NCBI GenBank assembly: GCA_021776515.1
Contig: JAJFFS010000008.1
Location: forward strand, 62,001-126,000
Length of the DNA stretch: 64,000 nt
Source: Robiginitomaculum sp.
GTDB taxonomy: Bacteria > Pseudomonadota > Alphaproteobacteria > Caulobacterales > Maricaulaceae
Direction: 5' to 3'
The notes under the pieces are model-generated. The model was not told where the DNA came from and did no database searches. It worked only from the letters and a program-made list of their open reading frames with translations. The translations under genes were made by a program, and so were the position numbers. Below are positions 1 through 64,000 of this stretch, piece by piece (position 1 is the stretch's first letter; the number at the start of each line of letters is the position of its first letter).

Positions 1-140
1 ACGGACATTTTAGCTGGACCGCCGAGCACGCAGATGACTGGTGCGTGGCCCCTGATGACCATGTCCCCACACGCTATGAGGGTAAAGCTAAAAAGGCTGG
101 ACGTCCTTGCGTCTATCTGGACTTTACCCGCACCCACTGA
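1..140 (+). CDS. trmB: tRNA (guanine-N7)-methyltransferase, C-terminal fragment
   Basis: Only the last 45 codons are in the window, reading in the frame that starts at base 3 and ending at TGA 138-140. The C-terminal TRYEGKAKKAGRPCVYL stretch resembles the end of TrmB, where a [TR][YF]E.K....G......L.F pattern closes the methyltransferase fold. TrmB methylates G46 in the tRNA variable loop using SAM. A trmB gene directly before rimP is common in alphaproteobacteria, which supports the call. The SAM-binding part lies outside the window, so the identification rests on this short tail and context only. Confidence 0.65.
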   Translation, partial: GHFSWTAEHADDWCVAPDDHVPTRYEGKAKKAGRPCVYLDFTRTH

Positions 141-156
141 GCAAGCCGATTGCACT

Positions 157-246
157 GGGGCGTAAACGCCCCTATATACCGCTTAACAACATCGCTGATG
201 TGCTGGATGGCATGCAGGCGGGCTCCCCGGGGAGGCCGCTTTTTTC
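157..246 (+). promoter_or_regulatory. Structured leader of rimP with terminator-like hairpin
   Basis: Two hairpins lie between trmB and rimP. The first is a perfect 6-bp GGGGCG/CGCCCC stem around TAAA at 157-172. The second, at 218-239, is a 9-bp stem with one G-G mismatch and a CCGG loop, followed at once by six T (240-245), the form of an intrinsic terminator. It lies 46 bases before the rimP start, so it can act as an attenuator for the rimP-nusA-infB operon. A rimP leader RNA with a terminal terminator stem is a known Rfam family. Membership here is inferred from position and form and was not tested with a covariance model. Confidence 0.55.
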
Positions 247-291
247 ATGGCCGTTCCGCTTTTGCATTGGCAAACGATTTAGGAAAATACT

Positions 292-816
292 TTGCGCGCC
301 AAAACCGCCATTGAACAAAAAGTTCTCGCCGTCATTGAACCATCGGCAACACAGCTTGGTCTGGTGATTGTGCGCGTGCGCCTTTTTGGGCGCGAAAAGC
401 GAAAAATTCTGCAAATTATGGCAGAACGGGCTTCTGACCACCAAATAGGCATTGATGAGTGCACATCACTGAGCCGTGCGATTTCGGCGGTTATCGACGT
501 TGAAGACCCTATTGATGGTGCTTTTGAGCTGGAGGTTTCATCGCCCGGTATCGAGCGTCCGTTGACGGTTCGGGATGATTTTGAACGCTGGCAAGGCCAT
601 ACCATCAAGCTGGAACTTGATCGTCTGGTCGAAGGTCGCCGCCGCTTCAAAGGCGTTTTGGCCGGTGTGGATGACGATAACATCGTGATTGACCTGGAAG
701 GCGAAGAGGAAAGTGCCCTGATGCCTTTTGCCTGGATCAGCGATGCTCATCTGGTGATGAGTGATGCCCTACTGAAAATGAACAAGACTGAGGATACCAA
801 GGAAATGAAAACATGA
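292..816 (+). CDS. rimP: Ribosome maturation factor RimP
   Basis: Protein of 174 residues that binds the 30S subunit and assists its maturation. It has the two-domain RimP layout: an alpha/beta N-terminal half (about 1-90) carrying the signature SSPGIERPL at residues 83-91, then an SH3-like C-terminal half (about 92-155). The start is TTG at 292, chosen because AGGAAAA lies about eight bases upstream and no better ATG is available. The stop overlaps the nusA start by four bases (ATGA 813-816), so the two are translationally coupled. It is first in the rimP-nusA-ylxR-infB series, behind a terminator-like leader. The tail after residue 160 is Lys/Glu-rich and not conserved. Confidence 0.96.
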   Translation: MRAKTAIEQKVLAVIEPSATQLGLVIVRVRLFGREKRKILQIMAERASDHQIGIDECTSLSRAISAVIDVEDPIDGAFELEVSSPGIERPLTVRDDFERWQGHTIKLELDRLVEGRRRFKGVLAGVDDDNIVIDLEGEEESALMPFAWISDAHLVMSDALLKMNKTEDTKEMKT

Positions 817-2435
817 GCATGGCAGGCGTTAGCGCCAATCGACTGGAACTGTTGCAAATCGCCAAAGCGGTCGCGGCAGAAAAATCTATTGATGAATCAA
901 TTGTTCTTGAAGCCATTGAAGAAGCGATACAGCGGGCCGCCCGTTCGCGCTATGGCAGCGAGCTGGACATCCGCGCCAAAATTGACCCGGTAACCGGCAG
1001 TATGGCGTTGATGCGCTACATTACCGTTGTCGAAGAAGTGGAAAATGATTCCACTGAAATCAGTCTTGAAGAAGCCAAGAAAACTGACCCTGAAATCGAG
1101 ATCGGCGGTGCGCTGATAGATGAATTGCCGCCGGTAGAGTTTGGTCGCGTGGCGTCACAAGCTGCCAAGCAAGTGATTACGCAAAAAGTGCGCGAAGCCG
1201 AACGCGCCCGCCAATACGAAGAGTTCAAGGACCGTGTGGGCGAGGTGGTCAATGGCATTATCAAGCGTGTTGAATATGGCAATGTCATTATGGACCTGGG
1301 CCGCGCCGAAGCGATTATACGGCGCAACGACGGCATCCCGCGGGAGAACCTGCAACAGGGCGATCGTACCCGCGCCTATATCTATGAAGTGCGCGAAGAG
1401 ACCCGTGGTCCGCAAATTTTCCTCTCCCGCGCGCATCCCAAACTGATGTCTGCGCTTTTTGCACAGGAAGTGCCTGAAGTTTATGAGGGTATTATTGAAA
1501 TCCCCTCCGTTGCCCGTGATCCGGGCAGTCGCGCCAAGATCGCTGTGCGCTCAAATGATAGCTCCATTGACCCGGTTGGTGCCTGCGTGGGGATGCGCGG
1601 CAGCCGTGTACAGGCTGTTGTCAGCGAGCTGCAAGGTGAGAAAATTGACATTATCCAATGGTCAGAAGACCCGGCCACATTTCTGGTGAATGCACTGGCC
1701 CCGGCGGAAGTTGCCAAGGTGGTGATGGATGAGGATGATGGCCGCGTTGAAGTGGTTGTTCCTGAAGAGCAGTTGTCACTGGCCATCGGGCGTCGCGGGC
1801 AAAATGTACGCCTAGCCTCACAGTTGACCGGCTGGACCATCGATATTCTAACCGAAGAAGAAGAGAGCGAGCGTCGCCAGAAAGAGTTTTCTACCCGTAC
1901 GGATGCCTTCATGAAGGCGCTGGATGTGGATGAGGTTATTGCACAATTGCTGGCCACCGAAGGCTTTGAAACTGTTGAAGAGGTGGCTTTTGTTGATATG
2001 CAGGAAGTTGCTTCTATCGAAGGTTTTGATGAAGACACTGCCGTTGAATTGCAGGCCCGTGCCCGTGAACATCTGGAAAAACTGGCTGAAAAACTGGATG
2101 CCCGGTGTAAAGAGCTGGGTGTTGCCGATGATCTTCTTGAGATGGAGGGCATAACAGCTGCCATGGCGGTCAAGCTTGGCGAAGCTGATGTCAAAAATGT
2201 TGAGGATTTTGCCGGACTGGTTTCCGATGATCTTCGGGGCTGGTTTGAAACCAAAGACGGCGAGCGTATTCGTGAGCCGGGCGTTCTTGAAGATGACAAA
2301 CTAAGTGTCGAAATTGCCAATGACATGATCATGCGCGCACGGGTAATTGCGGGCTGGGTTACCGAAGAGGAACTTGCGGCTGCGGCCCTTGAGAATGAAG
2401 AAACAGAAGAGCAGGGAGCGGAGACTGAGGCCTGA
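813..2435 (+). CDS. nusA: Transcription termination/antitermination factor NusA
   Basis: NusA (540 residues) binds RNA polymerase and nascent RNA and modulates pausing, termination and antitermination. In order: an N-terminal polymerase-binding domain (about 1-130), an S1 domain (about 135-205, [20 protein letters not shown]), then two KH domains, seen in [14 protein letters not shown] and [14 protein letters not shown]. An acidic C-terminal region from about 350 holds helix-hairpin-helix-like repeats ([16 protein letters not shown]) and ends in a Glu-rich tail. The C-terminal extension is the form seen in proteobacteria. The start overlaps the rimP stop; the downstream ylxR gene probably begins inside the nusA 3' end. 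Confidence 0.98.
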
Positions 2436-3042
2436 GACACCTGAGCTGACGGCACAAATGCGTACACGAAAATGTATCCAGACGGGCGAGATACTGCCCG
2501 AGGCGAAGCTCATTCGTTTCGCCATTGCGCCGGATGAAACCATTGTGCCGGATGTCAAGGCGCGGGCGCCTGGGCGAGGCCTTTGGTTAAAGGCTGACCG
2601 GGATGTGTTGACGGCGGCTATTGCGAAGCGCAGTTTTTTGCGGGCGGCGAAGGCAAAGGTTCAGGTGCCGGAGGATTTACCGGCGCAAACCGAAGCTGCG
2701 CTCTTGCAGGCCGCGCTGGACATACTGGGTCTGGCAAAGCGTTCGGGTGAGTTGCTTTGTGGTTTTGACCAGGTGCGTGGCCTGTTGCAAAACCAGCGTC
2801 CGGCCTGTCTTGTTGAGGCAACGGACGGGGCCAGAGACGGGCGCAATAAGGTGCTGGCACTGGCGCTGGGTAAATGGGGCGAAATACCTGTAATGGGTTG
2901 TTTCGCCAAAACTGAGTTGGGCGCGCCCATAGGCCGCGCTGAAAGTACACACATGGCCCTGCGTGAAGGGGGGCTGGCGACACGATTTATGTTCCATGGG
3001 GAACGCTTATGCGCCTTTCGTCTGCTTTTTTCTGACGAATGA
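2395..3042 (+). CDS. ylxR: YlxR (DUF448) RNA-binding protein fused to an L7Ae/L30e-like domain
   Basis: Residues about 20-95 form the YlxR fold, with [20 protein letters not shown] and the hallmark PGRGLWL. Residues about 105-205 resemble the YlxQ/L7Ae family ([17 protein letters not shown], then [16 protein letters not shown]). In Bacillus these are separate genes (ylxR, ylxQ) between nusA and infB; the fusion is usual in alphaproteobacteria. It is probably an RNA-binding protein linked to translation or RNA polymerase, with no settled biochemical role. The ATG at 2395 overlaps nusA by 41 bases; the ATG at 2458, just before the conserved domain, is the alternative. Neither has a clear ribosome-binding site. 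Confidence 0.85.
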
Positions 3043-3135
3043 GGCGACATGAGGAGTTGAATCGCCCATGAAGACCGTTAGTTTACGGCCAAACTGACGA
3101 CCTTCGGGCGACGGAAATAGGATTGACTGCCAAAG

Positions 3136-3152
3136 ACCCACACTGTGTGGGT
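3136..3152. repeat. Perfect palindrome in the infB leader
   Basis: ACCCACACTGTGTGGGT is a perfect inverted repeat (8-bp arms around a single T) ending 26 bases before the infB ATG. It has no T tract, so it does not look like a terminator. It could be a protein-binding site or an mRNA hairpin near the infB ribosome-binding region. The surrounding 136-base ylxR-infB gap shows nothing else clear. Confidence 0.4.
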
Positions 3153-3178
3153 GCCGTGGCGGACTTTGGGAAATACGA

Positions 3179-5710
3179 ATGAGTGACGACGCGAACGATA
3201 CTGACAAACCAGCCTCCAGTGGACGCAAACCGCTGACGCTGAAACGCAATGTTGCGGCGGGAACCGTCAAGCAAAGCTTTTCGCGTGGTCGTACCAAATT
3301 CGTGGTTGTCGAGAAAAAGCGCAAACGTGTTCTTGGCAAAGCGGCCCCTGAGGGCAATGAAGCTACGGGAGAGGCGGCAACGCCTGAGGCCGAAGTTAAG
3401 TCCGATACGGCTGCCAAGGCACGAGCACTTGGTCTTTCCGAGGCTGAATTTCTGGCACGCGAAGCTGCGGTTGAAAAAGCCAAAGCTGAAGCCGCCAGCC
3501 GTGAAGAGCGCACGCGCATCGAAGCTGCTGAGCGGGCGAAACGCGAACAGGAAGAAAAAGATCAACTGATTGCCGAACGTAAAAAACGTGAAGAAGAAGA
3601 ACGTCAGGCGGTTGAGGCTGCTGAACGTGCCGCTGCCGAGGCAGCAGCCGAAGCCGATGTGAAAGCATCGAGACCGCGCGTAGACCGTACCCCGACAGTT
3701 GAAACACCCCCTGGTCCAGATGCCGCTTTGGAAAAATTTGGTGGTCGTATCAAGAAAAAACGGGTTGAACAAAAACCCGCCACACGCAATCGTTCTGAAC
3801 CCAAACGTCGTCAGGGCAAGCTGACCATTGCCAACATTCTTGATGGCGATGAAGGGCAACGCCAACGCTCGCTCGCTTCCATGCGCCGGGCGCGGGAGCG
3901 TGAAAAAGAACGTCGTCTGACCGGCGGCGCTGGTGATCGTGACAAGGTCATGCGTGAAGTGGTCGTTCCCGAATCGATAACGGTGCAGGAACTGGCAAAC
4001 CGCATGACCGAACGCGCCCGCGATGTTGTGCAATTCCTCATGAAAGAAGGGGACATGAAACGTCCAGAGGATGTGCTGGATGCTGATACTGCTGAGCTGA
4101 TTGTGGAAGAGTTTGGCCACAGAGTGCGCCGCGTTGCTGAATCTGATGTGGAAGAAGGTTTTCTTGACGAAGACGATACCGAAGAGTCCCTCCAACCCCG
4201 TTCTCCTGTGGTGACCATTATGGGCCATGTCGACCACGGGAAAACGTCTTTGCTTGATGCGCTGCGTTCAACCGATGTGGCTGCTGGCGAAGCCGGTGGT
4301 ATTACTCAACATATCGGCGCTTATCAGGTTAAGCTGAAATCTGGCGACAAAATCACCTTTCTGGATACGCCGGGTCATGCCGCCTTTTCATCCATGCGTT
4401 TGCGCGGTGCACAAGCTACAGACATTGTCGTTCTGGTTGTTGCCGCTGATGACAGTGTGATGCCACAAACCATTGAAGCCATCAGCCATGCCAAAGCAGC
4501 GGGTGCGCCGATTATTGTTGCCGTCAACAAAATGGACAAGGAGGGCGCTAACTCAACTAAAGTGCTCAATGACTTGTTGCAATACGAAGTGTTGACGGAA
4601 TCTGTTGGTGGTGATGTACAGGCTATTGAAGTTTCCGCGTTGAAAAAAACCGGACTGGATGATCTGGTCGAAGCCATCACTTTGCAGGCCGAGGTGCTGG
4701 AATTGCAGGCCAACCCGGACCGCGAAGCCGAAGGTGTGGTTGTTGAAAGCCAGATTGCCAAAGGACGTGGCCCCGTGGCTACGCTGTTGGTGAAACGTGG
4801 TACTTTGAAACGTAGCGACATCGTTGTTGCCGGTACGGCCTGGGGCAAAGTGCGGGCGCTTATGGACGAGCGCGGGCAGCAATTAAAAGAAGCAGGTCCC
4901 TCTTTGCCAGTGGAAATTCTGGGGCTGAACGGTGCACCAGAACCTGGTGAGCCGTTTGCCGTGGTTGAAAACGAAGCCCGTGCCAGAGAAATTACCGAAT
5001 ATCGTGAACGCCGGAGCCGCCAGAGCGACGCCGGTTCCAGCCCCTCTGCCGTGGCCTCGCTTGAACAGATGATGGCCAGCCTGCAGGAAAAAAATATTTC
5101 CGAAGTTACCCTGGTCGTTAAAGCCGATGTGCAAGGTTCAGCCGAAGCTATCAAACAGGCTGTTGAAAAGCTGGGTAATGAGGAAGTACGGGCGCGGGTT
5201 ATTCAATCTACCGCCGGCGGTATTACCGAATCTGATATTTTGCTGGCCCGTTCTTCAAACTCTCCGGTAATCGGGTTTAATGTTCGTGCCAGTAAACAGG
5301 CCCGTGAGCTTGCCGAACGTGAAGGCGTGGAGATCCGTTATTACGCGATCATTTATGATCTGCTGGATGATATCAAGGCCGTGCTGGAGGGGATGTTAGC
5401 CCCTGAATTGCGCGAGACATTTCTGGGCAATGCTGAGGCACTGGAGATATTCAATATTTCCAAGCTGGGCAAAATTGCCGGTGGCCGGGTTACCGAAGGT
5501 GTGGTGCGTCGGGGCTCCAAAGTGCGGTTGCTGCGTGATGATGTGGTGATCCATGAGGGTGAGTTAAGCACGCTGCGTCGCTTTAAGGACGAGGTTAAAG
5601 AGGTCAATGCCGGGCAGGAGTGCGGCATGGGTTTCCTCAATTACCACGATCTGCAAAAAGGCGATCGGATCGAGTGCTTTGATGTGACCGAGATAGAGCG
5701 CAAGCTGTAG
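3179..5710 (+). CDS. infB: Translation initiation factor IF-2
   Basis: IF-2 (843 residues) is the GTPase that brings fMet-tRNA to the 30S subunit and promotes subunit joining. The first 240 residues are a long, highly charged, helical extension rich in Ala, Glu, Lys and Arg (coiled-coil-like), followed by the IF2_N-like region ([11 protein letters not shown]). The G domain begins near residue 345 with [14 protein letters not shown] (G1), DTPGHAAF (G3) and NKMD (G4). Domains II, III and the C-terminal tRNA-binding domain follow (ending [17 protein letters not shown]). Start ATG 3179 has only a weak upstream GGGAAA. A REP-like palindrome follows the stop. Confidence 0.98.
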
Positions 5711-5736
5711 TGCACACTGTGCATTAAGGCCAATAT

Positions 5737-5819
5737 CAGGCTCCCCGGACGATGATCCGGGGTCCAGCTTGATTTATGAAACGCACTATGGATCCCGGGT
5801 CTAACGCCCGGGGAGCCTG
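5737..5819. repeat. REP-like long inverted repeat after infB
   Basis: Perfect 12-bp terminal arms CAGGCTCCCCGG (5737-5748) and CCGGGGAGCCTG (5808-5819) enclose smaller palindromes (CCGGACGATGATCCGG and a CCCGGG-containing half). The paired-hairpin layout is the same as in the elements at 13539, 34541 and 49909, although the outer arms differ. It occupies most of the infB to trpF-like gap and may also end infB transcripts. Confidence 0.7.
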
Positions 5820-5851
5820 TGTCAGGAATGCTCTAAATATTGGACCGAAGA

Positions 5852-6508
5852 ATGCGTTTCAAAATCTGCTGTATAACCTCTGTCGCCGAAGCCGAAATGG
5901 CTATTGAGGCAGGTGCATGGGCTATTGGGCTGGTGGCGCAAATGCCGTCAGGGCCGGGACCAATTTCTGACGATAAAATTTGCGAGATTACCAAGGCGAC
6001 CAAGGGGCGGGTAAAGCAGTTTTTGCTGACCTCTCAAACCGAACCTGATGCGGTTATTGAGCATGTTCAGGTTTGCGGCACGGATGTGGTGCAACTGGTT
6101 GATGCTGTTCCGGTGGCAACCTATGCGGCCTTGCGCCGTTTCTGCCCGGATGTCGCCATTGTGCAAGTGATCCATGTGCAAAACGGGAAGGCGCTGGATG
6201 AAGCCAAAGCGGCGGCACGGCATTGTGACATGATCTTGCTGGATTCGGGTAGACCGGATGGTGCGGTGAAAGAACTGGGCGGGACGGGCCGCATTCATGA
6301 CTGGGTGGTTTCAACAAAAATTGTCCGTGAACTTGAGGTCCCGGTTATACTCGCAGGGGGGCTGAACCCGCAAAATGCGAGCCCGGCGTGTGAAGCCGTA
6401 TCACCTTATGCACTGGATGTATGTTCAGGGCTTCGCGGACACGGGTTTGCCCTGGATGCAGAAAAATTAAACTACTTTTCTCGTGCTTGTCGCCGCACCA
6501 ATGTGTAA
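5852..6508 (+). CDS. Phosphoribosylanthranilate isomerase-like (TrpF-family) protein
   Basis: A TIM-barrel protein of 218 residues resembling TrpF, which converts phosphoribosylanthranilate to CdRP in tryptophan synthesis. Family landmarks: KICCIT at residues 4-9 (TrpF has KICGIT, so the catalytic Cys is kept as Cys6), ILLD with Asp131 in the position of the general acid, GGTG at 143-146 followed by HDW, and LAGGLNPQNA near the end. Deviations are the loss of the usual QLHG (here QLVD) and a final CSGLRG. It sits between infB and rbfA rather than with trpB/trpA, so it may be the only TrpF of the cell or a paralogue with another substrate. The ATG at 5852 is preferred over the in-frame TTG at 5840. 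Confidence 0.75.
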   Translation: MRFKICCITSVAEAEMAIEAGAWAIGLVAQMPSGPGPISDDKICEITKATKGRVKQFLLTSQTEPDAVIEHVQVCGTDVVQLVDAVPVATYAALRRFCPDVAIVQVIHVQNGKALDEAKAAARHCDMILLDSGRPDGAVKELGGTGRIHDWVVSTKIVRELEVPVILAGGLNPQNASPACEAVSPYALDVCSGLRGHGFALDAEKLNYFSRACRRTNV

Positions 6509-6540
6509 TGAACCGCTTGTCCAATTCATGGCATGGGATT

Positions 6541-6960
6541 ATGCAGACGCCCATGAATAAGAAAAACAAAGCCCCTAGCCAACGTCAATTGCGCGCTGGA
6601 GAACTGGTGCGCCATGCGCTGGTGGACGTGTTATCCCGTGAGGAACTGCGCGACCCGGACCTTAAAGGCGTAACACTGACAATTACCGAAGTGCGGTGTT
6701 CGCCCGACCTGCGGCATGCCAGTGTTTTTTGTGCACCCCTTGGGGGAAAAACTGACGGCAAGGATTCAGCAACAGTAATTAAGGCGATGAACCGGTGTTC
6801 GGCATTTTTGCGCGGACGGCTGGGTCGTGAGATTGAAATGAAATTTACCCCGAAACTGGTGTTTGAAAGCGATGCCAGTTTTGACGAAGCCAGCCACATT
6901 AGCGATCTGCTGCACCGCCCGGATGTGGCCAGAGACCTGCCTGGCGATGAGGGGCATTAG
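6541..6960 (+). CDS. rbfA: 30S ribosome-binding factor RbfA
   Basis: Cold-shock and 30S maturation factor that binds near helix 1 of 16S rRNA; it has a KH-like fold. Family landmarks are SQRQLRAGELVRHAL, the central DPDLKGVTLTITEVRCSPDL and LGREIEMKFTPKLVFESDAS. The end VDVLSRE...RPDVARDLPGDEGH is a typical short tail. The start is uncertain: ATG 6541 is listed (139 residues), but ATG 6553 and ATG 6508, which overlaps the upstream stop as TAATG, are possible. None has a strong ribosome-binding site, which fits coupling to the upstream gene. It belongs to the same translation-factor block as infB and truB. Confidence 0.94.
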   Translation: MQTPMNKKNKAPSQRQLRAGELVRHALVDVLSREELRDPDLKGVTLTITEVRCSPDLRHASVFCAPLGGKTDGKDSATVIKAMNRCSAFLRGRLGREIEMKFTPKLVFESDASFDEASHISDLLHRPDVARDLPGDEGH

Positions 6961-6973
6961 CGCAAATATTTCT

Positions 6974-7161
6974 CTATCCTTCGACACGCTCAGGATGAGG
7001 AATAAACAAGCTCAGGATGAGGAAGGAAATAAGCTCAGGATGAGGAATAAACAAGCTCAGGATGGAGAAGAAACAAGCTCAGGATGAAGAAGAAACAAGC
7101 TCAGGATGAGGAATAAGCCCGCCAAGCCTGATACCCTCATCCTGAGCTTGTCGAAGGATAG
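6974..7161. repeat. REP-like palindrome with internal 22-bp tandem expansion
   Basis: The outer arms at 6974-7000 and 7135-7161 are inverted copies of each other, matching at 26 of 27 positions. Between them (7001-7111) lie five consecutive units of 22 or 23 bases, each containing AGCTCAGGATG, most as ACAAGCTCAGGATGAGG. The unit is the degenerate half of the arm itself, so one half of the palindrome has been tandemly copied. The right arm ends in GGATAGAGGG, which also supplies the probable ribosome-binding site of truB. The short open frames across it are low-complexity and are not genes. Confidence 0.85.
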
Positions 7162-7172
7162 AGGGTAACGCG

Positions 7173-8087
7173 ATGGGTCGTTCACGGAAAAAAGGGAAAA
7201 ACATCACAGGCTGGCTGGTGTTGGATAAGTCGTTGGGCATGTCATCCACGCAGGCGCTGGGCAAGGCACGCTGGTTACTGGATGCCAAAAAGGCCGGGCA
7301 CGCTGGCACACTTGACCCCTTGGCCAGCGGTGTACTTCCACTTGCCTTTGGTGAAGCGACCAAGACCATCAATTTTATGATGGATGCCAGAAAAACATAC
7401 GAATTTACTGTAGAGTGGGGCGCCGCCACCACAACACTGGATACCGAAGGGGAGGTCATTGCCCGCTCTGATGTGCGCCCGGGCAGAGATGACATATTAG
7501 CTGTATTGTCGCGTTTTATCGGCGATATAGAGCAAATGCCGCCTAAGTTTTCGGCCATCAAGGTAGAAGGTAAGCGTGCTTACGACCTTGCCCGTGCCGG
7601 TGAGGACGTGGTGCTGAAGTCACGAACGGTACGTGTCGATGCCCTTAACCTTGTGGACATACCTGATCTGGATCATGCCAGCTTTGAGGTGCATTGTGGC
7701 AAAGGTACCTATGTGCGCTCGCTGGCCCGTGATCTGGCTGCGGCACTGGGAACAGAGGGGCATGTAGTGCGTTTGCGACGTACCCGTGTGGGGCCATTTG
7801 ATGCGGAGCAGGCCATAAGCCTTGAGACACTGGAAGATATGGTGGCTAAGGACAGTGCTGTTGCGGAACTTGCCCCTCTTGCCTCAGCGCTGGGCGACAT
7901 TCCGGCATTGATCGTTACCGTCGAACAGGCACAGGATTTACGCCATGGCCGGGCGATTGCGCTTCACCGTCAGGGGTTAGAGACAACGGAAGCCGCACAG
8001 ATGGTGTATGCCCATTGTGACGATGAACCCATTGCCATTGGCATGGTAGAGGGTACTCATTTCAAGCCGGTGCGGGTATTTAACTAA
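7173..8087 (+). CDS. truB: tRNA pseudouridine(55) synthase TruB
   Basis: Enzyme of 304 residues that makes pseudouridine 55 in the T-loop of tRNA. The catalytic motif GHAGTLDPLASGVLP places the nucleophile at Asp48. Further family blocks are KTYEFTVEWG, PPKFSAIKVEGKRAYDLAR and GKGTYVRSLARDLA. The C-terminal part, from about 240, is a short PUA-like region (LRHGRAI). GAGGG sits about eight bases before the ATG. The gene ends against the convergent panG; the two stops share the palindrome TTAA (8084-8087). Confidence 0.97.
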   Translation: MGRSRKKGKNITGWLVLDKSLGMSSTQALGKARWLLDAKKAGHAGTLDPLASGVLPLAFGEATKTINFMMDARKTYEFTVEWGAATTTLDTEGEVIARSDVRPGRDDILAVLSRFIGDIEQMPPKFSAIKVEGKRAYDLARAGEDVVLKSRTVRVDALNLVDIPDLDHASFEVHCGKGTYVRSLARDLAAALGTEGHVVRLRRTRVGPFDAEQAISLETLEDMVAKDSAVAELAPLASALGDIPALIVTVEQAQDLRHGRAIALHRQGLETTEAAQMVYAHCDDEPIAIGMVEGTHFKPVRVFN

Positions 8088-8806
8088 GGTTTGGGTTCGT
8101 AATCTGGCCAGGCTAAACCTAAAAACGCTGTATAAAGGCTTGCCAGTTCCGGTGTATCCACCAGAGCTGCCTGGTTTTTTTCTACGCTGGCTCGGTCCCG
8201 CCGGGCCATTGGTCCGGTCAGGGAATTAGTTGGGCTTTCGATAAAGCGATCTAGGATGCTGTTAAAATAAACCGCCAGCATATCGTCCGGTGCATCCGGA
8301 TACCGGGCATTAAGTTCTTTGGCTATCTGGTTCCAGATAAAGCCGACCATATTGCCGCCCAATACAGCCAGGGCGTGATAATGGGCGCGGCTGGCGTTGG
8401 GGATCACGAAATGTGGATTGTGAGCCTTGGCAAAAATCTCGCTAAATGCAGGCCCGCCTTCGGGTATAACAAAGCAGATATTGGCAAATTTTTCGCAAGA
8501 GAGACGTGTTTCCGGGAAGGAATAAAGCGGGTGAAAACCGTACATGCCTTCAACGGTCATTGCCCCTGAGAAATGGATGGCAGGTTTGGAACCGATAAAA
8601 GGGTGCCACGCCTTGAACCAGTCAGCCAGACTGCTATCGGGAATGGCGGCCATAACAATATCGGCGGTTTCTATCTTTGCGGTACAAACATTCTCGTGTG
8701 TTCGGGCTTCTGTGTGTGAAATGAGGCAGACCTGATGCCCCAGTGATTGCAGGTACGCGGCAATGTTTTGCCCCACACGGCCCGGGCCAAAAATGACATA
8801 TTTCAT
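8084..8806 (-). CDS. panG: Rossmann/DUF2520 protein, probable ketopantoate reductase PanG
   Basis: A 240-residue protein with an N-terminal nucleotide-binding motif GPGRVGQN at residues 7-14 and a helical C-terminal DUF2520-type half (HYHALAVLGGNMVGFIWN). DUF2520 proteins (COG5495) include PanG of Francisella, an alternative ketopantoate reductase replacing PanE. Here it is divergent from panB and next to panC, and no panE/apbA-type gene is in the window, so it would supply the missing middle step from ketopantoate to pantoate. Start ATG 8806 has GGAG seven to nine bases upstream; an upstream in-frame extension lacks family sequence. Function is inferred from family and neighbours. Confidence 0.72.
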   Translation of the reverse strand: MKYVIFGPGRVGQNIAAYLQSLGHQVCLISHTEARTHENVCTAKIETADIVMAAIPDSSLADWFKAWHPFIGSKPAIHFSGAMTVEGMYGFHPLYSFPETRLSCEKFANICFVIPEGGPAFSEIFAKAHNPHFVIPNASRAHYHALAVLGGNMVGFIWNQIAKELNARYPDAPDDMLAVYFNSILDRFIESPTNSLTGPMARRDRASVEKNQAALVDTPELASLYTAFLGLAWPDYEPKP

Positions 8807-8928
8807 GGCAATGATCTCCACAGGCAAACTGAAACCCTCTGCCTCATTAATAGAACCGGCTTGTAAAAGTAAAGGCCGGGCTATATGAGCTTTGGTGCAG
8901 TGCAACAAAATTGAAGTGGCGATCAATC

Positions 8929-9744
8929 ATGTCAAAAAACCAGACATTGAAACGTAATTCCGTGAGCACAATTCGGGCGCGAAAAGGCAAAGAGCCAATT
9001 GTTTGCCTGACGGCCTATACGGCACTGATGGCACAATTGCTGGACGAGCATGTTGAGCTTCTGCTGGTTGGCGATTCTGTTGGCACAGTATTACACGGCG
9101 CAAAAACAACAGTGCAGGTCAGTGTTGGAGACATGATTTTTCATGGCCGTTCGGTGATGAAAGCTGAGCCAAAATCGCTGGTTGTGATTGATTTGCCCTT
9201 TGGCAGTTATGAGGCTAGCCCGCAGGCTGCCTTTGAAACCGCTGCGCGTGTATTGAAAGAAACCGGCGCTGATGCTGTAAAGCTTGAGGGCGGTACAGAA
9301 ATGGCACCAACAATACAGTTTCTAACATCGCGGGGCATAGCTGTTATGGCGCATATCGGCCTTCTGCCCCAGTCTGTTCTGGTCAAAGGTGGCTATAAGG
9401 TAGTTGGTCGGGGAAAAGAAGAAGCGGCGTACCTGATGAAAGATGCCAAAGCCGTGTGTGAAGCCGGTGCTTTCGCCGTTGTTCTGGAGGGCGTTATTGA
9501 GGATGTCGCCACAGAAATCACACAGGCCATCACTATCCCGACCATAGGCATTGGCGCGTCACCGGCTTGTGATGGGCAAATTCTGGTTACCGAGGACTTG
9601 CTTGGTTTTTTTGAACAAACACCAAAATTTGTACGCGAATATGCTGATTTGCGTGGCATCATTACCAAGGCTGTTTCGCGCTATGCGGATGATGTCAATG
9701 CGCGGCAGTTTCCCACAAACGCCGAGACATATAATGAGCCGTAA
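8929..9744 (+). CDS. panB: 3-methyl-2-oxobutanoate hydroxymethyltransferase
   Basis: First enzyme of pantothenate synthesis: it transfers a hydroxymethyl group from methylene-tetrahydrofolate to 2-oxoisovalerate, giving ketopantoate. A 271-residue TIM barrel with the Mg-binding and active-site motifs LLVGDSVGTVLHG, VKLEGG and MAHIGLLPQS, plus IGIGASPACDGQILV near the end. ATG 8929 is chosen over an in-frame ATG at 8911 because it fits the family start and has GAAGTGG upstream. It is divergent from panG across a 122-base promoter region and convergent with panC, whose stop is four bases away. Confidence 0.97.
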   Translation: MSKNQTLKRNSVSTIRARKGKEPIVCLTAYTALMAQLLDEHVELLLVGDSVGTVLHGAKTTVQVSVGDMIFHGRSVMKAEPKSLVVIDLPFGSYEASPQAAFETAARVLKETGADAVKLEGGTEMAPTIQFLTSRGIAVMAHIGLLPQSVLVKGGYKVVGRGKEEAAYLMKDAKAVCEAGAFAVVLEGVIEDVATEITQAITIPTIGIGASPACDGQILVTEDLLGFFEQTPKFVREYADLRGIITKAVSRYADDVNARQFPTNAETYNEP

Positions 9745-9748
9745 TACC

Positions 9749-10597
9749 CTAAACAGCCTTAACGGCAATATTGTCGATAAGACGGGTTTTTCCAAGCCAG
9801 GCCGCCGCTAGCAAACGCCCGGGTCTATCAGCCTTGTCCAGCGGTTTCAGGTTATCGGCATCGGCCAGTTCACAATAGTCAACTTTGGTAAAGCCAGCCG
9901 ATAGAAGCTGCGCTTTTGCCCACGCATTTACCTGTGCAGGGGTGTCACCGCCCTTTGCAATCTTATCAGAAGCAATGTGCAGAATTTCAAATAATTTAGG
10001 GGCGCAGGCGCGCTCAGTCCCGGTGAGGTATTGATTGCGCGAAGACAGGGCCAGGCCGTCTTTTTCACGCACCGTCGGTGCGCCTATTATGGTGACCGGA
10101 ATATCCATATCCCGTACCAGACGCTTTATCGTCACAAGCTGCTGATAATCTTTCTCACCAAAGACAGCCACACTTGGCGACAGGATCATCAAAAGTTTGG
10201 TGACGGTGGTTGCCACCCCTTCAAAAAAGTGTGGCCGCGCCTTGCCGCAATACGCTTGTGTAACGTCTTCGACCAGCACACGGGTGGAAAAATCCGTGGC
10301 AAAAAAAGTTGATGGCTCCGGGGCAAACAAAACATCACAGCCCCGGCGCTCCAAAATGGCAGCATCGGCTTCAACAGTGCGCGGATAAGTACCGAAGTCC
10401 TCATGGGGGGCAAACTGAAGCGGGTTTACATAAAGGCTCGCCACCGTGCGCTGGCATTGCTGTTGCGCCACACCCAAAAGGGATAAATGGCCCTCATGCA
10501 GTGCGCCCATTGTTGGTACAGCGCCAAGGCTGATGCCTTCGCGTAGCCATGGCTGGATAATGGCCCTGACGTCTTCTTTGGTTTTGCAAACAATCAT
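9749..10597 (-). CDS. panC: Pantoate-beta-alanine ligase
   Basis: ATP-dependent enzyme joining pantoate to beta-alanine, the last step of pantothenate synthesis (282 residues). It carries the nucleotide-binding PTMGALHEGH at residues 28-37, the YVNPLQF pantoate-binding block, GEKDYQQL, and the VREKDGLALSSRN motif equivalent to the KMSKS loop. It is transcribed towards panB and shares the island with panG, so the three genes cover the pathway from 2-oxoisovalerate; panD for beta-alanine is not here. Start ATG 10597 fits the family. Confidence 0.97.
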   Translation of the reverse strand: MIVCKTKEDVRAIIQPWLREGISLGAVPTMGALHEGHLSLLGVAQQQCQRTVASLYVNPLQFAPHEDFGTYPRTVEADAAILERRGCDVLFAPEPSTFFATDFSTRVLVEDVTQAYCGKARPHFFEGVATTVTKLLMILSPSVAVFGEKDYQQLVTIKRLVRDMDIPVTIIGAPTVREKDGLALSSRNQYLTGTERACAPKLFEILHIASDKIAKGGDTPAQVNAWAKAQLLSAGFTKVDYCELADADNLKPLDKADRPGRLLAAAWLGKTRLIDNIAVKAV

Positions 10598-10769
10598 GAG
10601 GGTAAACCGCTATCCAAGGATGAAAAGCCGCATAGCGCATTTTTCCTGCCAAGGTAATAGTGGCTTGATTGATAACTGTATATTTGCCTGTTGCTGACAG
10701 TTAATTGCGCTGCTCTGTCCCTTGCTATTGTTCAGGTTTTCGCCCATAAGCCCGATCCATTGAATGACC

Positions 10770-10791
10770 GTGCTGGACGGCGTCCCGGCAT
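10770..10791 (+). promoter_or_regulatory. Hairpin in the rpsO leader
   Basis: A 9-bp stem with one bulged C and two G-U pairs, loop GGC, ends 36 bases before the rpsO ATG. Ribosomal protein S15 is known to repress its own mRNA through 5' structures that differ between bacterial groups, so this is a candidate S15-binding element. The pairing is visible in the sequence; the role is inference. Confidence 0.35.
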
Positions 10792-10827
10792 GGCCATAAT
10801 TTTCACGATGCCGAGGAGTAAGAAGAC

Positions 10828-11097
10828 ATGTCGATTACGATCGAACGCAAGGCTGAACTTATCAAGAAGTTCGCACAAACCAAAGGTGACACCGGTTCGC
10901 CCGAAGTACAGGTTGCAATCCTGTCCGAGCGTGTTTCCAACCTCACCGAACACTTCAAAACTCACAAGAAGGATAACCATTCGCGTCGCGGATTGTTGAA
11001 AATGGTTTCCCAGCGCCGCCGCCTTCTTGACTATCTGAAAGGCGAGAATGAAGCTCGCTATCAGGCGTTGATTAAAGAGCTGGGCCTGCGCCGCTAA
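10828..11097 (+). CDS. rpsO: 30S ribosomal protein S15
   Basis: S15 (89 residues) binds the central domain of 16S rRNA and helps form bridge B4. Family blocks [17 protein letters not shown] and [19 protein letters not shown] are intact, and length is standard. GAGGAG about 11 bases upstream of ATG 10828 is a strong ribosome-binding site. It is followed after 69 bases by pnp, the usual rpsO-pnp pairing. A hairpin upstream could mediate feedback by S15. Confidence 0.99.
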
Positions 11098-11125
11098 GGG
11101 GGCAGGATTAACCACTCATGCAAGG

Positions 11126-11148
11126 GTCACGCACATGGGGTGTGTGGC
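11126..11148 (+). promoter_or_regulatory. Hairpin between rpsO and pnp
   Basis: A 9-bp stem with two G-U pairs (11126-11134 with 11140-11148, loop ATGGG) ends 18 bases before the pnp ATG. In E. coli the pnp leader carries an RNase III-cleaved hairpin through which PNPase represses itself. This one is in the same place but shorter. There is no T tract, so it is not an intrinsic terminator. Confidence 0.4.
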
Positions 11149-11166
11149 ATAAGAGGAATATACATA

Positions 11167-13290
11167 ATGTTTGATATCCAAAAAGAAACGATTGACTGGG
11201 AAGGCCGCGAGCTGACCCTTGAGACCGGGCGTATTGCCCGTCAGGCACAGGGCTCGGTCCTGGCCACTTACGGCGAAACCAGCGTGCTGGCTGCTGTAAC
11301 CTATGCACGAGAACCAAAACCGGGGATGGATTTCTTTCCCCTGACCGTAAATTACACCGAAAAATACTATGCCGCCGGGCGCATTCCCGGTGGTTTTTTC
11401 AAACGCGAGGGGCGTCCAACTGAAAAAGATACCCTGACTTCGCGCCTGATTGACCGTCCGATCCGCCCGCTGTTTGCCAAGGGTTTTAAAAACGAAGTTC
11501 AAGTGATCCTCACCGTGCTCAGCCACGACCAGGAAAATGACCCGGACGTGTTGGCCATGGTTGCCGCATCGGCCGCACTGGCGCTTTCCGGCGCTCCGTT
11601 CATGGGCCCGATAGCCGGTGCCCGTGTTGGCCTGATTGATGGCGAGTATGTCGTCAATCCAACCATAGACGAAATGGAAGAGACTGAACTGGATCTTCTG
11701 GTTGCCGGTACAAGTGACGCGGTGATGATGGTTGAATCCGAAGCCAAGGAACTTTCAGAAGATGATATGCTGGGCGCCGTTATGGCCGGCCATGACGCCA
11801 TGCAGCCGGTTATTGAAATGATCGAACGCCTGGCTAAAAAGGCAGCCAAGCCTGCCTTTGAATTTACCTCGCCAGATCATTCAAAGGAAAAAGCGGCTGC
11901 CAAAAAACTGGTTGGTGCGGCTATGACCAAGGCTTATAAAATCACCGATAAGCTGGAACGTCAGGACGCTGTTGGCGCCGCCAAGGACAAGGCCCGTGCT
12001 GAACTGGGCATCAGCGAAGATAAACCCGATGGTATCTCTTCCGACATACTGGGTGGTGTACTGAAATCGCTTGAAGCCGATGTGGTTCGTGGCAACATCA
12101 TCAAAACCGGCAAGCGTATTGATGGTCGCAAACTGGACGAAGTGCGCCCGATTATTGGTGAAACCGCTGTTCTGCCGCGCACCCATGGCTCGGCGCTTTT
12201 TACCCGGGGTGAAACCCAGGCGCTGGTTATTGCCACGCTTGGCACCGGCGATGATGAACAGTTCATCGATGCCCTGACCGGCACTACCAAAGAGCACTTC
12301 CTGCTGCATTATAACTTCCCGCCTTACTCGGTTGGCGAAGCCCGCCGTATGGGTCCTCCGGGACGGCGTGAAATTGGTCACGGGAAACTGGCATGGCGCG
12401 CCATGCGTGCCGTTCTGCCAACCAAGGAAGACTTTCCCTACACCATGCGTCTGGTTTCGGAGATTACCGAATCCAATGGCTCATCTTCTATGGCGACCGT
12501 TTGTGGCGGTTCGCTGGCGCTGATGGATGCCGGCGTGCCGATCAGCCGCCCGGTTTCGGGTATCGCCATGGGCCTTATCAAGGAAAAAGACGGCATTGCT
12601 GTTCTCTCCGATATTCTGGGTGATGAAGATCATCTGGGCGACATGGACTTCAAGGTTGCCGGTACCGATAAAGGCATCACATCCTTACAGATGGATATTA
12701 AAATTGCCGGCATTACCGAAGATATTATGCAAACGGCGCTGGAACAGGCCAAAGGTGGGCGGATGCACATTCTTGGCGAAATGAACAAGGCGCTTTCCTC
12801 TTCACGTGCCGAAGTTGGTGAATTTGCCCCGCGCATTGAAACCATTACCGTCGCCAAGGATAAAATCCGCGATGTGATCGGTTCCGGTGGCAAGGTAATC
12901 CGCGAAATCGTTGAAGAAACCGGTGCCAAGATCGACATCAATGATGATGGCGTGATCAAGGTAGCGTCCTCGGATGCCAAATCCATCGAGGCCGCACTGA
13001 ACTGGATCAAGGGCATTGCCGCCGAGCCGGAACTGGGCGTGATTTATGATGGTACCGTGGTTAAAACCATGGATTTTGGTGCCTTTGTAAACTTCTTTGG
13101 TCCCAAAGATGGTCTGGTTCACATCAGCCAGCTGGCCGCCGAGCGCGTCAATAACACCACCGACGTGGTCAAAGAGGGCGACAAGGTCAAGGTCAAGGTT
13201 CTTGGTTTTGATGACCGTGGCAAGGTTCGCCTTTCCATGAAGGTCGTCAATCAGGAAACCGGCGAAGAAATCGTTCAGGAAGAAGGCTGA
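11167..13290 (+). CDS. pnp: Polynucleotide phosphorylase
   Basis: Phosphorolytic 3'-5' exoribonuclease of 707 residues and a degradosome component. Two RNase PH-like domains (about 10-230 and 310-550) flank an all-helical linker. The second core carries FTRGETQAL, the phosphate-site [10 protein letters not shown] and [19 protein letters not shown] domain ([15 protein letters not shown]) and an S1 domain ([15 protein letters not shown]) follow. Start ATG 11167 is chosen because GAGGA lies just upstream; an in-frame GTG-type start further up would add nine unconserved residues. A strong terminator follows the stop. Confidence 0.98.
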
Positions 13291-13326
13291 TTGTCTAACC
13301 CCTGAACTGATTGTTCACAATTGAAA

Positions 13327-13360
13327 AACCCCGGTGTTCGCGCCGGGGTTTTTTGTTTTT
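13327..13360 (+). terminator. Intrinsic terminator after pnp
   Basis: CCCCGGTG and CGCCGGGG form an 8-bp stem closed by a UUCG tetraloop (13329-13348), flanked by AA/TT and followed by TTTTTTGTTTTT. This is a textbook Rho-independent terminator 38 bases after the pnp stop and ends the rpsO-pnp unit. Confidence 0.95.
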
Positions 13361-13368
13361 GGCGTTAT

Positions 13369-13474
13369 CCACCCTTCGAGGGCGCTTCGCGCCACCTCAG
13401 GGTGAGGTAGGAGTTTAATGCTTATTTTTAGCCTCATCCAGAGGTGCGAGCCGAAGGCGAGCCTCGAAGGATGT
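13369..13474. repeat. REP-like palindromes, CTCATCC...CGAAGG family
   Basis: Two adjacent degenerate elements: CACCCTTCGAGGGCG...CCTCAGGGTGAGG (about 13370-13408) and GCCTCATCCAGAGGTGCG...GCCTCGAAGGATG (about 13431-13473). They share words with the elements at 6974, 15021 and 49756. An open frame on the minus strand crossing them and the next repeat (13434-13628) is made of repeat sequence and is not called. Confidence 0.7.
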
Positions 13475-13538
13475 GAATACTCACCATCTGCACCAAAGGT
13501 TGGATAAGTTGGAGTGTTTTACGCTTGTTCAGCATGGT

Positions 13539-13606
13539 GTCATTGCGGCGCAGGCCGCAATCTACCTTGATGCATAAAAATGGATTACGGCCTGCGCCGT
13601 AATGAC
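13539..13606. repeat. REP-like inverted repeat, GTCATT...AATGAC family
   Basis: The arms GTCATTGCGGCGCAGGCC (13539-13556) and its inverted copy ending GTAATGAC (to 13606) match at 17 of 18 positions, with a 32-base centre. Same design as the elements at 34541 and 49909. Confidence 0.8.
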
Positions 13607-14088
13607 GAGTGGAGGGGATAAGCAGCAATCTATCCCCTTACCTGCACATAAGGGACACTTGTCCCGCGCAGCCCCTCCCGGAACGGCCCCTTAATCGCCC
13701 CATAAACATGACTTGTGTCTCATAAAATACGGCTAAAACGTCCCTTATTGCCCCTTGTGTGATGGTGCGCCGGGCGAACTTATCCCCGGTGTCCAAAACA
13801 GGTGCAAAATAGGGTTGTACTGATGAGGAGTTTTCCTCCTAAATAAGCGCAAAGGCATTGTAAATAAAGGTTTTTGTATCCCATAAACTCTAAGAAATAA
13901 GGGCGCCACACCCATATTTTGAAATGAAAACGACGGAAAAATACGAGGTTTTCCTTATAACAATTGCGTGAAAGGGCTGCCCTTATCCAAAAAAATCAAA
14001 ATCAACCTCTTTAATCAGCCTCAAAAAGACCTAAATGTACGTTTACCTTGTTAAGACGATGAAAAGTCGCACCCGTTGGAGAGACCTT
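13607..14088. other. Intergenic region upstream of rpoH
   Basis: No gene is supported here. The stretch is AT-rich towards rpoH and contains several CCCCTTA/TAAGGG words and a short GAGGAG/CTCCT hairpin near 13825. It must hold the rpoH promoter(s), but I cannot single out a -35/-10 pair with confidence. Confidence 0.5.
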
Positions 14089-14979
14089 ATGGCCACCATG
14101 TTACCCGTCGCGGCAACGCCCGAAGCCAGCCTGTCGCGTTACCTTACAGAGATACGCAAATTTCCCATGTTGGAAAAGGGCGAGGAATTTATGCTGGCCA
14201 AGCGCTGGGCCGAGCATGATGATGCCGATGCCGCACAAAAAATGGTGACATCGCATTTGCGGCTGGTGGCGAAAATTGCCATGGGTTATCGCGGCTATGG
14301 TCTGCCCATTGGTGAAGTGGTTTCCGAGGGCAATGTGGGCCTGATGCAGGCCGTCAAGAAATTTGACCCGGACAAGGGTTTTCGTCTGGCTACTTATGCC
14401 ATGTGGTGGATACGGGCATCTATACAGGAATATATCCTGCGCTCCTGGTCGCTGGTTAAAATGGGCACCACGGCGGCACAGAAAAAACTGTTTTTCAACC
14501 TGCGCCGCATGAAGGGGCAAATGAAAGCCATTGATGATGGCGATCTGCACCCCGATCAGGTGGAAACCATTGCTACCAAACTGGGCGTTACCGAAAATGA
14601 TGTGGTGCAGATGAACCGGCGCATGTCCGGACCGGATGCTTCGCTCAACGCGCCGTTAAAAGCCTCCGAAGGCGAAAGCCAATGGCAGGACTGGCTGGAA
14701 GATGAGAACTATGTCAGCCAGGAAACGCAAGTTGTCGAAAAAGATGAGTTTTCATCGCGCATGGAATTATTACAGGACGCCATGGCGGATCTGAACGAGC
14801 GCGAACAGGACATAATCCAGCAGCGCAAACTTTCCGAGGATCCCAAAACCCTGGAAGAACTGGCGCAGGTTTATGGCGTTAGCCGTGAACGCATACGCCA
14901 GATCGAAGTGCGGGCGTTTGAAAAAATACAGGTGGCAATGCTGGAACAAGCCAAAGAAAAGGGTTTGATGGACGCCTGA
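14089..14979 (+). CDS. rpoH: RNA polymerase heat-shock sigma factor RpoH (sigma-32)
   Basis: Alternative sigma factor directing heat-shock gene transcription, 296 residues. Region 2 shows HLRLVAKIAMGYRGYGLP and the promoter-melting ATYAMWWIRASIQEYILRSW; the RpoH box QKKLFFNLRRMKG, diagnostic for sigma-32, lies between regions 2 and 3. Region 4.2 shows TLEELAQVYGVSRERIRQIE. ATG 14089 is chosen because GGAGAG lies six bases upstream; in-frame starts further up (14035, 14059) would add residues foreign to the family. It is monocistronic and faces purA across a REP-like element. It might be one of several RpoH paralogues, as is common in alphaproteobacteria. Confidence 0.95.
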   Translation: MATMLPVAATPEASLSRYLTEIRKFPMLEKGEEFMLAKRWAEHDDADAAQKMVTSHLRLVAKIAMGYRGYGLPIGEVVSEGNVGLMQAVKKFDPDKGFRLATYAMWWIRASIQEYILRSWSLVKMGTTAAQKKLFFNLRRMKGQMKAIDDGDLHPDQVETIATKLGVTENDVVQMNRRMSGPDASLNAPLKASEGESQWQDWLEDENYVSQETQVVEKDEFSSRMELLQDAMADLNEREQDIIQQRKLSEDPKTLEELAQVYGVSRERIRQIEVRAFEKIQVAMLEQAKEKGLMDA

Positions 14980-15020
14980 GCCAACCTCAGATGTCATCTA
15001 GTATTCAAAACAACACTCAC

Positions 15021-15063
15021 CTCATCCTGAGGTGCATAGCGTAAGCGAAGCCTCGAAGGATGG
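15021..15063. repeat. REP-like element between rpoH and purA
   Basis: CCTCATCCTGAGGTGC and GCCTCGAAGGATG flank an inner palindrome around TAGCGTAAGCGAAG. It is a single copy of the CTCATCC...CGAAGGATG family in the 172-base gap between two convergent genes, where it may stop transcription from either side. Confidence 0.65.
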
Positions 15064-15151
15064 GTTACGCAAGGGTAAAACATATCCGACCCCTCTCTAC
15101 CTTGAGTATACTGAAGAGATGTTGGATAAAAACTATGTCGGTATTGCGATG

Positions 15152-16444
15152 CTATCCCTTAAACGGATCGCGCATCAGGATCACATCCTCGCGTTCCGGG
15201 CTTGTGGAGAGCATGGCCACAGGTGCGCCAATGAGTTCCTCAAGACGGCGCACATATTTAACGGCGGTGGCTGGCAAGTCAGCCCAGCTACGTGCGCCGC
15301 GGGTGGATTGATCCCAGCCCTCAAAGCTTTCATAAACAGGCTCGACACGGGCCTGATCGGCAACACTGGCTGGCAGACGGCGAATGCGTTTACCGTCCAG
15401 CTTGTAGGCCACGCAAACCTTCAGTTCGGCAAAGCCATCCAGCACATCCAGCTTGGTCAACGCAATGCCGGAAATGCCGCCGGTGATAATAGCCTGACGC
15501 ACCATCACCGCATCAAACCAGCCACAGCGTCGGGGGCGGGCGGTAACAGTACCAAATTCGTTGCCGCGTGTGCCCAGTTTTTTGCCGGTAGCGTCATCCA
15601 GTTCTGTGGGGAACGGGCCTTCGCCAACCCGGGTGGTGTAGGCCTTGGTGATGCCCAGAACGAAGTTCAGTGCATCGGGGCCAACGCCGGAACCGGCGGC
15701 GGCTTGCCCGGCAAGCGTGTTGGAGGATGTGACATAAGGGTAGGTGCCGTGATCCACATCCAGCATTGCCCCTTGCGCGCCTTCAAAAAGGATTTTGCGT
15801 CCGGCGCGCTGTACCATGTCCAGTTCCTGCCAGACCGGCGCTGCGAAGGGCATCACTTTGGGTGCCAGTGCCAACAATTCATCGGTGAGCGTCTGCGCGT
15901 CTATTTCGCCAAGACCATAGGCGGCACGCAAAATATTATGGTGGGCGAGAAGACCCTTCACGCGGCCAAGCAGGGTTTTGGCATCAGCAAGATCAATCAG
16001 GCGCACGGCGCGCCGGGCTACCTTGTCTTCATAGGACGGGCCAATGCCGCGTTTGGTTGTGCCAATTTTGTCAGACCCTGCCGCTCCCTCGCGGGCGACA
16101 TCCAGCTCACCATGCAAAGGCAGGATGAGGGCAATGTTTTCGGCGATGCGAAGTCGTTCCGGGTTAATGTCCACACCTTGCCCGGCAAGTTTGTCTATTT
16201 CAGCCAGAAGCGCCCACGGATCCAGCACCACGCCATTGCCAATCATGGAAAGCTTTTCAGGCCGGACGATGCCAGAGGGCAGAAGGCTCAGCTTGTAAAC
16301 GACGCCATCAACAACCAGCGTATGGCCCGCATTATGCCCGCCCTGAAAACGCACCACCACATCGGCGCGGGTAGAGAGCCAATCGACTATCTTGCCCTTG
16401 CCTTCGTCGCCCCATTGCGAGCCGACGACCACCACATTGGCCAT
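15152..16444 (-). CDS. purA: Adenylosuccinate synthase
   Basis: GTP-dependent enzyme joining IMP and aspartate to adenylosuccinate, the committed step to AMP (430 residues). It starts with [18 protein letters not shown], placing the catalytic Asp at residue 13, then GGHNAGHT, the IMP-binding [14 protein letters not shown], and [20 protein letters not shown]. Length is standard. GGATC lies nine bases before the start. It follows serA and the PagL-like gene on the same strand. A 521-codon open frame on the opposite strand is its antisense shadow. Confidence 0.98.
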
Positions 16445-16472
16445 AATAATGATCCTGTTTGTGTATTACGGC

Positions 16473-17063
16473 CTAACGGCCAAATTTATAGGAAAGACGG
16501 ATGCCTAAATTATCAAGGCCTTCATTGCGGCCAGAGGCCAGAATTTGCCCGTGTGAGAGGTGTTCGAAAACAAAGGCAGCATCCCATTGCTCATTGAGGT
16601 GTAACCCAAGAACAAAGGTTGATCGAAACAAGGCTCTGGAGCCCAAAATCACCCGTGTTGCATCAAGGCGGATGCGCTCCGGGTCACCCGGATTTGTCGG
16701 CAGGTTGACAATGCCATCATGAATGACAAGGCCAAAATCAAATTCACCATAAATTGAAGAGGTGAAACCCTGCTGCCAGGCAAGACCAAAACCCCCGAAA
16801 TTTGTTTCACCAGAGGTGTTAAGTGAGCCATTCAGATACGGGCGCGGCGACCCGGCCCAGGAAAGAAAGCCCGGCGATGAAAAAACCAGTTCACCTTGAA
16901 TATCAGCCCCGCTTTCCTTACCGCCAGCGCCATTGCCTGTGAGGTTCACATCATGAACCAGCACGTTAAGTCTCACCTCTTCAAGCTCACCAGCAATAAC
17001 ATTACCAGCAACAAAAAAAGCCAGCGCAAAGCCCAGCACTACAATCAAAATATTAGTTCTCAT
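16473..17063 (-). CDS. Secreted PagL-like acyloxyacyl hydrolase (lipid A 3-O-deacylase family)
   Basis: A 196-residue protein with an N-terminal signal peptide (about residues 1-24) followed by beta-strand-rich sequence typical of a small outer-membrane barrel. The stretch FEHLSHGQ gives His168 and Ser170, and Glu181 follows 11 residues later, matching the His-Ser-Glu triad spacing of PagL (His126, Ser128, Glu140 in Pseudomonas). The C-terminus ends LGIRLSYKFGR with the aromatic close expected for an outer-membrane protein. PagL removes the 3-O-acyl chain of lipid A. ATG 17063 has a GGGGG ribosome-binding site; a longer frame to 17159 lacks support. The gene sits between serA and purA without an obvious link. 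Confidence 0.68.
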   Translation of the reverse strand: MRTNILIVVLGFALAFFVAGNVIAGELEEVRLNVLVHDVNLTGNGAGGKESGADIQGELVFSSPGFLSWAGSPRPYLNGSLNTSGETNFGGFGLAWQQGFTSSIYGEFDFGLVIHDGIVNLPTNPGDPERIRLDATRVILGSRALFRSTFVLGLHLNEQWDAAFVFEHLSHGQILASGRNEGLDNLGIRLSYKFGR

Positions 17064-17155
17064 AGCAAACCCCCTGCCAATTTCTGTTTGCATTCTAGCG
17101 TCTGATCTGATGGCTGGAAAGCCTAGAATGCGTGACCTGTGACCCTTTTCCACTA

Positions 17156-18730
17156 TCAAAATTGCAGGGCGCTGGCAGAACGAACATGGGGCAAGGCATG
17201 TACAGAGGCAAGCTCCTCTGGGCTAATACGTTGATCAATACCAACCAGAGCAATAGCTTGCCCCCCTTGCTCGGTACGTCCCAGGTTAAAAGTGGCTATG
17301 TTAACAGTGCGTTCGCCCAGTGTTTGCCCCAGGGCACCAATAAACCCTGGCGTATCTTCATTTTCTACAAACAGCATATGAGGGCTGAAAGGAGCATCCA
17401 GCACCACATCATTGGTTTGGATCACCCGTGGCTGACCTGCAAACAAAGAGCCGGAAACAATGCGCACAGTGTTTTCTGTTTCAACACGAATGGAAATAAC
17501 TGATTCATAATCGCCAAGTTGTTCCTGGCTGGTTTGGGCCAGAACAATACCACGCTCGGCAGCCAGTGCCGGGGCAGAAACCAGATTAACATTACCCAGC
17601 ATGGGCTTGAGCACCCCGGCAAGAGCGGCAGAGGCTATGGGTTTAGTATTCAATCCGGCAATGTCACCAAGGTAGGATACCTCAATGCGTTTAACGCCAG
17701 AAGATATAAGCTGGCCTGCCAACAGTCCCAGCTTTTCAGCCAAATCAATAAACGGGCGCAAGCGCGGTGCTTCCTCGGCGCTTACCGAAGGCATGTTAAG
17801 TGCATTGGTCACAGCGCCAGATAGTAAATAGTCACTGATTTGATGGGCAACCTGCAAGGCGACATTTTCCTGTGCCTCACGGGTAGAGGCACCCAAATGC
17901 GGCGTGGCTATCAGCCCTGGTGTACCAAAAAGGGCATTTTCCCGTGCCGGTTCATTCGCATAAACATCGAGGGCGGCGGCGCGAATATGGCCAGAGTTTA
18001 ATCCTTCACGCAAAGCCGCTTCATCAATGAGGCCACCACGGGCACAATTGATGATAATTACCCCTTCCCGGGTTTTCCCCAAGGCCTCGGCAGACAAGAC
18101 ATTACGGGTCTGATCAGTCAATGGTGTGTGCAGGCTAATCAATTGCGCCCGTTTGAGTACATCATCCAGGCCAACCTTTTCCACTCCCAGATCAATGGCT
18201 CTTTCCGGCGTCAAATACGGATCATAGGCCAATACATGCATATGCAGGCCACGTGCACGCTCGGCTACCAAAGAGCCAATATTGCCACAACCAATCAGCC
18301 CCAGAGTTTTGCCATAAAGTTCAGTACCAACAAAACGGGATTTTTCCCATTTGCCTTCTTGTGTGGAGGTATTGGCTTCCGGGATTTGCCGCGCTGCGGT
18401 AAACATCATGGCAATGGCGTGCTCAGCGGTGGTGATGGCATTACCAAACGGTGTATTCATCACCACAATGCCTTTTGCGCTTGCTGCCTTGATGTCGATA
18501 TTGTCAACGCCAATGCCAGCGCGGCCAATGACTTTCAGGTTTGTCGCTGCAGCAATAACATCCGCATCAGGTTTGGTGTTCGAGCGCACGGCAAGGCCAT
18601 CATAATCACCAATAATGGCAATCAGTTCATCCTTGCCAAGACCGGTGCGAACATCAACGTCAATGCCCTTGTCGGTAAATACATCAACCGCAGAAGGAGA
18701 TAGTTTATCAGCAATAAGTACTTTGGGCAT
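17156..18730 (-). CDS. serA: D-3-phosphoglycerate dehydrogenase
   Basis: First enzyme of serine synthesis, oxidising 3-phosphoglycerate with NAD (524 residues, the long form). Substrate and NAD domains carry GRAGIGVDNIDI, the Rossmann GLIGCGNIGSLVAERARG, NCARGGLIDEAALREGL and the catalytic His in TPHLGASTREAQENVA. An intervening domain (about 320-445) and a C-terminal ACT domain (LFVENEDTPGFIGALGQTL) follow; the ACT domain is where serine feedback occurs in this family. AGGAG lies upstream of ATG 18730. It is 38 bases downstream of serC, and the two form one operon. Confidence 0.98.
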   Translation of the reverse strand: MPKVLIADKLSPSAVDVFTDKGIDVDVRTGLGKDELIAIIGDYDGLAVRSNTKPDADVIAAATNLKVIGRAGIGVDNIDIKAASAKGIVVMNTPFGNAITTAEHAIAMMFTAARQIPEANTSTQEGKWEKSRFVGTELYGKTLGLIGCGNIGSLVAERARGLHMHVLAYDPYLTPERAIDLGVEKVGLDDVLKRAQLISLHTPLTDQTRNVLSAEALGKTREGVIIINCARGGLIDEAALREGLNSGHIRAAALDVYANEPARENALFGTPGLIATPHLGASTREAQENVALQVAHQISDYLLSGAVTNALNMPSVSAEEAPRLRPFIDLAEKLGLLAGQLISSGVKRIEVSYLGDIAGLNTKPIASAALAGVLKPMLGNVNLVSAPALAAERGIVLAQTSQEQLGDYESVISIRVETENTVRIVSGSLFAGQPRVIQTNDVVLDAPFSPHMLFVENEDTPGFIGALGQTLGERTVNIATFNLGRTEQGGQAIALVGIDQRISPEELASVHALPHVRSASALQF

Positions 18731-18768
18731 AATGCCCTCCTTTAGAAATCAAGACAGGAAAAGAGCGT

Positions 18769-19938
18769 TCAGAGCTCAAAATCAGCCAGCGTGCGGGCAA
18801 AGGCCCAGTCGAGCCAGGGCATCAGCGCCATCACGTCATCAGCGTCCACAGTGGCCCCGCACCAGATACGAAGCCCTGGCGGCGCATCACGGTAAGAGCC
18901 AATATCCAGCGCCACGCCTTCACGCTCCAGATGTTTAACCAGCGCTTTGGCAAAGGCAGAGCGGTCTGCATCCGTCAGAGCCGTCACCGCGCCATGGGTG
19001 ATTTTCAGGCAAACCCCGGTATTGGAACGCAATGCCGGGTCCGCACAGAGAAAATCTGCCCAGTTTGAACGCGCCACCCATTCGGAAACCATAGCCAGAT
19101 TGGCATCGGCACGGGCAATTAGCCCGGGCAATCCACCCCGCCGTGTCGCCCATTTCAGAGCGCCCAGATAATCTTCAACCGCCATCATTGAGGGGGTGTT
19201 GATGGTGGCGCCTTTGAAGATGCCCTCGATCAATTTACCATTTTTGGTGAGACGAAAGATTTTAGGAAGCGGCCAGGGCGGTGTATAACTTTCCAAGCGT
19301 TCAACCGCACGAGGTGACAGGATTAACATGCCGTGGGCTGCTTCACCGCCTAACACTTTTTGCCAGGAATACGTCACCACATCCAGTTTTGGCCAATCCA
19401 GTTCCTGCGCAAAGGCAGCGGACGTAGCATCACAAATTGTCAGGCCCTTGCGCGTCTCGTTGATCCAGTCAGCATTGGGCACCCGCACACCGGATGTCGT
19501 ACCATTCCAGGTGAAAACAATATCTGCTTCAGGGCGAACACTGGCCAGATCCGGCAGCTCTCCATAAGCGGCCTCCAGCACATTCACATCATCAAGCTTG
19601 AGCTGACTGGTAATGTCATTGACCCAGCCTTTGCCGAAACTTTCCCAGGACAGGACATCCACCGGGCGTTCCCCCAATAATGACCAGAGCGCCATTTCCA
19701 TGGCCCCGGTATCAGAGGCAGGCACAATGCCGATACGATAATCATCAGGCACACCTAAAATAGCCCGTGTTTCATCTATGGCGTGCGCCAGACGCGCTTT
19801 ACCCGGTGCCGATCGATGAGACCTGCCCAAAAGTGCATTGGAAAGTATATTAAATGTCCAGCCCGGATGCTTTTTGCATGGTCCGGACGAAAATCGTGGA
19901 TCAGCCGGGCGCATGGCCGGCTGGTGTATGTCTGTCAT
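18769..19938 (-). CDS. serC: Phosphoserine aminotransferase
   Basis: PLP enzyme converting 3-phosphohydroxypyruvate to phosphoserine (389 residues). It begins with the SerC signature [13 protein letters not shown] and has [17 protein letters not shown]; the Schiff-base Lys is in [16 protein letters not shown]. It belongs to the divergent alphaproteobacterial type. Two start codons are adjacent: ATG 19941 and ATG 19938. The ribosome-binding site AGGAG (19949-19945 on this strand) is three bases from the first but six from the second, so 19938 is preferred. That AGGAG is partly paired in a leader hairpin. It leads the serC-serA operon. Confidence 0.95.
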
Positions 19939-19944
19939 CATGTA

Positions 19945-19984
19945 CTCCTATCCTTACAGACAGGCGCGCTTCGTTGGGGAAGCG
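19945..19984 (-). promoter_or_regulatory. Two-hairpin leader of serC that occludes the ribosome-binding site
   Basis: Read on the minus strand, the leader has two adjacent stems. The first is a 6-bp stem (19984-19979 with 19972-19967, CGCTTC/GAAGCG, 6-base loop). The second is CCUGUC/GAUAGG (19964-19959 with 19952-19947, one G-U pair, 6-base loop). The second stem includes the first three bases of the AGGAG site, so folding would lower translation. A conserved RNA element named serC is known upstream of alphaproteobacterial serC genes; this position and layout fit, but membership has not been tested. Confidence 0.55.
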
Positions 19985-20093
19985 TGGCCCATGGCGGACA
20001 TAGGTGGTTCGCAAGCAGTAATCAAGCGGTGAAATGGAATTTCCATAAAGATAATGTGTTTGACAGGCCGCTCGATTGCCCCGACATGGGGAT

Positions 20094-21017
20094 ATGAGCA
20101 ATTCACTTCCCCCCACACATGCAACAGGTCAGCACAGCCTGTTTGACTGGGCGCGTCTGTTGTTCGTAGCCATACTGTGGGGCACGGCCTTCATTCTTCT
20201 GAAAACCGCCGTGGCAGAAATCCCACCGCCAACACTTGTCATGGCACGGTTGTGGATTGGCGCGCTTTTCCTGCTTATCTGGATGGCGTTTCGGGGGCAT
20301 AAATTACCGCCTCTGATCCCTAAACTGGACGAGCGGTGGCTTTGGTTTGCGGGTTTGGGTCTTACCGGGGCCACAATACCTTTTATGCTTTTATCATGGG
20401 GGCAGCAAAGCCTTGATTCTGCACTGGTAGGTATTTTAATGGCGATCATGCCCTTAACCACGGCGGCACTGGCGCATGTTTTTGTACCAGGTGAAACCAT
20501 GACAGTGCGCAAATTTTCAGGGTTCGCATTGGGCATGGTGGGCGTTGCCTTGTTGATGGGGCCCGATGCCCTGCATCATCTTGGCGGCACCCAAAGTCTG
20601 GCGCAATTTGCTGTTATTTTGGGGGCTATATTTTACGCAATACAAGCGATTATTGCCCGCAAACTACCAGAGACAAGACCCTCGGTTGCGGCGGCGGGCC
20701 TGTTATTGTGCGCCGCGTTAATGATTACCCCGTTTGGCCTTTATGCAGCGTGGCAAACCGATATGCCCAGCACGAAGGCGCTGCTTTCTGTACTTGCTCT
20801 GGGCCTTGGTGCCACCGGTCTTGGTGGAATTATCATGATGGCCATTATCCGAGATAGCGGCCCCAGTTTTTTATCCCTTTCCAATTATATTATGCCCTTG
20901 GTCGCTGTACTGGTTGGTGTTTTGGCTGGCGAGCATATCGGGGTAACGGTCTGGTTGGGCTTTGCCGTTATTCTTGCCGGATTGACGCTGGCCCGACAAA
21001 AAAACAGGGGCACATGA
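20094..21017 (+). CDS. EamA-family (DMT superfamily) transporter
   Basis: Integral membrane protein of 307 residues with about ten hydrophobic segments arranged as two EamA repeats: the first begins RLLFVAILWGTAFILLK, the second FAVILGAIFYAIQAIIARKL. Such proteins export or import amino acids, nucleobases or other small metabolites; the substrate cannot be read from sequence. ATG 20094 is used because GGGG lies just upstream; an in-frame TTG at 20076 is the alternative. It is divergent from serC-serA, so an export role for serine-related metabolites is conceivable but only by proximity. It is convergent with phzF. Confidence 0.85.
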   Translation: MSNSLPPTHATGQHSLFDWARLLFVAILWGTAFILLKTAVAEIPPPTLVMARLWIGALFLLIWMAFRGHKLPPLIPKLDERWLWFAGLGLTGATIPFMLLSWGQQSLDSALVGILMAIMPLTTAALAHVFVPGETMTVRKFSGFALGMVGVALLMGPDALHHLGGTQSLAQFAVILGAIFYAIQAIIARKLPETRPSVAAAGLLLCAALMITPFGLYAAWQTDMPSTKALLSVLALGLGATGLGGIIMMAIIRDSGPSFLSLSNYIMPLVAVLVGVLAGEHIGVTVWLGFAVILAGLTLARQKNRGT

Positions 21018-21078
21018 CTGGAATGCCAGCATCATTGTTTCGATACCCCAATGGATGTTGCTGATCTGAATTGCGTCT

Positions 21079-21891
21079 TTATGGGCCTTGGTTGATGAGG
21101 GTGATTTTTCCGCGCATATAATCACAAGCCTGCCCGCCAAGGCGCACCCGATCACCACACATCTCGACGCTCACATGACCGCCGCGTGGTGAGGCTTGAA
21201 ACAGCTTCATTTTATTTTTGCCAAGTTGTTTGGCCCAGTATGGCGTAATATAGGTAATGGCAGAGCCGGTTACCGGGTCTTCGTCAACACCAACGCCGGG
21301 TGCAAAAAACCGCAATACGAAATCCAGATCATTCTGGCCGGGTGCGCAGACAATAAGTTCACTGCTTTCATGGGCTAGTTTTGCCGCCGCAATGGCTTTG
21401 TTGGCATCAAGGCTGCGCACGGCGGTTTCATTTTCCAGCACCACAAAAGGATAGGTGCTAATACCGCTGGTTACAATCGGGACGTCCAGCGCCGTTAGCG
21501 CCGCTTCGGGTATGGCCCAATTTTGCGGCTTGCCCGCAGGCAGGTCCATAATAAAGCTTGCCCCATCGCGCTGCACGATTAGCTCACCGCTCAAGGTTTC
21601 AAATCTGACCTCACTTAATTGAGGGTGAATATGGCGCAGTATACAAGCTGCGCTGGCTAAAGTGGCATGACCGCACAAAGGCACTTCTGTCGTTGGCGTA
21701 AACCAGCGTAATTTCCAGTGAGATGGATTATCTGTTGGCACAATATAGGCCGTTTCTGCCAGATTGTTTTCCATGGCGATATTTTGCAAAACATCATCTT
21801 CCAACCATGCTGTTAACGGCACAACAGCCGCCGGATTGCCGGTGAACGGTTGATCAGCAAAGGCATCTATCTGATAAATATCCAGCTTCAT
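21079..21891 (-). CDS. PhzF-family isomerase/epimerase-like protein
   Basis: A 270-residue protein of the diaminopimelate-epimerase fold. It begins with the PhzF signature IDAFADQPFTGNPAAVV, and the conserved catalytic Glu is at residue 46 in NNLAETAYIV. GHATLASA and GVDEDPVTGSAITYITPYW are further family blocks. PhzF itself isomerises DHHA in phenazine synthesis; most genomic homologues, like this one, stand away from phenazine genes and have no known substrate. It is the last gene of the leftward series, overlapping thiD by four bases (ATGA 21888-21891). Confidence 0.9.
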   Translation of the reverse strand: MKLDIYQIDAFADQPFTGNPAAVVPLTAWLEDDVLQNIAMENNLAETAYIVPTDNPSHWKLRWFTPTTEVPLCGHATLASAACILRHIHPQLSEVRFETLSGELIVQRDGASFIMDLPAGKPQNWAIPEAALTALDVPIVTSGISTYPFVVLENETAVRSLDANKAIAAAKLAHESSELIVCAPGQNDLDFVLRFFAPGVGVDEDPVTGSAITYITPYWAKQLGKNKMKLFQASPRGGHVSVEMCGDRVRLGGQACDYMRGKITLINQGP

Positions 21892-22703
21892 TTTGCGTTC
21901 TCCCTGTTTGCCCAGTTATGGTCCAGCGGGCCATGCCCAGCACCCAAACCCGGTGCGTTTTTAATGGCGCCGCGCACATAAGCCCGTGCCGCACGAATGG
22001 CCTCTATTAGGCTCATGTTTTGAGCCAGAAATACGGCAATGGCGCTGGCCAGCGTGCAGCCTGTGCCATGAGTATGACGGGTGTTGATACGTTTGCTTTC
22101 AAACACGGCTTCGCCTTTTTCCCACAACAGGAAGTCAGCGAGATTATTGCCTTTTCCATGTCCGCCTTTGATCAGCACAGCCTTGGCACCCATCGCCAGA
22201 ATGGCCTCTGCCGCTACACGTTGTTCGGCTAGGTCTGTGACAGATAATCCGGTTAATGCCTCGGCTTCGGGTATATTGGGGGTGACAAGTCGCGCCATGG
22301 GGAAAAGCCGGGTGCGCAAAATATCTCTCGCCTTATCATCAAGCAAACGCGCCCCACTGGAGGAAACCATGACCGGGTCCAGAATAATCGGCACTTCCAC
22401 GTCTTTAAGGACATCGGCAACAGCATTGGCAATAGCTGTATTGCCCAGCATGCCGACCTTGACGGTATCCACGCCAATATCATCCATAATAGCCCTGATT
22501 TGCGCCTGCACCATTTCTGGTGGCACCATGTGTATCGCCTCTACACCCACCGTATTTTGCGCGGTGATGGCGGTGATGGCGCTCATGGCATAACCACCAA
22601 GTGCACTAATGGTTTTGATGTCGGCCTGAACACCCGCTCCACCGCCGCTATCTGAACCTGCAATACTAAGCACACGAACAGGCTTTATCGTATGCGTGCT
22701 CAT
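21888..22703 (-). CDS. thiD: Hydroxymethylpyrimidine/phosphomethylpyrimidine kinase
   Basis: ThiD phosphorylates HMP and HMP-phosphate to supply the pyrimidine half of thiamine. The 271-residue ribokinase-like protein opens with VLSIAGSDSGGGAGVQADI, contains ITAITAQNTVGVEAIH, LDPVMVSSSGARLL and VTPNIPEAEALTG, and the catalytic-anion region HTHGTGCTLASAIA. Its start overlaps the folP stop by four bases and its stop overlaps phzF. No thiamine riboswitch is visible, and the gene is embedded in the folP operon. It may therefore be the only thi gene in the region. Confidence 0.96.
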   Translation of the reverse strand: MSTHTIKPVRVLSIAGSDSGGGAGVQADIKTISALGGYAMSAITAITAQNTVGVEAIHMVPPEMVQAQIRAIMDDIGVDTVKVGMLGNTAIANAVADVLKDVEVPIILDPVMVSSSGARLLDDKARDILRTRLFPMARLVTPNIPEAEALTGLSVTDLAEQRVAAEAILAMGAKAVLIKGGHGKGNNLADFLLWEKGEAVFESKRINTRHTHGTGCTLASAIAVFLAQNMSLIEAIRAARAYVRGAIKNAPGLGAGHGPLDHNWANRENAK

Positions 22704-23527
22704 ACCTCATCCTGCTCTATCGCCTGCCAGGTTTTTAGCGCCTGCACAGTTTCAAATACATCATGAACGCGCATTATGCTTGCCCCTGCCTGCGCTGCCC
22801 ACAGGGCGCTGGCCAGCGAGCCACCAAGACGGTCATCGGTTGCGGTGTCCGGGTTTAACATTTCGATAAAGCGTTTGCGCGATGCGCCAAACAGCAAGGG
22901 GTGGCCGGTTTCATTTATGATACGCGGCAAATCGCGCATAAGGGCCAGATTATCATCCAGGCGTTTGCCAAACCCGATACCCGGATCAACAATTATGTTT
23001 TCCTTGCGCACGCCTGCCTTGATTGCTGTTTCGGCACGCGCTTTCAGAAAAGAAATGACCTCACTGACCACATCTTCATAATGCGGCTGTTTCTGCATAG
23101 TGCCGGGTTCGCCCTGCATGTGCATCAGAACCACAGGAACGCCCAGCGCGGCGGCCATTGCCAGCGAGTTTGGTGATGCCCGCAAGGCGCTGACATCATT
23201 CCAAATATGCGCACCGGCACGGATGGCTGCCTGCGCGACCTCCGGTTTCATGGTATCGATGCTGACAGGAACGGATGATTTCGGGCAAAGTGCCTCGATG
23301 ACCGGGATAACCCGGTCAAGCTCTTCGCTGGCAGAAACTGGCGCGGCACCGGGCCTTGTGCTTTCACCGCCAATATCCAGTAGATCAGCGCCCGCCTTTA
23401 TGAGGGTTCGTGCATGGGCGATCGCCCCCTCGGTATTGCCATGCCGCCCCCCGTCAGAAAAACTGTCCGGGGTGACATTAACAATACCCATGACCAAAGG
23501 GCGGGATGTGGCTTTGGTCAAGACCAT
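22700..23527 (-). CDS. folP: Dihydropteroate synthase
   Basis: Condenses hydroxymethyl-dihydropterin pyrophosphate with p-aminobenzoate to dihydropteroate, the step blocked by sulfonamides (275 residues). It has the N-terminal GIVNVTPDSFSDGG, the pterin-binding DIGGESTRPGA, SIDTMKPEVA, the IIVDPGIGFGK block, and FGASRKRFI with the substrate-phosphate Lys/Arg. It follows ftsH by 11 bases in the common ftsH-folP order; in many bacteria glmM comes next, but here thiD does. Confidence 0.98.
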   Translation of the reverse strand: MVLTKATSRPLVMGIVNVTPDSFSDGGRHGNTEGAIAHARTLIKAGADLLDIGGESTRPGAAPVSASEELDRVIPVIEALCPKSSVPVSIDTMKPEVAQAAIRAGAHIWNDVSALRASPNSLAMAAALGVPVVLMHMQGEPGTMQKQPHYEDVVSEVISFLKARAETAIKAGVRKENIIVDPGIGFGKRLDDNLALMRDLPRIINETGHPLLFGASRKRFIEMLNPDTATDDRLGGSLASALWAAQAGASIMRVHDVFETVQALKTWQAIEQDEV

Positions 23528-23538
23528 GACGTTGGCGT

Positions 23539-25455
23539 TCAGACCCCCTGCGGCGACGGTTTGCCATTGGGTTTTTTAGGCTTTTTTGGCGTCTTGGTTA
23601 TGGGTACCGCAGCGGTTGGCCCTTTGGGTTTGGCATCGTCATCACCATCAGGTCGTTTTAATGGTTTGCCGGCAATAAGGTTGGCAATATCTTCGCCTGT
23701 AAGGGTTTCATGTTCCAGAAGCCCTTCGGCTACGGTTTTCCATGCCTTTTTATATTTCGTCAGGATTGTTCTGGCCGTGGCTTCACCTTCATCGACAAAA
23801 CGTTTCGTTTCAGCTTCGATAATTTTCGCCGTTTCGGGTGAAACCGATGATTGGCGCATGATCTGTTGCCCTAAAAACACCTCGCCATCATCATCAGAAT
23901 AAGAAATATTACCCAATAATTCGGAAAAACCCCATTTGGTGACCATGGCCTTGGCCAATTGAGTTGCAACCTTGATGTCCGATGAGGCACCCGAAGTAAC
24001 ATTTTTTGCCCCGAATGCCATTTCCTCTGCAACCCTGCCGCCCATTAAAATTGCCAGGCGCGAGGTCATTTCTTCAAAGCTTTGCGAATATTTGTCGTCT
24101 TCAGGTAATTGCATAACCATGCCCAACGCGCGGCCACGCGGGATAATTGTGGCTTTGTGTACCGGATCAGTGCCGGGTACTTTCAAGGCAACCACAGCAT
24201 GGCCAGCTTCATGATAAGCGGTATTACGTTTTTCCTTGTCGCTCATCACCATGGACCGGCGCTCAGCACCCATCATCACCTTGTCCTTGGCGTCTTCAAA
24301 TTCACTCATAGTGACCATGCGTTTTTCACGCCGTGCCGCCAAAAGGGCCGCCTCATTACATAAATTAGCCAGATCCGCACCGGAAAATCCGGGCGTGCCA
24401 CGGGCGATGACTTTGGGTTCAACATCATGGGCCAGCGGGATATCGCGCATATGGATTTTGAGAATTTTTTCGCGGCCAACAATATCCGGGTTGGGCACGA
24501 CGACCTGTCGGTCAAACCGGCCCGGACGCAATAATGCACTATCCAGTACATCCGGGCGATTGGTGGCGGCTATGAGGATAATACCTTCATTGGTTTCAAA
24601 ACCATCCATCTCCACCAACAATTGGTTGAGGGTCTGTTCGCGTTCATCATTGCCGCCGCCAAGACCAGCGCCCCGGGAGCGGCCAACGGCATCAATTTCA
24701 TCAATGAAGATAATGCAGGGTGCATTTTTCTTGGCCTGTTCAAACATGTCGCGTACCCGGCTGGCACCAACACCCACAAACATTTCAACAAAGTCAGAAC
24801 CGGAAATGGTAAAGAACGGCACACCGGCTTCACCGGCGATGGCGCGTGCCAGCAGGGTTTTGCCGGTACCCGGAGGGCCAACCAGCAATGCCCCTTTGGG
24901 GATTTTACCACCCAGGCGCTGAAATTTGGATGGGTCTTTCAGAAATTCGACAATTTCTTCCAGTTCTTCCTTGGCTTCATCAACGCCAGCTACATCGTCA
25001 AACGTTATCTTGCCCTGATGTTCAGTGAGCAGCCGCGCCTTGGATTTACCAAAGCCCATGGCCCCGCCTTTGCCGCCGCCCTGCATTTGCCGCATAAAGA
25101 AAATCCACACGCTGACCAGCAAGAGAATGGGCAGAAAATTCATCAAAATTGAAAAGAGTATGCCGCGTTCCTGCGGTTTGACGGTAATATTGACACCTGC
25201 ACTACGTAGCTCTGTCACCATTTGTGGATCATAAGGGGCCGTTGTTGAGAAGAACGTTCCATCGTTAAACTTACCAAAGACATTTTCACCGCGAATGGTA
25301 ATGGTGGATATTCGCCCGGCGGTTGCCTGATCCATCATGGCTGAATAACTAATGCTTTCGGCGCCATTTTTGGCCGTCGTGCTTTGCACCATGTTGAACA
25401 GTGCGAATACCACCAGAATGATAACGCCCCAAAGCAGCAAATTACGCATTTGCAT
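23539..25455 (-). CDS. ftsH: ATP-dependent zinc metalloprotease FtsH
   Basis: Membrane-anchored AAA+ protease of 638 residues that degrades misfolded membrane proteins and regulators such as RpoH and LpxC in E. coli. Two membrane segments (about 5-22 and 103-125) flank a periplasmic domain. The AAA+ module has GPPGTGKT (Walker A), [10 protein letters not shown] (Walker B) and the second region of homology [19 protein letters not shown]. The protease domain has the zinc motif HEAGH. The C-terminus ends in a Pro/Lys-rich tail. AGGATT lies just upstream of ATG 25455. rpoH, a likely substrate gene by analogy, is elsewhere in the window. Confidence 0.99.
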
Positions 25456-25587
25456 GGATAAATCCTCGTTTTTGTTAGCTGGCTTTTCAACAGCCTGCCG
25501 GAAATACTCTTGTGTTGGTACAAGATGGGGATGAAAATGCGATATGGCAATGACTGATTGTGCCGTAAAGCGTCACCAACACTTGAA

Positions 25588-26904
25588 TCATTCAGTAATA
25601 TGCGAAAATGGTGCCAAAAGACGTGCCGTAATCTCTTTTCCCAGAAATTTCAATTCTCCTGAGCCGCCTAGAACGGGAGAAGAAAGCGCGCTCGTCTCAT
25701 CGCAAAAAACAGGTACCATTGGGCGCGTTGCAGCCGGCAACGTATAAAGGGCATCACGTTGCCTTTTTGGCAATTGTTTTGATCGCTGCCCCAATGCCTC
25801 TATCCAGCCCCCCTTTGGCGCAATAACCTCAAAGCGGTTATCAAAAAGTACTATTTGGTTTTCATGTACTGGCATACTCAGACTTTTCCTGTCAGGGGCG
25901 CGCCCCAACACAGCCCCCGGGTCTCGACTGATCAGCATATCGGCACCTATATGCTCTAGTCGACAGCCCGCCATACAAAAAGCCGCCGCTTTTTTTTCAT
26001 TCATACGTGTGATCACCCTGCGGGCAGTATTTCCCGCTAAGGGCCGCCCGCCATTACCAGCAATAGCAGCCAGGATAGTAGCAATCGTGGCCTGGGCAAT
26101 TATTGGCTCAGCCATAGTCAGAAGCTCATGGCGCAAAACCGCAAAGCCTGCGCGGTGCCATTTTACTGCAGAAGTCAGCAGCGCCTCTGCCTGTTGTCTT
26201 CGTGTATTTTCCAGCTCTCCCAATAAACGGACCGAGCGGGCAATACGGCCTGCGGCCAGTCCATTTTGCTGTAACAAAGTTAGCCCTAAACGGGCACGCA
26301 CACGGGCATAACGCTTGTCATAATTGGAAGGGTCTTCAATCCAGTTATATTTTTTTGTTTGTAACCAATGGCGTAATTCCTGCCGTGTCACGCCGAGCAA
26401 AGGGCGGGCAAGTAATAAATTACGCCCTTCAGGCCAGAGCGGAAAGGGCGCCGTTGCACTCATAGAGGCCAGGCCACGTACTGTAGAGCCACGCGAGAGC
26501 CGAATAGCGAAGGTTTCTTCCTGATCATCCTTTGTATGAGCCAGGAAAAGTGTCTGCGCACCAACACCCCTGCATGCTTTTGCCAACAAGGAATAGCGGG
26601 CTTGGCGGGCGTTCATTTGTCCGGGTCGAGGGTTTTGCCAGTGTAAAATTTGCGTCTGCGCACCAAGTTCACAGGCAGTTTGGGCTGCCTGTCTGGCTTC
26701 CTGTGCCGATTCTTTACGCAAACCGTGGTCGACAATTAATGCAACTATTTGTTGCGAAGGGGCGTATTCACACGCCAGTGCCAATAAAGCGAGGCTGTCA
26801 CCGCCCCCCGAAAATGCAATAACCAATGGTTGATTTTTTAGCCCGGGCAAGGCGTCCATTTTCTGGACAAAATGTGCGCCCAAAGGTGGCGTGTTCACCC
26901 GCAC
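25588..26904 (-). CDS. tilS: tRNA(Ile)-lysidine synthase
   Basis: N-type ATP pyrophosphatase that converts the wobble C of tRNA-Ile(CAU) to lysidine so that it reads AUA. It is 438 residues long with the PP-loop SGGGDS at residues 32-37, VDHGLRKES, the FLAHTKDDQEETFAIRL signature and RPLLGVTRQEL, followed by the C-terminal tRNA-recognition region. The start is GTG: 26904 is listed, and GTG 26898 overlapping the cpoB stop (GTGA) is equally plausible. The position between cpoB and ftsH is typical. Confidence 0.95.
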   Translation of the reverse strand: MRVNTPPLGAHFVQKMDALPGLKNQPLVIAFSGGGDSLALLALACEYAPSQQIVALIVDHGLRKESAQEARQAAQTACELGAQTQILHWQNPRPGQMNARQARYSLLAKACRGVGAQTLFLAHTKDDQEETFAIRLSRGSTVRGLASMSATAPFPLWPEGRNLLLARPLLGVTRQELRHWLQTKKYNWIEDPSNYDKRYARVRARLGLTLLQQNGLAAGRIARSVRLLGELENTRRQQAEALLTSAVKWHRAGFAVLRHELLTMAEPIIAQATIATILAAIAGNGGRPLAGNTARRVITRMNEKKAAAFCMAGCRLEHIGADMLISRDPGAVLGRAPDRKSLSMPVHENQIVLFDNRFEVIAPKGGWIEALGQRSKQLPKRQRDALYTLPAATRPMVPVFCDETSALSSPVLGGSGELKFLGKEITARLLAPFSHITE

Positions 26905-27701
26905 CCGGCGCGCCGGCGTTCAATCCCGGCACGGGCACGTATTCCTGCGGCCGCTTTTGGATACTGACCGGGGAAAGCTTTCAGTGTGCGACATGCTTCT
27001 TCCTGGTCGCCCAGTGCAAACAAGGATGCCCCCAATTTGACCATTGCCTCGGGGGCTTTGGAACCTTTGGGAAACCGTTTCAGGGTTTCAATATAAGCAT
27101 TAGTTGCCGCCCGAAAATCTCCCTGAACCGCAGCGATTTCACCAAGCCAGAACAATGCCGGGCCAGTCAGCTCAACACTGCCATATTCTGCAACAAACGC
27201 TTCAAAGCTTACTTTTGCCTGATCAAAATAACCCTGTTCCAGATAGGTTTTCGCTTCCCCATAGCGTTGCTGTGCCATCAGGGCGGCCTCATCATCAGCT
27301 GCTGCGTTTGCAGCGCTCTGCTCTTCTTGTACAGGCACACCTTCGCCAATAAGAAAGCGCCCCAGCATGGCATTGGCATTTCGCGCCGCCCCAAGAGCAA
27401 GCTGCACTTCCTTGGACAGAATTTTAACGGCGCTTTGCAGACCGGCAAGTTCGTCACGGCGTTTGCGGTTTTCAAACTCCAGACGTTCATTCGCCCCGGT
27501 TTGATTGCGCAATTGTGTTTCCAGATCATCCAGACGTTGCTGCATATTGACGGCTGCTGGCATACGGGTTTCGATTTTATCTACCCTGCCCTGTACGCCA
27601 TCAAGACGCAGTGCAATTTCTTTTTTGGATTCTGCAGCATTGGCAGGCACAACAGTGCCTGCCAGCAGGAAAATCAACACAAAGAGTATAGCATGGCGCA
27701 T
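26895..27701 (-). CDS. cpoB: Tol-Pal associated cell-division coordinator CpoB (YbgF)
   Basis: Periplasmic protein of 268 residues: signal peptide (1-22, ending NAA), a coiled-coil trimerisation segment (about 25-105) and C-terminal TPR repeats (about 140-265: RYGEAKTYLEQGYFDQAKVS, FWLGEIAAVQGDFRAATNAY, SLFALGDQEEACRTL). CpoB couples peptidoglycan synthesis with Tol-driven outer-membrane constriction. It follows pal in the standard tolQRAB-pal-cpoB order. The stop lies within the first codons of tilS. Confidence 0.95.
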   Translation of the reverse strand: MRHAILFVLIFLLAGTVVPANAAESKKEIALRLDGVQGRVDKIETRMPAAVNMQQRLDDLETQLRNQTGANERLEFENRKRRDELAGLQSAVKILSKEVQLALGAARNANAMLGRFLIGEGVPVQEEQSAANAAADDEAALMAQQRYGEAKTYLEQGYFDQAKVSFEAFVAEYGSVELTGPALFWLGEIAAVQGDFRAATNAYIETLKRFPKGSKAPEAMVKLGASLFALGDQEEACRTLKAFPGQYPKAAAGIRARAGIERRRAGCG

Positions 27702-27763
27702 AATAAGGCGCAGTCTTTCAATTCAAAGCGGCAAAATCATGGCAAAGAGAGTGTTTTTTACTC

Positions 27764-28288
27764 TTAGCTGGTTGCACCAGAAACAATGCCCGTATGAGCA
27801 TTGCGGTTTCTTGACCAGGCAGCCTCGTTGGAGTTTCCGTCAATGGGGCGTTCCTTGCCATAGGATATGGTTGAAATGCGAGATGGCGATATACCCAGAT
27901 TAACCAGATAATTGCGGGCGGCACTGGCACGGCGTGCGCCAAGAGCCAGATTGTATTCGCGCGTACCGCGTTCATCGCAATTGCCGTCAATCAGAATACG
28001 TGTGGTGCCATTATGGTTTAACCATGCAGCTTGCCGGGACAGTACGGCACGCGCTTCATGGGTCAGTTGAGCAGAGTTATAGTCAAAAAACACGCGATTT
28101 CCTGCGGTTTTGTTAAACTCATCAACGGAGCCTGGCACGGGAGGTATAGGCGCAATCGGGCCTGTACTTGGTGGTGGTGTTGGCTGTGTCGGAGCAGGGG
28201 CTGGTGTAGGCGCAGGTTCAGCTGGCGGTGTTGAAGCGCAAGCAGTTATGAACAAAACGGCGGTAAGCGAAACAAATGCAGATTTCAT
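27764..28288 (-). CDS. pal: Peptidoglycan-associated lipoprotein Pal
   Basis: Outer-membrane lipoprotein of 174 residues that tethers the envelope to peptidoglycan. The signal peptide ends in the lipobox ITAC, making Cys17 the lipidated residue; a Pro/Ala-rich linker (about 20-50) leads to an OmpA-like domain with the diaminopimelate-binding motif CDERGTREYNLALG. ATG 28288, with AGGACC upstream, is chosen over an in-frame start further up because it gives a proper lipoprotein signal. Partners in the operon are TolB, TolA, TolQ, TolR and CpoB. Confidence 0.97.
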   Translation of the reverse strand: MKSAFVSLTAVLFITACASTPPAEPAPTPAPAPTQPTPPPSTGPIAPIPPVPGSVDEFNKTAGNRVFFDYNSAQLTHEARAVLSRQAAWLNHNGTTRILIDGNCDERGTREYNLALGARRASAARNYLVNLGISPSRISTISYGKERPIDGNSNEAAWSRNRNAHTGIVSGATS

Positions 28289-28373
28289 GTTCTTTGGTCC
28301 TCGTGTCAAACTTGAGTATCACACCTGCGTCGGCTTTTCCCCCCGCAGACTACAGACACCTTATCATGAATAG

Positions 28374-29687
28374 CTATTGTATCAAGGGCGACCAGGCGGG
28401 ATCCGAAGCATCCCCCAGCGTCGTCACAGGCTGCAAGTTGGCGCCTGTTAAATCAACGCTCCATATATGGGGTCCTGCGCCCGGCCGTGGCTCGCGGGTA
28501 AACATTAACACTCGACCATTGGGTGACCAGGTTGGTCCTTCGTCCAGATACGCCGTGGTCAGGATGCGTTCCACGTCCCCTTCTGGCCGCATAACGCCAA
28601 TATGAAACTTGCCATTCAGGCTTTTGGTAAAGGCAATCAGGTCACCACGCGGAGACCAGACCGGGGCGCTATAACGACCTTTACCAAAACTGATGCGGTG
28701 AATTCCCGAGCCATCTGCGTTCATCACATAAAGCTGTGGTGAGCCACCACGGTCTGAATTAAAAGAAATACGTGACCCATCGGGGGAAAAAGATGGTGAG
28801 GTATCGATGGCGGGTGAACTGGTCAGGCGCTGGCGTTGACGGGTACGCAAATCCATTACCCAGATATCGGAATTACCACCCTGTACCAGTGACATAATGA
28901 CTTTGGTGCCATCGGGTGAAAAACGTGGTGCAAACGTCATGCCGGGGAAATCACCCAACACTTCTTGCCGCCCGGTTTCTATGTTGAACAAAAACACCGA
29001 AGGCGTACGCGTCGCGTAGGACATGTAGGTAATTTGCTGTGCTGTCGGGGAAAACCGCGGCGTTAATACGGTGTATTTGCCGGAGGTAAGAAACGTAGGG
29101 TTAGCGCCATCCTGGTCCATAATGGCCAGGCGTTTAACCCGGTCAGTTTTCGGGCCGGATTCAGAAATAAAGACAATTCGTGTGTCAAAATAGCCCGTTT
29201 CACCAGTAAGTTTTTGATAAATCACATCAGAAATTTTATTGCCAATCCGCCGCCAGTTCTCGGGTGTGGTGGCCAATTGCAAACCAACAAGTTGAGTCTC
29301 TGCCAGCACATCCCAGAGACGAAACTCGATGCGCATACGGTTATCGCTTTCCATCACTAAACGGCCTGACAATAAGGCGTCAGACTTAATCACCCGCCAG
29401 TCAGCAAAGCGTGGTTGAATATTAATGTTATTTTGCTGCTCAATGAAGGAAGCGGGATCAAGACGCCGGAAAAGTCCGGATCGTTCCAGATTGGTGCGCA
29501 CCAGTTCGGCAACTTGTGCCCCGATTTCCCGCTCAGGTTCGCTGGCGCCAACAAAATCGGGTATGGCGATGGGCATTGGATCTAAATGCCCCTTGGAAAT
29601 ATCAATTTCCAGAGTAGCCAGGGCTGGTGTGGCAAAGCTTATCAGCAAGAAAGTCAGAAGGAGACGCATGGTTTTTCTCATTTTCAT
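28374..29687 (-). CDS. tolB: Tol-Pal system beta-propeller protein TolB
   Basis: Periplasmic protein of 437 residues. A signal peptide (ending TPALA) precedes an N-terminal alpha/beta domain (about 25-160, [20 protein letters not shown]) and a six-bladed propeller with recurring blade motifs such as [28 protein letters not shown] and [12 protein letters not shown]. TolB binds Pal and is released through TolA. Start ATG 29687 is listed; ATG 29681 and 29669 are close alternatives. It lies eight bases downstream of tolA. Confidence 0.97.
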
Positions 29688-29694
29688 ATCTTTA

Positions 29695-30483
29695 TCAATT
29701 CCCTAGCACATCTGCGGCATTAAAGTGCATAATAGTTTCCCGCCATAATGCATATTTTTCAGGTGGTAGTTTATAAGGCTGGCATTTTAACACGGCACGA
29801 CGGGCATTGTCCGCCGCAGCGCGCCAAAAGGGATCAGCAGAACGATTGATCTGTCCCAGATTAAGAACTTCGGGCGCATTGCTAAGCGTACCATCGGGGT
29901 TTAGCCGTGCGCGGACCGTAACTTTCAGTTTTTCCGGATAGGGTGCATCCAGAGGTGCCCGCCAGCAGCGATACATTTGCGCCCGCAAAAAATCTATCTC
30001 GTTGGCCGTCATCTCATCACCGGCACCAATGGCTTCGCGGACACTTTCATAAGCATCCATTTCAGACGTTTCTTTCGCTGCCGATTTGGCCAGTTTGTTT
30101 TCCAGCCGTGCCAAATCAAAGGCCGGAGGTGTGGGTTTGTGTTTTTTCTTTGGGCTGGTCTGTTTTTTTGGTTTGGGCTTTGGTGCCGCCTTTTGCTTTA
30201 TTGGCTCCGGCTTTGGTTTTAGTGGCGCAGCAATGGGTTCCGGCTCTGGCTCCGGCTCTGGTGCAGCCGGAGGTGGTGTATTCATTGGCGGTGAAATTTC
30301 AGGCTCAGGTTCCGGCTCCGGTATTTTCGCGCGGACATTAGTCTCTTCTGCCAGCGTCACCAGTTCGACAGGAACAACATCCGGCGTATCAATAATGGCC
30401 AGTTGCGGCGTTGGCAGCACGATCAGCCCGGTGGCAATCAGTGCACCGTGAAGTATTAACGATATGAGAAAACCAAAGCGCAT
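29695..30483 (-). CDS. tolA: Tol-Pal system protein TolA
   Basis: Inner-membrane energy-transducing protein of 262 residues. One membrane segment near the N-terminus ([17 protein letters not shown]) is followed by a long linker of Pro-Glu and Lys-Pro repeats (about 60-125), then a helical stretch and a small C-terminal domain ([20 protein letters not shown]) of the TonB/TolA type. The linker is shorter and more Pro-rich than the helical one of E. coli TolA. ATG 30483 starts one base after the tolR stop (TAA then TATG). A longer frame to 30537 has no family support. Confidence 0.93.
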
Positions 30484-30484
30484 A

Positions 30485-30925
30485 TTATTGTGACAAGGGA
30501 TCCGTGACCAGGCCGATATTGGTAAACCCGGCAGCATGTATCCGCGCCATAACCTTCATCACTTCTCCATAATCAGTGGTTTTATCAGCCCGCAGGAAAA
30601 TTCGTTCTTCATAGCCATTGCCAGCAATGGCCGTAAGGCGAGGAACCAGCACTTCAAGCTCGATCGGCGTTTCTTGCAAGAACACGCTGCCATCAGGTTG
30701 CACGGTAATGGTCAAAGGTTCTGTTTCGGCATTGAGCGAACGAGCTTCTGTTTTTGGCAACTCCACGGGCACGCCAACGGCCAGCAATGGCGCTGTGATC
30801 ATAAAAACAATCAGCAGCACCAGCATCACATCAACCATGGGGGTGACATTGATCTCGGCCCGGGGCCGGTAGCGTTGCCCTCTGCGTCGCCCGGCACCAC
30901 TAAGGGCGGTAAGGATGACGGCCAT
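30485..30925 (-). CDS. tolR: Tol-Pal system protein TolR (ExbD family)
   Basis: TolR (146 residues) forms the proton channel with TolQ. It has the family block EINVTPMVDVMLVLLIVFMI with the membrane-embedded Asp, and a periplasmic domain (about 50-140) ending in the DKTTDYGEVMKVMARIHAAG block. Its ATG overlaps the tolQ stop by one base and its stop is adjacent to the tolA start, so the three are translated together. Confidence 0.97.
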   Translation of the reverse strand: MAVILTALSGAGRRRGQRYRPRAEINVTPMVDVMLVLLIVFMITAPLLAVGVPVELPKTEARSLNAETEPLTITVQPDGSVFLQETPIELEVLVPRLTAIAGNGYEERIFLRADKTTDYGEVMKVMARIHAAGFTNIGLVTDPLSQ

Positions 30926-31635
30926 TATTTCCCTCCTGAAATGCGACGAGAGAAAATGGCTGAAAGTTCATCTGCAAAGCCTTCCAGACGGGTGGCATAG
31001 CGAGAGGTGTCTGCTGAGAACTTGTTATAAAAAATTACCGCTGGCACAGCCGCCAAAAGGCCCAATGCTGTGGCAAACAATGCCTCGGCAATCCCTGGTG
31101 CCACAACGGCCAGATTTGTATCGTGAGAGGCGGCTATGGCCCGAAACGAGTTCATAATCCCCCAGACTGTTCCAAACAAACCAATAAATGGTGATGCCGA
31201 AGCAATGGACGCCAGAACACCCAGTCCGCGCTCTGCCCGGCCCAGTTCACGCGATACGGTTAGCGCCATAACCCGGTCGAGACGCTCTTTAAGCGAGACA
31301 ATTTGCAGGTCCGAGCCGACATTACCGCGCCCGTCTGTCCATTCACGCATGGCCGAGACAAAAACTCGTTCCATGGGGTCCCGCGAAGTTTCGTTAATCT
31401 GTTTGTACATTTCATCAAGTGAGCGCCCGGACCAGAAGGCGTTCTCAAAACGCTTTGCTTTGCTCCGCAGGCCCATAAAGGCAAGTTGGCGATCACCAAT
31501 AACCATCCATGACCAGAAGGAGGCAAAAACCAGAACCCCCATCACCGCCTTAACGACAATATCGGCACGCAAGAACAGCGCCAGAAAAGAAAAATCAGTA
31601 TCGGCCTGAACGGCGAGGGCAAGTGCAATATCCAT
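30925..31635 (-). CDS. tolQ: Tol-Pal system protein TolQ (ExbB family)
   Basis: Proton-channel subunit of the Tol motor, 236 residues with three membrane segments: one near residues 25-45 (KAVMGVLVFASFWSWMVIG) and a pair near 130-200 (ASASPFIGLFGTVWGIMNSF and GLLAAVPAVIFYNKF). The GLFGTVWGIM motif and the conserved Thr are intact. It heads the tolQRAB-pal-cpoB unit. An 84-base gap separates it from ybgC upstream. Confidence 0.97.
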   Translation of the reverse strand: MDIALALAVQADTDFSFLALFLRADIVVKAVMGVLVFASFWSWMVIGDRQLAFMGLRSKAKRFENAFWSGRSLDEMYKQINETSRDPMERVFVSAMREWTDGRGNVGSDLQIVSLKERLDRVMALTVSRELGRAERGLGVLASIASASPFIGLFGTVWGIMNSFRAIAASHDTNLAVVAPGIAEALFATALGLLAAVPAVIFYNKFSADTSRYATRLEGFADELSAIFSRRISGGK

Positions 31636-31719
31636 AATGGTCCTGTCTATTTGTTTTTGGGCACAGTGACGTGTCCAGCTTAATGTTGAGTTGAAATTGT
31701 GACCATAATGCGGTCAATT

Positions 31720-32157
31720 TCAACTCAGGAATGAAGCAAGAAGTGTTCCAAGTGCGGGGGGAAGTCTTCTGGGGCGTCCATTAAGGTCAATACAGGCGAT
31801 TTGCACCTGGGCGCTGATCAACACCTCATCAGCGCGCAGAATTTTCTGCTGAACCTCAATTCGTGCACCACGCGAAGCGGTAAAACGCGTTTGTACGTTT
31901 ATCACATCATCTATTCTGGCTGGCCTGGAAAATTCAATATTCATACGCCGTACAGCAAAGACAAGCGGGGTTTCACCTTCTAGCAATTCTGTGTGTCCAA
32001 TTCCGGTCAGGCGTAAGCATTCTGTGCGTCCGCGTTCCATAAAACGTAAATAGGACGCATGGTAAACAACGCCAGAGAAATCCGTATCCTCGTAATAGAT
32101 GCGTATCGGCAGATGGTGGGTTTTATCGACAAGTTGCCCTGCGGGTGGCGCAAACAT
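31720..32157 (-). CDS. ybgC: Tol-Pal associated acyl-CoA thioesterase YbgC
   Basis: Hotdog-fold thioesterase of 145 residues. The signature YYEDTDFSGVVYHASYLRF is complete, with the catalytic Asp at residue 26 (Asp18 in E. coli YbgC). It hydrolyses acyl-CoA and is linked to phospholipid metabolism; the gene sits before tolQ in most proteobacteria, as here. It starts two bases after the ruvB stop region, so it belongs to the ruv-ybgC-tol transcription series. Confidence 0.95.
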   Translation of the reverse strand: MFAPPAGQLVDKTHHLPIRIYYEDTDFSGVVYHASYLRFMERGRTECLRLTGIGHTELLEGETPLVFAVRRMNIEFSRPARIDDVINVQTRFTASRGARIEVQQKILRADEVLISAQVQIACIDLNGRPRRLPPALGTLLASFLS

Positions 32158-32159
32158 GG

Positions 32160-33203
32160 TTATTTTCCACCACTAAAAAGGTCGGTCTCTGTTTGCGCTG
32201 GTGGTTTCAGGCCCAAATGTTCATAAGCGCGCCCCGTGGCGACACGCCCGCGCGGGGTGCGTTGCAAAAAACCCTGTTGGATGAGAAATGGTTCGATCAC
32301 CTCTTCCAGGGCATCACGTGCTTCTGAAAGAGATGCAGCCAGAGTATCCAGCCCTACGGGAGCACCGGAAAATTTCTCTGTCAGGGCATAGAGATAACGC
32401 CGGTCCTGTGCATCCAGACCCAGGGCATCTACCTCAAGTCGTTTTAGCGCCGCATCGGCTGCCCGGGCATCAATGACAGCCGTTCCGTCGGCCTCGGCAA
32501 AGTCGCGCACCCGGCGCAATAACCGCCCGGCAACACGCGGTGTTCCGCGCGCCCGCCGGGCAATTTCGTGTGCGCCTTCGCTATTGAGGTTGACCCCCAG
32601 TTTTCCCGAAGCCCGGGTTACAATATGCGTTAGTTCGGCCACATTATAAAAATCCAGCCGTGCCGGCACCCCAAAACGATCGCGCAGTGGTGTTGCCAGC
32701 AAACCCGCCCGTGTTGTCGCCCCGATCAGCGTAAAGGGTGATAGATCAATCTTGATGGTCCGCGCCGATGGCCCTTCACCAATGATGAGGTCCAGCTCAA
32801 AATCTTCCATGGCCGGATAGAGAATTTCCTCAACATGAGGCGCCAGGCGGTGAATTTCATCAATGAACAACACATCACGGGGTTCCAGATTGGTCAGGAT
32901 CGCCGCCAGATCACCCGCTTTGGCAATGACCGGGCCGGAGGTCGCGCGAAATCCTACGCCAAGTTCTCTGGCAACAATTTGGGCCAGTGTGGTTTTGCCT
33001 AGCCCCGGTGGACCAGAAAGCAGCACATGGTCCAGCGCATCATTGCGCCCTTTAGCTGCGCCGACAAATACCTTGAGGTTATCGACCAGTGCGCTTTGGC
33101 CAACAAAGCTGTCAAAGCTTTGCGGGCGCAAGGCTTTGTCGCGTCCATCATCGCCCTGAGTGTCAGCGTCAATAATGCGCTGTTCGTTTTGGGCGTCACT
33201 CAT
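32160..33203 (-). CDS. ruvB: Holliday junction branch-migration helicase RuvB
   Basis: AAA+ motor of 347 residues driving branch migration with RuvA. The N-terminal [12 protein letters not shown], Walker [10 protein letters not shown], Walker [10 protein letters not shown] and sensor 1 LIGATTRAG are present, and the winged-helix C-terminal domain ends [20 protein letters not shown]. Its start overlaps the ruvA stop by four bases (ATGA at 33200-33203). Confidence 0.99.
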
Positions 33204-33814
33204 TTACCCATGTCCTTCAGCGCTGTGCGGATAAGGCTATCCAGTGTTGCGTCTTCGCCTAACGCCCTTTGGGCACTGGCTACAGCGCGCAAGGCATCGG
33301 GTTGCGCCAGGCCCAGATTAACCAGTGCTGATACCGCCTCGGTATTGGCTGATAATGGGGTTGCAACAGGTGCCGCTTCGTCTGTGGGCGTCAGGCCACC
33401 CAGCGATCTTCCCATGGGCGGTGGTTTATCTTTTAGTTCACCGGCAATACGTGCCGCAATACGCGGGCCGACGCCTTGCGCCCTGGCTATGCTGGCCTTG
33501 TCTTCCAGTGCCGCTGCGTTCATCAGTTCCGCCGGTGACAATGCATCCAGCACTGCAAATGCGGCTTTCGGGCCAACCCCCTGAATATCCTGCAAGCGCA
33601 TAAACCAGGCGCGTTCTTCCTCAGAGGCAAATCCATAAAGCTTGAGCATGTCCTGACGTAATATGGTTTCAATATGCAGGACCGCCGCTTCGCCAACAAT
33701 CAGTGTGCGCAAGGTGCTGGCCCCGCATTGCACCAGATAGCCGACCCCGCCTACGTCCAGAATCATTTCGCCCGCGCCAATGGTGTCGACCACGCCTTTT
33801 AGCTTGCCGATCAT
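33200..33814 (-). CDS. ruvA: Holliday junction branch-migration protein RuvA
   Basis: RuvA (204 residues) binds the four-way junction as a tetramer and loads RuvB. Domain I is [12 protein letters not shown], domain II contains helix-hairpin-helix motifs ([19 protein letters not shown] and [18 protein letters not shown]), and domain III (about 150-204) contacts RuvB. ATG 33814 overlaps the ruvC stop as ATGA, which fixes the start; a longer frame upstream is ruvC sequence in another frame. Confidence 0.98.
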
Positions 33815-34314
33815 GAGGCCTGCTCCAGTGCGCTCGCTAACGGCGCATGGTTGGCACAACATATGGCAATGGCCAGCGCATCCGCCTCGTCAGCCTTCGC
33901 CTGACAGCCCGGTAATAGCATGGCTACCATAGCGGCCATCTGGCCCTTGTCGGCGCGCCCTGTGCCTACCAGTGCCTTTTTAATGGCCCGGGGGGCGTAA
34001 TTTTCAACGCCAAGCCCCGCTTGCGCCGGTGCCAGCATGGCTGCCGCCCGCGCAGCGCCCAGTTTTAGTGCTGATGCAGCGTTGGTATTCATGAAAGTAT
34101 CTTCAATGGCGGCGCGGTCCGGTTTGTGTTGATCAATCACATCGTTCATTTGCGAAAAAATACTTAGAAGTCGCGTGCTCATTTCCGCCTTTGGGTCAGG
34201 TATAATTGTACCGCACGCATGAAAGCTGAGACGCGTGCCGCGCACATCCACCAGACCCCAGCCGCACCGGCGCAGGCCCGGATCAATCCCCAAAATGCGA
34301 ATCATTTCGCTCAT
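33811..34314 (-). CDS. ruvC: Crossover junction endodeoxyribonuclease RuvC
   Basis: Holliday-junction resolvase of about 167 residues. It has the RNase H-like active site: the first Asp in ILGIDPGLRRCGWG, a Glu in AAIEDTFMNTNAASALKLG, and the paired acidic residues in DEADALAIA. ATG 34314 is listed; ATG 34305 gives a start directly before ILGIDPG and GTG 34320 is also possible. It is first of the ruvC-ruvA-ruvB-ybgC-tol series. Confidence 0.96.
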   Translation of the reverse strand: MSEMIRILGIDPGLRRCGWGLVDVRGTRLSFHACGTIIPDPKAEMSTRLLSIFSQMNDVIDQHKPDRAAIEDTFMNTNAASALKLGAARAAAMLAPAQAGLGVENYAPRAIKKALVGTGRADKGQMAAMVAMLLPGCQAKADEADALAIAICCANHAPLASALEQAS

Positions 34315-34540
34315 CGGCACAGTCTAGGGGCAAAAAGGGTGAATAAGCATCAAAATAGGGGCATTAATGAGTGCAAATGCCCACAATGATGCACATTCAG
34401 GGACAGATGTGGGGCGTATAAGGGGCAGGGGGTGATGCTTGTAGGTGAGTAATGACATTATCCACGGGATAGCTGTCTTTCTTCCTCTCCCCCATTTTGC
34501 GTTGGGAAGAGGGTTCAGGGGGAAGATAATAAATTTTACT
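34315..34540. other. Intergenic region upstream of ruvC
   Basis: No gene is supported. A 7-bp hairpin GGGCATT/AATGCCC lies at 34359-34382, 45 bases or more upstream of ruvC. A CTTCCTCTCCC...GGGAAGAGG palindrome lies at about 34480-34512, related to the one at 49722. TTATCCACG at about 34459 resembles a DnaA box but is single. The ruvC promoter must lie here; no certain -35/-10 is seen. Confidence 0.5.
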
Positions 34541-34608
34541 GTCATACCGGACTTGATCCGGTATCCAGTTGTGATTCTGCTCTGGATTCCGGCCTACGCC
34601 GGAATGAC
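34541..34608. repeat. REP-like paired palindrome, GTCAT...ATGAC family
   Basis: The left half GTCATACCGGACTTGATCCGGTATCC and the right half GGATTCCGGCCTACGCC... end in GTCAT and ATGAC and each fold into its own hairpin. Same two-hairpin design as the elements at 13539 and 49909. Confidence 0.85.
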
Positions 34609-34667
34609 GATGAAAGCATAACCCAAACTTATCCGCGCCCCTTGGTGCCGGGCGTATAATCACCTCG

Positions 34668-35240
34668 ATGAGTGCTGAAAATCCAAATCCGCAAGAGACA
34701 GCAAGTATCTGGCAACAGGCCCGCATACTTTATGCCGAGGGGCGCACGGCGCGCCAGATTGCCCATATTACGTCGCTCTTGCCGTCGGCCATTACCACAC
34801 GCGCTACGCAAGAACGCTGGCCCGCCCCAAAGCCGCCTGACTGGGATAGTATCCGCGATGCCTGGGAGGCGGGAAAACCGGATCGTGCTTTGGCTACGGA
34901 ATATGGTGTTAGTGCTTCGGCATTGCGCAAACGCAGATTACGTGAACACTGGAGCCGCACCAACGCCCGGGGCATTGATGCCCTGCGCCGCGCGGTCAGC
35001 ATACTGGAAGAGGCGTTGGACCATACCGATGTTTCCGACACAGTAGTGACCACGCGCCTGGCAGCGGCACTATCCATGGCGGCAGGGCGTTTACGCGACG
35101 CCGAGAAACAGCAATCGGCCAAAGTGCAAAGCCAGAGGGGCAATGATGATATTCATGATTTTGAAGGTGAGGACGACTCCTTACGGGAACACATGACCGA
35201 TATGCTCTTGCGTTTGGCGGAGGGTGAGGAAGAGACGTAA
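34668..35240 (+). CDS. Unknown protein with two helix-turn-helix-like modules
   Basis: A 190-residue hydrophilic protein I do not recognise. Two similar modules are visible. The first (about 14-55) has ARILYAEGRTARQIAHIT followed by SAITTRATQERWPAP. The second (about 58-98) has IRDAWEAGKPDRALATEYG followed by SASALRKRRLREHWSR. Each has the helix, Gly-containing turn and second helix of a homeodomain-like DNA-binding unit ending in a basic W-containing helix. A helical, acidic C-terminal half follows. It resembles the N-terminal part of phage small-terminase or transposase HTH proteins, but no phage genes are nearby. Start ATG 34668 lies 60 bases after a REP-like element. Confidence 0.6.
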   Translation: MSAENPNPQETASIWQQARILYAEGRTARQIAHITSLLPSAITTRATQERWPAPKPPDWDSIRDAWEAGKPDRALATEYGVSASALRKRRLREHWSRTNARGIDALRRAVSILEEALDHTDVSDTVVTTRLAAALSMAAGRLRDAEKQQSAKVQSQRGNDDIHDFEGEDDSLREHMTDMLLRLAEGEEET

Positions 35241-35343
35241 TGATGAAATCAAAGAACTGGTTTATTATCAAAACAACCATTGGGGTGCTCTGTCTGAATT
35301 ATTTTTTCTTCTTGGGGGTAAGCCTCATAACGCAAGCCAATAA

Positions 35344-35610
35344 TTACCCCAGGCCTTTTGCCTTGATATTAAGGGCATGGAGTGAGCTTGCAAATTCCTC
35401 GCCAAGCTCAGCCATGATGGCCCGATGGGCGGCAACGCGACTGAGGCCATCAAAATGGGCCGCGGTTATTTCCACTTCAAAGTGGGTTTGCCCGCCAGGG
35501 CGCGCGCCCGCATGGCCAGCGTGCTGGCTGGATACATCACGCACAGTCAAGTTTTGCGGCGCAAAGGCACGCTCAAGTTTTGTTTCTATATTACGTGCCA
35601 TTTCAAACAT
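35344..35610 (-). CDS. bolA: BolA family protein
   Basis: Small alpha/beta protein of 88 residues of the BolA family, which acts with monothiol glutaredoxins in Fe-S trafficking and can bind DNA. The GHAGARPGGQTHFEV core and the FDGLSRVAAHRAIMAELGEE helix are typical. ATG 35610 is listed; ATG 35601 gives a start at MARNIETKLERAF and is as likely. It is divergent from the J-domain gene 50 bases away, an arrangement seen in alphaproteobacteria next to cobS/cobT. A plus-strand open frame covering it (35240-35638) is judged spurious. Confidence 0.92.
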   Translation of the reverse strand: MFEMARNIETKLERAFAPQNLTVRDVSSQHAGHAGARPGGQTHFEVEITAAHFDGLSRVAAHRAIMAELGEEFASSLHALNIKAKGLG

Positions 35611-35660
35611 AGGTGTATTGCCCCGTAGACGTTGGTAAATGCTGTGGCATATATGGGGTT

Positions 35661-36260
35661 ATGGATGATGATTTTGAATACGAGCCCAAGCTTTTTGACA
35701 TACGGGTTAAACCGCCGGGAAAAGATGATGCCAAAAAAGGCGATCAGACCTGTGAATGGGATGGGTGTGTCACCAAGGGTGATTGCAAGGCCCCGCAATC
35801 ACCGGACAAGATAAATGAATTTTTTTATTTTTGTAAAAAACATGCCGCCCAGTACAATAAAACCTGGAATTTCTTTCATGGTATGAATGATGGTGCCGTG
35901 CGTGCCTATCAGGCTGATCAAGCCACTGGTAATCGCCCGACCTGGAATATGAACCGCAATCTGGATGGCAAGGGTCAAAGCGCAAAAGGGGCCCGCTTTA
36001 AAGACACCTTTGGTATTATGGGGGAGCGGGTTTCGGCAGAGGCCGGGGAACGCAAACGTCGTCTTGGTCGCTTGCAAAGCCTGGCGATGGACAGCCTTGG
36101 GCTGGAACATGATAGCGGCCCCAAGATAGTGCGTGCGCGCTATCTGAAACTGGTCAAACAGTTTCACCCGGATGCCAACAAGGGTGATCGTTCGACCGAG
36201 GAACGCCTGCAACAGGTAATTCGCGCCTATCAGGTCCTGAAAACGTCACGACTGGCTTGA
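35661..36260 (+). CDS. J-domain (DnaJ-like) protein
   Basis: A 199-residue cytosolic protein. The first half carries Cys-rich sequence ([15 protein letters not shown], then [11 protein letters not shown]), suggestive of a small metal site. The J domain is at the C-terminus (about 145-199, [18 protein letters not shown]), with the HPD tripeptide that stimulates DnaK ATPase. A C-terminal J domain with no G/F or zinc-finger regions of DnaJ marks it as a specialised co-chaperone. ATG 35661 has GGGG just upstream. It is followed by cobS, and the bolA/J-domain/cobS/cobT order is recurrent in alphaproteobacteria. Confidence 0.85.
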
Positions 36261-36313
36261 AGCCTGGGCCATACCCCCATAAACAGGGTCATGTAAAATT
36301 AAGAGTAGCAAAA

Positions 36314-37306
36314 ATGTCTGAACACGATCCCGCATTTCCCCTATGGACACCGGATACAAAAGTTTCCGTCGCCGCAACCTTTGGCTTTGATAGTCAGGAA
36401 CAGGTTCCTGCTTTTTCTGCGCCCAATGAATTTGTACCTGATCTGGACCCGGCCTATAAATTCGACCCCCTGACCACCCGCGCCATTTTGGCGGGCTTTG
36501 CCCATAATCGCCGGGTGATGGTGCAAGGTTATCATGGCACGGGTAAATCCACGCACATTGAACAGGTGGCTGCGCGGCTGAATTGGCCCATGGTGCGGGT
36601 TAATCTGGATAGCCATGTCAGCCGTATTGATCTCATCGGCAAGGACGCCATTGTCCTTAAAGACGGCCAGCAAGTGACCGAGTTCCGCGAAGGTCTGCTA
36701 CCCTGGGCCTTGCAGCGCCCGGTGGCTTTGGTGTTTGATGAATATGATGCAGGTCGTCCTGATGTGATGTTTGTCATTCAGCGTATCTTGGAAGCTTCCG
36801 GCAAATTGACCTTGCTGGACCAGAACAAGGTTATTCGGGCAAATCCGCACTTTCGGCTTTTTGCCACCACCAATACTGTAGGGCTGGGTGATGCCACCGG
36901 GCTTTATCATGGCACCCAACAGCTTAATCAGGGGCAGATGGACCGCTGGTCCATCGTTGCCACGCTGAATTATCTTGAGCACGATGTTGAGGAAGGAATT
37001 ATCCTGGCCAAAATGCCTGTCATGCAAACGCCTGAGGGTCGTGAAACCATAAAGGCCATGGTGCGGGTTGCTGATATGAGCCGGAACGCCTTTATGAACG
37101 GTGATATTTCCACCGTGATGAGCCCGCGTACGGTACTGACATGGGCAGAAAACACCGAGATTTTTGGTGGCGATACCGCCGAGGCCTTTCGCCTGACATT
37201 CCTCAACAAGTGCGACGAGATGGAACGCCCGGTCATATCCGAGTTTTATCAGCGTGCGTTTGCGCAAGATCTGCCCGAAAGCGCGACGCGGGTACAAGTC
37301 GCATAA
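36314..37306 (+). CDS. cobS: Cobaltochelatase CobS-type AAA+ ATPase
   Basis: AAA+ protein of 330 residues. It has Walker [11 protein letters not shown], Walker [11 protein letters not shown] and the sensor block [14 protein letters not shown], with the family N-terminus ([20 protein letters not shown]). CobS and CobT form the chaperone-like motor that, with CobN, inserts cobalt into hydrogenobyrinate diamide in aerobic B12 synthesis. CobN and other cob genes are not in the window, nor is a cobalamin riboswitch. ATG 36314 fits the family start; an upstream in-frame extension overlaps the J-domain gene. Confidence 0.93.
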
Positions 37307-37315
37307 GGCAGACGC

Positions 37316-39175
37316 ATGAGTGAGCGCGAATCCCGTATTGATGCTTTCAAGCGCGCCCTGAGCGCCACTACCCGGGCGCTATCGGGCAAGCGTGCGCTTG
37401 ATGTGCGTTTTGGCGGTGATCAGGCCGTGTTGATTGATGATGGGGTTAACCTGCCGGTGCCATCTGCCAAACCAGGTGCCCGGGCAATTGCCGTAGCGCG
37501 CGGGCGTGCTGATGCGCTGGCCTTGCGTCTTGCCCACCATAACCCTCGCGCCCATGCACGGCTCAGCCCCGCCAACCCGCAAGGCAAAGCCGTATTTGAA
37601 GCACTGGAGCAGGTGCGCTGTGAAACCCTGGGTGCGGCGGCCTTAAAAGGGGCTGGCGAAAATATGCACACGGCCCTCTCGGAACGCTGCGTCAAGCAAG
37701 GCTTTGCCAGTTTGACAGACCGCGAAGCGGCACCTTTGGCAGACGCCGTGGCGCTGCTCGCCCGCGAACGCATTACCGGCGTACCGGCACCAAAAGAAGC
37801 ACAGGGCTTGCTGTCTTTATGGCGCGGTGAGGTCGAGAAAAAAGGCGGTGCAGCCTTAAATGAATTGCGCAGCGGGCTTGATGACCAGCGCGCTTTCGCT
37901 GAACTGGCCAAAGTGCTGCTGGACGATCTGGATATTGGCGATATGCAGGCCTTGCCAGAACAAAAAGAAGAAGAGGAACGCGCGGAAGAGGGTGAAGGTA
38001 ATCCCAGTGCGCAGGACGGCGACGATAATGAAGGCGATAGTGAAGATGCACCGCCCGATGGCTCAACAGATCAGGGCGAGGGAGACGAAAGCGAACAACA
38101 GGCTGCTTTGCTGGATGATGAAAGCGATGTTGGCGATGCGCAGGATGGTGCCGGTGAAGATTTACCTGTACGCCCGAATTACCAGCCCGGCGGCGGCGAG
38201 GGTGCGCGCTATCAGACCTTCACCACCAAGCATGACGAAGTCACCCGCGCCGAAGACTTATGCGAACCGCCAGAGCTGGAGCGCTTACGCGGTTATCTGG
38301 ATCGCCAGCTTGATAAATTGCGCGGCGCTGTGGCACGGCTGGCCAACAAGCTGCAACGACGCTTGATGGCGCAGCAACAACGTTCGTGGGTTTTTGACCT
38401 CGAAGAAGGCGTGCTGGACCCGGCGCGGCTAACACGGGTTATCACTGATCCCTTGTCGCCACTTTCTTTCAAGGAAGAAAGCGAGACGGATTTTCGTGAT
38501 ACTGTGGTGACGCTGCTGCTGGATAATTCTGGCTCCATGCGCGGGCGGCCGATCATGATTGCGGCGCTTACCGCCGATATTCTGGCGCGCACGCTGGAGC
38601 GATGCGGCGTCAAGGTCGAGATACTGGGCTTTACCACGCGGGCATGGAAAGGCGGACAATCCAAGGAAGACTGGCTGGCTGCTGGCAAACCCTTAAACCC
38701 TGGCCGTCTTAATGACCTGCGCCATATTATCTATAAGGCTGCTGATGTGCCCATGCGCCGGGCCAAAAATAATCTCGGCCTGATGATGCGCGAAGGTCTT
38801 TTGAAAGAAAATATCGATGGCGAGGCGCTTTTATGGGCGCATACGCGCCTGCAATCGCGCCCGGAAGCGCGGCGTATCCTGATGGTTATCTCGGATGGAG
38901 CGCCGGTGGATGATACCACCCAGTCACATAATCCCGGCGGCTATCTTGAGGCGCATTTACGAACGGTGATTGCCGAGATTGAGAACTATTCAGATGTGCA
39001 ACTCATCGCCATTGGCATCGGTCATGATGTCACCCGCTGGTACAGCCGGGCCGTCACGCTGACCGATGCGGAACAGTTGGGCGGTGCAATAACCGAACAA
39101 CTGGCGGATCTGTTCGATGAAAATGAAGTGCGCAGCAAGGCACCTCGCCGCTCTGGCTTCAAAGCGGCTTCCTAG
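37316..39175 (+). CDS. cobT: Cobaltochelatase CobT-type protein with VWA domain
   Basis: Partner of CobS, 619 residues. An N-terminal helical region (about 1-205) leads to a very acidic linker (about 210-285, Glu/Asp/Gly-rich) and a C-terminal von Willebrand A domain with the metal-binding MIDAS motif [13 protein letters not shown] (about residue 400) and [12 protein letters not shown]. It is preceded by cobS after nine bases. It ends against convergent thrC, the two stops sharing CTAG (39172-39175). Length and order match CobT of aerobic B12 producers, but the chelatase subunit CobN is absent here. Confidence 0.94.
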
Positions 39176-40449
39176 CCCGCTAAAACCTCCGCCAGTGCCG
39201 CAAGCTCAGCCGGAATATCGATCACCTGCATAGACAGGTTTTCAATGGCGGCTAATGCCGGGCTGGGCTCTACTTCACCGGGGATGAGCGGCTCGACGAT
39301 TTCCTTGAACTTGAACGGATGTGCGGTGGCCACCAAAATCCAGGGTTTATTTTTTTCGACAAGACCTAGCTGGTCATAGGCATAGGCGGCAATGGCGCTA
39401 TGGGGGCACCAGATGTGATCGGCTTTGCGGGCATCATGGCTGATTTGCGCGGCGATGGTTTCATCATCCACACTGATGGCATGCAGATCATGATTAAGGG
39501 CATCGAGGCTGGTTTTGAAGCGTTCAAAGTTTGATGGATTACCCACGTCCATGGCATTGGCAATGGTGGGAATTGATGCAGCAGGGGCAAAGGCCTTGCC
39601 GCCAAAATAATCGGTTAAGGCGCGGTTGGCATTTTGCGCCAGCACCACATTGCCAATGGGCAAACCGCACGCACGCGCCCACAGGCAGGCCATACCATTG
39701 CCCAGATTGCCGGTGGGAATGACATAGTTTGCGGGTGCGCCTGTATCACGAAATATTTGCACCGCACTGGCCGCATAATAAACCATTTGCGGCAACAGGC
39801 GGCCAATATTGATGGAATTTGCCGAGCTAAGCCCGTGGCGGGTTTTCAGGGTTTTATCGGCAAAAGCGGCTTTGACCAAAGCCTGACAGTCATCAAAGTC
39901 ACCATCCACGCGCAAGCTGGTGACGCTATCGGGCCAACAGGTGAGCTGACGTTCCTGAAACGGGGATACCCGTCCCTTGGGGTAGAGGATCACCACTTTG
40001 GCAGCGCGGGCGTTGGCGAAGGCACAACCCACCGCCCCACCGGTATCGCCAGAGGTGGCCACCAGCACAGTTAGCGGCGTGTCTGTACTGGCCATGCGAT
40101 CCATGGCGGCGGCCAGAAACCGGGCACCAAAATCCTTGAACGCTGCCGTAGGGCCGTGAAACAGCTCCAGTGCATAGTGCTTGTCATCAAGGGCGATAAG
40201 CGGCGCGGGAAAATTAAAAACCTGCTCGCAAATGTCCGCCAGTTCCGGGGCCAGCGTATCGTCTTCAAAAAACGGCGCTAGCAGGGTTTTGGCTATGCCC
40301 GTCAGATCACCCGGATCAGTAAAGTCACTGGCGGTAAATTGGGGAAATGATTGCGGAATATAAAGTCCGCCATCAGGGGCTGCACCCATTAACATGGCTT
40401 CGGATACGGACAAGTCCGGGCTTTGTTCTTTGGTGCTGACAAAGCGCAT
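39172..40449 (-). CDS. thrC: Threonine synthase
   Basis: PLP enzyme converting O-phosphohomoserine to threonine (425 residues). It begins [11 protein letters not shown] and has [11 protein letters not shown], the PLP Lys in [14 protein letters not shown], the phosphate-binding [12 protein letters not shown] and the [14 protein letters not shown] block. It is the long, proteobacterial/fungal type. ATG 40449 overlaps the thrB stop (TGATG), so it is the coupled last gene of thrA-thrB-thrC. A longer frame upstream is thrB sequence. Confidence 0.98.
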
Positions 40450-41396
40450 CAGGATATAACCTCTGCGCAGCACGGTACCAAAGGTGTTTCATAGAGGGTT
40501 GTGTCGCAATTAGCCGCCTCAAAGGCAGCCCTCATGGCAGTACGAACCGCAGGTGCTTTGGCATTTTGTACCCAGACAAAAACCGAAGGTCCGGAACCGG
40601 AAAGCGAACAGCCCAGTGCGCCTGCCTCAAGGGCCGCGGCTTTAACAGCCGCCAAAGGTGGGACCAAAGCAGCCCGTTGTGGCTCTATCAAACAATCGCG
40701 CAGGTTTTGCGCAATCAGTGTGGTGTCATTCAAAAAACATCCGGCGACAAGGCCGCCCACATGGCGCATTTGGGTGATGGCTGTGGGCAATGGTACAGCG
40801 GGGGAGAGAATATCCCGCCCATCCGCCGTGTTGACGGTAAAATCCGGGTGAAACAACAGGCACGTTAGTCCCTCCGGCAGAGGTATGGGCGTTATTGTTG
40901 GTGCGATGCCCTCGCCGATAAACACCAAATCACCATAAAGCGCGGCGGCAACATTATCCGGCGGCGGCGGGTCAGAAGAGGCCGTTTCACCCTCCATGGC
41001 GCAGGCAAAAAGCTCGTCTTGTGACAGTGATGTGGGCAAAAGCGCATTGACCGCCAATGCTGCGGCAACCGCCGAAGCCGCCGAGCCGCCCATGCCAGCG
41101 CTTATGGGTATGCCTTTGGTAATATCCAGGTGCACAGAAAATGAGGCATTGGCTTTATCCAGAACGGCCTTGCCCGCCCGAAGCGCCGTATTGCGCGCAA
41201 CATCCTTAGGGAGGGTTTTCACCAGACCGCTAATGCGGTCCAGCCTGATAATCGGAACGTCGTCGCCATCATCCTCGCCTTTATGGGCGGTGACACTATC
41301 CCAGGCCGCACCAAAGGCTTGACCCAAACAGTCAAAACCGGCGCCAACATTACCTATACTGGCCGGTGCGCGGGCCGTTTTCATTCGGGTGTTCAC
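40449..41396 (-). CDS. thrB: Homoserine kinase (GHMP type)
   Basis: ATP-dependent kinase making O-phosphohomoserine, 315 residues. The GHMP signature is PISAGMGGSAASAVAAALA, preceded by ARAPASIGNVGAGFDCLG, and the C-terminal GCSLSGSGPSVFV motif is present. This is the ThrB of the E. coli type rather than the choline-kinase-like ThrB found in many alphaproteobacteria. Start GTG 41396 is listed; ATG 41384 at MKTARAPAS is the alternative. It lies 30 bases after thrA and overlaps thrC. Confidence 0.95.
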   Translation of the reverse strand: MNTRMKTARAPASIGNVGAGFDCLGQAFGAAWDSVTAHKGEDDGDDVPIIRLDRISGLVKTLPKDVARNTALRAGKAVLDKANASFSVHLDITKGIPISAGMGGSAASAVAAALAVNALLPTSLSQDELFACAMEGETASSDPPPPDNVAAALYGDLVFIGEGIAPTITPIPLPEGLTCLLFHPDFTVNTADGRDILSPAVPLPTAITQMRHVGGLVAGCFLNDTTLIAQNLRDCLIEPQRAALVPPLAAVKAAALEAGALGCSLSGSGPSVFVWVQNAKAPAVRTAMRAAFEAANCDTTLYETPLVPCCAEVIS

Positions 41397-41426
41397 AATT
41401 TTTATCCGCTCGGGTCGTATTGATAA

Positions 41427-43199
41427 TCAGGCGCAGGCAGGCTCTGCCGCACAGACGGTTATCGTCTCCTCATCCTGTCCGCGCAAGCGATGAATATCTA
41501 AAAGATCAGCCATCACCGCTTCGGCCGTGGGCCAGCGTCCGGCACCCTTGCCGCGCAACTGCACATCGTCACCACCGTCCATATCAATAACCAGACGGTT
41601 GCGCTCACCTTTGGCACCAGCAAGATAATGATCTTTTGGAAGGGTTTTTAGCTCAACGCTGGCCTGCAAGGCACCTTTGCTATTCCGTTTAATCTGGCTG
41701 ACTTGACGAATAACCTTGCCGTCATTGCGGGCTGCTTCGACCCGTTTGGGATCAAGATCGCTTAGGCTTTCCATACTAATCTGCGAGGGGCGCAAGGGCG
41801 TGTTAAAGCCATGGCGCGCCATCAGGCACAATTTGGCCGCAGCATCATCACCATCCAGATCCGCAGACGGATCAGCTTCGGCAAACCCGGCTTCCTGTGC
41901 CTCGCGTACAGCCACGTCAAACGCGCAGCCATCCGCCAGACGATCCAGAATGAAATTGGCCGTGCCATTAATCACACCGTTTACATTCTTGACACTGCCC
42001 GCTTCACGGGCCTGATCCAGTGCCTCAAGCATGGGCACACCACCGCCGACAGCAGCGCTATAGCGCAATGCCCGCCCGGCACCTGCCGCCGCTTTGTGCA
42101 AGCTGTCATAATTGGCAGCCATTACTGCCTTGTTGGCAGAAACCACATCGGCACCGCCAAAGAATGCGTTCAGGATAAAGGCATCCGCTGCTTCAACGCC
42201 GCCAATCATCTCGACCACAATATCCGGGCGGGTGGCAAAGACGACACTGGCATCATCGCTAATGAGGTGTTCGGGCGCTCCTTCTGCGCGTTCCTTGGTG
42301 GCATTACGCACCAGAATGCCGCTCACTTCAAACAAATCCTGATGGCGCTGCAAATGCGCATAAACACCCTCGCCAACCGTCCCAAATCCTAAAAGCACAA
42401 CTTTCAAACGCTTGACCCGTGCGCTGGCATGCGAGGACAATCCATTAGGCGAGATACACGTATCAAAGCCGCGCGCCGGGGCGGCAATTTCAAGGCGCAG
42501 GTCATGCTGCCGGGCATATTCAAGGGCGCGGGGTTGAATGGATTTTCCGCAATATTTGTAGGCATCCTCCCAGTTAATCTGACCAAAGCGGCGGGATACC
42601 GGGTCAGCCTTAGGGTCGCTTACATAAAGCCCATCAACATCCTTGATGAGACGAACCCGTTTTGCATTCAGGGCTGCGCCCAGATATATAGCACTTAGGT
42701 CTGTACCGCCTCGCCCTAAAAGGGCTGGCTGGCCATCTTCCAATATACCGCTGAAGCCTGGCACCACCAATACTTCGTGTCGGGCAAGCAGGGTGGTTAG
42801 ATGGGCATGATCAAGGCCGCAAAGTCGTGCATCATCAGGCTTGCCGGCAGCGCGCAGATTTATCTGTGCCGGGTCAACCGCGCGTGCATCAACGCCGATA
42901 CGTTCCAGCGCTAATCCCAAAAGGGCCGCCGCACGTATTTCGCCCAGTCTTAACAGGGCCGAAGCGCCTGGCGCATTTTCGCAACCACCAATATCCGCGC
43001 CTAATGAAACCAGTTCATCGGTTTCACCGGCAAGGGCGGAAACTACCGCCAACACTTTTTCGCCCGCTCTGAGATAACGGTAAATTTCATGAGCTGCCGC
43101 ATGGACAGCCTGGGCATCCGCCAGAACAGACCCGCCAAACTTCAGTACGGCAAGATTGGACGGGTTTGCTGACTTATCGGTGACGATGATGGGGCGCAT
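41427..43199 (-). CDS. thrA: Bifunctional aspartokinase-homoserine dehydrogenase lacking ACT domains
   Basis: A 590-residue fusion. Residues about 15-252 are the aspartokinase catalytic domain (KFGGSVL at 20-26, LGRGGTDLSA at 161-170, LIKDVDGLYVSDPKA, KSIQPRALEYA). Residues 264-590 are homoserine dehydrogenase (VVLLGFGTVGEGVY, SANKAVMA, YSAAVGGGVPMLEALDQA, EADPSADLDGDDAAAKL). E. coli ThrA (820 residues) has about 220 residues of ACT-containing regulatory sequence between these parts; here the joint is about 12 residues, so threonine allostery is probably lost. ATG 43199 has AGGAA seven bases upstream. It heads thrA-thrB-thrC and is preceded by an attenuator and leader peptide. Confidence 0.95.
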   Translation of the reverse strand: MRPIIVTDKSANPSNLAVLKFGGSVLADAQAVHAAAHEIYRYLRAGEKVLAVVSALAGETDELVSLGADIGGCENAPGASALLRLGEIRAAALLGLALERIGVDARAVDPAQINLRAAGKPDDARLCGLDHAHLTTLLARHEVLVVPGFSGILEDGQPALLGRGGTDLSAIYLGAALNAKRVRLIKDVDGLYVSDPKADPVSRRFGQINWEDAYKYCGKSIQPRALEYARQHDLRLEIAAPARGFDTCISPNGLSSHASARVKRLKVVLLGFGTVGEGVYAHLQRHQDLFEVSGILVRNATKERAEGAPEHLISDDASVVFATRPDIVVEMIGGVEAADAFILNAFFGGADVVSANKAVMAANYDSLHKAAAGAGRALRYSAAVGGGVPMLEALDQAREAGSVKNVNGVINGTANFILDRLADGCAFDVAVREAQEAGFAEADPSADLDGDDAAAKLCLMARHGFNTPLRPSQISMESLSDLDPKRVEAARNDGKVIRQVSQIKRNSKGALQASVELKTLPKDHYLAGAKGERNRLVIDMDGGDDVQLRGKGAGRWPTAEAVMADLLDIHRLRGQDEETITVCAAEPACA

Positions 43200-43228
43200 A
43201 ATAAAATTCCTAGAGATGGTAGCATAAT

Positions 43229-43260
43229 AAAAAAACCCGCTTCGCGGGGCGGAGCGGGTT
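43229..43260 (-). terminator. Intrinsic terminator (attenuator) in the thr leader
   Basis: On the minus strand AACCCGCT (43260-43253) pairs perfectly with AGCGGGTT (43241-43234), 8 bp, and is followed by a run of T (to 43229). It lies between the leader peptide stop (43289) and the thrA ATG (43199). Since it precedes the operon it must be conditional, as in amino-acid attenuators. Confidence 0.9.
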
Positions 43261-43306
43261 AAAACGATCAAATGTTAGAAACTTCAGATCATTCCAGGCC
43301 GCCCCG
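43245..43306 (-). promoter_or_regulatory. Antiterminator pairing of the thr attenuator
   Basis: CGGGGCGG in the last codons of the leader peptide (43306-43299) is the exact complement of CCGCCCCG (43252-43245) inside the terminator hairpin. Forming this 8-bp GC-only helix blocks terminator folding. A ribosome stalled at the Thr block (43107-43136) would leave the first arm free; a ribosome at the stop codon would cover it. This is the classical attenuation logic. Confidence 0.8.
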
Positions 43307-43411
43307 TGTGAGGTATGTTGTCATAATTGTTGTGGTGCCAAGAATAATCGATAGCGAATGCATAGAGCATCCGCCGAAGGTGTTTCCCGAAATAGAGTGC
43401 GCCTGGCGCAT
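43289..43411 (-). CDS. thrL: Threonine operon leader peptide
   Basis: A 40-codon ORF just upstream of the attenuator. Its C-terminal half, IILGTTTIMTTYLT (residues 22-35), has six Thr and three Ile in 14 codons, comparable to ThrL of E. coli, where Thr and Ile codons sense charged tRNA. GAGAG lies about eight bases before ATG 43411; ATG 43363 would give a 24-residue peptide with the same control block. The stop is 29 bases before the terminator stem. No function beyond attenuation is expected. It is short for a confident gene call, but the codon content and the RNA pairing agree. Confidence 0.85.
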   Translation of the reverse strand: MRQAHSISGNTFGGCSMHSLSIILGTTTIMTTYLTRGGLE

Positions 43412-43714
43412 AGTTTTCTCTCTTCTATTTGGTTCTGGCAGCCAGTGTGAGACCGACAGGTTAAGGCTCTCTAAAAGCAAGCCAGGGAAAAAATCAATCC
43501 CTTTTTTATGTCTTTTTGTGTTTTGGCGCATATTTGTGTCATTTAAGGCACTGTTGTTGGCGTAAACTTGCCAGATAGATGGCGGTCATCTAAGGTGTCG
43601 TTCTTGTTTGTCGAAGCGATACCGTGTTTGCTTTTATAAAAGTAGCGCGCAGTAAAAGCCGCAAAGGCCGCCGACAAATGAGAGGAAACGCCCGGAAGAC
43701 CATTGTTCTTCCCA

Positions 43715-43740
43715 GGCCGCCATTTGGCGGTCTTTCTTTT
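43715..43740 (+). terminator. T-rich hairpin (possible attenuator) directly before gltD
   Basis: GGCCGCC (43715-43721) pairs with GGCGGTC (43726-43732), 7 bp with one G-U, loop ATTT, followed by TTTCTTTT. It ends 13 bases before the gltD TTG. A second copy of GGCCGCC at 43666-43672 could pair with the same 3' arm as an alternative. No leader peptide is evident. The remaining gap between thrL and this hairpin (43412-43714) holds the two divergent promoters but no clear gene. Confidence 0.55.
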
Positions 43741-43753
43741 CGTGGAGTTTCCA

Positions 43754-45172
43754 TTGCTTACGTTTGCTCAAACAGGTCGTAGCGCGCCAGCGCGTCGGAA
43801 AAACACCGACAGAGTCACAGATTTTGATGAAATATATAAACCGTTGGAAATGCAAAAACTGCATGAGCAATCCGAACGCTGCGCCCAGTGCGGGGTGCCA
43901 TTTTGCCAATCTGGCTGTCCGCTGGACAATAACATACCCGACTGGATGAACCTTGCGGCGGCCGGGCAGGAACGTGATGCCTGGGACTTAAGTGCGGCCA
44001 CTAATACCCTGCCGGAAATTTGTGGGCGTATCTGCCCGCAGGATAAATTATGTGAAGGGGTTTGCGTACCCGGGCAAGCCGGCTTTGGTGCCGTTACAAT
44101 CGGGGCTATTGAAACGGCGTTGAGCGAGCGCGCGTGGGATGAGGGGTGGATTACCCCCATCAAACCAAAGCAGGAGCTGGAACATTCAGTCGCCATTGTT
44201 GGTTCTGGTCCGGCGGGACTGGCAGCGGCAGCCATGCTGCGTGAAGCCGGGTTTCAGGTTGAAGTTTTTGAACGCGCTGACCGCCCGGGTGGTCTTCTGA
44301 CCTATGGTATTCCCTCGTTCAAGCTGGAAAAAGATATTGTTCTGCGGCGTACGGACTGGCTTGATCAAAGCGGTGTTCACTTTCATCTGAACTGTGAGGT
44401 GGGCGCGGATGTGCAGCTTGCTGATCTGCGCAGCAAGCACGGCGCTGTATTGCTTGCTGGTGGCGTTTACGAGGCCCGGCGGCTGAATACGCCGGGGGCG
44501 GGTGAAGATATGGTCGTGCCCGCGCTTGAATACCTTATTGGCGCGAACCGCCTCGGGTTTGGCGATACGGTTGAGGCCTTTTCGCAAGGCCGGTTAAACG
44601 CACGGGACAAGCAAATTGTGGTCATTGGTGGCGGTGATACAGCTATGGATTGCGTGCGCACCGCTGTGCGTCAGGGTGCTAGTAAAGTCACTTGTCTTTA
44701 TCGCCGTAATGAAACCAATATGCCAGGCTCACGCCAGGAATTGGAAAATGCCCGCGAAGAGGGTGTGGAGTTTTTATGGCTGGCAACACCAAAGGCGATA
44801 CATGGCAAAAACGTTGTGCCAAACAAGATTAAGGCTGTGCGCATGCAACTGGGGGCACCGCAAGCCGATGGTCGGGCGCAGCCAGAGGAGATGCCGGGCA
44901 GTGCCTTTGAGGTGCGGGCAGATATGGTGATCGCTGCCCTTGGGTTTTCCCCCGAAGATTTACCTTCAAAATTCGCCGCCCCCGATCTGGAAACGACAAA
45001 ATGGGGAACCCTGTCGGTGGGGCGCAAGGGTTATGAAACGTCGTTGGCGAGGGTTTATGCCGCTGGTGATTGTGTTCGCGGTGCCTCTTTGGTGGTCTGG
45101 GCCATTCGTGAAGGCCGGGATGCTGCGGCACAAATTATTCACAATACTATCGCAAAGGAACTGGCCGCATGA
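43754..45172 (+). CDS. gltD: Glutamate synthase (NADPH) small subunit
   Basis: Electron-input subunit of glutamate synthase, 472 residues. The N-terminal Fe-S region has CAQCGVPFCQSGCPLDNNIP and CGRICPQDKLCEGVC; then an FAD motif VAIVGSGPAGLAAAAMLREAG and an NADPH motif VVIGGGDTAMDCVRTA. It ends YAAGDCVRGASLVVWAIREG. The start is TTG 43754: GGAG lies six bases upstream (43744-43747) and no ATG is available before the conserved sequence. The frame is also open upstream through the hairpin at 43715. The stop overlaps gltB by four bases (ATGA), in gltD-gltB order, reversed relative to E. coli. Confidence 0.95.
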   Translation: MLTFAQTGRSAPARRKNTDRVTDFDEIYKPLEMQKLHEQSERCAQCGVPFCQSGCPLDNNIPDWMNLAAAGQERDAWDLSAATNTLPEICGRICPQDKLCEGVCVPGQAGFGAVTIGAIETALSERAWDEGWITPIKPKQELEHSVAIVGSGPAGLAAAAMLREAGFQVEVFERADRPGGLLTYGIPSFKLEKDIVLRRTDWLDQSGVHFHLNCEVGADVQLADLRSKHGAVLLAGGVYEARRLNTPGAGEDMVVPALEYLIGANRLGFGDTVEAFSQGRLNARDKQIVVIGGGDTAMDCVRTAVRQGASKVTCLYRRNETNMPGSRQELENAREEGVEFLWLATPKAIHGKNVVPNKIKAVRMQLGAPQADGRAQPEEMPGSAFEVRADMVIAALGFSPEDLPSKFAAPDLETTKWGTLSVGRKGYETSLARVYAAGDCVRGASLVVWAIREGRDAAAQIIHNTIAKELAA

Positions 45173-48100
45173 GCCCGCATTTTGGTTTACCCGCACCACA
45201 AGGGCTTTATGACCCTGCTGATGAGCGAGACGGTTGCGGCGTTGGTTGTGTTGCGGCCATTGATGGCAAGCCGCGCCGTGATGTAGTTGAGGCTGGTATT
45301 AGCGCGCTGAAGGCGGTTTGGCATCGCGGCGCCGTTGCCGCCGATGGCAAAACTGGTGATGGCGCCGGTGTTATGGTGCAAATCCCCAAGGCGTTTTTTG
45401 CCAAAATTGTCGCCCGTACCGGGCATGATATGGCTGATGAACCGTTGTGCGTCGGGATGATTTTTCTTCCCAGAACAGATTACGCAGCACAGGAACGCGC
45501 GCGGGCTATTGTCGAAACGCAAATTCTGGGGGCCGGGTTTCTTCTTTATGGCTGGCGGCGAGTGCCGGTTGATGTTTCCGCCGTTGGCGAGCGCGCCAAT
45601 ATGGTGCGCCCCGAGATCGAACAGATTTTATTTTATGCGCCCGGCATCAGCGATGAGGATCAGCTGGAGCGCAACTTGTATCTTGTTCGGCGGCGTATAG
45701 AGGCCGCCGTTCTGGCCGCGCACATCAACACGTTTTATGTGTGCAGCTTTAGTGCACGTACGCTGGTGTACAAGGGCATGTTTCTGGCCGAACAAATTGA
45801 TGTGTTTTTCCCGGACCTGCAAGATCCGAGCTTTGTCTCGCCCTACATTCTGTTCCATCAACGCTATTCCACCAACACCTTTCCTGAATGGCGACTGGCC
45901 CAGCCCTTTCACATGCTGGCCCATAATGGCGAGATCAATACGCTAAAAGGTAATCTGGGCTGGATGCGCAGCCATGAAACATTGATGGCATCATCCTCAT
46001 TTGGCGATACCGGCGATGAGATAAAACCCGTTGTTCAGCCCGGCGCATCAGATTCCTCCGCTCTGGACGCTGCCTTTGAAGTTCTGGTGCGGGCCGGGCG
46101 CTCTGTGCCTATGGTCAAATCGCTGCTCATTCCTGAAGCCTGGTCAAAGCGCGGCGATACCATGCCCGAAGCCGAAAAAGCCATGTACGCCTATTGTAAT
46201 GCGGTGATGGAACCCTGGGATGGCCCGGCGGCGCTGGTGGCTACCGATGGGCGCTGGGTCATTGCCGGGCTGGATCGTTCTGGTCTTCGTCCCCTGCGTT
46301 ATGCTGTTTCCCGCTCAGGGATTTTGGCTCTGGGTTCAGAAGCAGGCATGTGCCCGCTTAATGAGGATGAGATTATCACCCGGGGCCGGGTGCACCCGGG
46401 CCGGATGGTCGGGATCAATCTTGAAGAGGGCAGGTTCTACTCGGGGGGGCAATTGATCGACAAGCTGGCCAAGTCGCATGATTATCAAAATTGGCTGGAT
46501 AACCTTACTGACCTTGACCCCCTCATTGGAGAAGGACCAGAGGCGCGTCTTTTTGATGAAGATGTATTAATGCGCAAGGCGCTGGCGGCCGGCTTCTCAC
46601 TGGAAGACATCGATGTTTTGCTAAAACCCGCTGCAGTGGATGCCAAAGAGCCTTTGGGCTCTATGGGAGATGATACGCCGTTGGCGGTTTTGTCAGAACA
46701 TTATCGCCCGCTTTATCATTTTTTCCGCCAGAACTTTAGCCAGGTTACGAACCCGCCGATTGATCCCCTGCGTGAAGGCCGGGTGATGGGGCTGATTACC
46801 CGGTTCAAGAATTTGGGTAACATTCTGGACAATGAAAATACTCAAAAGGGCGTGCTAACGCTGTCATCGCCGGTGCTGACCAATGGCGCAACAGCACGCC
46901 TGATTGATTATCTTGGTGCGAATGATGTTGCTTCTATTGATTGCACATTTGATATATCTGCGGGCTGTGAAGGTGGTGAAAGTTTACCCGACGCCTTGAC
47001 CCGCATCCGCGATGAAGCGGTTCATGCCGTACAAAATCGCTATGGGCATCTGGTGCTGAGTGACGAGGCGGTCAGCAAAACCCGCGCGGCCATTCCCATG
47101 GCACTGGCGGTTAGTGGCATTCACGCGCGGTTGACGGCAGAGGAATTGCGCACGCATTGCTCGCTTATTGTGCGCGCCGCCGATGTCATGGATTCCCACG
47201 GATTTGCAGTGCTTCTGGGTGCGGGGGCCACGGCAGTAAACGCCTATCTGACTCAGGAAATGATCGCCCGTAGTCATGCAAACGGAACGCTGGGGACAAC
47301 GGGTTTGGAAACAGCGGTGCAAAATTATAAAACCGCCATCGAAAACGGGCTTTTGAAGATCATGTCCAAAATGGGCATATCGGTGCTTTCTTCCTATCGC
47401 GGGGGCTGTAATTTTGAGGCATTGGGGCTTTCGCGGGCGCTGATGGCCGAGTTTTTCCCCGGCGTACCGTCTCGAATTTCCGGCATTGGTCTTTCCGGTT
47501 TGCAATCCAAGGTTTGTGAGCAGCATATATGCGGCTTTGGCGCTGGTGCGGCGTGTCTTCCCATTGGCGGGCTCACCCGTGTTCGTGCTGGTGCCGAGCG
47601 CCATGCCTATACCGCCGATACAATCACAGCGCTTCAAACCGCCTGCAAAACCGGCAAAGACAGTGATTTTGATCAATACCTTCATATTGTGGCCGGGCAA
47701 AAGCAGGCGCAATTGCGCGATCTTCTGGATTATACCCCTCATGGTGCGCCTGTGCCGGTGGATGAGGTTGAGTCTGTCAATGAAATACGCAAGCGGTTTT
47801 TAACGCCGGGCATGTCTCTGGGGGCGTTGTCCCCTGAAGCCCACAGCGCGTTAAATATAGCTATGAACCGCATTGGTGCGCGTTCGGTTTCAGGCGAAGG
47901 CGGTGAAGATCCGGCGCGCTACCAGCCTTTGCCAAGTGGCGATAATGCCAACTCTGCGGTTAAACAGGTGGCCTCTGGCCGCTTTGGGGTCAATGCGCAA
48001 TATTTAAATGAATGTCGCGAGATCGAGATTAAAATAGCGCAAGGGGCCAAGCCCGGCGAAGGCGGGCAATTGCCGGGCTTTAAGGTCAATGCCATGATTG

Positions 48101-49686
48101 CGCGCTTGCGCCATTCCATCGAGGGAGTGACGTTGATCTCGCCGCCGCCGCACCATGACATTTACTCAATCGAAGATCTGGCACAGCTGATTTACGACCT
48201 CAAACAGATCAACCCTGATGCCCGCGTGGGCGTTAAACTGGTGGCTGCTGCCGGCATTGGCGCTATTGCCGCCGGTGTAGCCAAGGCCAAGGCCGATATT
48301 ATTACCATCTCCGGTCATAGTGGTGGTTCGGGTGCCAGTCCGCAAAGCTCGATCAAATATGCTGGCGCACCGTGGGAAATGGGTCTGGCCGAGGCCAATC
48401 AGGTGCTGACGCTTAATGGTCTGCGCGAGCAGGTTCGTTTGCGCACCGATGGCGGTCTTCGCTCGGGGCGCGATATTGTTATTGCCGCGATGCTGGGCGC
48501 CGAAGAATTTGGCATTGGCACAATGGCGCTGATGGCGCTGGGGTGTTTGATGGTGCGCCAGTGCCATACCAACACCTGCCCGGTGGGTATTTGCACGCAG
48601 GATGAACGCTTGCGTGCCATGTATCAGGGCAGTCCGGAACGGGTGGTCAATCTGATGACGTTTCTGGCCGGGGATGTGCGCAGAATTTTGGCTGGGCTAG
48701 GCGTAAAAACACTGAACGAAGTGGTGGGCCGGGCTGATCTTCTGGCGCAGGTCAATCGCGGTGCCGGTCATCTGGATGATCTTGACCTTAACCCCTTATT
48801 GTTGCGCGTTGAAACAGGTCAGGCACAAACTCATTGTACCAGGGTGCAGCGCAATCCGGTTAGCGCCTCGCTTGATGAAAATATTATCAAGGATGCCATA
48901 CCGTTTTTTACCCGCAGGGAAAAAATGGATCTGACCTATTCAGTGCGCAACACTGATCGTTCCATTGGCACGCGTCTATCGTCAAAAATTTATCGCCAAT
49001 GGGGGCTGGATGGCCTGCAATCCGGACATTTAACCCTGAGTCTCAGGGGGGCTGCCGGGCAATCTTTGGGTGCGTTTGCGGTTAAGGGGTTGCGGCTGGT
49101 GCTGGACGGCGAAGCCAATGATTATGTGGGCAAGGGGCTTTCGGGGGCTGATATTATTGTCCGCCCTTCGGGTGCGGCGGCTTTGGTCAGTCAGGACAAT
49201 ATTATTATTGGCAATACCTGCCTTTATGGCGCAACCGCCGGGACGCTGTACGCTGCCGGGCAGGCCGGCGAGCGCTTTGCCGTGCGTAATTCGGGTGCTG
49301 ATGCGGTGGTCGAGGGCTGCGGGGCCAATGGCTGTGAGTATATGACCGGCGGTAACGTGGTTATTCTGGGGCGCGTTGGCCATAACTTTGCCGCCGGTAT
49401 GAATGGCGGCATGGTCTATGTTTATGATCCGCAAGATACGCTGGATCAGCTTATCAATCCTGAAACCGTTTACTGGGCACCGTTGGCGTCTTCGCATTGG
49501 GAGGTGCAGTGCCGTGCCCTGATCGAAGCTCACGCTCAGGCAACTGGCTCGAATTATGCCCGCGATATTCTAAGTAAATGGGAAACCAGCCGTAAGATAA
49601 TCAAACAGGTCTGCCCCATCGAGATGTTGCAAAAACTGGAACACCCTCTGGATGACAGCGAAGGTGCACCGCGTTTGAATGCCTAA
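45169..49686 (+). CDS. gltB: Glutamate synthase (NADPH) large subunit
   Basis: The 1505-residue catalytic subunit turns glutamine and 2-oxoglutarate into two glutamates. The Ntn glutaminase domain follows a 22-residue propeptide, with Cys23 in DGCGVGCVAA as the nucleophile after cleavage. A central domain, the FMN-binding synthase domain (GGEDPARYQP, then ITISGHSGGSGASPQSS), the 3Fe-4S cluster Cys cluster CLMVRQCHTNTCPVGICTQ, and a C-terminal GXGXG beta-helix follow. It is coupled to gltD. Together they assimilate ammonia with glutamine synthetase, which is not in the window. Confidence 0.99.
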   Translation: MSPHFGLPAPQGLYDPADERDGCGVGCVAAIDGKPRRDVVEAGISALKAVWHRGAVAADGKTGDGAGVMVQIPKAFFAKIVARTGHDMADEPLCVGMIFLPRTDYAAQERARAIVETQILGAGFLLYGWRRVPVDVSAVGERANMVRPEIEQILFYAPGISDEDQLERNLYLVRRRIEAAVLAAHINTFYVCSFSARTLVYKGMFLAEQIDVFFPDLQDPSFVSPYILFHQRYSTNTFPEWRLAQPFHMLAHNGEINTLKGNLGWMRSHETLMASSSFGDTGDEIKPVVQPGASDSSALDAAFEVLVRAGRSVPMVKSLLIPEAWSKRGDTMPEAEKAMYAYCNAVMEPWDGPAALVATDGRWVIAGLDRSGLRPLRYAVSRSGILALGSEAGMCPLNEDEIITRGRVHPGRMVGINLEEGRFYSGGQLIDKLAKSHDYQNWLDNLTDLDPLIGEGPEARLFDEDVLMRKALAAGFSLEDIDVLLKPAAVDAKEPLGSMGDDTPLAVLSEHYRPLYHFFRQNFSQVTNPPIDPLREGRVMGLITRFKNLGNILDNENTQKGVLTLSSPVLTNGATARLIDYLGANDVASIDCTFDISAGCEGGESLPDALTRIRDEAVHAVQNRYGHLVLSDEAVSKTRAAIPMALAVSGIHARLTAEELRTHCSLIVRAADVMDSHGFAVLLGAGATAVNAYLTQEMIARSHANGTLGTTGLETAVQNYKTAIENGLLKIMSKMGISVLSSYRGGCNFEALGLSRALMAEFFPGVPSRISGIGLSGLQSKVCEQHICGFGAGAACLPIGGLTRVRAGAERHAYTADTITALQTACKTGKDSDFDQYLHIVAGQKQAQLRDLLDYTPHGAPVPVDEVESVNEIRKRFLTPGMSLGALSPEAHSALNIAMNRIGARSVSGEGGEDPARYQPLPSGDNANSAVKQVASGRFGVNAQYLNECREIEIKIAQGAKPGEGGQLPGFKVNAMIARLRHSIEGVTLISPPPHHDIYSIEDLAQLIYDLKQINPDARVGVKLVAAAGIGAIAAGVAKAKADIITISGHSGGSGASPQSSIKYAGAPWEMGLAEANQVLTLNGLREQVRLRTDGGLRSGRDIVIAAMLGAEEFGIGTMALMALGCLMVRQCHTNTCPVGICTQDERLRAMYQGSPERVVNLMTFLAGDVRRILAGLGVKTLNEVVGRADLLAQVNRGAGHLDDLDLNPLLLRVETGQAQTHCTRVQRNPVSASLDENIIKDAIPFFTRREKMDLTYSVRNTDRSIGTRLSSKIYRQWGLDGLQSGHLTLSLRGAAGQSLGAFAVKGLRLVLDGEANDYVGKGLSGADIIVRPSGAAALVSQDNIIIGNTCLYGATAGTLYAAGQAGERFAVRNSGADAVVEGCGANGCEYMTGGNVVILGRVGHNFAAGMNGGMVYVYDPQDTLDQLINPETVYWAPLASSHWEVQCRALIEAHAQATGSNYARDILSKWETSRKIIKQVCPIEMLQKLEHPLDDSEGAPRLNA

Positions 49687-49721
49687 GCGGTAACGATCAC
49701 CATCCTCAGCCCTCACCCCGT

Positions 49722-49743
49722 CCCTCTCCCATCAGGGAGAGGG
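49722..49743. repeat. Short palindrome after gltB
   Basis: CCCTCTCCC and GGGAGAGGG form a perfect 9-bp stem around ATCA, 36 bases after the gltB stop. No T tract follows, so it is a weak terminator at best. A relative occurs at about 34480-34512. Confidence 0.6.
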
Positions 49744-49755
49744 GGAAAACAACAC

Positions 49756-49821
49756 CCTCATCCTGAGCTTGTCGAAGCCTCATCCTGAGCTTGTCGAAGC
49801 CTCATCCTGAGCTTGTCGAAG
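49756..49821. repeat. Three perfect 22-bp tandem repeats of a REP half-unit
   Basis: CCTCATCCTGAGCTTGTCGA plus AG, a 22-base unit, occurs three times without a mismatch (49756-49777, 49778-49799, 49800-49821), followed by GATGG. It is the same sequence as the right arm of the element before truB, in direct orientation and without its inverted partner. Confidence 0.9.
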
Positions 49822-49908
49822 GATGGAGGAACCCCTACCGGAACCCATCTTTGTTATGGACTTATGGATACCGGATAAGGCTAATGCCTTTCCGGCAACC
49901 CTGATTTT

Positions 49909-49981
49909 GTCATTACCCGACTGGTTCGGGTAATCTAGGGGTGAAGAACAATTGGATTACCGGGACAAGCCCGGTAATGAC
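49909..49981. repeat. REP-like paired palindrome after gltB
   Basis: The left half GTCATTACCCGACTGGTTCG... folds with GGGTAAT and the right half GGATTACCGGGACAAGCC... ends GTAATGAC. Fourth member of the GTCATT...AATGAC layout in the window, between gltB and the convergent pspF. Around it, 49822-49908 and 49982-50008 hold nothing else recognisable. Confidence 0.85.
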
Positions 49982-50008
49982 ATGCCAAAGGATGGTGAGT
50001 TCAGATTG

Positions 50009-51052
50009 CTAGATTTCGTGTGTCTCTACCTTTGGGCGCTTCACCCCATGCTTGCCCCTGTAATGGCGTAGCTGATCATAGCTCAGGTTTAGCGCCCTGG
50101 CGGCGCGGCCCTGATGCCAGCCATGGTTTTGCAAGGCGGTGACAATAAGTGAGCGCTCCAGCGCGTTGACCTGTTCGGCAAAAGGTGCCGATGGACTTGT
50201 TGGTAAAGGCTGTGGTGTCTCTGTTTTTATTTTTGCGCTGGCGGTCTCTTGATTAACCTTGTTCCAGGGCTGGGCAAAGGGGTCCAGCACAATTGTATCC
50301 ACCACGCCCTGATTGCCCTGGGCAAGGGCGCGGGTTACGGCGCGTTCGGTAGCATTTTTTAACTCGCGGACATTGCCGGGCCAGTTATATTCCATCAATG
50401 TGCGCATGGCGTTCATACCAAACCCTGCAAACCGTTCCTGCCCCTGCTCTTTGGCCATGTTTTGTGCAAAGTGCTGGGCCAGTATGGGTATGTCCTCCCA
50501 CCGTGCCCGCAAGGGGGGCAGGGTAATGACCTCAAAGGCAAGGCGATCCAGCAAATCAGCCCGAAATTTTCCAGCCCTTGCCAGCGCCGGAAGGTCAGCA
50601 TTGGTTGCCCCCACCACCCGCACATCTGTGTGCAGGGTTTTTTCACCGCCTATGCGTTCAAATTCGCCATATTCCACAACGCGCAGGATTTTTTCCTGTA
50701 CGCGAAGCGAGGCATTGGCGATCTCATCAAGAAATATCGTGCCGCCTTCTGCGCGCTCGAAACGCCCGGCATGGCGGCCCCTGGCCCCGGTAAAGGCCCC
50801 CGCCTCATGACCGAATAGCTCTGACTCCAGCAAATCCTCTGACAAGGCCGCGCAATTAATCTTGACGTATTCGCTGGCCCAGCGTGAAGACAGAAAATGC
50901 AGCCGTGCGCCAATAAGTTCCTTGCCTGTGCCACGCTCGCCTATGACCAGCAAGGGCCGGTCCACTGGTGCTACTTGCGATACCCGGTCCAGCAGGGTCA
51001 GAAACTCGGGGCTTTGCCCAATCAAGGGGGGTAAGCTATCAGGAGAAATCAT
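50009..51052 (-). CDS. pspF: Phage shock operon transcriptional activator PspF
   Basis: Sigma-54 enhancer-binding protein of 347 residues with no N-terminal receiver domain, as in PspF. The AAA+ domain (about 8-240) has GERGTGKELIGARLHFLS, ESELFGHEAGAFTGA with the sigma-54-contacting GAFTGA loop, GTIFLDEIANA and GATNADLPALA. A Fis-type HTH (about 295-335, ALERSLIVTALQNHGWHQGR, then AARALNLSYDQLRHY) binds the upstream sites. It is divergent from pspA across 209 bases; PspA normally inhibits it by direct binding. Confidence 0.95.
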   Translation of the reverse strand: MISPDSLPPLIGQSPEFLTLLDRVSQVAPVDRPLLVIGERGTGKELIGARLHFLSSRWASEYVKINCAALSEDLLESELFGHEAGAFTGARGRHAGRFERAEGGTIFLDEIANASLRVQEKILRVVEYGEFERIGGEKTLHTDVRVVGATNADLPALARAGKFRADLLDRLAFEVITLPPLRARWEDIPILAQHFAQNMAKEQGQERFAGFGMNAMRTLMEYNWPGNVRELKNATERAVTRALAQGNQGVVDTIVLDPFAQPWNKVNQETASAKIKTETPQPLPTSPSAPFAEQVNALERSLIVTALQNHGWHQGRAARALNLSYDQLRHYRGKHGVKRPKVETHEI

Positions 51053-51183
51053 GTGAAAAACACCAAATTAATCTAGTGTAAATTACATAAAATAAGTGAA
51101 AAACACAAGTAATGAATATATTTTTTATGTCAAAAAATAATTTAATTGTTATATTACAAATGGTTATAGTTTTTTATGCAAAC

Positions 51184-51198
51184 TGGCACACGCTTTGC
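51184..51198 (+). promoter_or_regulatory. Sigma-54 promoter of the psp operon
   Basis: TGGCACACGCTTTGC matches the consensus TGGCACG-N4-TTGC at every defined position but one (A for G at position 7), with the correct 12-base distance between the GG and GC elements. It lies 64 bases before the first ORF. The 120 bases upstream are strongly AT-rich, as expected for PspF and IHF binding, though I cannot mark exact sites. Confidence 0.92.
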
Positions 51199-51261
51199 AA
51201 TTCCTAAAGGGTAAACGGGAAAATACCCGGTCGGTCGAATATTAAAAATTGTGAGAAAAAC

Positions 51262-51429
51262 ATGACTAAATATGACCCCTATGACGAAGTCAGAAACGAA
51301 AAAGCTGACGCAGCAGCATCGGAATGGCGTGAAACCAGTTCGCGATTCTGGCGTTATTTGCGTACACGCCCGGCGGAATGCTGGGGCTTTTTTGTGGCCG
51401 GTTTAATTGTCGGCGGCATGTTTTTCTAG
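51262..51429 (+). CDS. Small membrane protein, first gene of the psp operon
   Basis: A 55-residue ORF between the sigma-54 promoter and pspA. The N-terminal 35 residues are charged and amphipathic (YDPYDEVRNEKADAAASEWR); the C-terminal 18 form one hydrophobic segment (CWGFFVAGLIVGGMFF). GAGAAAAAC precedes the ATG and an uninterrupted frame runs to TAG 51427-51429. It resembles a single-pass inner-membrane peptide with its N-terminus in the cytoplasm. I do not recognise a family; it is not PspB or PspC, which are both present downstream. Its position predicts PspF-dependent expression and a role in the envelope stress response. Confidence 0.72.
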   Translation: MTKYDPYDEVRNEKADAAASEWRETSSRFWRYLRTRPAECWGFFVAGLIVGGMFF

Positions 51430-51477
51430 GCATTTTCTTAAGGGACGTTTCCCCACTTATTTCCAAGGAGAGTAACA

Positions 51478-52173
51478 ATGGGTATTTTTTCGCGTATGGG
51501 CGACATCATCAATTCAAACATTAATTCCATGCTGGAACAGGCAGAAGATCCGGAGAAGATCGCCCGCCTGATTATTCAGGAAATGGAAGATACGCTGGTT
51601 GAGGTGCGCACGGCTGCGGCTCGTGCCATCGCTGACAAAAAAGATGTCGAGCGCAAGCTGGAACGCTACTCAAGCGCAGAGGCAGACTGGGAAGCCAAGG
51701 CCGAGCTGGCGGTCAGCAAAGGCCGTGAGGATCTGGCCAGGGGTGCCCTGCAAGCCAAAGCCAAAGCGGCGCAAATGGTTGCGGTTCTTGAGAAGGAACT
51801 GGCCATTGTTGAAGAAGCCATAGGCAAGGCCGAGGAAGATATGGGCAAGCTGCAAGACAAGCTGGATGAGGCCAAGGTCAAGCACAAGGCGCTGGCGGCC
51901 CGTCGTCAATCTGCTGAAACGCGCATCAAGGTTCGTCAAACGGTTTCCGACAATAAAATCGAGGATGCCATGACCCGCTATGCTGTGGTAGAACGCAAAG
52001 TGGATGAGCTGGAGGCGCAAGTGGAAGCCTATGACCTTAACGGCGGCAAAAGCCTGGAAGGTCAGTTCATGGACCTTGAAGCCGAAGAGGCCATCGAGAC
52101 AGAACTGGCGGCTTTGCGTAAAAAAATAGGCACCGTAAAAAAGGCCGTAAAAACAGCCGCTGCCGCTGACTAA
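51478..52173 (+). CDS. pspA: Phage shock protein A
   Basis: ESCRT-III-like coiled-coil protein of 231 residues that binds PspF and, under stress, the inner membrane. It has the standard N-terminal GIFSRMGDIINSNINSMLEQ, the next PEKIARLIIQEMEDTLVEVR, and a long heptad-rich helix (about 25-215). A strong ribosome-binding site AAGGAG lies eight bases before ATG 51478. It is followed by pspB and pspC in the canonical order. Confidence 0.98.
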   Translation: MGIFSRMGDIINSNINSMLEQAEDPEKIARLIIQEMEDTLVEVRTAAARAIADKKDVERKLERYSSAEADWEAKAELAVSKGREDLARGALQAKAKAAQMVAVLEKELAIVEEAIGKAEEDMGKLQDKLDEAKVKHKALAARRQSAETRIKVRQTVSDNKIEDAMTRYAVVERKVDELEAQVEAYDLNGGKSLEGQFMDLEAEEAIETELAALRKKIGTVKKAVKTAAAAD

Positions 52174-52202
52174 TTCGATATAAGCAAAAGAAAGCGAGTT
52201 TC

Positions 52203-52430
52203 ATGGATATGACAGTTATTGCCGTTCTTTTCATCGTGTTGGTCATTGCACCATCGGTGTTGTTTCACCACATCACCAAATGGCGGGAGCAAAAATCACT
52301 CTCCGCTGATGATGAACACATGCTTGAAGATGTCTGGAAAAGTGCGCGGCGTATGGAACGCCGTATTGCTTCGCTGGAAGCCATACTGGATGCCGAAGCC
52401 CCCGGCTGGAGGAAAAAAGAAGATGAGTGA
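52203..52430 (+). CDS. pspB: Phage shock protein B
   Basis: Inner-membrane protein of 75 residues: one N-terminal membrane segment (VIAVLFIVLVIAPSVLFH) followed by a charged cytoplasmic helix (EDVWKSARRMERRIASLEAI) ending near DAEAPGWRKKE. PspB with PspC senses envelope stress and relieves PspF inhibition. It overlaps pspC by eight bases. Confidence 0.96.
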   Translation: MDMTVIAVLFIVLVIAPSVLFHHITKWREQKSLSADDEHMLEDVWKSARRMERRIASLEAILDAEAPGWRKKEDE

Positions 52431-52824
52431 AGATTTTTCACGCCCCCCTAACCCACACAGGCTTTATCGCAATCGTAGCAAAGGTGCCTGGTGCGGTGTA
52501 TGTGCCGGTGTTTCGGACTATTTCAATATTGACGTAGTTATCATTCGCATCGGGTTTGCCCTGTCCTTCTTCATTTTCGGGCCGTTTATTTTTCTGGCGT
52601 ATTTTATAGCCTGTTTTGTCTTGCCGACACGGGGCAAACAAACGCCCAAGATGAAACCCGAGGAAGATCAGTTCTGGCGCGGTGTTGAGCGCCGCCCAGA
52701 GGTTACGTTTTCAAATTTACGCTATCAATTTCGTGACCTTGAAGACCGCCTTGCTGATCTGGAACGCATCGTAACATCAAAAGAATGGAAACTAAGACGG
52801 CAGTTTCGTGACCTGGAAACCTAG
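52423..52824 (+). CDS. pspC: Phage shock protein C
   Basis: Inner-membrane sensor of 133 residues with the PspC domain: HRLYRNRSKGAWCGVCAGVS, DYFNIDVVIIRIGF and a hydrophobic segment (FFIFGPFIFLAYFIACFVL). A cytoplasmic tail (about 80-133) contains RYQFRDLEDRLADLERIV and a repeated QFRDLE word. ATG 52423 overlaps the pspB end; GGAGG lies about ten bases upstream within pspB. A longer frame to 52219 is pspB sequence in another frame and is not used. Confidence 0.96.
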   Translation: MSEDFSRPPNPHRLYRNRSKGAWCGVCAGVSDYFNIDVVIIRIGFALSFFIFGPFIFLAYFIACFVLPTRGKQTPKMKPEEDQFWRGVERRPEVTFSNLRYQFRDLEDRLADLERIVTSKEWKLRRQFRDLET

Positions 52825-52857
52825 GATTGAGACACGAATTTTGCGAGGGAAAAGCAA

Positions 52858-53175
52858 ATGTTTATCAAATTAGTGGCGATTATTATCTTGGGGATGACCA
52901 TGTCCCTGGGTGGCCCGGATGCGCCCGCGGCTTCGCAGGCTGAAGTGACGCAACCTGAGGCCCTGCTCAGCGTATGTATAGGCCCCATGATAATCGGTTT
53001 TGGCGCGTCAGGAGATGCTCCTGTGAATTTAAGTTTTAATGCCAATACCCATAATGCGGGACTGGCCGGGCTTTTTGGTGTGCATGTTCATACAGACAAA
53101 AACCCGCTCAAAACGAATCTTTCAGGGCGCGAATCTGTGCAAAAACTGCCGAATCGCTTGCCGCGCCTGCCTTGA
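52858..53175 (+). CDS. Small secreted protein of the psp operon
   Basis: A 105-residue ORF 33 bases after pspC with a good ribosome-binding site (GAGGG, eight bases before ATG). It starts with a signal-peptide-like segment (KLVAIIILGMTMSLGG), then a short Ala/Pro region and a Gly/Asn-rich body (IGPMIIGFGASGDAPVNLSF). I do not recognise a family. The last 23 codons overlap the 3' end of convergent gloB, unusual for two real genes, so the C-terminus may be longer than natural or the gene may be fortuitous. Position and start signals favour a real psp-linked gene. Confidence 0.55.
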   Translation: MFIKLVAIIILGMTMSLGGPDAPAASQAEVTQPEALLSVCIGPMIIGFGASGDAPVNLSFNANTHNAGLAGLFGVHVHTDKNPLKTNLSGRESVQKLPNRLPRLP

Positions 53176-53875
53176 GCTGTGCCCGAATGGCGGCACTGTC
53201 TGGTCGTAAAAACGGGTTTGTTTTCTTTTCCAGATCAAGGCGCATGGGTACGGTAGGCTGATTTTTTTCCCGCAATGCAGAAATTGCCGCCACCCGCGCC
53301 TGAAGGTCCGCGTTCCCAGGTTCAATGGTCAGGGCAAAACGTGCATTGTCGGCGGTGTATTCATGGGCAGGGTGGATGAGGGTTTCCCCCGGCAGGGTTT
53401 TTAACGCCGCAAGGCTTTCCCACATTTGTTCCGGCGTGCCTTCAAATACCCGCCCGCAGCCCAGCGAGAATAACGTATCGCCAACAAAAGCGATGTTTTG
53501 TTCATCAAATACATAACAAATATGGCCCAGCGTATGCCCCGGTGTATCCAGCACACGGGCGGTGAAAGCCCCCAGTTTCACCTCATCACCTTCCGCAATA
53601 TAACGGTTTGCATCCGGGATGGTGACGTGTTCATTTTTTGGTGCGCAAATGGTGCAGCCGGTTTTTTGGGCCAGCTCGGCATTACCCCCCGCATGATCCC
53701 AATGATGATGGGTGTTCCATATTTGCGTTAGCGTCCAGCCCTCTTCGGCCAAGGCGTCCAGAATAGCGCCTGCATCAGGGCTATCTATGCTGATAGTTTC
53801 GCCGCTGAGCGGGTCGTGAACCAGATAGCCATAATTATCGCTTAGGCAGGGAATTTGTTTTATTTGTAAACTCAT
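53108..53875 (-). CDS. gloB: Hydroxyacylglutathione hydrolase (glyoxalase II)
   Basis: Metallo-beta-lactamase fold enzyme of 255 residues that hydrolyses S-lactoylglutathione in methylglyoxal detoxification. The metal-binding motif THHHWDHAGG is at residues 55-64, with VLDTPGHTLGHICYVF and the C-terminal HPAHEYTADNARFAL region that binds the glutathione part. Length is standard. It is divergent from the methyltransferase gene at 53940, an arrangement recurrent in alphaproteobacteria. Confidence 0.97.
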   Translation of the reverse strand: MSLQIKQIPCLSDNYGYLVHDPLSGETISIDSPDAGAILDALAEEGWTLTQIWNTHHHWDHAGGNAELAQKTGCTICAPKNEHVTIPDANRYIAEGDEVKLGAFTARVLDTPGHTLGHICYVFDEQNIAFVGDTLFSLGCGRVFEGTPEQMWESLAALKTLPGETLIHPAHEYTADNARFALTIEPGNADLQARVAAISALREKNQPTVPMRLDLEKKTNPFLRPDSAAIRAQLKAGAASDSAVFAQIRALKDSF

Positions 53876-53939
53876 GGGACTTTTCCTTGGAATGTGCGTT
53901 TTGCAATCCTAGTATATTGCTACAAAAGAGGAAGGGTTG

Positions 53940-54647
53940 ATGCAGCCAAATGTAGCTGATCTTGAAGAATTTTACCGCAGTGCGTCAGGCCGGGCTGTGC
54001 AGGCCATGATTATGCGGCGGCTGGATGCGCTATGGCCAGACCTTACCGGTCAGGATGTCCTGATCCTGGGTTATGGCATCCCTTATTTCAACCACAATAG
54101 TGCGCCTCGGCGGTTGGCGCTGGCCATGCCGGCACGGCAGGGCGTTGAGCAATGGCCTGCGACAGGGCAGGTAAAATCGCTCTTGGTTGATGATGAAACT
54201 TTGCCTTTTGCGGAAAGTTCCTTTGACCGGCTGTTGATTGTTCACGGGCTGGAAGAAGCCCGCGCCCCGGGCAAGCTGTTGCTTGAGGCACACCGCATTC
54301 TTTCTCCGCAAGGGCGAGTGATGATGATCGTGCCAAACCGGTCCGGGCTTTGGGCGCATAATGATGCCAGCCCGTTTGGACATGGCCGGGCATTTTCGCG
54401 GGGGCAGATGCACCGCCTGATGCGTGAATGCGGATTACAACCGCATGCCTGGGCACGCGCACTCTATGCGCCGCCAACCCGGTTCATTTCCTCCATATCC
54501 TCCATGCGGGCATGGGAACAGGCAGGTGAAAGGCTCTGGCCAGCATTTGGCGGGGTGATTATGGTGGAAGCCAGCAAACAGGTGTTGGCTCGTCCACCAT
54601 CGTCTCACCCCTTATTAATACCGGCATTAGGAACACTAAAACCATGA
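53940..54647 (+). CDS. SAM-dependent methyltransferase (class I, type 11)
   Basis: A 235-residue protein. The SAM-binding glycine motif is degenerate (VLILGYGIPYF), but the type 11 core is clear in LLVDDETLPFAESSFDRLLIVHGLEEA and AHRILSPQGRVMMIVPNRSGLWA. The substrate is unknown; homologues next to gloB are generally annotated only as methyltransferases. AGGAAGGG lies directly before the ATG at 53940. It overlaps the chorismate mutase gene by four bases (ATGA). Confidence 0.85.
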   Translation: MQPNVADLEEFYRSASGRAVQAMIMRRLDALWPDLTGQDVLILGYGIPYFNHNSAPRRLALAMPARQGVEQWPATGQVKSLLVDDETLPFAESSFDRLLIVHGLEEARAPGKLLLEAHRILSPQGRVMMIVPNRSGLWAHNDASPFGHGRAFSRGQMHRLMRECGLQPHAWARALYAPPTRFISSISSMRAWEQAGERLWPAFGGVIMVEASKQVLARPPSSHPLLIPALGTLKP

Positions 54648-55393
54648 ACACACCTGAGCCAGACCTAGACATGAGCCAATGGCGCGCGGCGATAGACAGG
54701 CACGATGATGAAATTCTGGCGCTGATCAAATCCCGTCTTGCACTTTCCGAGCAAGTGGGAAAATCCAAAGTACGTGGTGGTTTGGCCTGGCGCCCTGCGC
54801 GCGAGGCACAATTGTTTGCCCGCCTTATCGGTCGGGCCAGCTCGACCTTAAGCCCGCAATCAGTGGAGCGTTTGTGGAGCACCGTTATTGCCCAGAGCCT
54901 TCAGGCGCAAGGACCAGCATTTTTGCTGGTTTCAAAATCTCATTCTGAATTACCGACCCTGGCTCGCACTTTTTTTGGCCTGCTGCCTATGCGCATGGTT
55001 GCTGACGATGCCGAGGCAATCAGACGCAGCCAACGCGAAGAGGGGGCCATTGCCATTGTGCCGGCCCCCGGCGCGCAGGCTGACTGGTGGGTAGAACTAG
55101 CAAGGATGAACGAGGAAGATGCGCCCGCCCCGGCGGTTTTGGCTGCCCTGCCACGCTTTGCCCGCGATACGCCCCCGGCGGCCTATGCCATTGCCATGGC
55201 GCCGCGCGAAAGCATGGGCAATGACAGGGCATGGTATGTGGCGGGCCCTGGGTCGGACAATGTGCCACATGGCACTGTGCTGGCCCGTCATGAAAACTTG
55301 AATCTGCTTGCCTTTGACGGCAAAGCTGCACCACAGGATATGGCAGGCTTTTGCCAGATCGGCCTTTTTGCCAAACCTTTGGACAAGACTTGA
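54644..55393 (+). CDS. Chorismate mutase (AroQ type) with unassigned C-terminal domain
   Basis: A 249-residue protein. Residues about 10-90 are an AroQ-type chorismate mutase (WRAAIDRHDDEILALIKSRL, then ALSEQVGKSKV), which makes prephenate. Residues about 95-249 form a second domain (FLLVSKSHSELPTLARTFFG; IAIVPAPGAQADWWVELARM) that I cannot assign. It faintly recalls the prephenate dehydratase region of P-proteins but lacks its motifs. It is followed after 12 bases by hisC; tyrA, often third in this alphaproteobacterial cluster, is not here. It supplies prephenate for Phe/Tyr synthesis. Confidence 0.88.
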   Translation: MNTPEPDLDMSQWRAAIDRHDDEILALIKSRLALSEQVGKSKVRGGLAWRPAREAQLFARLIGRASSTLSPQSVERLWSTVIAQSLQAQGPAFLLVSKSHSELPTLARTFFGLLPMRMVADDAEAIRRSQREEGAIAIVPAPGAQADWWVELARMNEEDAPAPAVLAALPRFARDTPPAAYAIAMAPRESMGNDRAWYVAGPGSDNVPHGTVLARHENLNLLAFDGKAAPQDMAGFCQIGLFAKPLDKT

Positions 55394-55405
55394 CAGGACA
55401 ACCCT

Positions 55406-56488
55406 ATGGCCCCGAAACCCCGCCCCGGCATTTTAGACATCAAGCCCTATCGCGGCGGCGTATCAGACGCCCCCGGATTTGAAGCGCCGACCAAGCTTTC
55501 TTCAAATGAGAACTGTTTTGGCTGTAGCCCGGCGGCCATTGCGGCAGTGCATAAAATGGAAAACAGTCTGGAACGCTATCCCGATGGCGGCGTGCAGCGC
55601 CTTCGTGATGCCCTTGCGCAAAAACATAACCTGGCGGCAGAGCAAATTGTTTGCGGGTGTGGCTCGGACGAAATTTTGCAACTTTTAGGCAAGGCCTATT
55701 TGCGTGAAGGCGATGAGGTTATCCTCGCTCAAAACGGCTTTTTGAGCTATAAACTGATCGCCATGCAAAATGGTGCCGCACCTGTGGCGGCGCCTGAAAA
55801 TAATATGTGTATTGATGCCGCCGCGTTTCTCTCTGTGGTTAGCCCGCGAACGCGTATGGTGTTTCTGGCCAATCCCAATAACCCCACCGGGTTTTTGATG
55901 CCGGGTGCCGAGGTGCGTAAACTTCATGCTGGATTGCCGGGTGATGTGTTGCTGATTATTGATGGTGCCTATGCGGAATATGTGCGCGAGGATGATTATG
56001 AAGGCGGCTTTGCGCTGGTGGAAAAGCACGACAATGTGGTGGCCACGCGCACGTTTTCCAAATCCTACGGTCTGGCCGGGCTTCGCGTTGGGTGGGCCTA
56101 TTGCCCGGATCAAATCGCCGCCGTTCTAAACCGGGTGCGCAGCCCGTTTAACGTCAATTCTGTCGCACAAACGGCGGCGCTGGCAGCCCTGAATGATGAG
56201 GAATTTTTGTCCAGGAGCACCGGGCATGTAGCCCACTGGGCACCATGGCTAGAGGCCGAGATCAGCAAGATCGGACTAAAAACATATCCCAGTGCAGGCA
56301 ATTTTGTACTGATTGGCATGGAGACCCCGGAACGCGCCGATGAAGTCGAACAGTTCCTGACGGCGCGTGGATTAATCTTGCGCGGCATGCGCGGTTTTGG
56401 ATTACCCGGGTTTTTGCGTATGACCATTGGTACCGAAGCCGAAAACCGTGCTGTGTTGGCCGCTCTATCAGCGTTTATGGCTCAATAA
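55406..56488 (+). CDS. hisC: Histidinol-phosphate/aromatic aminotransferase
   Basis: Fold type I PLP aminotransferase of 360 residues, HisC family: LSSNENCFGCSP at the substrate side, ANPNNPTGFL, IDGAYAEYV, and the PLP Lys in TRTFSKSYGLAGLRVGW. Next to chorismate mutase, members of this family often act on prephenate or aromatic 2-oxo acids instead of, or besides, histidinol phosphate, so this may be the aromatic copy. AGGAC lies nine bases before the ATG. It overlaps convergent plsC by 21 bases. Confidence 0.93.
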   Translation: MAPKPRPGILDIKPYRGGVSDAPGFEAPTKLSSNENCFGCSPAAIAAVHKMENSLERYPDGGVQRLRDALAQKHNLAAEQIVCGCGSDEILQLLGKAYLREGDEVILAQNGFLSYKLIAMQNGAAPVAAPENNMCIDAAAFLSVVSPRTRMVFLANPNNPTGFLMPGAEVRKLHAGLPGDVLLIIDGAYAEYVREDDYEGGFALVEKHDNVVATRTFSKSYGLAGLRVGWAYCPDQIAAVLNRVRSPFNVNSVAQTAALAALNDEEFLSRSTGHVAHWAPWLEAEISKIGLKTYPSAGNFVLIGMETPERADEVEQFLTARGLILRGMRGFGLPGFLRMTIGTEAENRAVLAALSAFMAQ

Positions 56489-57193
56489 TTCTTTTGAGGC
56501 GGCTTCAATTTGATCGTGCAGGGTTTTCATAAACGCTTTGCGTTTTAACCCGGGCGCGATGGGCGGTAAAACCCGTACGGTAATAATCCCGGGCGTCAGG
56601 ATGAAGCCGTGGGCAGGCCAGTGCAGACCAGAGTTCAGCGCCACAGGAATGCAGGGTACATTCATTTGCTGATAGAGGGCGGCCACGCCGGGTTTATAGG
56701 GCAGTATAGCCCCCGGTGCGGTGCGGGTGCCTTCGGGGAAAATGGCAATTTGGCGACCCTCATCGGCCAACACCCCGGCTTGACGCAACATTTTACGTAA
56801 AGCCGTAGCATGGCCATTACGATCCACCATGACGTTTTTAAGCTTGAGTGCAAACCAGCCAAAAATAGGCAAAAAGCCCAGCTCTTTTTTGAAGATTAAC
56901 GCCGGATCATTGCATGTGATCCATGGCCACAATACATCAACCATAGCCTGGTGTTTACAGGCGATCAGTGCACCGCCTTTGGGTAAATGTTGTTGCCCCT
57001 CTATGTTTAGATGAACACCGCAAAAGGTGCGCAAGCCCCAAAGCACCAACCGTATCCACAGTATAACCACCCCTTTTGCCCATGCCCTTGGACCAGCCAA
57101 TAAGGGCAGACAGATCAATCCCATCAGGACCATCAGGCCATACATCCAGATCATGAAAATTACAGATCGTATGATGAGCAAAAGACGGTTCAT
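56468..57193 (-). CDS. plsC: 1-acyl-sn-glycerol-3-phosphate acyltransferase
   Basis: Membrane-associated acyltransferase of 241 residues making phosphatidic acid. Hydrophobic N-terminus (about 1-55), catalytic HX4D as CKHQAMVD, and the glycerol-phosphate-binding FPEGTR motif are present, with VPCIPVALNSG as the fourth block. ATG 57193 overlaps the ydcF stop by one base (TAATG), and the unit ftsE-ftsX-ydcF-plsC is tightly packed, suggesting a link between envelope growth and division. Confidence 0.94.
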   Translation of the reverse strand: MNRLLLIIRSVIFMIWMYGLMVLMGLICLPLLAGPRAWAKGVVILWIRLVLWGLRTFCGVHLNIEGQQHLPKGGALIACKHQAMVDVLWPWITCNDPALIFKKELGFLPIFGWFALKLKNVMVDRNGHATALRKMLRQAGVLADEGRQIAIFPEGTRTAPGAILPYKPGVAALYQQMNVPCIPVALNSGLHWPAHGFILTPGIITVRVLPPIAPGLKRKAFMKTLHDQIEAASKELLSHKR

Positions 57194-57777
57194 TATTCGC
57201 CCTCTGTGGTGCCAAGGCCAAGAAGTCCTTCTCGACCTAAAATCACTACATGTTTAAGGTACTCAACAAGTATGCGCCGCCATTTCTCCATGCCCGTATG
57301 GTTGCTGGCTTTTACAGGAAATGGCACAAGTCTGGTATCGGGTAGTGAGGCGCTCAGCTCTATCAGGGCGCGCGGCATATGCCAGGCAGAGGTCACCACA
57401 ATAAGGTGCTGGTAGTCATGAGCTTGCGCCCATTTGGCTATTTCATCAGCATTGCCCAGTGTGTCGCGGGCCTGGTAGCCAAGGTCGACGCAGCAGCGCA
57501 TGGTCTGCTCATCCAGATGAAACAGATTTTTTATATCGTCACGCTGTACGGTGTTATGAACGCCGGAGATTAGCAATCTCTGGCCGCGTTCTTGCGCCAG
57601 AAGTGCCGTGGCCGCCCGGATACGTGTCCCTCCACCGCCGGTGAGTACCACAATGGCATCAGCCTGCGGCATGGTCTCAATGGTACGGGTTTTCGGTAAC
57701 CCAACCAGAAAAATTATAAAGCCGATCAGCAGAGCCAGCAGCAGGAAAGACAAGGAATACAGGATTAGCCGCCACAT
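57193..57777 (-). CDS. YdcF/ElyC-family (DUF218) membrane protein
   Basis: A 194-residue protein with one N-terminal membrane segment (LILYSLSFLLLALLIGFIIF) and a DUF218 domain: ADAIVVLTGGGGTRIRAATAL, LLISGVHNTVQ, ARDTLGNADEIAKWA and LIVVTSAWHMPRAL. E. coli ElyC of this family affects peptidoglycan precursor synthesis, while YdcF binds SAM; the activity here is unknown. Its start overlaps the ftsX stop by one base, the same arrangement as with plsC. Confidence 0.9.
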   Translation of the reverse strand: MWRLILYSLSFLLLALLIGFIIFLVGLPKTRTIETMPQADAIVVLTGGGGTRIRAATALLAQERGQRLLISGVHNTVQRDDIKNLFHLDEQTMRCCVDLGYQARDTLGNADEIAKWAQAHDYQHLIVVTSAWHMPRALIELSASLPDTRLVPFPVKASNHTGMEKWRRILVEYLKHVVILGREGLLGLGTTEGE

Positions 57778-58664
57778 TATTCCTGTTCCTTCAAGTTTGA
57801 AAGTACAGTCAGGCGTGCCGTCAGCGCCCCGAAAAATGCAGTTAAAACCGGGGCCAGAATCAACAGGCCAAGGCCGACGGGATCAAGTCTGAAGACCGGC
57901 AGTAAAAGCCCGGAACCGTCACTGGCCATAAGTTGCGCAATGCCGACAACAAGGCCGGCCAGCGCCGCACCGGCCAATCCGGCGCGCAAGCCTATGGCGC
58001 CAAAGCGTCGCTCAAACTGCGCTGCGATAAACCCGTCAAAGGCACCGGCAAGGTGCAATGTGTTGACCACCTCACGTCGCGCCGCCAGATTGGCACGGGT
58101 GGCAAACCCGGTAACGGCAATGGCAGCACTAATCAGCAAAGCCAGTGCGGTAAGTAAAAATATTTGCAAAAACCGGGCTGCATTATTCATTTCAGCTGAC
58201 CAGCGCCGATGATCATCCACTTCGGCGCGAATGTCGCTGGCGTTTAGCGCAAATGTAATCGCTTCTTTGTCGGCGGGGGCCTTGGGGTTTAATTGAATGG
58301 CCAGAATAATGGGCAAGGGTAGATCATCGGGGATGTTTCCCTTACCCAGCCAAGGCTCCAGCAAGGCCGCCGCATGAGCGCGGTCATAAACGGCAACCCC
58401 TGAAACCCCCGGCATAGCCCGTAATAACGCTGCCGCCCGGTCTACCTTGGTGCCCTGATCTTTGGTTTCCTTGATCTGTACGGTCATGGCGCCGTTTAGA
58501 TCAGCCCGCCAGTTTGCCGCAGATACAAAGGCGGCCCGGGTAATCAGGGCGCTGATGCAGGCCAGAAAAATAATAATCGCAATAACAAAAAATAACGCAC
58601 CGTCCTGTTTTGAACGTCGGGGAAGCAGTGAGGCTGGGGTCGGGTTTGGCAGGGGTGTTGTCAT
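57777..58664 (-). CDS. ftsX: Cell division protein FtsX
   Basis: Integral membrane partner of FtsE, 295 residues, with four membrane segments (about 25-45, 168-190, 218-240, 262-285) and a periplasmic domain between the first two. FtsEX controls peptidoglycan hydrolases at the septum. Sequence is divergent, as usual for alphaproteobacterial FtsX (ARREVVNTLHLAGAFDGFIA is the conserved region). It overlaps ftsE by four bases (ATGA 58661-58664). Confidence 0.93.
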   Translation of the reverse strand: MTTPLPNPTPASLLPRRSKQDGALFFVIAIIIFLACISALITRAAFVSAANWRADLNGAMTVQIKETKDQGTKVDRAAALLRAMPGVSGVAVYDRAHAAALLEPWLGKGNIPDDLPLPIILAIQLNPKAPADKEAITFALNASDIRAEVDDHRRWSAEMNNAARFLQIFLLTALALLISAAIAVTGFATRANLAARREVVNTLHLAGAFDGFIAAQFERRFGAIGLRAGLAGAALAGLVVGIAQLMASDGSGLLLPVFRLDPVGLGLLILAPVLTAFFGALTARLTVLSNLKEQE

Positions 58665-59419
58665 GATCGGCCCGGCCTTCTGGCGGGTTTGGGGCCGCTG
58701 AGCCTCCCGTCATTAATGGTCAGAACCGGTGCGCCCGATGCCCGGACAAGCTGCAGGTCATGACTGGCAATCAATACGGTGGAGCCCAGCCGGTTCAACT
58801 CGACAAAAAGGCGCATCAACCGGATGCCCATTTCAGGGTCAACATTGCCTGTTGGCTCATCCGCGATCAGCAGTTCAGGTTTGCCCACGACGGCGCGGGC
58901 AATGGCAACGCGTTGTTTTTCTCCGCCGGAAAGCGTGCGCGGGTTTTTATTAATGGCATCACCCAGTCCAACCCAGGACAACAGCTCAACCACATCCTCT
59001 TCGTAACTCTCGCGTTTTTCCCCCGCAGCACGTAAGGGAAGGGCAATGTTTTCAAATACGCTAAGATGTTCCAGAAGGCGAAATTCCTGAAAGACGACCC
59101 CGATACGTCGCCTCAGCAGTGCTTTATCGCGGCGAGAACAATGGGCCACATCCTGCCCGAAAAGCTGCACCTGCCCCTTTGAGCCGTTTTGCGCCAGATA
59201 AATAAGTTTCAATAACGAGGATTTACCAGCACCAGATGGTCCGGTCAGAAAATGAAATGACCCTGGTGACAGGTTTAAATTGATGTCGTGCAGCACATCC
59301 GGTCCATGAGAATACCGCATGTATAAACCTTGAAGCGCCAGCACCGGGAAATTTTGATCTGGCGTTGAGGCTTGCGATTGTATGGACTTCGGTGAAAGAA
59401 TGGGCGACCTCTTAAGCAT
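58661..59419 (-). CDS. ftsE: Cell division ATP-binding protein FtsE
   Basis: ABC ATPase of 252 residues. Walker A GPSGAGKSSLLKLIY, Q-loop VVFQEFRLLEHLSVFENIAL, signature LSGGEKQRVAIARAV, Walker B ELLIADEPTGNVDPEMG and switch His in IASHDLQL are all intact. A variable 25-residue N-terminal extension precedes the conserved VLALQGLYMRYSHGPDVL, so the start may be later than ATG 59419. It is divergent from the zinc-ribbon gene 29 bases away. Confidence 0.95.
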   Translation of the reverse strand: MLKRSPILSPKSIQSQASTPDQNFPVLALQGLYMRYSHGPDVLHDINLNLSPGSFHFLTGPSGAGKSSLLKLIYLAQNGSKGQVQLFGQDVAHCSRRDKALLRRRIGVVFQEFRLLEHLSVFENIALPLRAAGEKRESYEEDVVELLSWVGLGDAINKNPRTLSGGEKQRVAIARAVVGKPELLIADEPTGNVDPEMGIRLMRLFVELNRLGSTVLIASHDLQLVRASGAPVLTINDGRLSGPKPARRPGRS

Positions 59420-59448
59420 TGAGACTGAAAGACTGATTCGATTAGCAC

Positions 59449-60351
59449 ATGATAATAACGTGTCCAGACTGTTCTACGCGCTATACCGTCGATGCCAAGA
59501 CATTGGGTCAGTCAGGCCGTGAAGTGAGCTGCGCAGCATGCAGTCATGTATGGTTTGCCACACCCACGACGGAAGAGCCACCGCAGGACGAAATTGTCGC
59601 TCCACCTGTTGATGCAGAAGTTGACGATTTTGATGATTTTGACAAAGTTGATGTTGAGGCTTTGGCCGAGGATGATTTTGACAGTATTCAACGGGATGAC
59701 GATACGACTGACGAGCCAGTCAATGCCGAAGAGGCGGCGTCAGATCCGGCACCGGAATCTGAGGTCACTGAAGATACCAATGCAGAAGACGTTGAAGCCC
59801 CGATCAAACCACCAACGCACCGCGTCTATCGTAACAAGCTGGAGGCCAAGGCCAAACGCAAACGTACAATGATGGCTTTGGGTGCCTGGCTTGGTGTTGC
59901 GGCCAGCCTTGTGCTGATCGCCGCATTGGCAATTTTCAACAAAGAGACGGTGGTGCGGGTCTTGCCTCGTACAGCGGGTACTTTTGCCAGTATAGGCATG
60001 CCGGTCGATACTTGGGGGGTTGAGTTAAAAGATGCGCAGGCAACATTACAGACCATAAACGGTGTGGATGTGTTGCGCATTTCAGGGGAGCTTTATAATC
60101 CGGGCAAGGAAACACGTACGGCACCGTTGGTGCGCATCAGCATGCGTGATGAAACGGGCGCCGAGATACACACATGGACAACACCTACGGGTCTGACTGA
60201 ACTTCCTGCGGAAACCAGCACACAATTTACCACCGAGGTGCGAAATTTACCCTCGCAAGCTGTCGATCTGCATTTTTTCCTGACAGACACCCCCCTGGAT
60301 AGTGAAACGTCAGCAAAAAAACAAATACTTGTTAGTGATGAACGCCATTGA
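59449..60351 (+). CDS. Zinc-ribbon (MJ0042-type) membrane protein with DUF3426
   Basis: A 300-residue protein. The N-terminus is an MJ0042 zinc ribbon with Cys5, Cys8, Cys28 and Cys31 (TCPDCSTRYTVD, CAACSHVW). An acidic low-complexity linker (about 38-118) leads to one membrane segment (about 141-163, AWLGVAASLVLIAALAIF) and a DUF3426 periplasmic domain (LRISGELYNPGKETRTAPLV). This architecture is common in proteobacteria and of unknown function; the alphaproteobacterial copies often neighbour ftsE/ftsX, as here. Its stop overlaps the TTG start of the phosphatase gene. Confidence 0.9.
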   Translation: MIITCPDCSTRYTVDAKTLGQSGREVSCAACSHVWFATPTTEEPPQDEIVAPPVDAEVDDFDDFDKVDVEALAEDDFDSIQRDDDTTDEPVNAEEAASDPAPESEVTEDTNAEDVEAPIKPPTHRVYRNKLEAKAKRKRTMMALGAWLGVAASLVLIAALAIFNKETVVRVLPRTAGTFASIGMPVDTWGVELKDAQATLQTINGVDVLRISGELYNPGKETRTAPLVRISMRDETGAEIHTWTTPTGLTELPAETSTQFTTEVRNLPSQAVDLHFFLTDTPLDSETSAKKQILVSDERH

Positions 60352-61010
60352 GCGGCTCTAAACAGCTGGTCATTTTTGATTGTGATGGCGTGCTGGTAGA
60401 TTCTGAAACAATTACCAATCAGGTGTTTGCCAGACTAATTAGTGAAGCAGGCTGGCCGATAAGCTTTGAAGAGTGCTGCGCACGCTTTAAGGGGCTTTCC
60501 CTGGCCGATAGCATGAACCAGATAGAGGCTCACCTTGGGCAATCATTGGCAGAAAGTTGGCCAGAGCATTATCGGACAGAAAGTTATGCAGCCTTGCGGG
60601 CGCACGTGCAGATTATGCCCGGGGCGATGGAGGCAATAGCCTCAGTGCATCATGCCGGTGCCCAAATGTGCATTGCCTCTTCTGGTCCCATGGGAAAAAT
60701 GGACATCACGCTGGCACGCACCGGCTTGAAAGCAAAGTTTTCAGGCTTGATCTTTAATTCAGCCATGGTCAGTCAGGGCAAACCGGCCCCTGATCTTTTT
60801 CAACACGCAGCCCGGCAAATGAATGTTTCGCCAACCGGATGCCTCGTGATTGAGGATTCGCGCTATGGCGCCCGTGCGGCTCGCGCCGCCGGAATGACCT
60901 GCCTGGGGTATATCGGCGGTACTTTAAAAGACGAAGATGGTCTGGCCAGGGAGGGGGCGCACCTCATTTCAGATTTACGCGAAGTTGAGGGTTTTCTCAA
61001 AACACTCTGA
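60348..61010 (+). CDS. HAD-family hydrolase (beta-phosphoglucomutase-like)
   Basis: A 220-residue HAD subfamily IA protein. The nucleophile/acid pair is in FDCDGVLVDSE (Asp10, Asp12), the second motif is CIASSGPMGKM, the Lys is in SQGKPAPDLFQHAA, and the Mg-binding acidic pair is in LVIEDSRYGARAARAAGM. Close to sugar-phosphate phosphatases and phosphoglucomutases; substrate unknown. The start is TTG 60348, overlapping the upstream stop (TTGA), so it is translationally coupled to the zinc-ribbon gene. Two bidirectional-looking arms of a terminator follow. Confidence 0.9.
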   Translation: MSGSKQLVIFDCDGVLVDSETITNQVFARLISEAGWPISFEECCARFKGLSLADSMNQIEAHLGQSLAESWPEHYRTESYAALRAHVQIMPGAMEAIASVHHAGAQMCIASSGPMGKMDITLARTGLKAKFSGLIFNSAMVSQGKPAPDLFQHAARQMNVSPTGCLVIEDSRYGARAARAAGMTCLGYIGGTLKDEDGLAREGAHLISDLREVEGFLKTL

Positions 61011-61034
61011 GATAAATTCGTAGCCGCCAAAGAA

Positions 61035-61066
61035 AAAGCCGGGTCCACACAAAGTGACCCGGCTTT
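61035..61066. terminator. Hairpin terminator after the HAD gene
   Basis: AAAGCCGGGTC (61035-61045) pairs with GACCCGGCTTT (61056-61066), 11 bp, loop CACACAAAGT. The T run is short on the plus strand (TTT) but the flanking A tract (61033-61037) gives TTTTTCTTT on the minus strand, so it may act on both strands. It ends 25 bases after the HAD stop at the earliest. Confidence 0.8.
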
Positions 61067-61355
61067 AAAGTCCTCGCGAAGGCCTCTCAAAGGGGGGGGA
61101 GGAAAGACCTGCGGTAACCGTCTCTAACGAAAAACGTCTGGGGAAACGGTAAAGCAGCAAAAAAGCAGCTTCGTAGAAGTATATAGGTAAGCATTGATAA
61201 TAATAAAAGTGCCATATTGCCGCATCCCCTATGCATTTTTGCATAGCCTGTGGTGCCTGGTGATTTGCCCTTCATCTACATGAACACGCCCTTCAGGTCA
61301 GTTTCAGGTGAGCTTTTGCAATATGGCCACAAGCTGGACATCAAGGAGAAAAATG
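61067..61355. other. Intergenic region before the secreted protein gene
   Basis: Nothing beyond a promoter is expected. A T/C-rich stretch, GGGGGGGGAGG at about 61091-61103 and an AT-rich 61175-61215 are visible. A minus-strand open frame at 61087-61275 has no ribosome-binding site or family sequence and is not called. Confidence 0.4.
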
Positions 61356-61817
61356 ATGAAGACGTTAAAAAAACTAAACCCGGGCAAATCACTTGTTTTA
61401 TTTGCTGCCCTTGGTCTCGTTAGCACTGTAATAGCTGCCCCGGCTTTTGCAGATCATTCAAACGGGTCACGTACAAACCGGACCTATGAAAACAATAATG
61501 GTTATAACAATGGCTATGGAAACCGTGGTTATCGGAATAATACGCGCAATCAATATGCGCGGCTGGATCGCATCAACCGTTATGGCGTGCGCGGTAAAAT
61601 CATAAAATATGGTCGTGGCACTTATCGTGAGTGTTTTCGGGTCAAGCGCTCCGGCAAATACCAAAGAGAAGCGGCTATCGTAACGGTACGCTATTGTCTG
61701 GACCCTTATGGTGACGCCAAAATGGTTAGAGGCTCCAAGCAGTTAGTTCGCTATATGGGGTATTACCGTCCGGCACGCGGCTATAATTACCGCGCACCAA
61801 CGCCGCGGCGTCACTAA
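61356..61817 (+). CDS. Secreted Asn/Gly/Tyr-rich unknown protein
   Basis: A 153-residue exported protein I do not recognise. A signal peptide (KSLVLFAALGLVSTVIAAPAFA) ends at residues AFA before DHSN. A low-complexity Asn-Gly-Tyr-Arg region (about 35-65) follows, then a basic domain with two Cys (RECFRVK and RYCLDPYG) that could form a disulfide. AGGAG lies four bases before ATG 61353 and seven before ATG 61356; the latter is chosen. It is monocistronic, between terminators on both sides, and rich in Arg and Tyr, which is typical of small envelope proteins. Confidence 0.75.
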   Translation: MKTLKKLNPGKSLVLFAALGLVSTVIAAPAFADHSNGSRTNRTYENNNGYNNGYGNRGYRNNTRNQYARLDRINRYGVRGKIIKYGRGTYRECFRVKRSGKYQREAAIVTVRYCLDPYGDAKMVRGSKQLVRYMGYYRPARGYNYRAPTPRRH

Positions 61818-61841
61818 CCTCAGCCTCTGCTCTAATCAACG

Positions 61842-61875
61842 CCCTCGCGTCATAAAAATGGCGCGGGGGTTTTCT
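61842..61875 (+). terminator. Intrinsic terminator after the secreted protein gene
   Basis: A 12-bp stem with two G-U pairs (61842-61853 with 61858-61869), loop AAAA, followed by TTTTCTT. It ends the plus-strand gene and lies two bases before the stop of the convergent unknown gene, so it may serve both. Confidence 0.85.
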
Positions 61876-61877
61876 TG

Positions 61878-62429
61878 TCAGCTGGAAGGTTCTGTCGCCA
61901 GTTCTTTGACCAGCCGCCTTGAAAACTTGTCGAAACTGCGCCGGGCATCATACCAGGTTGTCAGGCCTGAGCTGTGGTGATCAAGATAGCTGGCAAAGTA
62001 GCGATACCGAATTTTGCCCAGATCGGTTCCATCAGCAGCAATTATATGCGCTTCGACCTCGGCACCACCCAGACCAAAAGAACGAAAGTCCAGTCCCGGG
62101 CGCCGGGTATAGGCCTGCATCGTTGGCCGGTTGGGTGCCAAGTCAATGATGGTTAGCTCAAGACGTGCACCACCATCATTCATCAACTTATTTTTATCAA
62201 GACGGCTGGATATTTTTTTGACAAGGTTTTTTTTCAATTGTTCAATATCACGAGGGCCCCAAAGTTCATCCTCATTGATAACGTCATCGCTGGCAGAAAC
62301 GGTAATCGAGGAAATTGTTATATTTGTTGCCTCAATAGAGGTGCTAAATTTATAATCTGCGGTTCGCGCAGCACCAGTTGTAAGGATGCCAAAGGCGAAA
62401 ATGGTAATGAATAATGTCAAGAAACGCAT
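61878..62429 (-). CDS. Exported unknown protein
   Basis: A 183-residue protein with a signal peptide (about 1-25, FLTLFITIFAFGILTTGAA). The body is alpha/beta with SRLDKNKLMNDGGARLELTI, IDLAPNRPTMQAYTRRPGL and a C-terminal TTWYDARRSFDKFSRRLVKE. This layout (a signal, then a DUF3313-like or DUF4410-like fold) is seen in periplasmic or lipid-anchored proteins, but there is no lipobox Cys. ATG 62429 with AGGAG eight bases upstream is chosen over a longer frame. Divergent from purH. Confidence 0.75.
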   Translation of the reverse strand: MRFLTLFITIFAFGILTTGAARTADYKFSTSIEATNITISSITVSASDDVINEDELWGPRDIEQLKKNLVKKISSRLDKNKLMNDGGARLELTIIDLAPNRPTMQAYTRRPGLDFRSFGLGGAEVEAHIIAADGTDLGKIRYRYFASYLDHHSSGLTTWYDARRSFDKFSRRLVKELATEPSS

Positions 62430-62583
62430 AGCGATACTCCTGTTTTTAAACCATGCCCCAGCCCAGGCAGGAAGCAGTGTATCATAATTTACAGCGCTTG
62501 GGTAAAGAAGCTGCATGGTCGCTATTCCCTACCCTGTATTTGGTGTAAATGCGGGCCAGCTCTCAAAACGAATCGGAAGAATT

Positions 62584-64000
62584 ATGACCGTTTCTGCACC
62601 AACAAACCACCGCACCCAAAATCTGGTCCCTATCCGCCGCGCATTACTGTCTGTTTCTGACAAAACCGGTCTGGTTGCCGTCGGGCAAGGGCTGCATGAT
62701 GCCGGTGTTGAACTTGTTTCCACCGGTGGTACACATGCCGCATTGCAGGCACATGGATTGCCGGTTCGTGATGTATCTGAACTGACCGGGTTTGCGCAAA
62801 TGATGGATGGGCGGGTAAAAACCCTGCATCCGGCTGTGCATGGTGGTCTTTTGGCACTACGCGATAATGACGAACACTGCCGTGCCGCCGCTGAGCATGG
62901 CATTGCCATGATCGACCTTGTTTATATCAATCTTTATCCGTTTGAGGCGACCCTTGCCGCCGGTGCAGATTTTGAAACTTGCGTCGAAAATATAGACATT
63001 GGCGGCCCGGCCATGTTGCGCGCGGCGGCCAAAAACTATGGTTGGGTAAGTTGTTGCACCAGCGCTGAAGATGTTCACAACGTGCTGGACGCCATGGCAA
63101 AGAATGACGGCAAAGTGCCACTGGCTTTGCGCAAAAGCCTTAGCGCCGCCGCCTATGCCCGCACCGCTACCTATGATGCGGCTATTGCACGCTGGTATGG
63201 CACGCAGATTGACGACGAAACGCCGGCACAGTTCGCCCTTGGCGGCAGCTTGCGCCAACGTTTACGTTACGGCGAAAACCCGCATCAAAATGCCGCCTTT
63301 TATACCACGGGTGATACCCGGCCTGGTATTGCCAGCGCCCGGCAGGTGCAGGGTAAAGAACTTAGTTATAACAACCTTAATGATACCGACGCCGCCTTTG
63401 AACTGGTTTGCGAGTTTGATGCACAAAAAGAGGCCGCTGTGGCCATTATTAAACACGCCAATCCGTGCGGGGTTGCCGTCGCCGCCCACGCTGCGGACGC
63501 TTATGACAAGGCACTGGCCTGTGATGGTACATCCGCCTTTGGCGGCATTGTTGCTGTTAATCAACGAATTGATGCTGCACTGGCCAAACGTATTACCAGC
63601 ATTTTTACCGAAGTGGTCATCGCGCCAGATGCCGATGATGAGGCGTTAGCCGTTTTTGCAGAAAAACCTAATTTGCGGCTACTGCTGACCGGCGCTTTGG
63701 CTGATCCAGCCGAACAGGGGCGCACTGTAAAAACAGTGGCCGGCGGAGTTTTGGTGCAGGACCGTGATAATGGCCGCATAGAGAAGGTGGATTTGCGTAC
63801 GGTTACCGTCCTGGCACCGGACGATACGCAACTGGATGACCTTATCTTTGCCTGGCGGGTGGCCAAGCACGTAAAGTCCAACACGATTGTTTACGCCAAA
63901 AACGGGGCAACGGTTGGTATAGGTGCCGGGCAAATGAGCCGCGTGGATGCCGCCCGTATCGCCGCTATAAAAGCCGAAGATGCAGCACAAAGTGCGGGAC
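62584..64000 (+). CDS. purH: Bifunctional AICAR formyltransferase/IMP cyclohydrolase (5' part)
   Basis: The first 472 codons; the gene runs off the right edge. Residues about 17-150 are the IMP cyclohydrolase (MGS-like) domain: [50 protein letters not shown] and [12 protein letters not shown]. The AICAR transformylase follows ([57 protein letters not shown]). It carries out the last two steps to IMP. GGAAG lies five bases before ATG 62584. With purA at 15 kb it is the second purine gene in the window, not linked in operon. Confidence 0.97.

Follow-up and report, generated by a model that had tools for sequence, protein, structure and literature searches.

The thrABC locus and its leader region

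The window analysed here, a stretch of 64,000 nucleotides (64 kb) from contig JAJFFS010000008.1 of a Robiginitomaculum sp. genome, encodes thrA, thrB, and thrC in this order on the minus strand, preceded by a short leader open reading frame (ORF) and an intrinsic terminator. Robiginitomaculum is placed in the Maricaulales, Alphaproteobacteria, in the NCBI taxonomy. The features of the locus are as follows:

39172..40473, minus strand: thrC, threonine synthase (profile searches)
40449..41396, minus strand: thrB, homoserine kinase of the GHMP type (profile searches)
41427..43199, minus strand: thrA, fused aspartokinase-homoserine dehydrogenase of 590 aa, no ACT domain (profile searches)
43229..43260, minus strand: intrinsic terminator, AACCCGCT ... 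AGCGGGTT plus seven T (sequence and folding)
43245..43252, minus strand: CCGCCCCG, the originally predicted exact complement of segment 2, an alternative antiterminator register (sequence and folds)
43250..43257, minus strand: segment 3, CCGCUCCG, pairing with segment 2 in the shared register and overlapping the terminator 5′ arm (predicted folds)
43260..43269, minus strand: 3′ strand of the second antiterminator helix, GAUCGUUUUA (predicted folds)
43287..43296, minus strand: 5′ strand of the second antiterminator helix, UGGAAUGAUC, over the stop codon (predicted folds)
43289..43411, minus strand: leader ORF, 40 codons plus stop, with six Thr, three Ile, and one Met codons in residues 22-35
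43299..43306, minus strand: segment 2, CGGGGCGG, final codons of the leader ORF and 5′ strand of the antiterminator (predicted folds)
43307..43348, minus strand: control stretch of Thr/Ile/Met codons (residues 22-35), putative ribosome stall site (sequence and codon count in 77 leaders)
43418..43426, minus strand: purine-rich AGAAGAGAG, a candidate ribosome-binding sequence 5′ of the leader ORF (read from the sequence)
43703-45172, plus strand: divergent ORF, taken by eye for gltD (ORF list)

The leader ORF runs on the minus strand upstream of thrA from the ATG at 43411 to the stop codon at 43291-43289 and encodes the peptide MRQAHSISGNTFGGCSMHSLSIILGTTTIMTTYLTRGGLE; each of the ten genus sequences has an ATG aligned to this start. 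The original prediction of a 40-codon leader whose residues 22-35 include six Thr and three Ile codons was exact on re-reading, and its Thr/Ile account is amended by the one Met codon within the control stretch. The 8-bp terminator with a T run that it had placed ahead of thrA was confirmed at 43260-43229. The GC-rich arms, AACCCGCT (43260-43253) and AGCGGGTT (43241-43234), run into seven T at 43235-43229, the fold reaches -16.8 kcal/mol (3 of 200 shuffles were equally stable), and 29 nt separate the terminator end from thrA, whose ATG lies at 43199.

A promoter scan of the leader region found no sigma-70-like promoter on the minus strand. The Rfam family RF00506 (Thr_leader) had no match at E values up to 5 in window positions 42000-44500 and none at the gathering score anywhere in the 64-kb window; the E. 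coli thr leader, used as positive control, scored 122.1 bits. Near-matches to other Rfam families in the leader region (Trp_leader with 20 bits, and others) were below the cut-off and were taken as chance. Elsewhere in the window, a serC leader (RF00517, 19943-19994, minus strand, 59.3 bits) was the sole Rfam match over the cut-off.

Across both strands of the window, 18 ORFs of 8-75 aa reach six or more Thr/Ile in 12 codons; of these, the leader ORF alone has a hairpin and T5 within 100 nt downstream. The terminator scan is nonspecific by itself, with seven terminator-like sites in the 1 kb around the leader against 1.1 expected. That such sites are common here speaks for a reading in which the terminator simply ends transcription, or marks where a small RNA ends, and the leader ORF lies there by coincidence. 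Against this, the next large upstream ORF (gltD by eye) is divergent, so that no minus-strand gene was seen which would need a stop at this position; the relatives bear on the same question.

A fused ThrA without ACT domain and the leaders of its relatives

In the window genome, ThrA alone matches homoserine dehydrogenase. Enteric ThrA proteins carry ACT regulatory domains between their two catalytic parts. By contrast, the ACT domain was absent from all 62 fused proteins scanned, although the same models do detect it in the two other aspartokinases of the window genome. The window ThrA also falls short of the enteric ThrA model PRK09436 (190.4 bits, cut-off 726) and is ~30% identical to E. 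coli ThrA over the two parts. The original prediction of a thr attenuator before thrA is supported, with the amendment that the likeness to the enteric system does not extend to the enzyme, which belongs to another family and lacks the ACT domain. The closest named records are eight Robiginitomaculum MAGs with 67-83% identity in ThrA. In a quick tree with weak inner support and a long E. coli branch, the homoserine dehydrogenase (HSD) part groups with five Planctomycetota, Acidobacteriota, and Gemmatimonadota fusions, apart from 32 alphaproteobacterial Hom proteins and E. coli ThrA. ACT-less aspartokinase-homoserine dehydrogenase (AK-HSD) fusions also occur in these three phyla (L161-L191; four loci ACT-scanned), where three open frames reach ~940 aa. 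A 2007 survey of 58 proteobacteria reports AK-HSD fusions in gammaproteobacteria only (PMC1885841), a picture that the alphaproteobacterial fusion extends.

Acquisition of operon and attenuator from a gammaproteobacterium would fit the shared order thrLABC and the similar leader end. It is opposed by the low identity to E. coli ThrA, the missing ACT domain and the 190 of 726 bits, by the company of the HSD part in the quick tree (planctomycete, acidobacterial, and gemmatimonadete fusions, with E. coli on a long branch), and by RF00506, unmatched in the window region and scoring 122.1 bits on E. coli. We regard this origin as hardly probable, and as the least probable of the alternatives weighed in this study. 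Judging from the sequences, the arrangement instead looks convergent with enteric thrLABC and separately arisen.

Ten of the 18 genomes of the genus have the fusion, as do 85 of the 137 of the family at E <= 1e-100. With E <= 1e-60 as the limit, 120 of 398 genomes of the order match ThrA, a few through the HSD part alone. Among the genus genomes, six of 18 (G003, G005, G007, G008, G013, and G015) had no detectable homoserine dehydrogenase domain; since three of them are at least 92% complete, these organisms may rely on an external supply of threonine and methionine. An ordinary alphaproteobacterial Hom takes the place of the fusion in two others (G004 and G010, loci L014 and L013), and many same-family relatives (e.g. 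G025, G081, and G111) have a second, short homoserine dehydrogenase (frames of ~330-380 aa) besides the fusion.

We read 125 regions upstream of the fused gene, 85 obtained via the family search and 40 via the order search; 6 of 30 g21 and 2 of 11 f5 matches, two f1 matches to the HSD part only, and the second G055 copy were outside the sample (g and f labels denote genus and family groupings of the relatives). Partly by eye, we classed 77 of the 125 upstreams as having both a Thr/Ile-rich leader ORF and a terminator, and 48 as lacking this combination. These 77 span ten genera, and presence is all-or-none by genus. As the 77 were hand-chosen from the output of the ORF scan, their contrast with the remaining 48 is partly circular. 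In an automatic ORF test, at least six Thr/Ile in 12 codons were detected in 72 of 77 attenuated upstreams versus 3 of 48 others (shuffles 0-4, reverse strand 1), and at least seven in 68 of 77 versus 1 of 48, with none on the reverse strand of the 77 and none in five mononucleotide-shuffle sets. With a strict hairpin test, a terminator was detected for six of the ten genus upstreams and for 16 of the 19 from g13, in three g13 cases at a distant place; a looser T-run rule detected one in all 77 (L141 placed by hand). The distance from the leader stop to the T run is 50-63 nt in 77 of 77, where 25-95 nt were allowed. Both this narrow spacing of ORF and terminator and the occurrence of an ORF of the 7/12 grade in just one of the 48 upstreams of the other class argue against a coincidental leader ORF beside a plain stop signal or small-RNA end, which we consider very improbable.

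Beyond the fused genes of the order, no Thr/Ile-rich leader ORF at 7/12 precedes any of 90 stand-alone hom genes across the class (reverse strand, 1 of 90), drawn from the better-scoring of 232 matching genomes and including two upstreams shortened by contig ends, one of them to 274 bases. This agrees with the earlier view that attenuation of a thr operon is no standard feature of Alphaproteobacteria. At the 31 fused-gene loci from other phyla, no leader ORF was found at the 6/12 threshold or above.

In a ThrA tree of 124 rows of the order and 28 of other phyla (L087 dropped), the attenuated genes fall into two groups, one of 52 from the same family and one of 24 from g21, plus a lone g11 row, so that three changes of state, gain or loss, are needed for the attenuator. 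In the window, and likewise in all 31 attenuated same-family genomes tested, thrA is succeeded by thrB and thrC; these genomes contribute 32 loci, one of them being represented twice, and L011 was not among the loci tested. In g21, six of six loci had no thrB match and had their thrC match on the opposite strand; the g21 attenuator thus precedes a thrA without a same-direction thrB or thrC after it. Neither gene was found within ~4 kb in 10 of 10 unattenuated loci, one of which is short. A SAM riboswitch (RF00162) divergent to the fused thrA was seen in 2 of 10 loci in one scan (L117 and L124, both of g21) and in 5 of 20 loci in another (L076, L077, L083, L084, and L106, all of unattenuated relatives).

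At leader positions -18 to -9, the 77 leaders contain 54% Thr, 14.5% Ile, and 7.6% Met, compared to 2.8%, 3.3%, and 1.3% of the same residues in the thrA genes. The Ile codon ATT is commoner in leaders than in thrA in clades g6, g13, g16, and g21 (in g21, 23/48 vs. 11/311). Trp is over-represented in the leader stretch as well (2.0% vs. 0.4%; all 15 cases in g13), and thus not every enriched leader codon need be regulatory. Met, with start residues counted, occurs in the leaders of g1 (10/10), g13 (19/19), and g21 (9/24), in one of 15 leaders of g16, g8, and g15, and in none of six in g6. With the first residue excluded, 19 of 21 same-family genomes with a single homoserine dehydrogenase have Met in the leader versus 12 of 32 others (p 0.00015), gene counts that include some incomplete genomes and two G046 matches which may be one split gene. 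The association follows clades, and all 12 two-enzyme g13 genomes retain Met. A tie between leader Met codons and the role of the fusion as sole homoserine dehydrogenase is offered as a suggestion only.

Predicted competing pairings

A joint MAFFT alignment of 50 leaders from the same family was of low quality where the sequences are G-rich, and clades were therefore folded separately: g1 (the window genus), g13, g16 with g8 and g15, and g21 were folded as clades, while g6, g4, g19, and g11 were not. The consensus folds of all four join the GC-rich last part of the leader ORF to the 5′ arm of the terminator. Folding the leader in both states, a check proposed along with the original prediction, thus yielded a competing pairing in the window genome and in four clades, and terminator and antiterminator are predicted to be mutually exclusive, the latter using the end of the leader ORF.

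The original prediction had proposed an 8-base complement between 43306-43299 and 43252-43245, which is exact as first stated. This pairing is possible in the window genome, but it is not conserved in the nine other genus sequences: CCGCCCCG is present in L004, where segment 2 is changed, the complement is missing from L005-L007 and L010-L012, and in L008 and L009 its letters occur solely at the terminator 5′ arm, i.e. in the shared register. We therefore rejected the CCGCCCCG register as the common antiterminator and retain it as an alternative only. In the shared register, 43306-43299 of the window genome would pair with 43257-43250, and a further helix of 10 bp spanning the stop codon would lengthen this pairing. 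The two registers are about equal in predicted stability, with -26.6 kcal/mol for the shared register, over a slightly different stretch, and -26.9 kcal/mol for the alternative before the terminator 3′ arm is complete. The region 43245-43252 includes part of a second CCCGC copy able to pair with GCGGG, and the alternative register would also cover most of this copy. A residual hairpin beside the T run is possible in the antiterminated state in 8 of 10 genus sequences (-8.0 to -8.5 kcal/mol), and one of ~-8 kcal/mol appears in the full-length minimum fold of the window genome; the switch may thus be leaky.

The pairing of the ORF end with the terminator 5′ arm is stronger than that of adjoining windows before and after it in 77 of 77 upstreams, and the best 30-nt partner within the upstream region falls at the ORF end in 67 of 77. 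Compared to same-composition shuffles, the segment 2-3 pairing reaches p<0.05 in 31 of 77 (median p 0.075; none of 11 in g16), and much of its strength comes from the G-rich composition. The pre-terminator and full RNAs of the window genome fold better than 200 of 200 shuffles (z -3.9). For 73 of 77 leaders, folding predicts a 1:2 protector hairpin, with p<0.1 against shuffles in 11 of 77; its window-genome version is weak, at -4.1 kcal/mol with p 0.42.

The search for covarying pairs in relatives, likewise proposed at the outset, had a divided outcome, as leaders and Thr/Ile codons recur and two-sided changes are few. In the genus, 3 of 20 pairs changed on both sides, one cell each and in the most divergent rows, L011 and L012, a level reached by 11 of 500 shuffles; the three other clades had 0 of 16, 1 of 12 (a pair that does not belong to the segment 2-3 helix), and 0 of 8. 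Covariation support is modest to weak, and the case for the attenuator draws less on it than on recurrence, position, and codons. This weakness, together with the g16 pairing that does not rise above composition, would suit a leader that acts by another route than a 2:3/3:4 switch, be it a trans-acting peptide or small RNA, Rho, or translation coupling, and the Sinorhizobium trp leader peptide is reported to act in trans (PMC7298713). Against such a route stand the terminator, with its T run and its end just 29 nt from thrA, and the competing pairing predicted in 4 of 4 clades folded. Another route appears quite improbable to us, if the least so of the alternatives weighed.

Proposed mechanism and comparison with known systems

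We conclude that the element is very probably a ribosome-mediated transcription attenuator of the thrABC operon that senses charged tRNA-Thr, tRNA-Ile, and perhaps tRNA-Met. This reading builds on the parts, their order and spacing, their recurrence in relatives, and the ACT-less ThrA, all of which were established by sequence analysis. RNA polymerase would start at a promoter upstream of 43411, and a ribosome would translate the leader. With ample charged tRNA-Thr, tRNA-Ile, and perhaps tRNA-Met, it would reach the stop codon and cover segment 2, allowing the terminator (43260-43229) to form. If any of these tRNAs were uncharged, the ribosome would stall in the Thr/Ile/Met stretch, segment 2 would pair with segment 3 and capture the terminator 5′ arm, and thrABC would be transcribed in response to the amino-acid shortage. 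The original proposal that the enteric attenuation logic operates here is supported by leader, Thr/Ile codons, and terminator recurring in 77 of 125 upstreams, and by the competing pairing in four clades.

Attenuation may stand in for the missing enzyme feedback. A broader reading, to which we give somewhat less than even credence, is that thrLABC was assembled a second time, in Alphaproteobacteria, around an ACT-less fusion, with feedback moved to an mRNA leader that reads Thr and Ile, plus Met where the fusion is the sole HSD. The element would place an enteric-style thr attenuator in a class where our survey found none before 90 stand-alone hom genes, and would link it to a fusion that lacks the customary allosteric domain. 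Related genera that have the fused gene with or without the attenuator would offer a natural experiment on the replacement of enzyme feedback by transcriptional feedback.

Attenuation of the thr operon is classical in enteric bacteria. The element in the window resembles enteric thrL (RF00506) in its Thr/Ile-rich leader ORF, the terminator just 5′ of thrA, the GC-rich ORF end resembling the 3′ arm of the terminator, and the order thrA-thrB-thrC. It differs in the lack of an RF00506 match in the window region (the relative L043 reaches 31.7 bits, cut-off 55), in a longer leader with a second antiterminator helix and a Met codon in the stretch, and in a ThrA from another family without ACT. Vitreschak et al. 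are said to have described in 2004 a thrA attenuator of Pasteurellales whose leader contains Thr, Ile, and Met codons; by this description, it is alike in having these codons before a fused thrA and differs in its gammaproteobacterial ThrA.

The literature searched (titles and starts of abstracts; Vitreschak et al. 2004 lies outside it) held no report of a thr operon attenuator in Alphaproteobacteria; the mechanism is known, and its occurrence in this class is new to that literature. Attenuation as such has been described or suggested in the class: the Caulobacter ilvIH leader peptide is one case (PMC4117421), and Sinorhizobium SEP5 has been suggested as a possible Thr/Lys-rich leader before an aspartate dehydrogenase gene of the aspartate pathway (PMC10117765). 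These leaders share alphaproteobacterial attenuation with the element described here and differ from it in their target genes, which are not thrA or hom, and in their codons.
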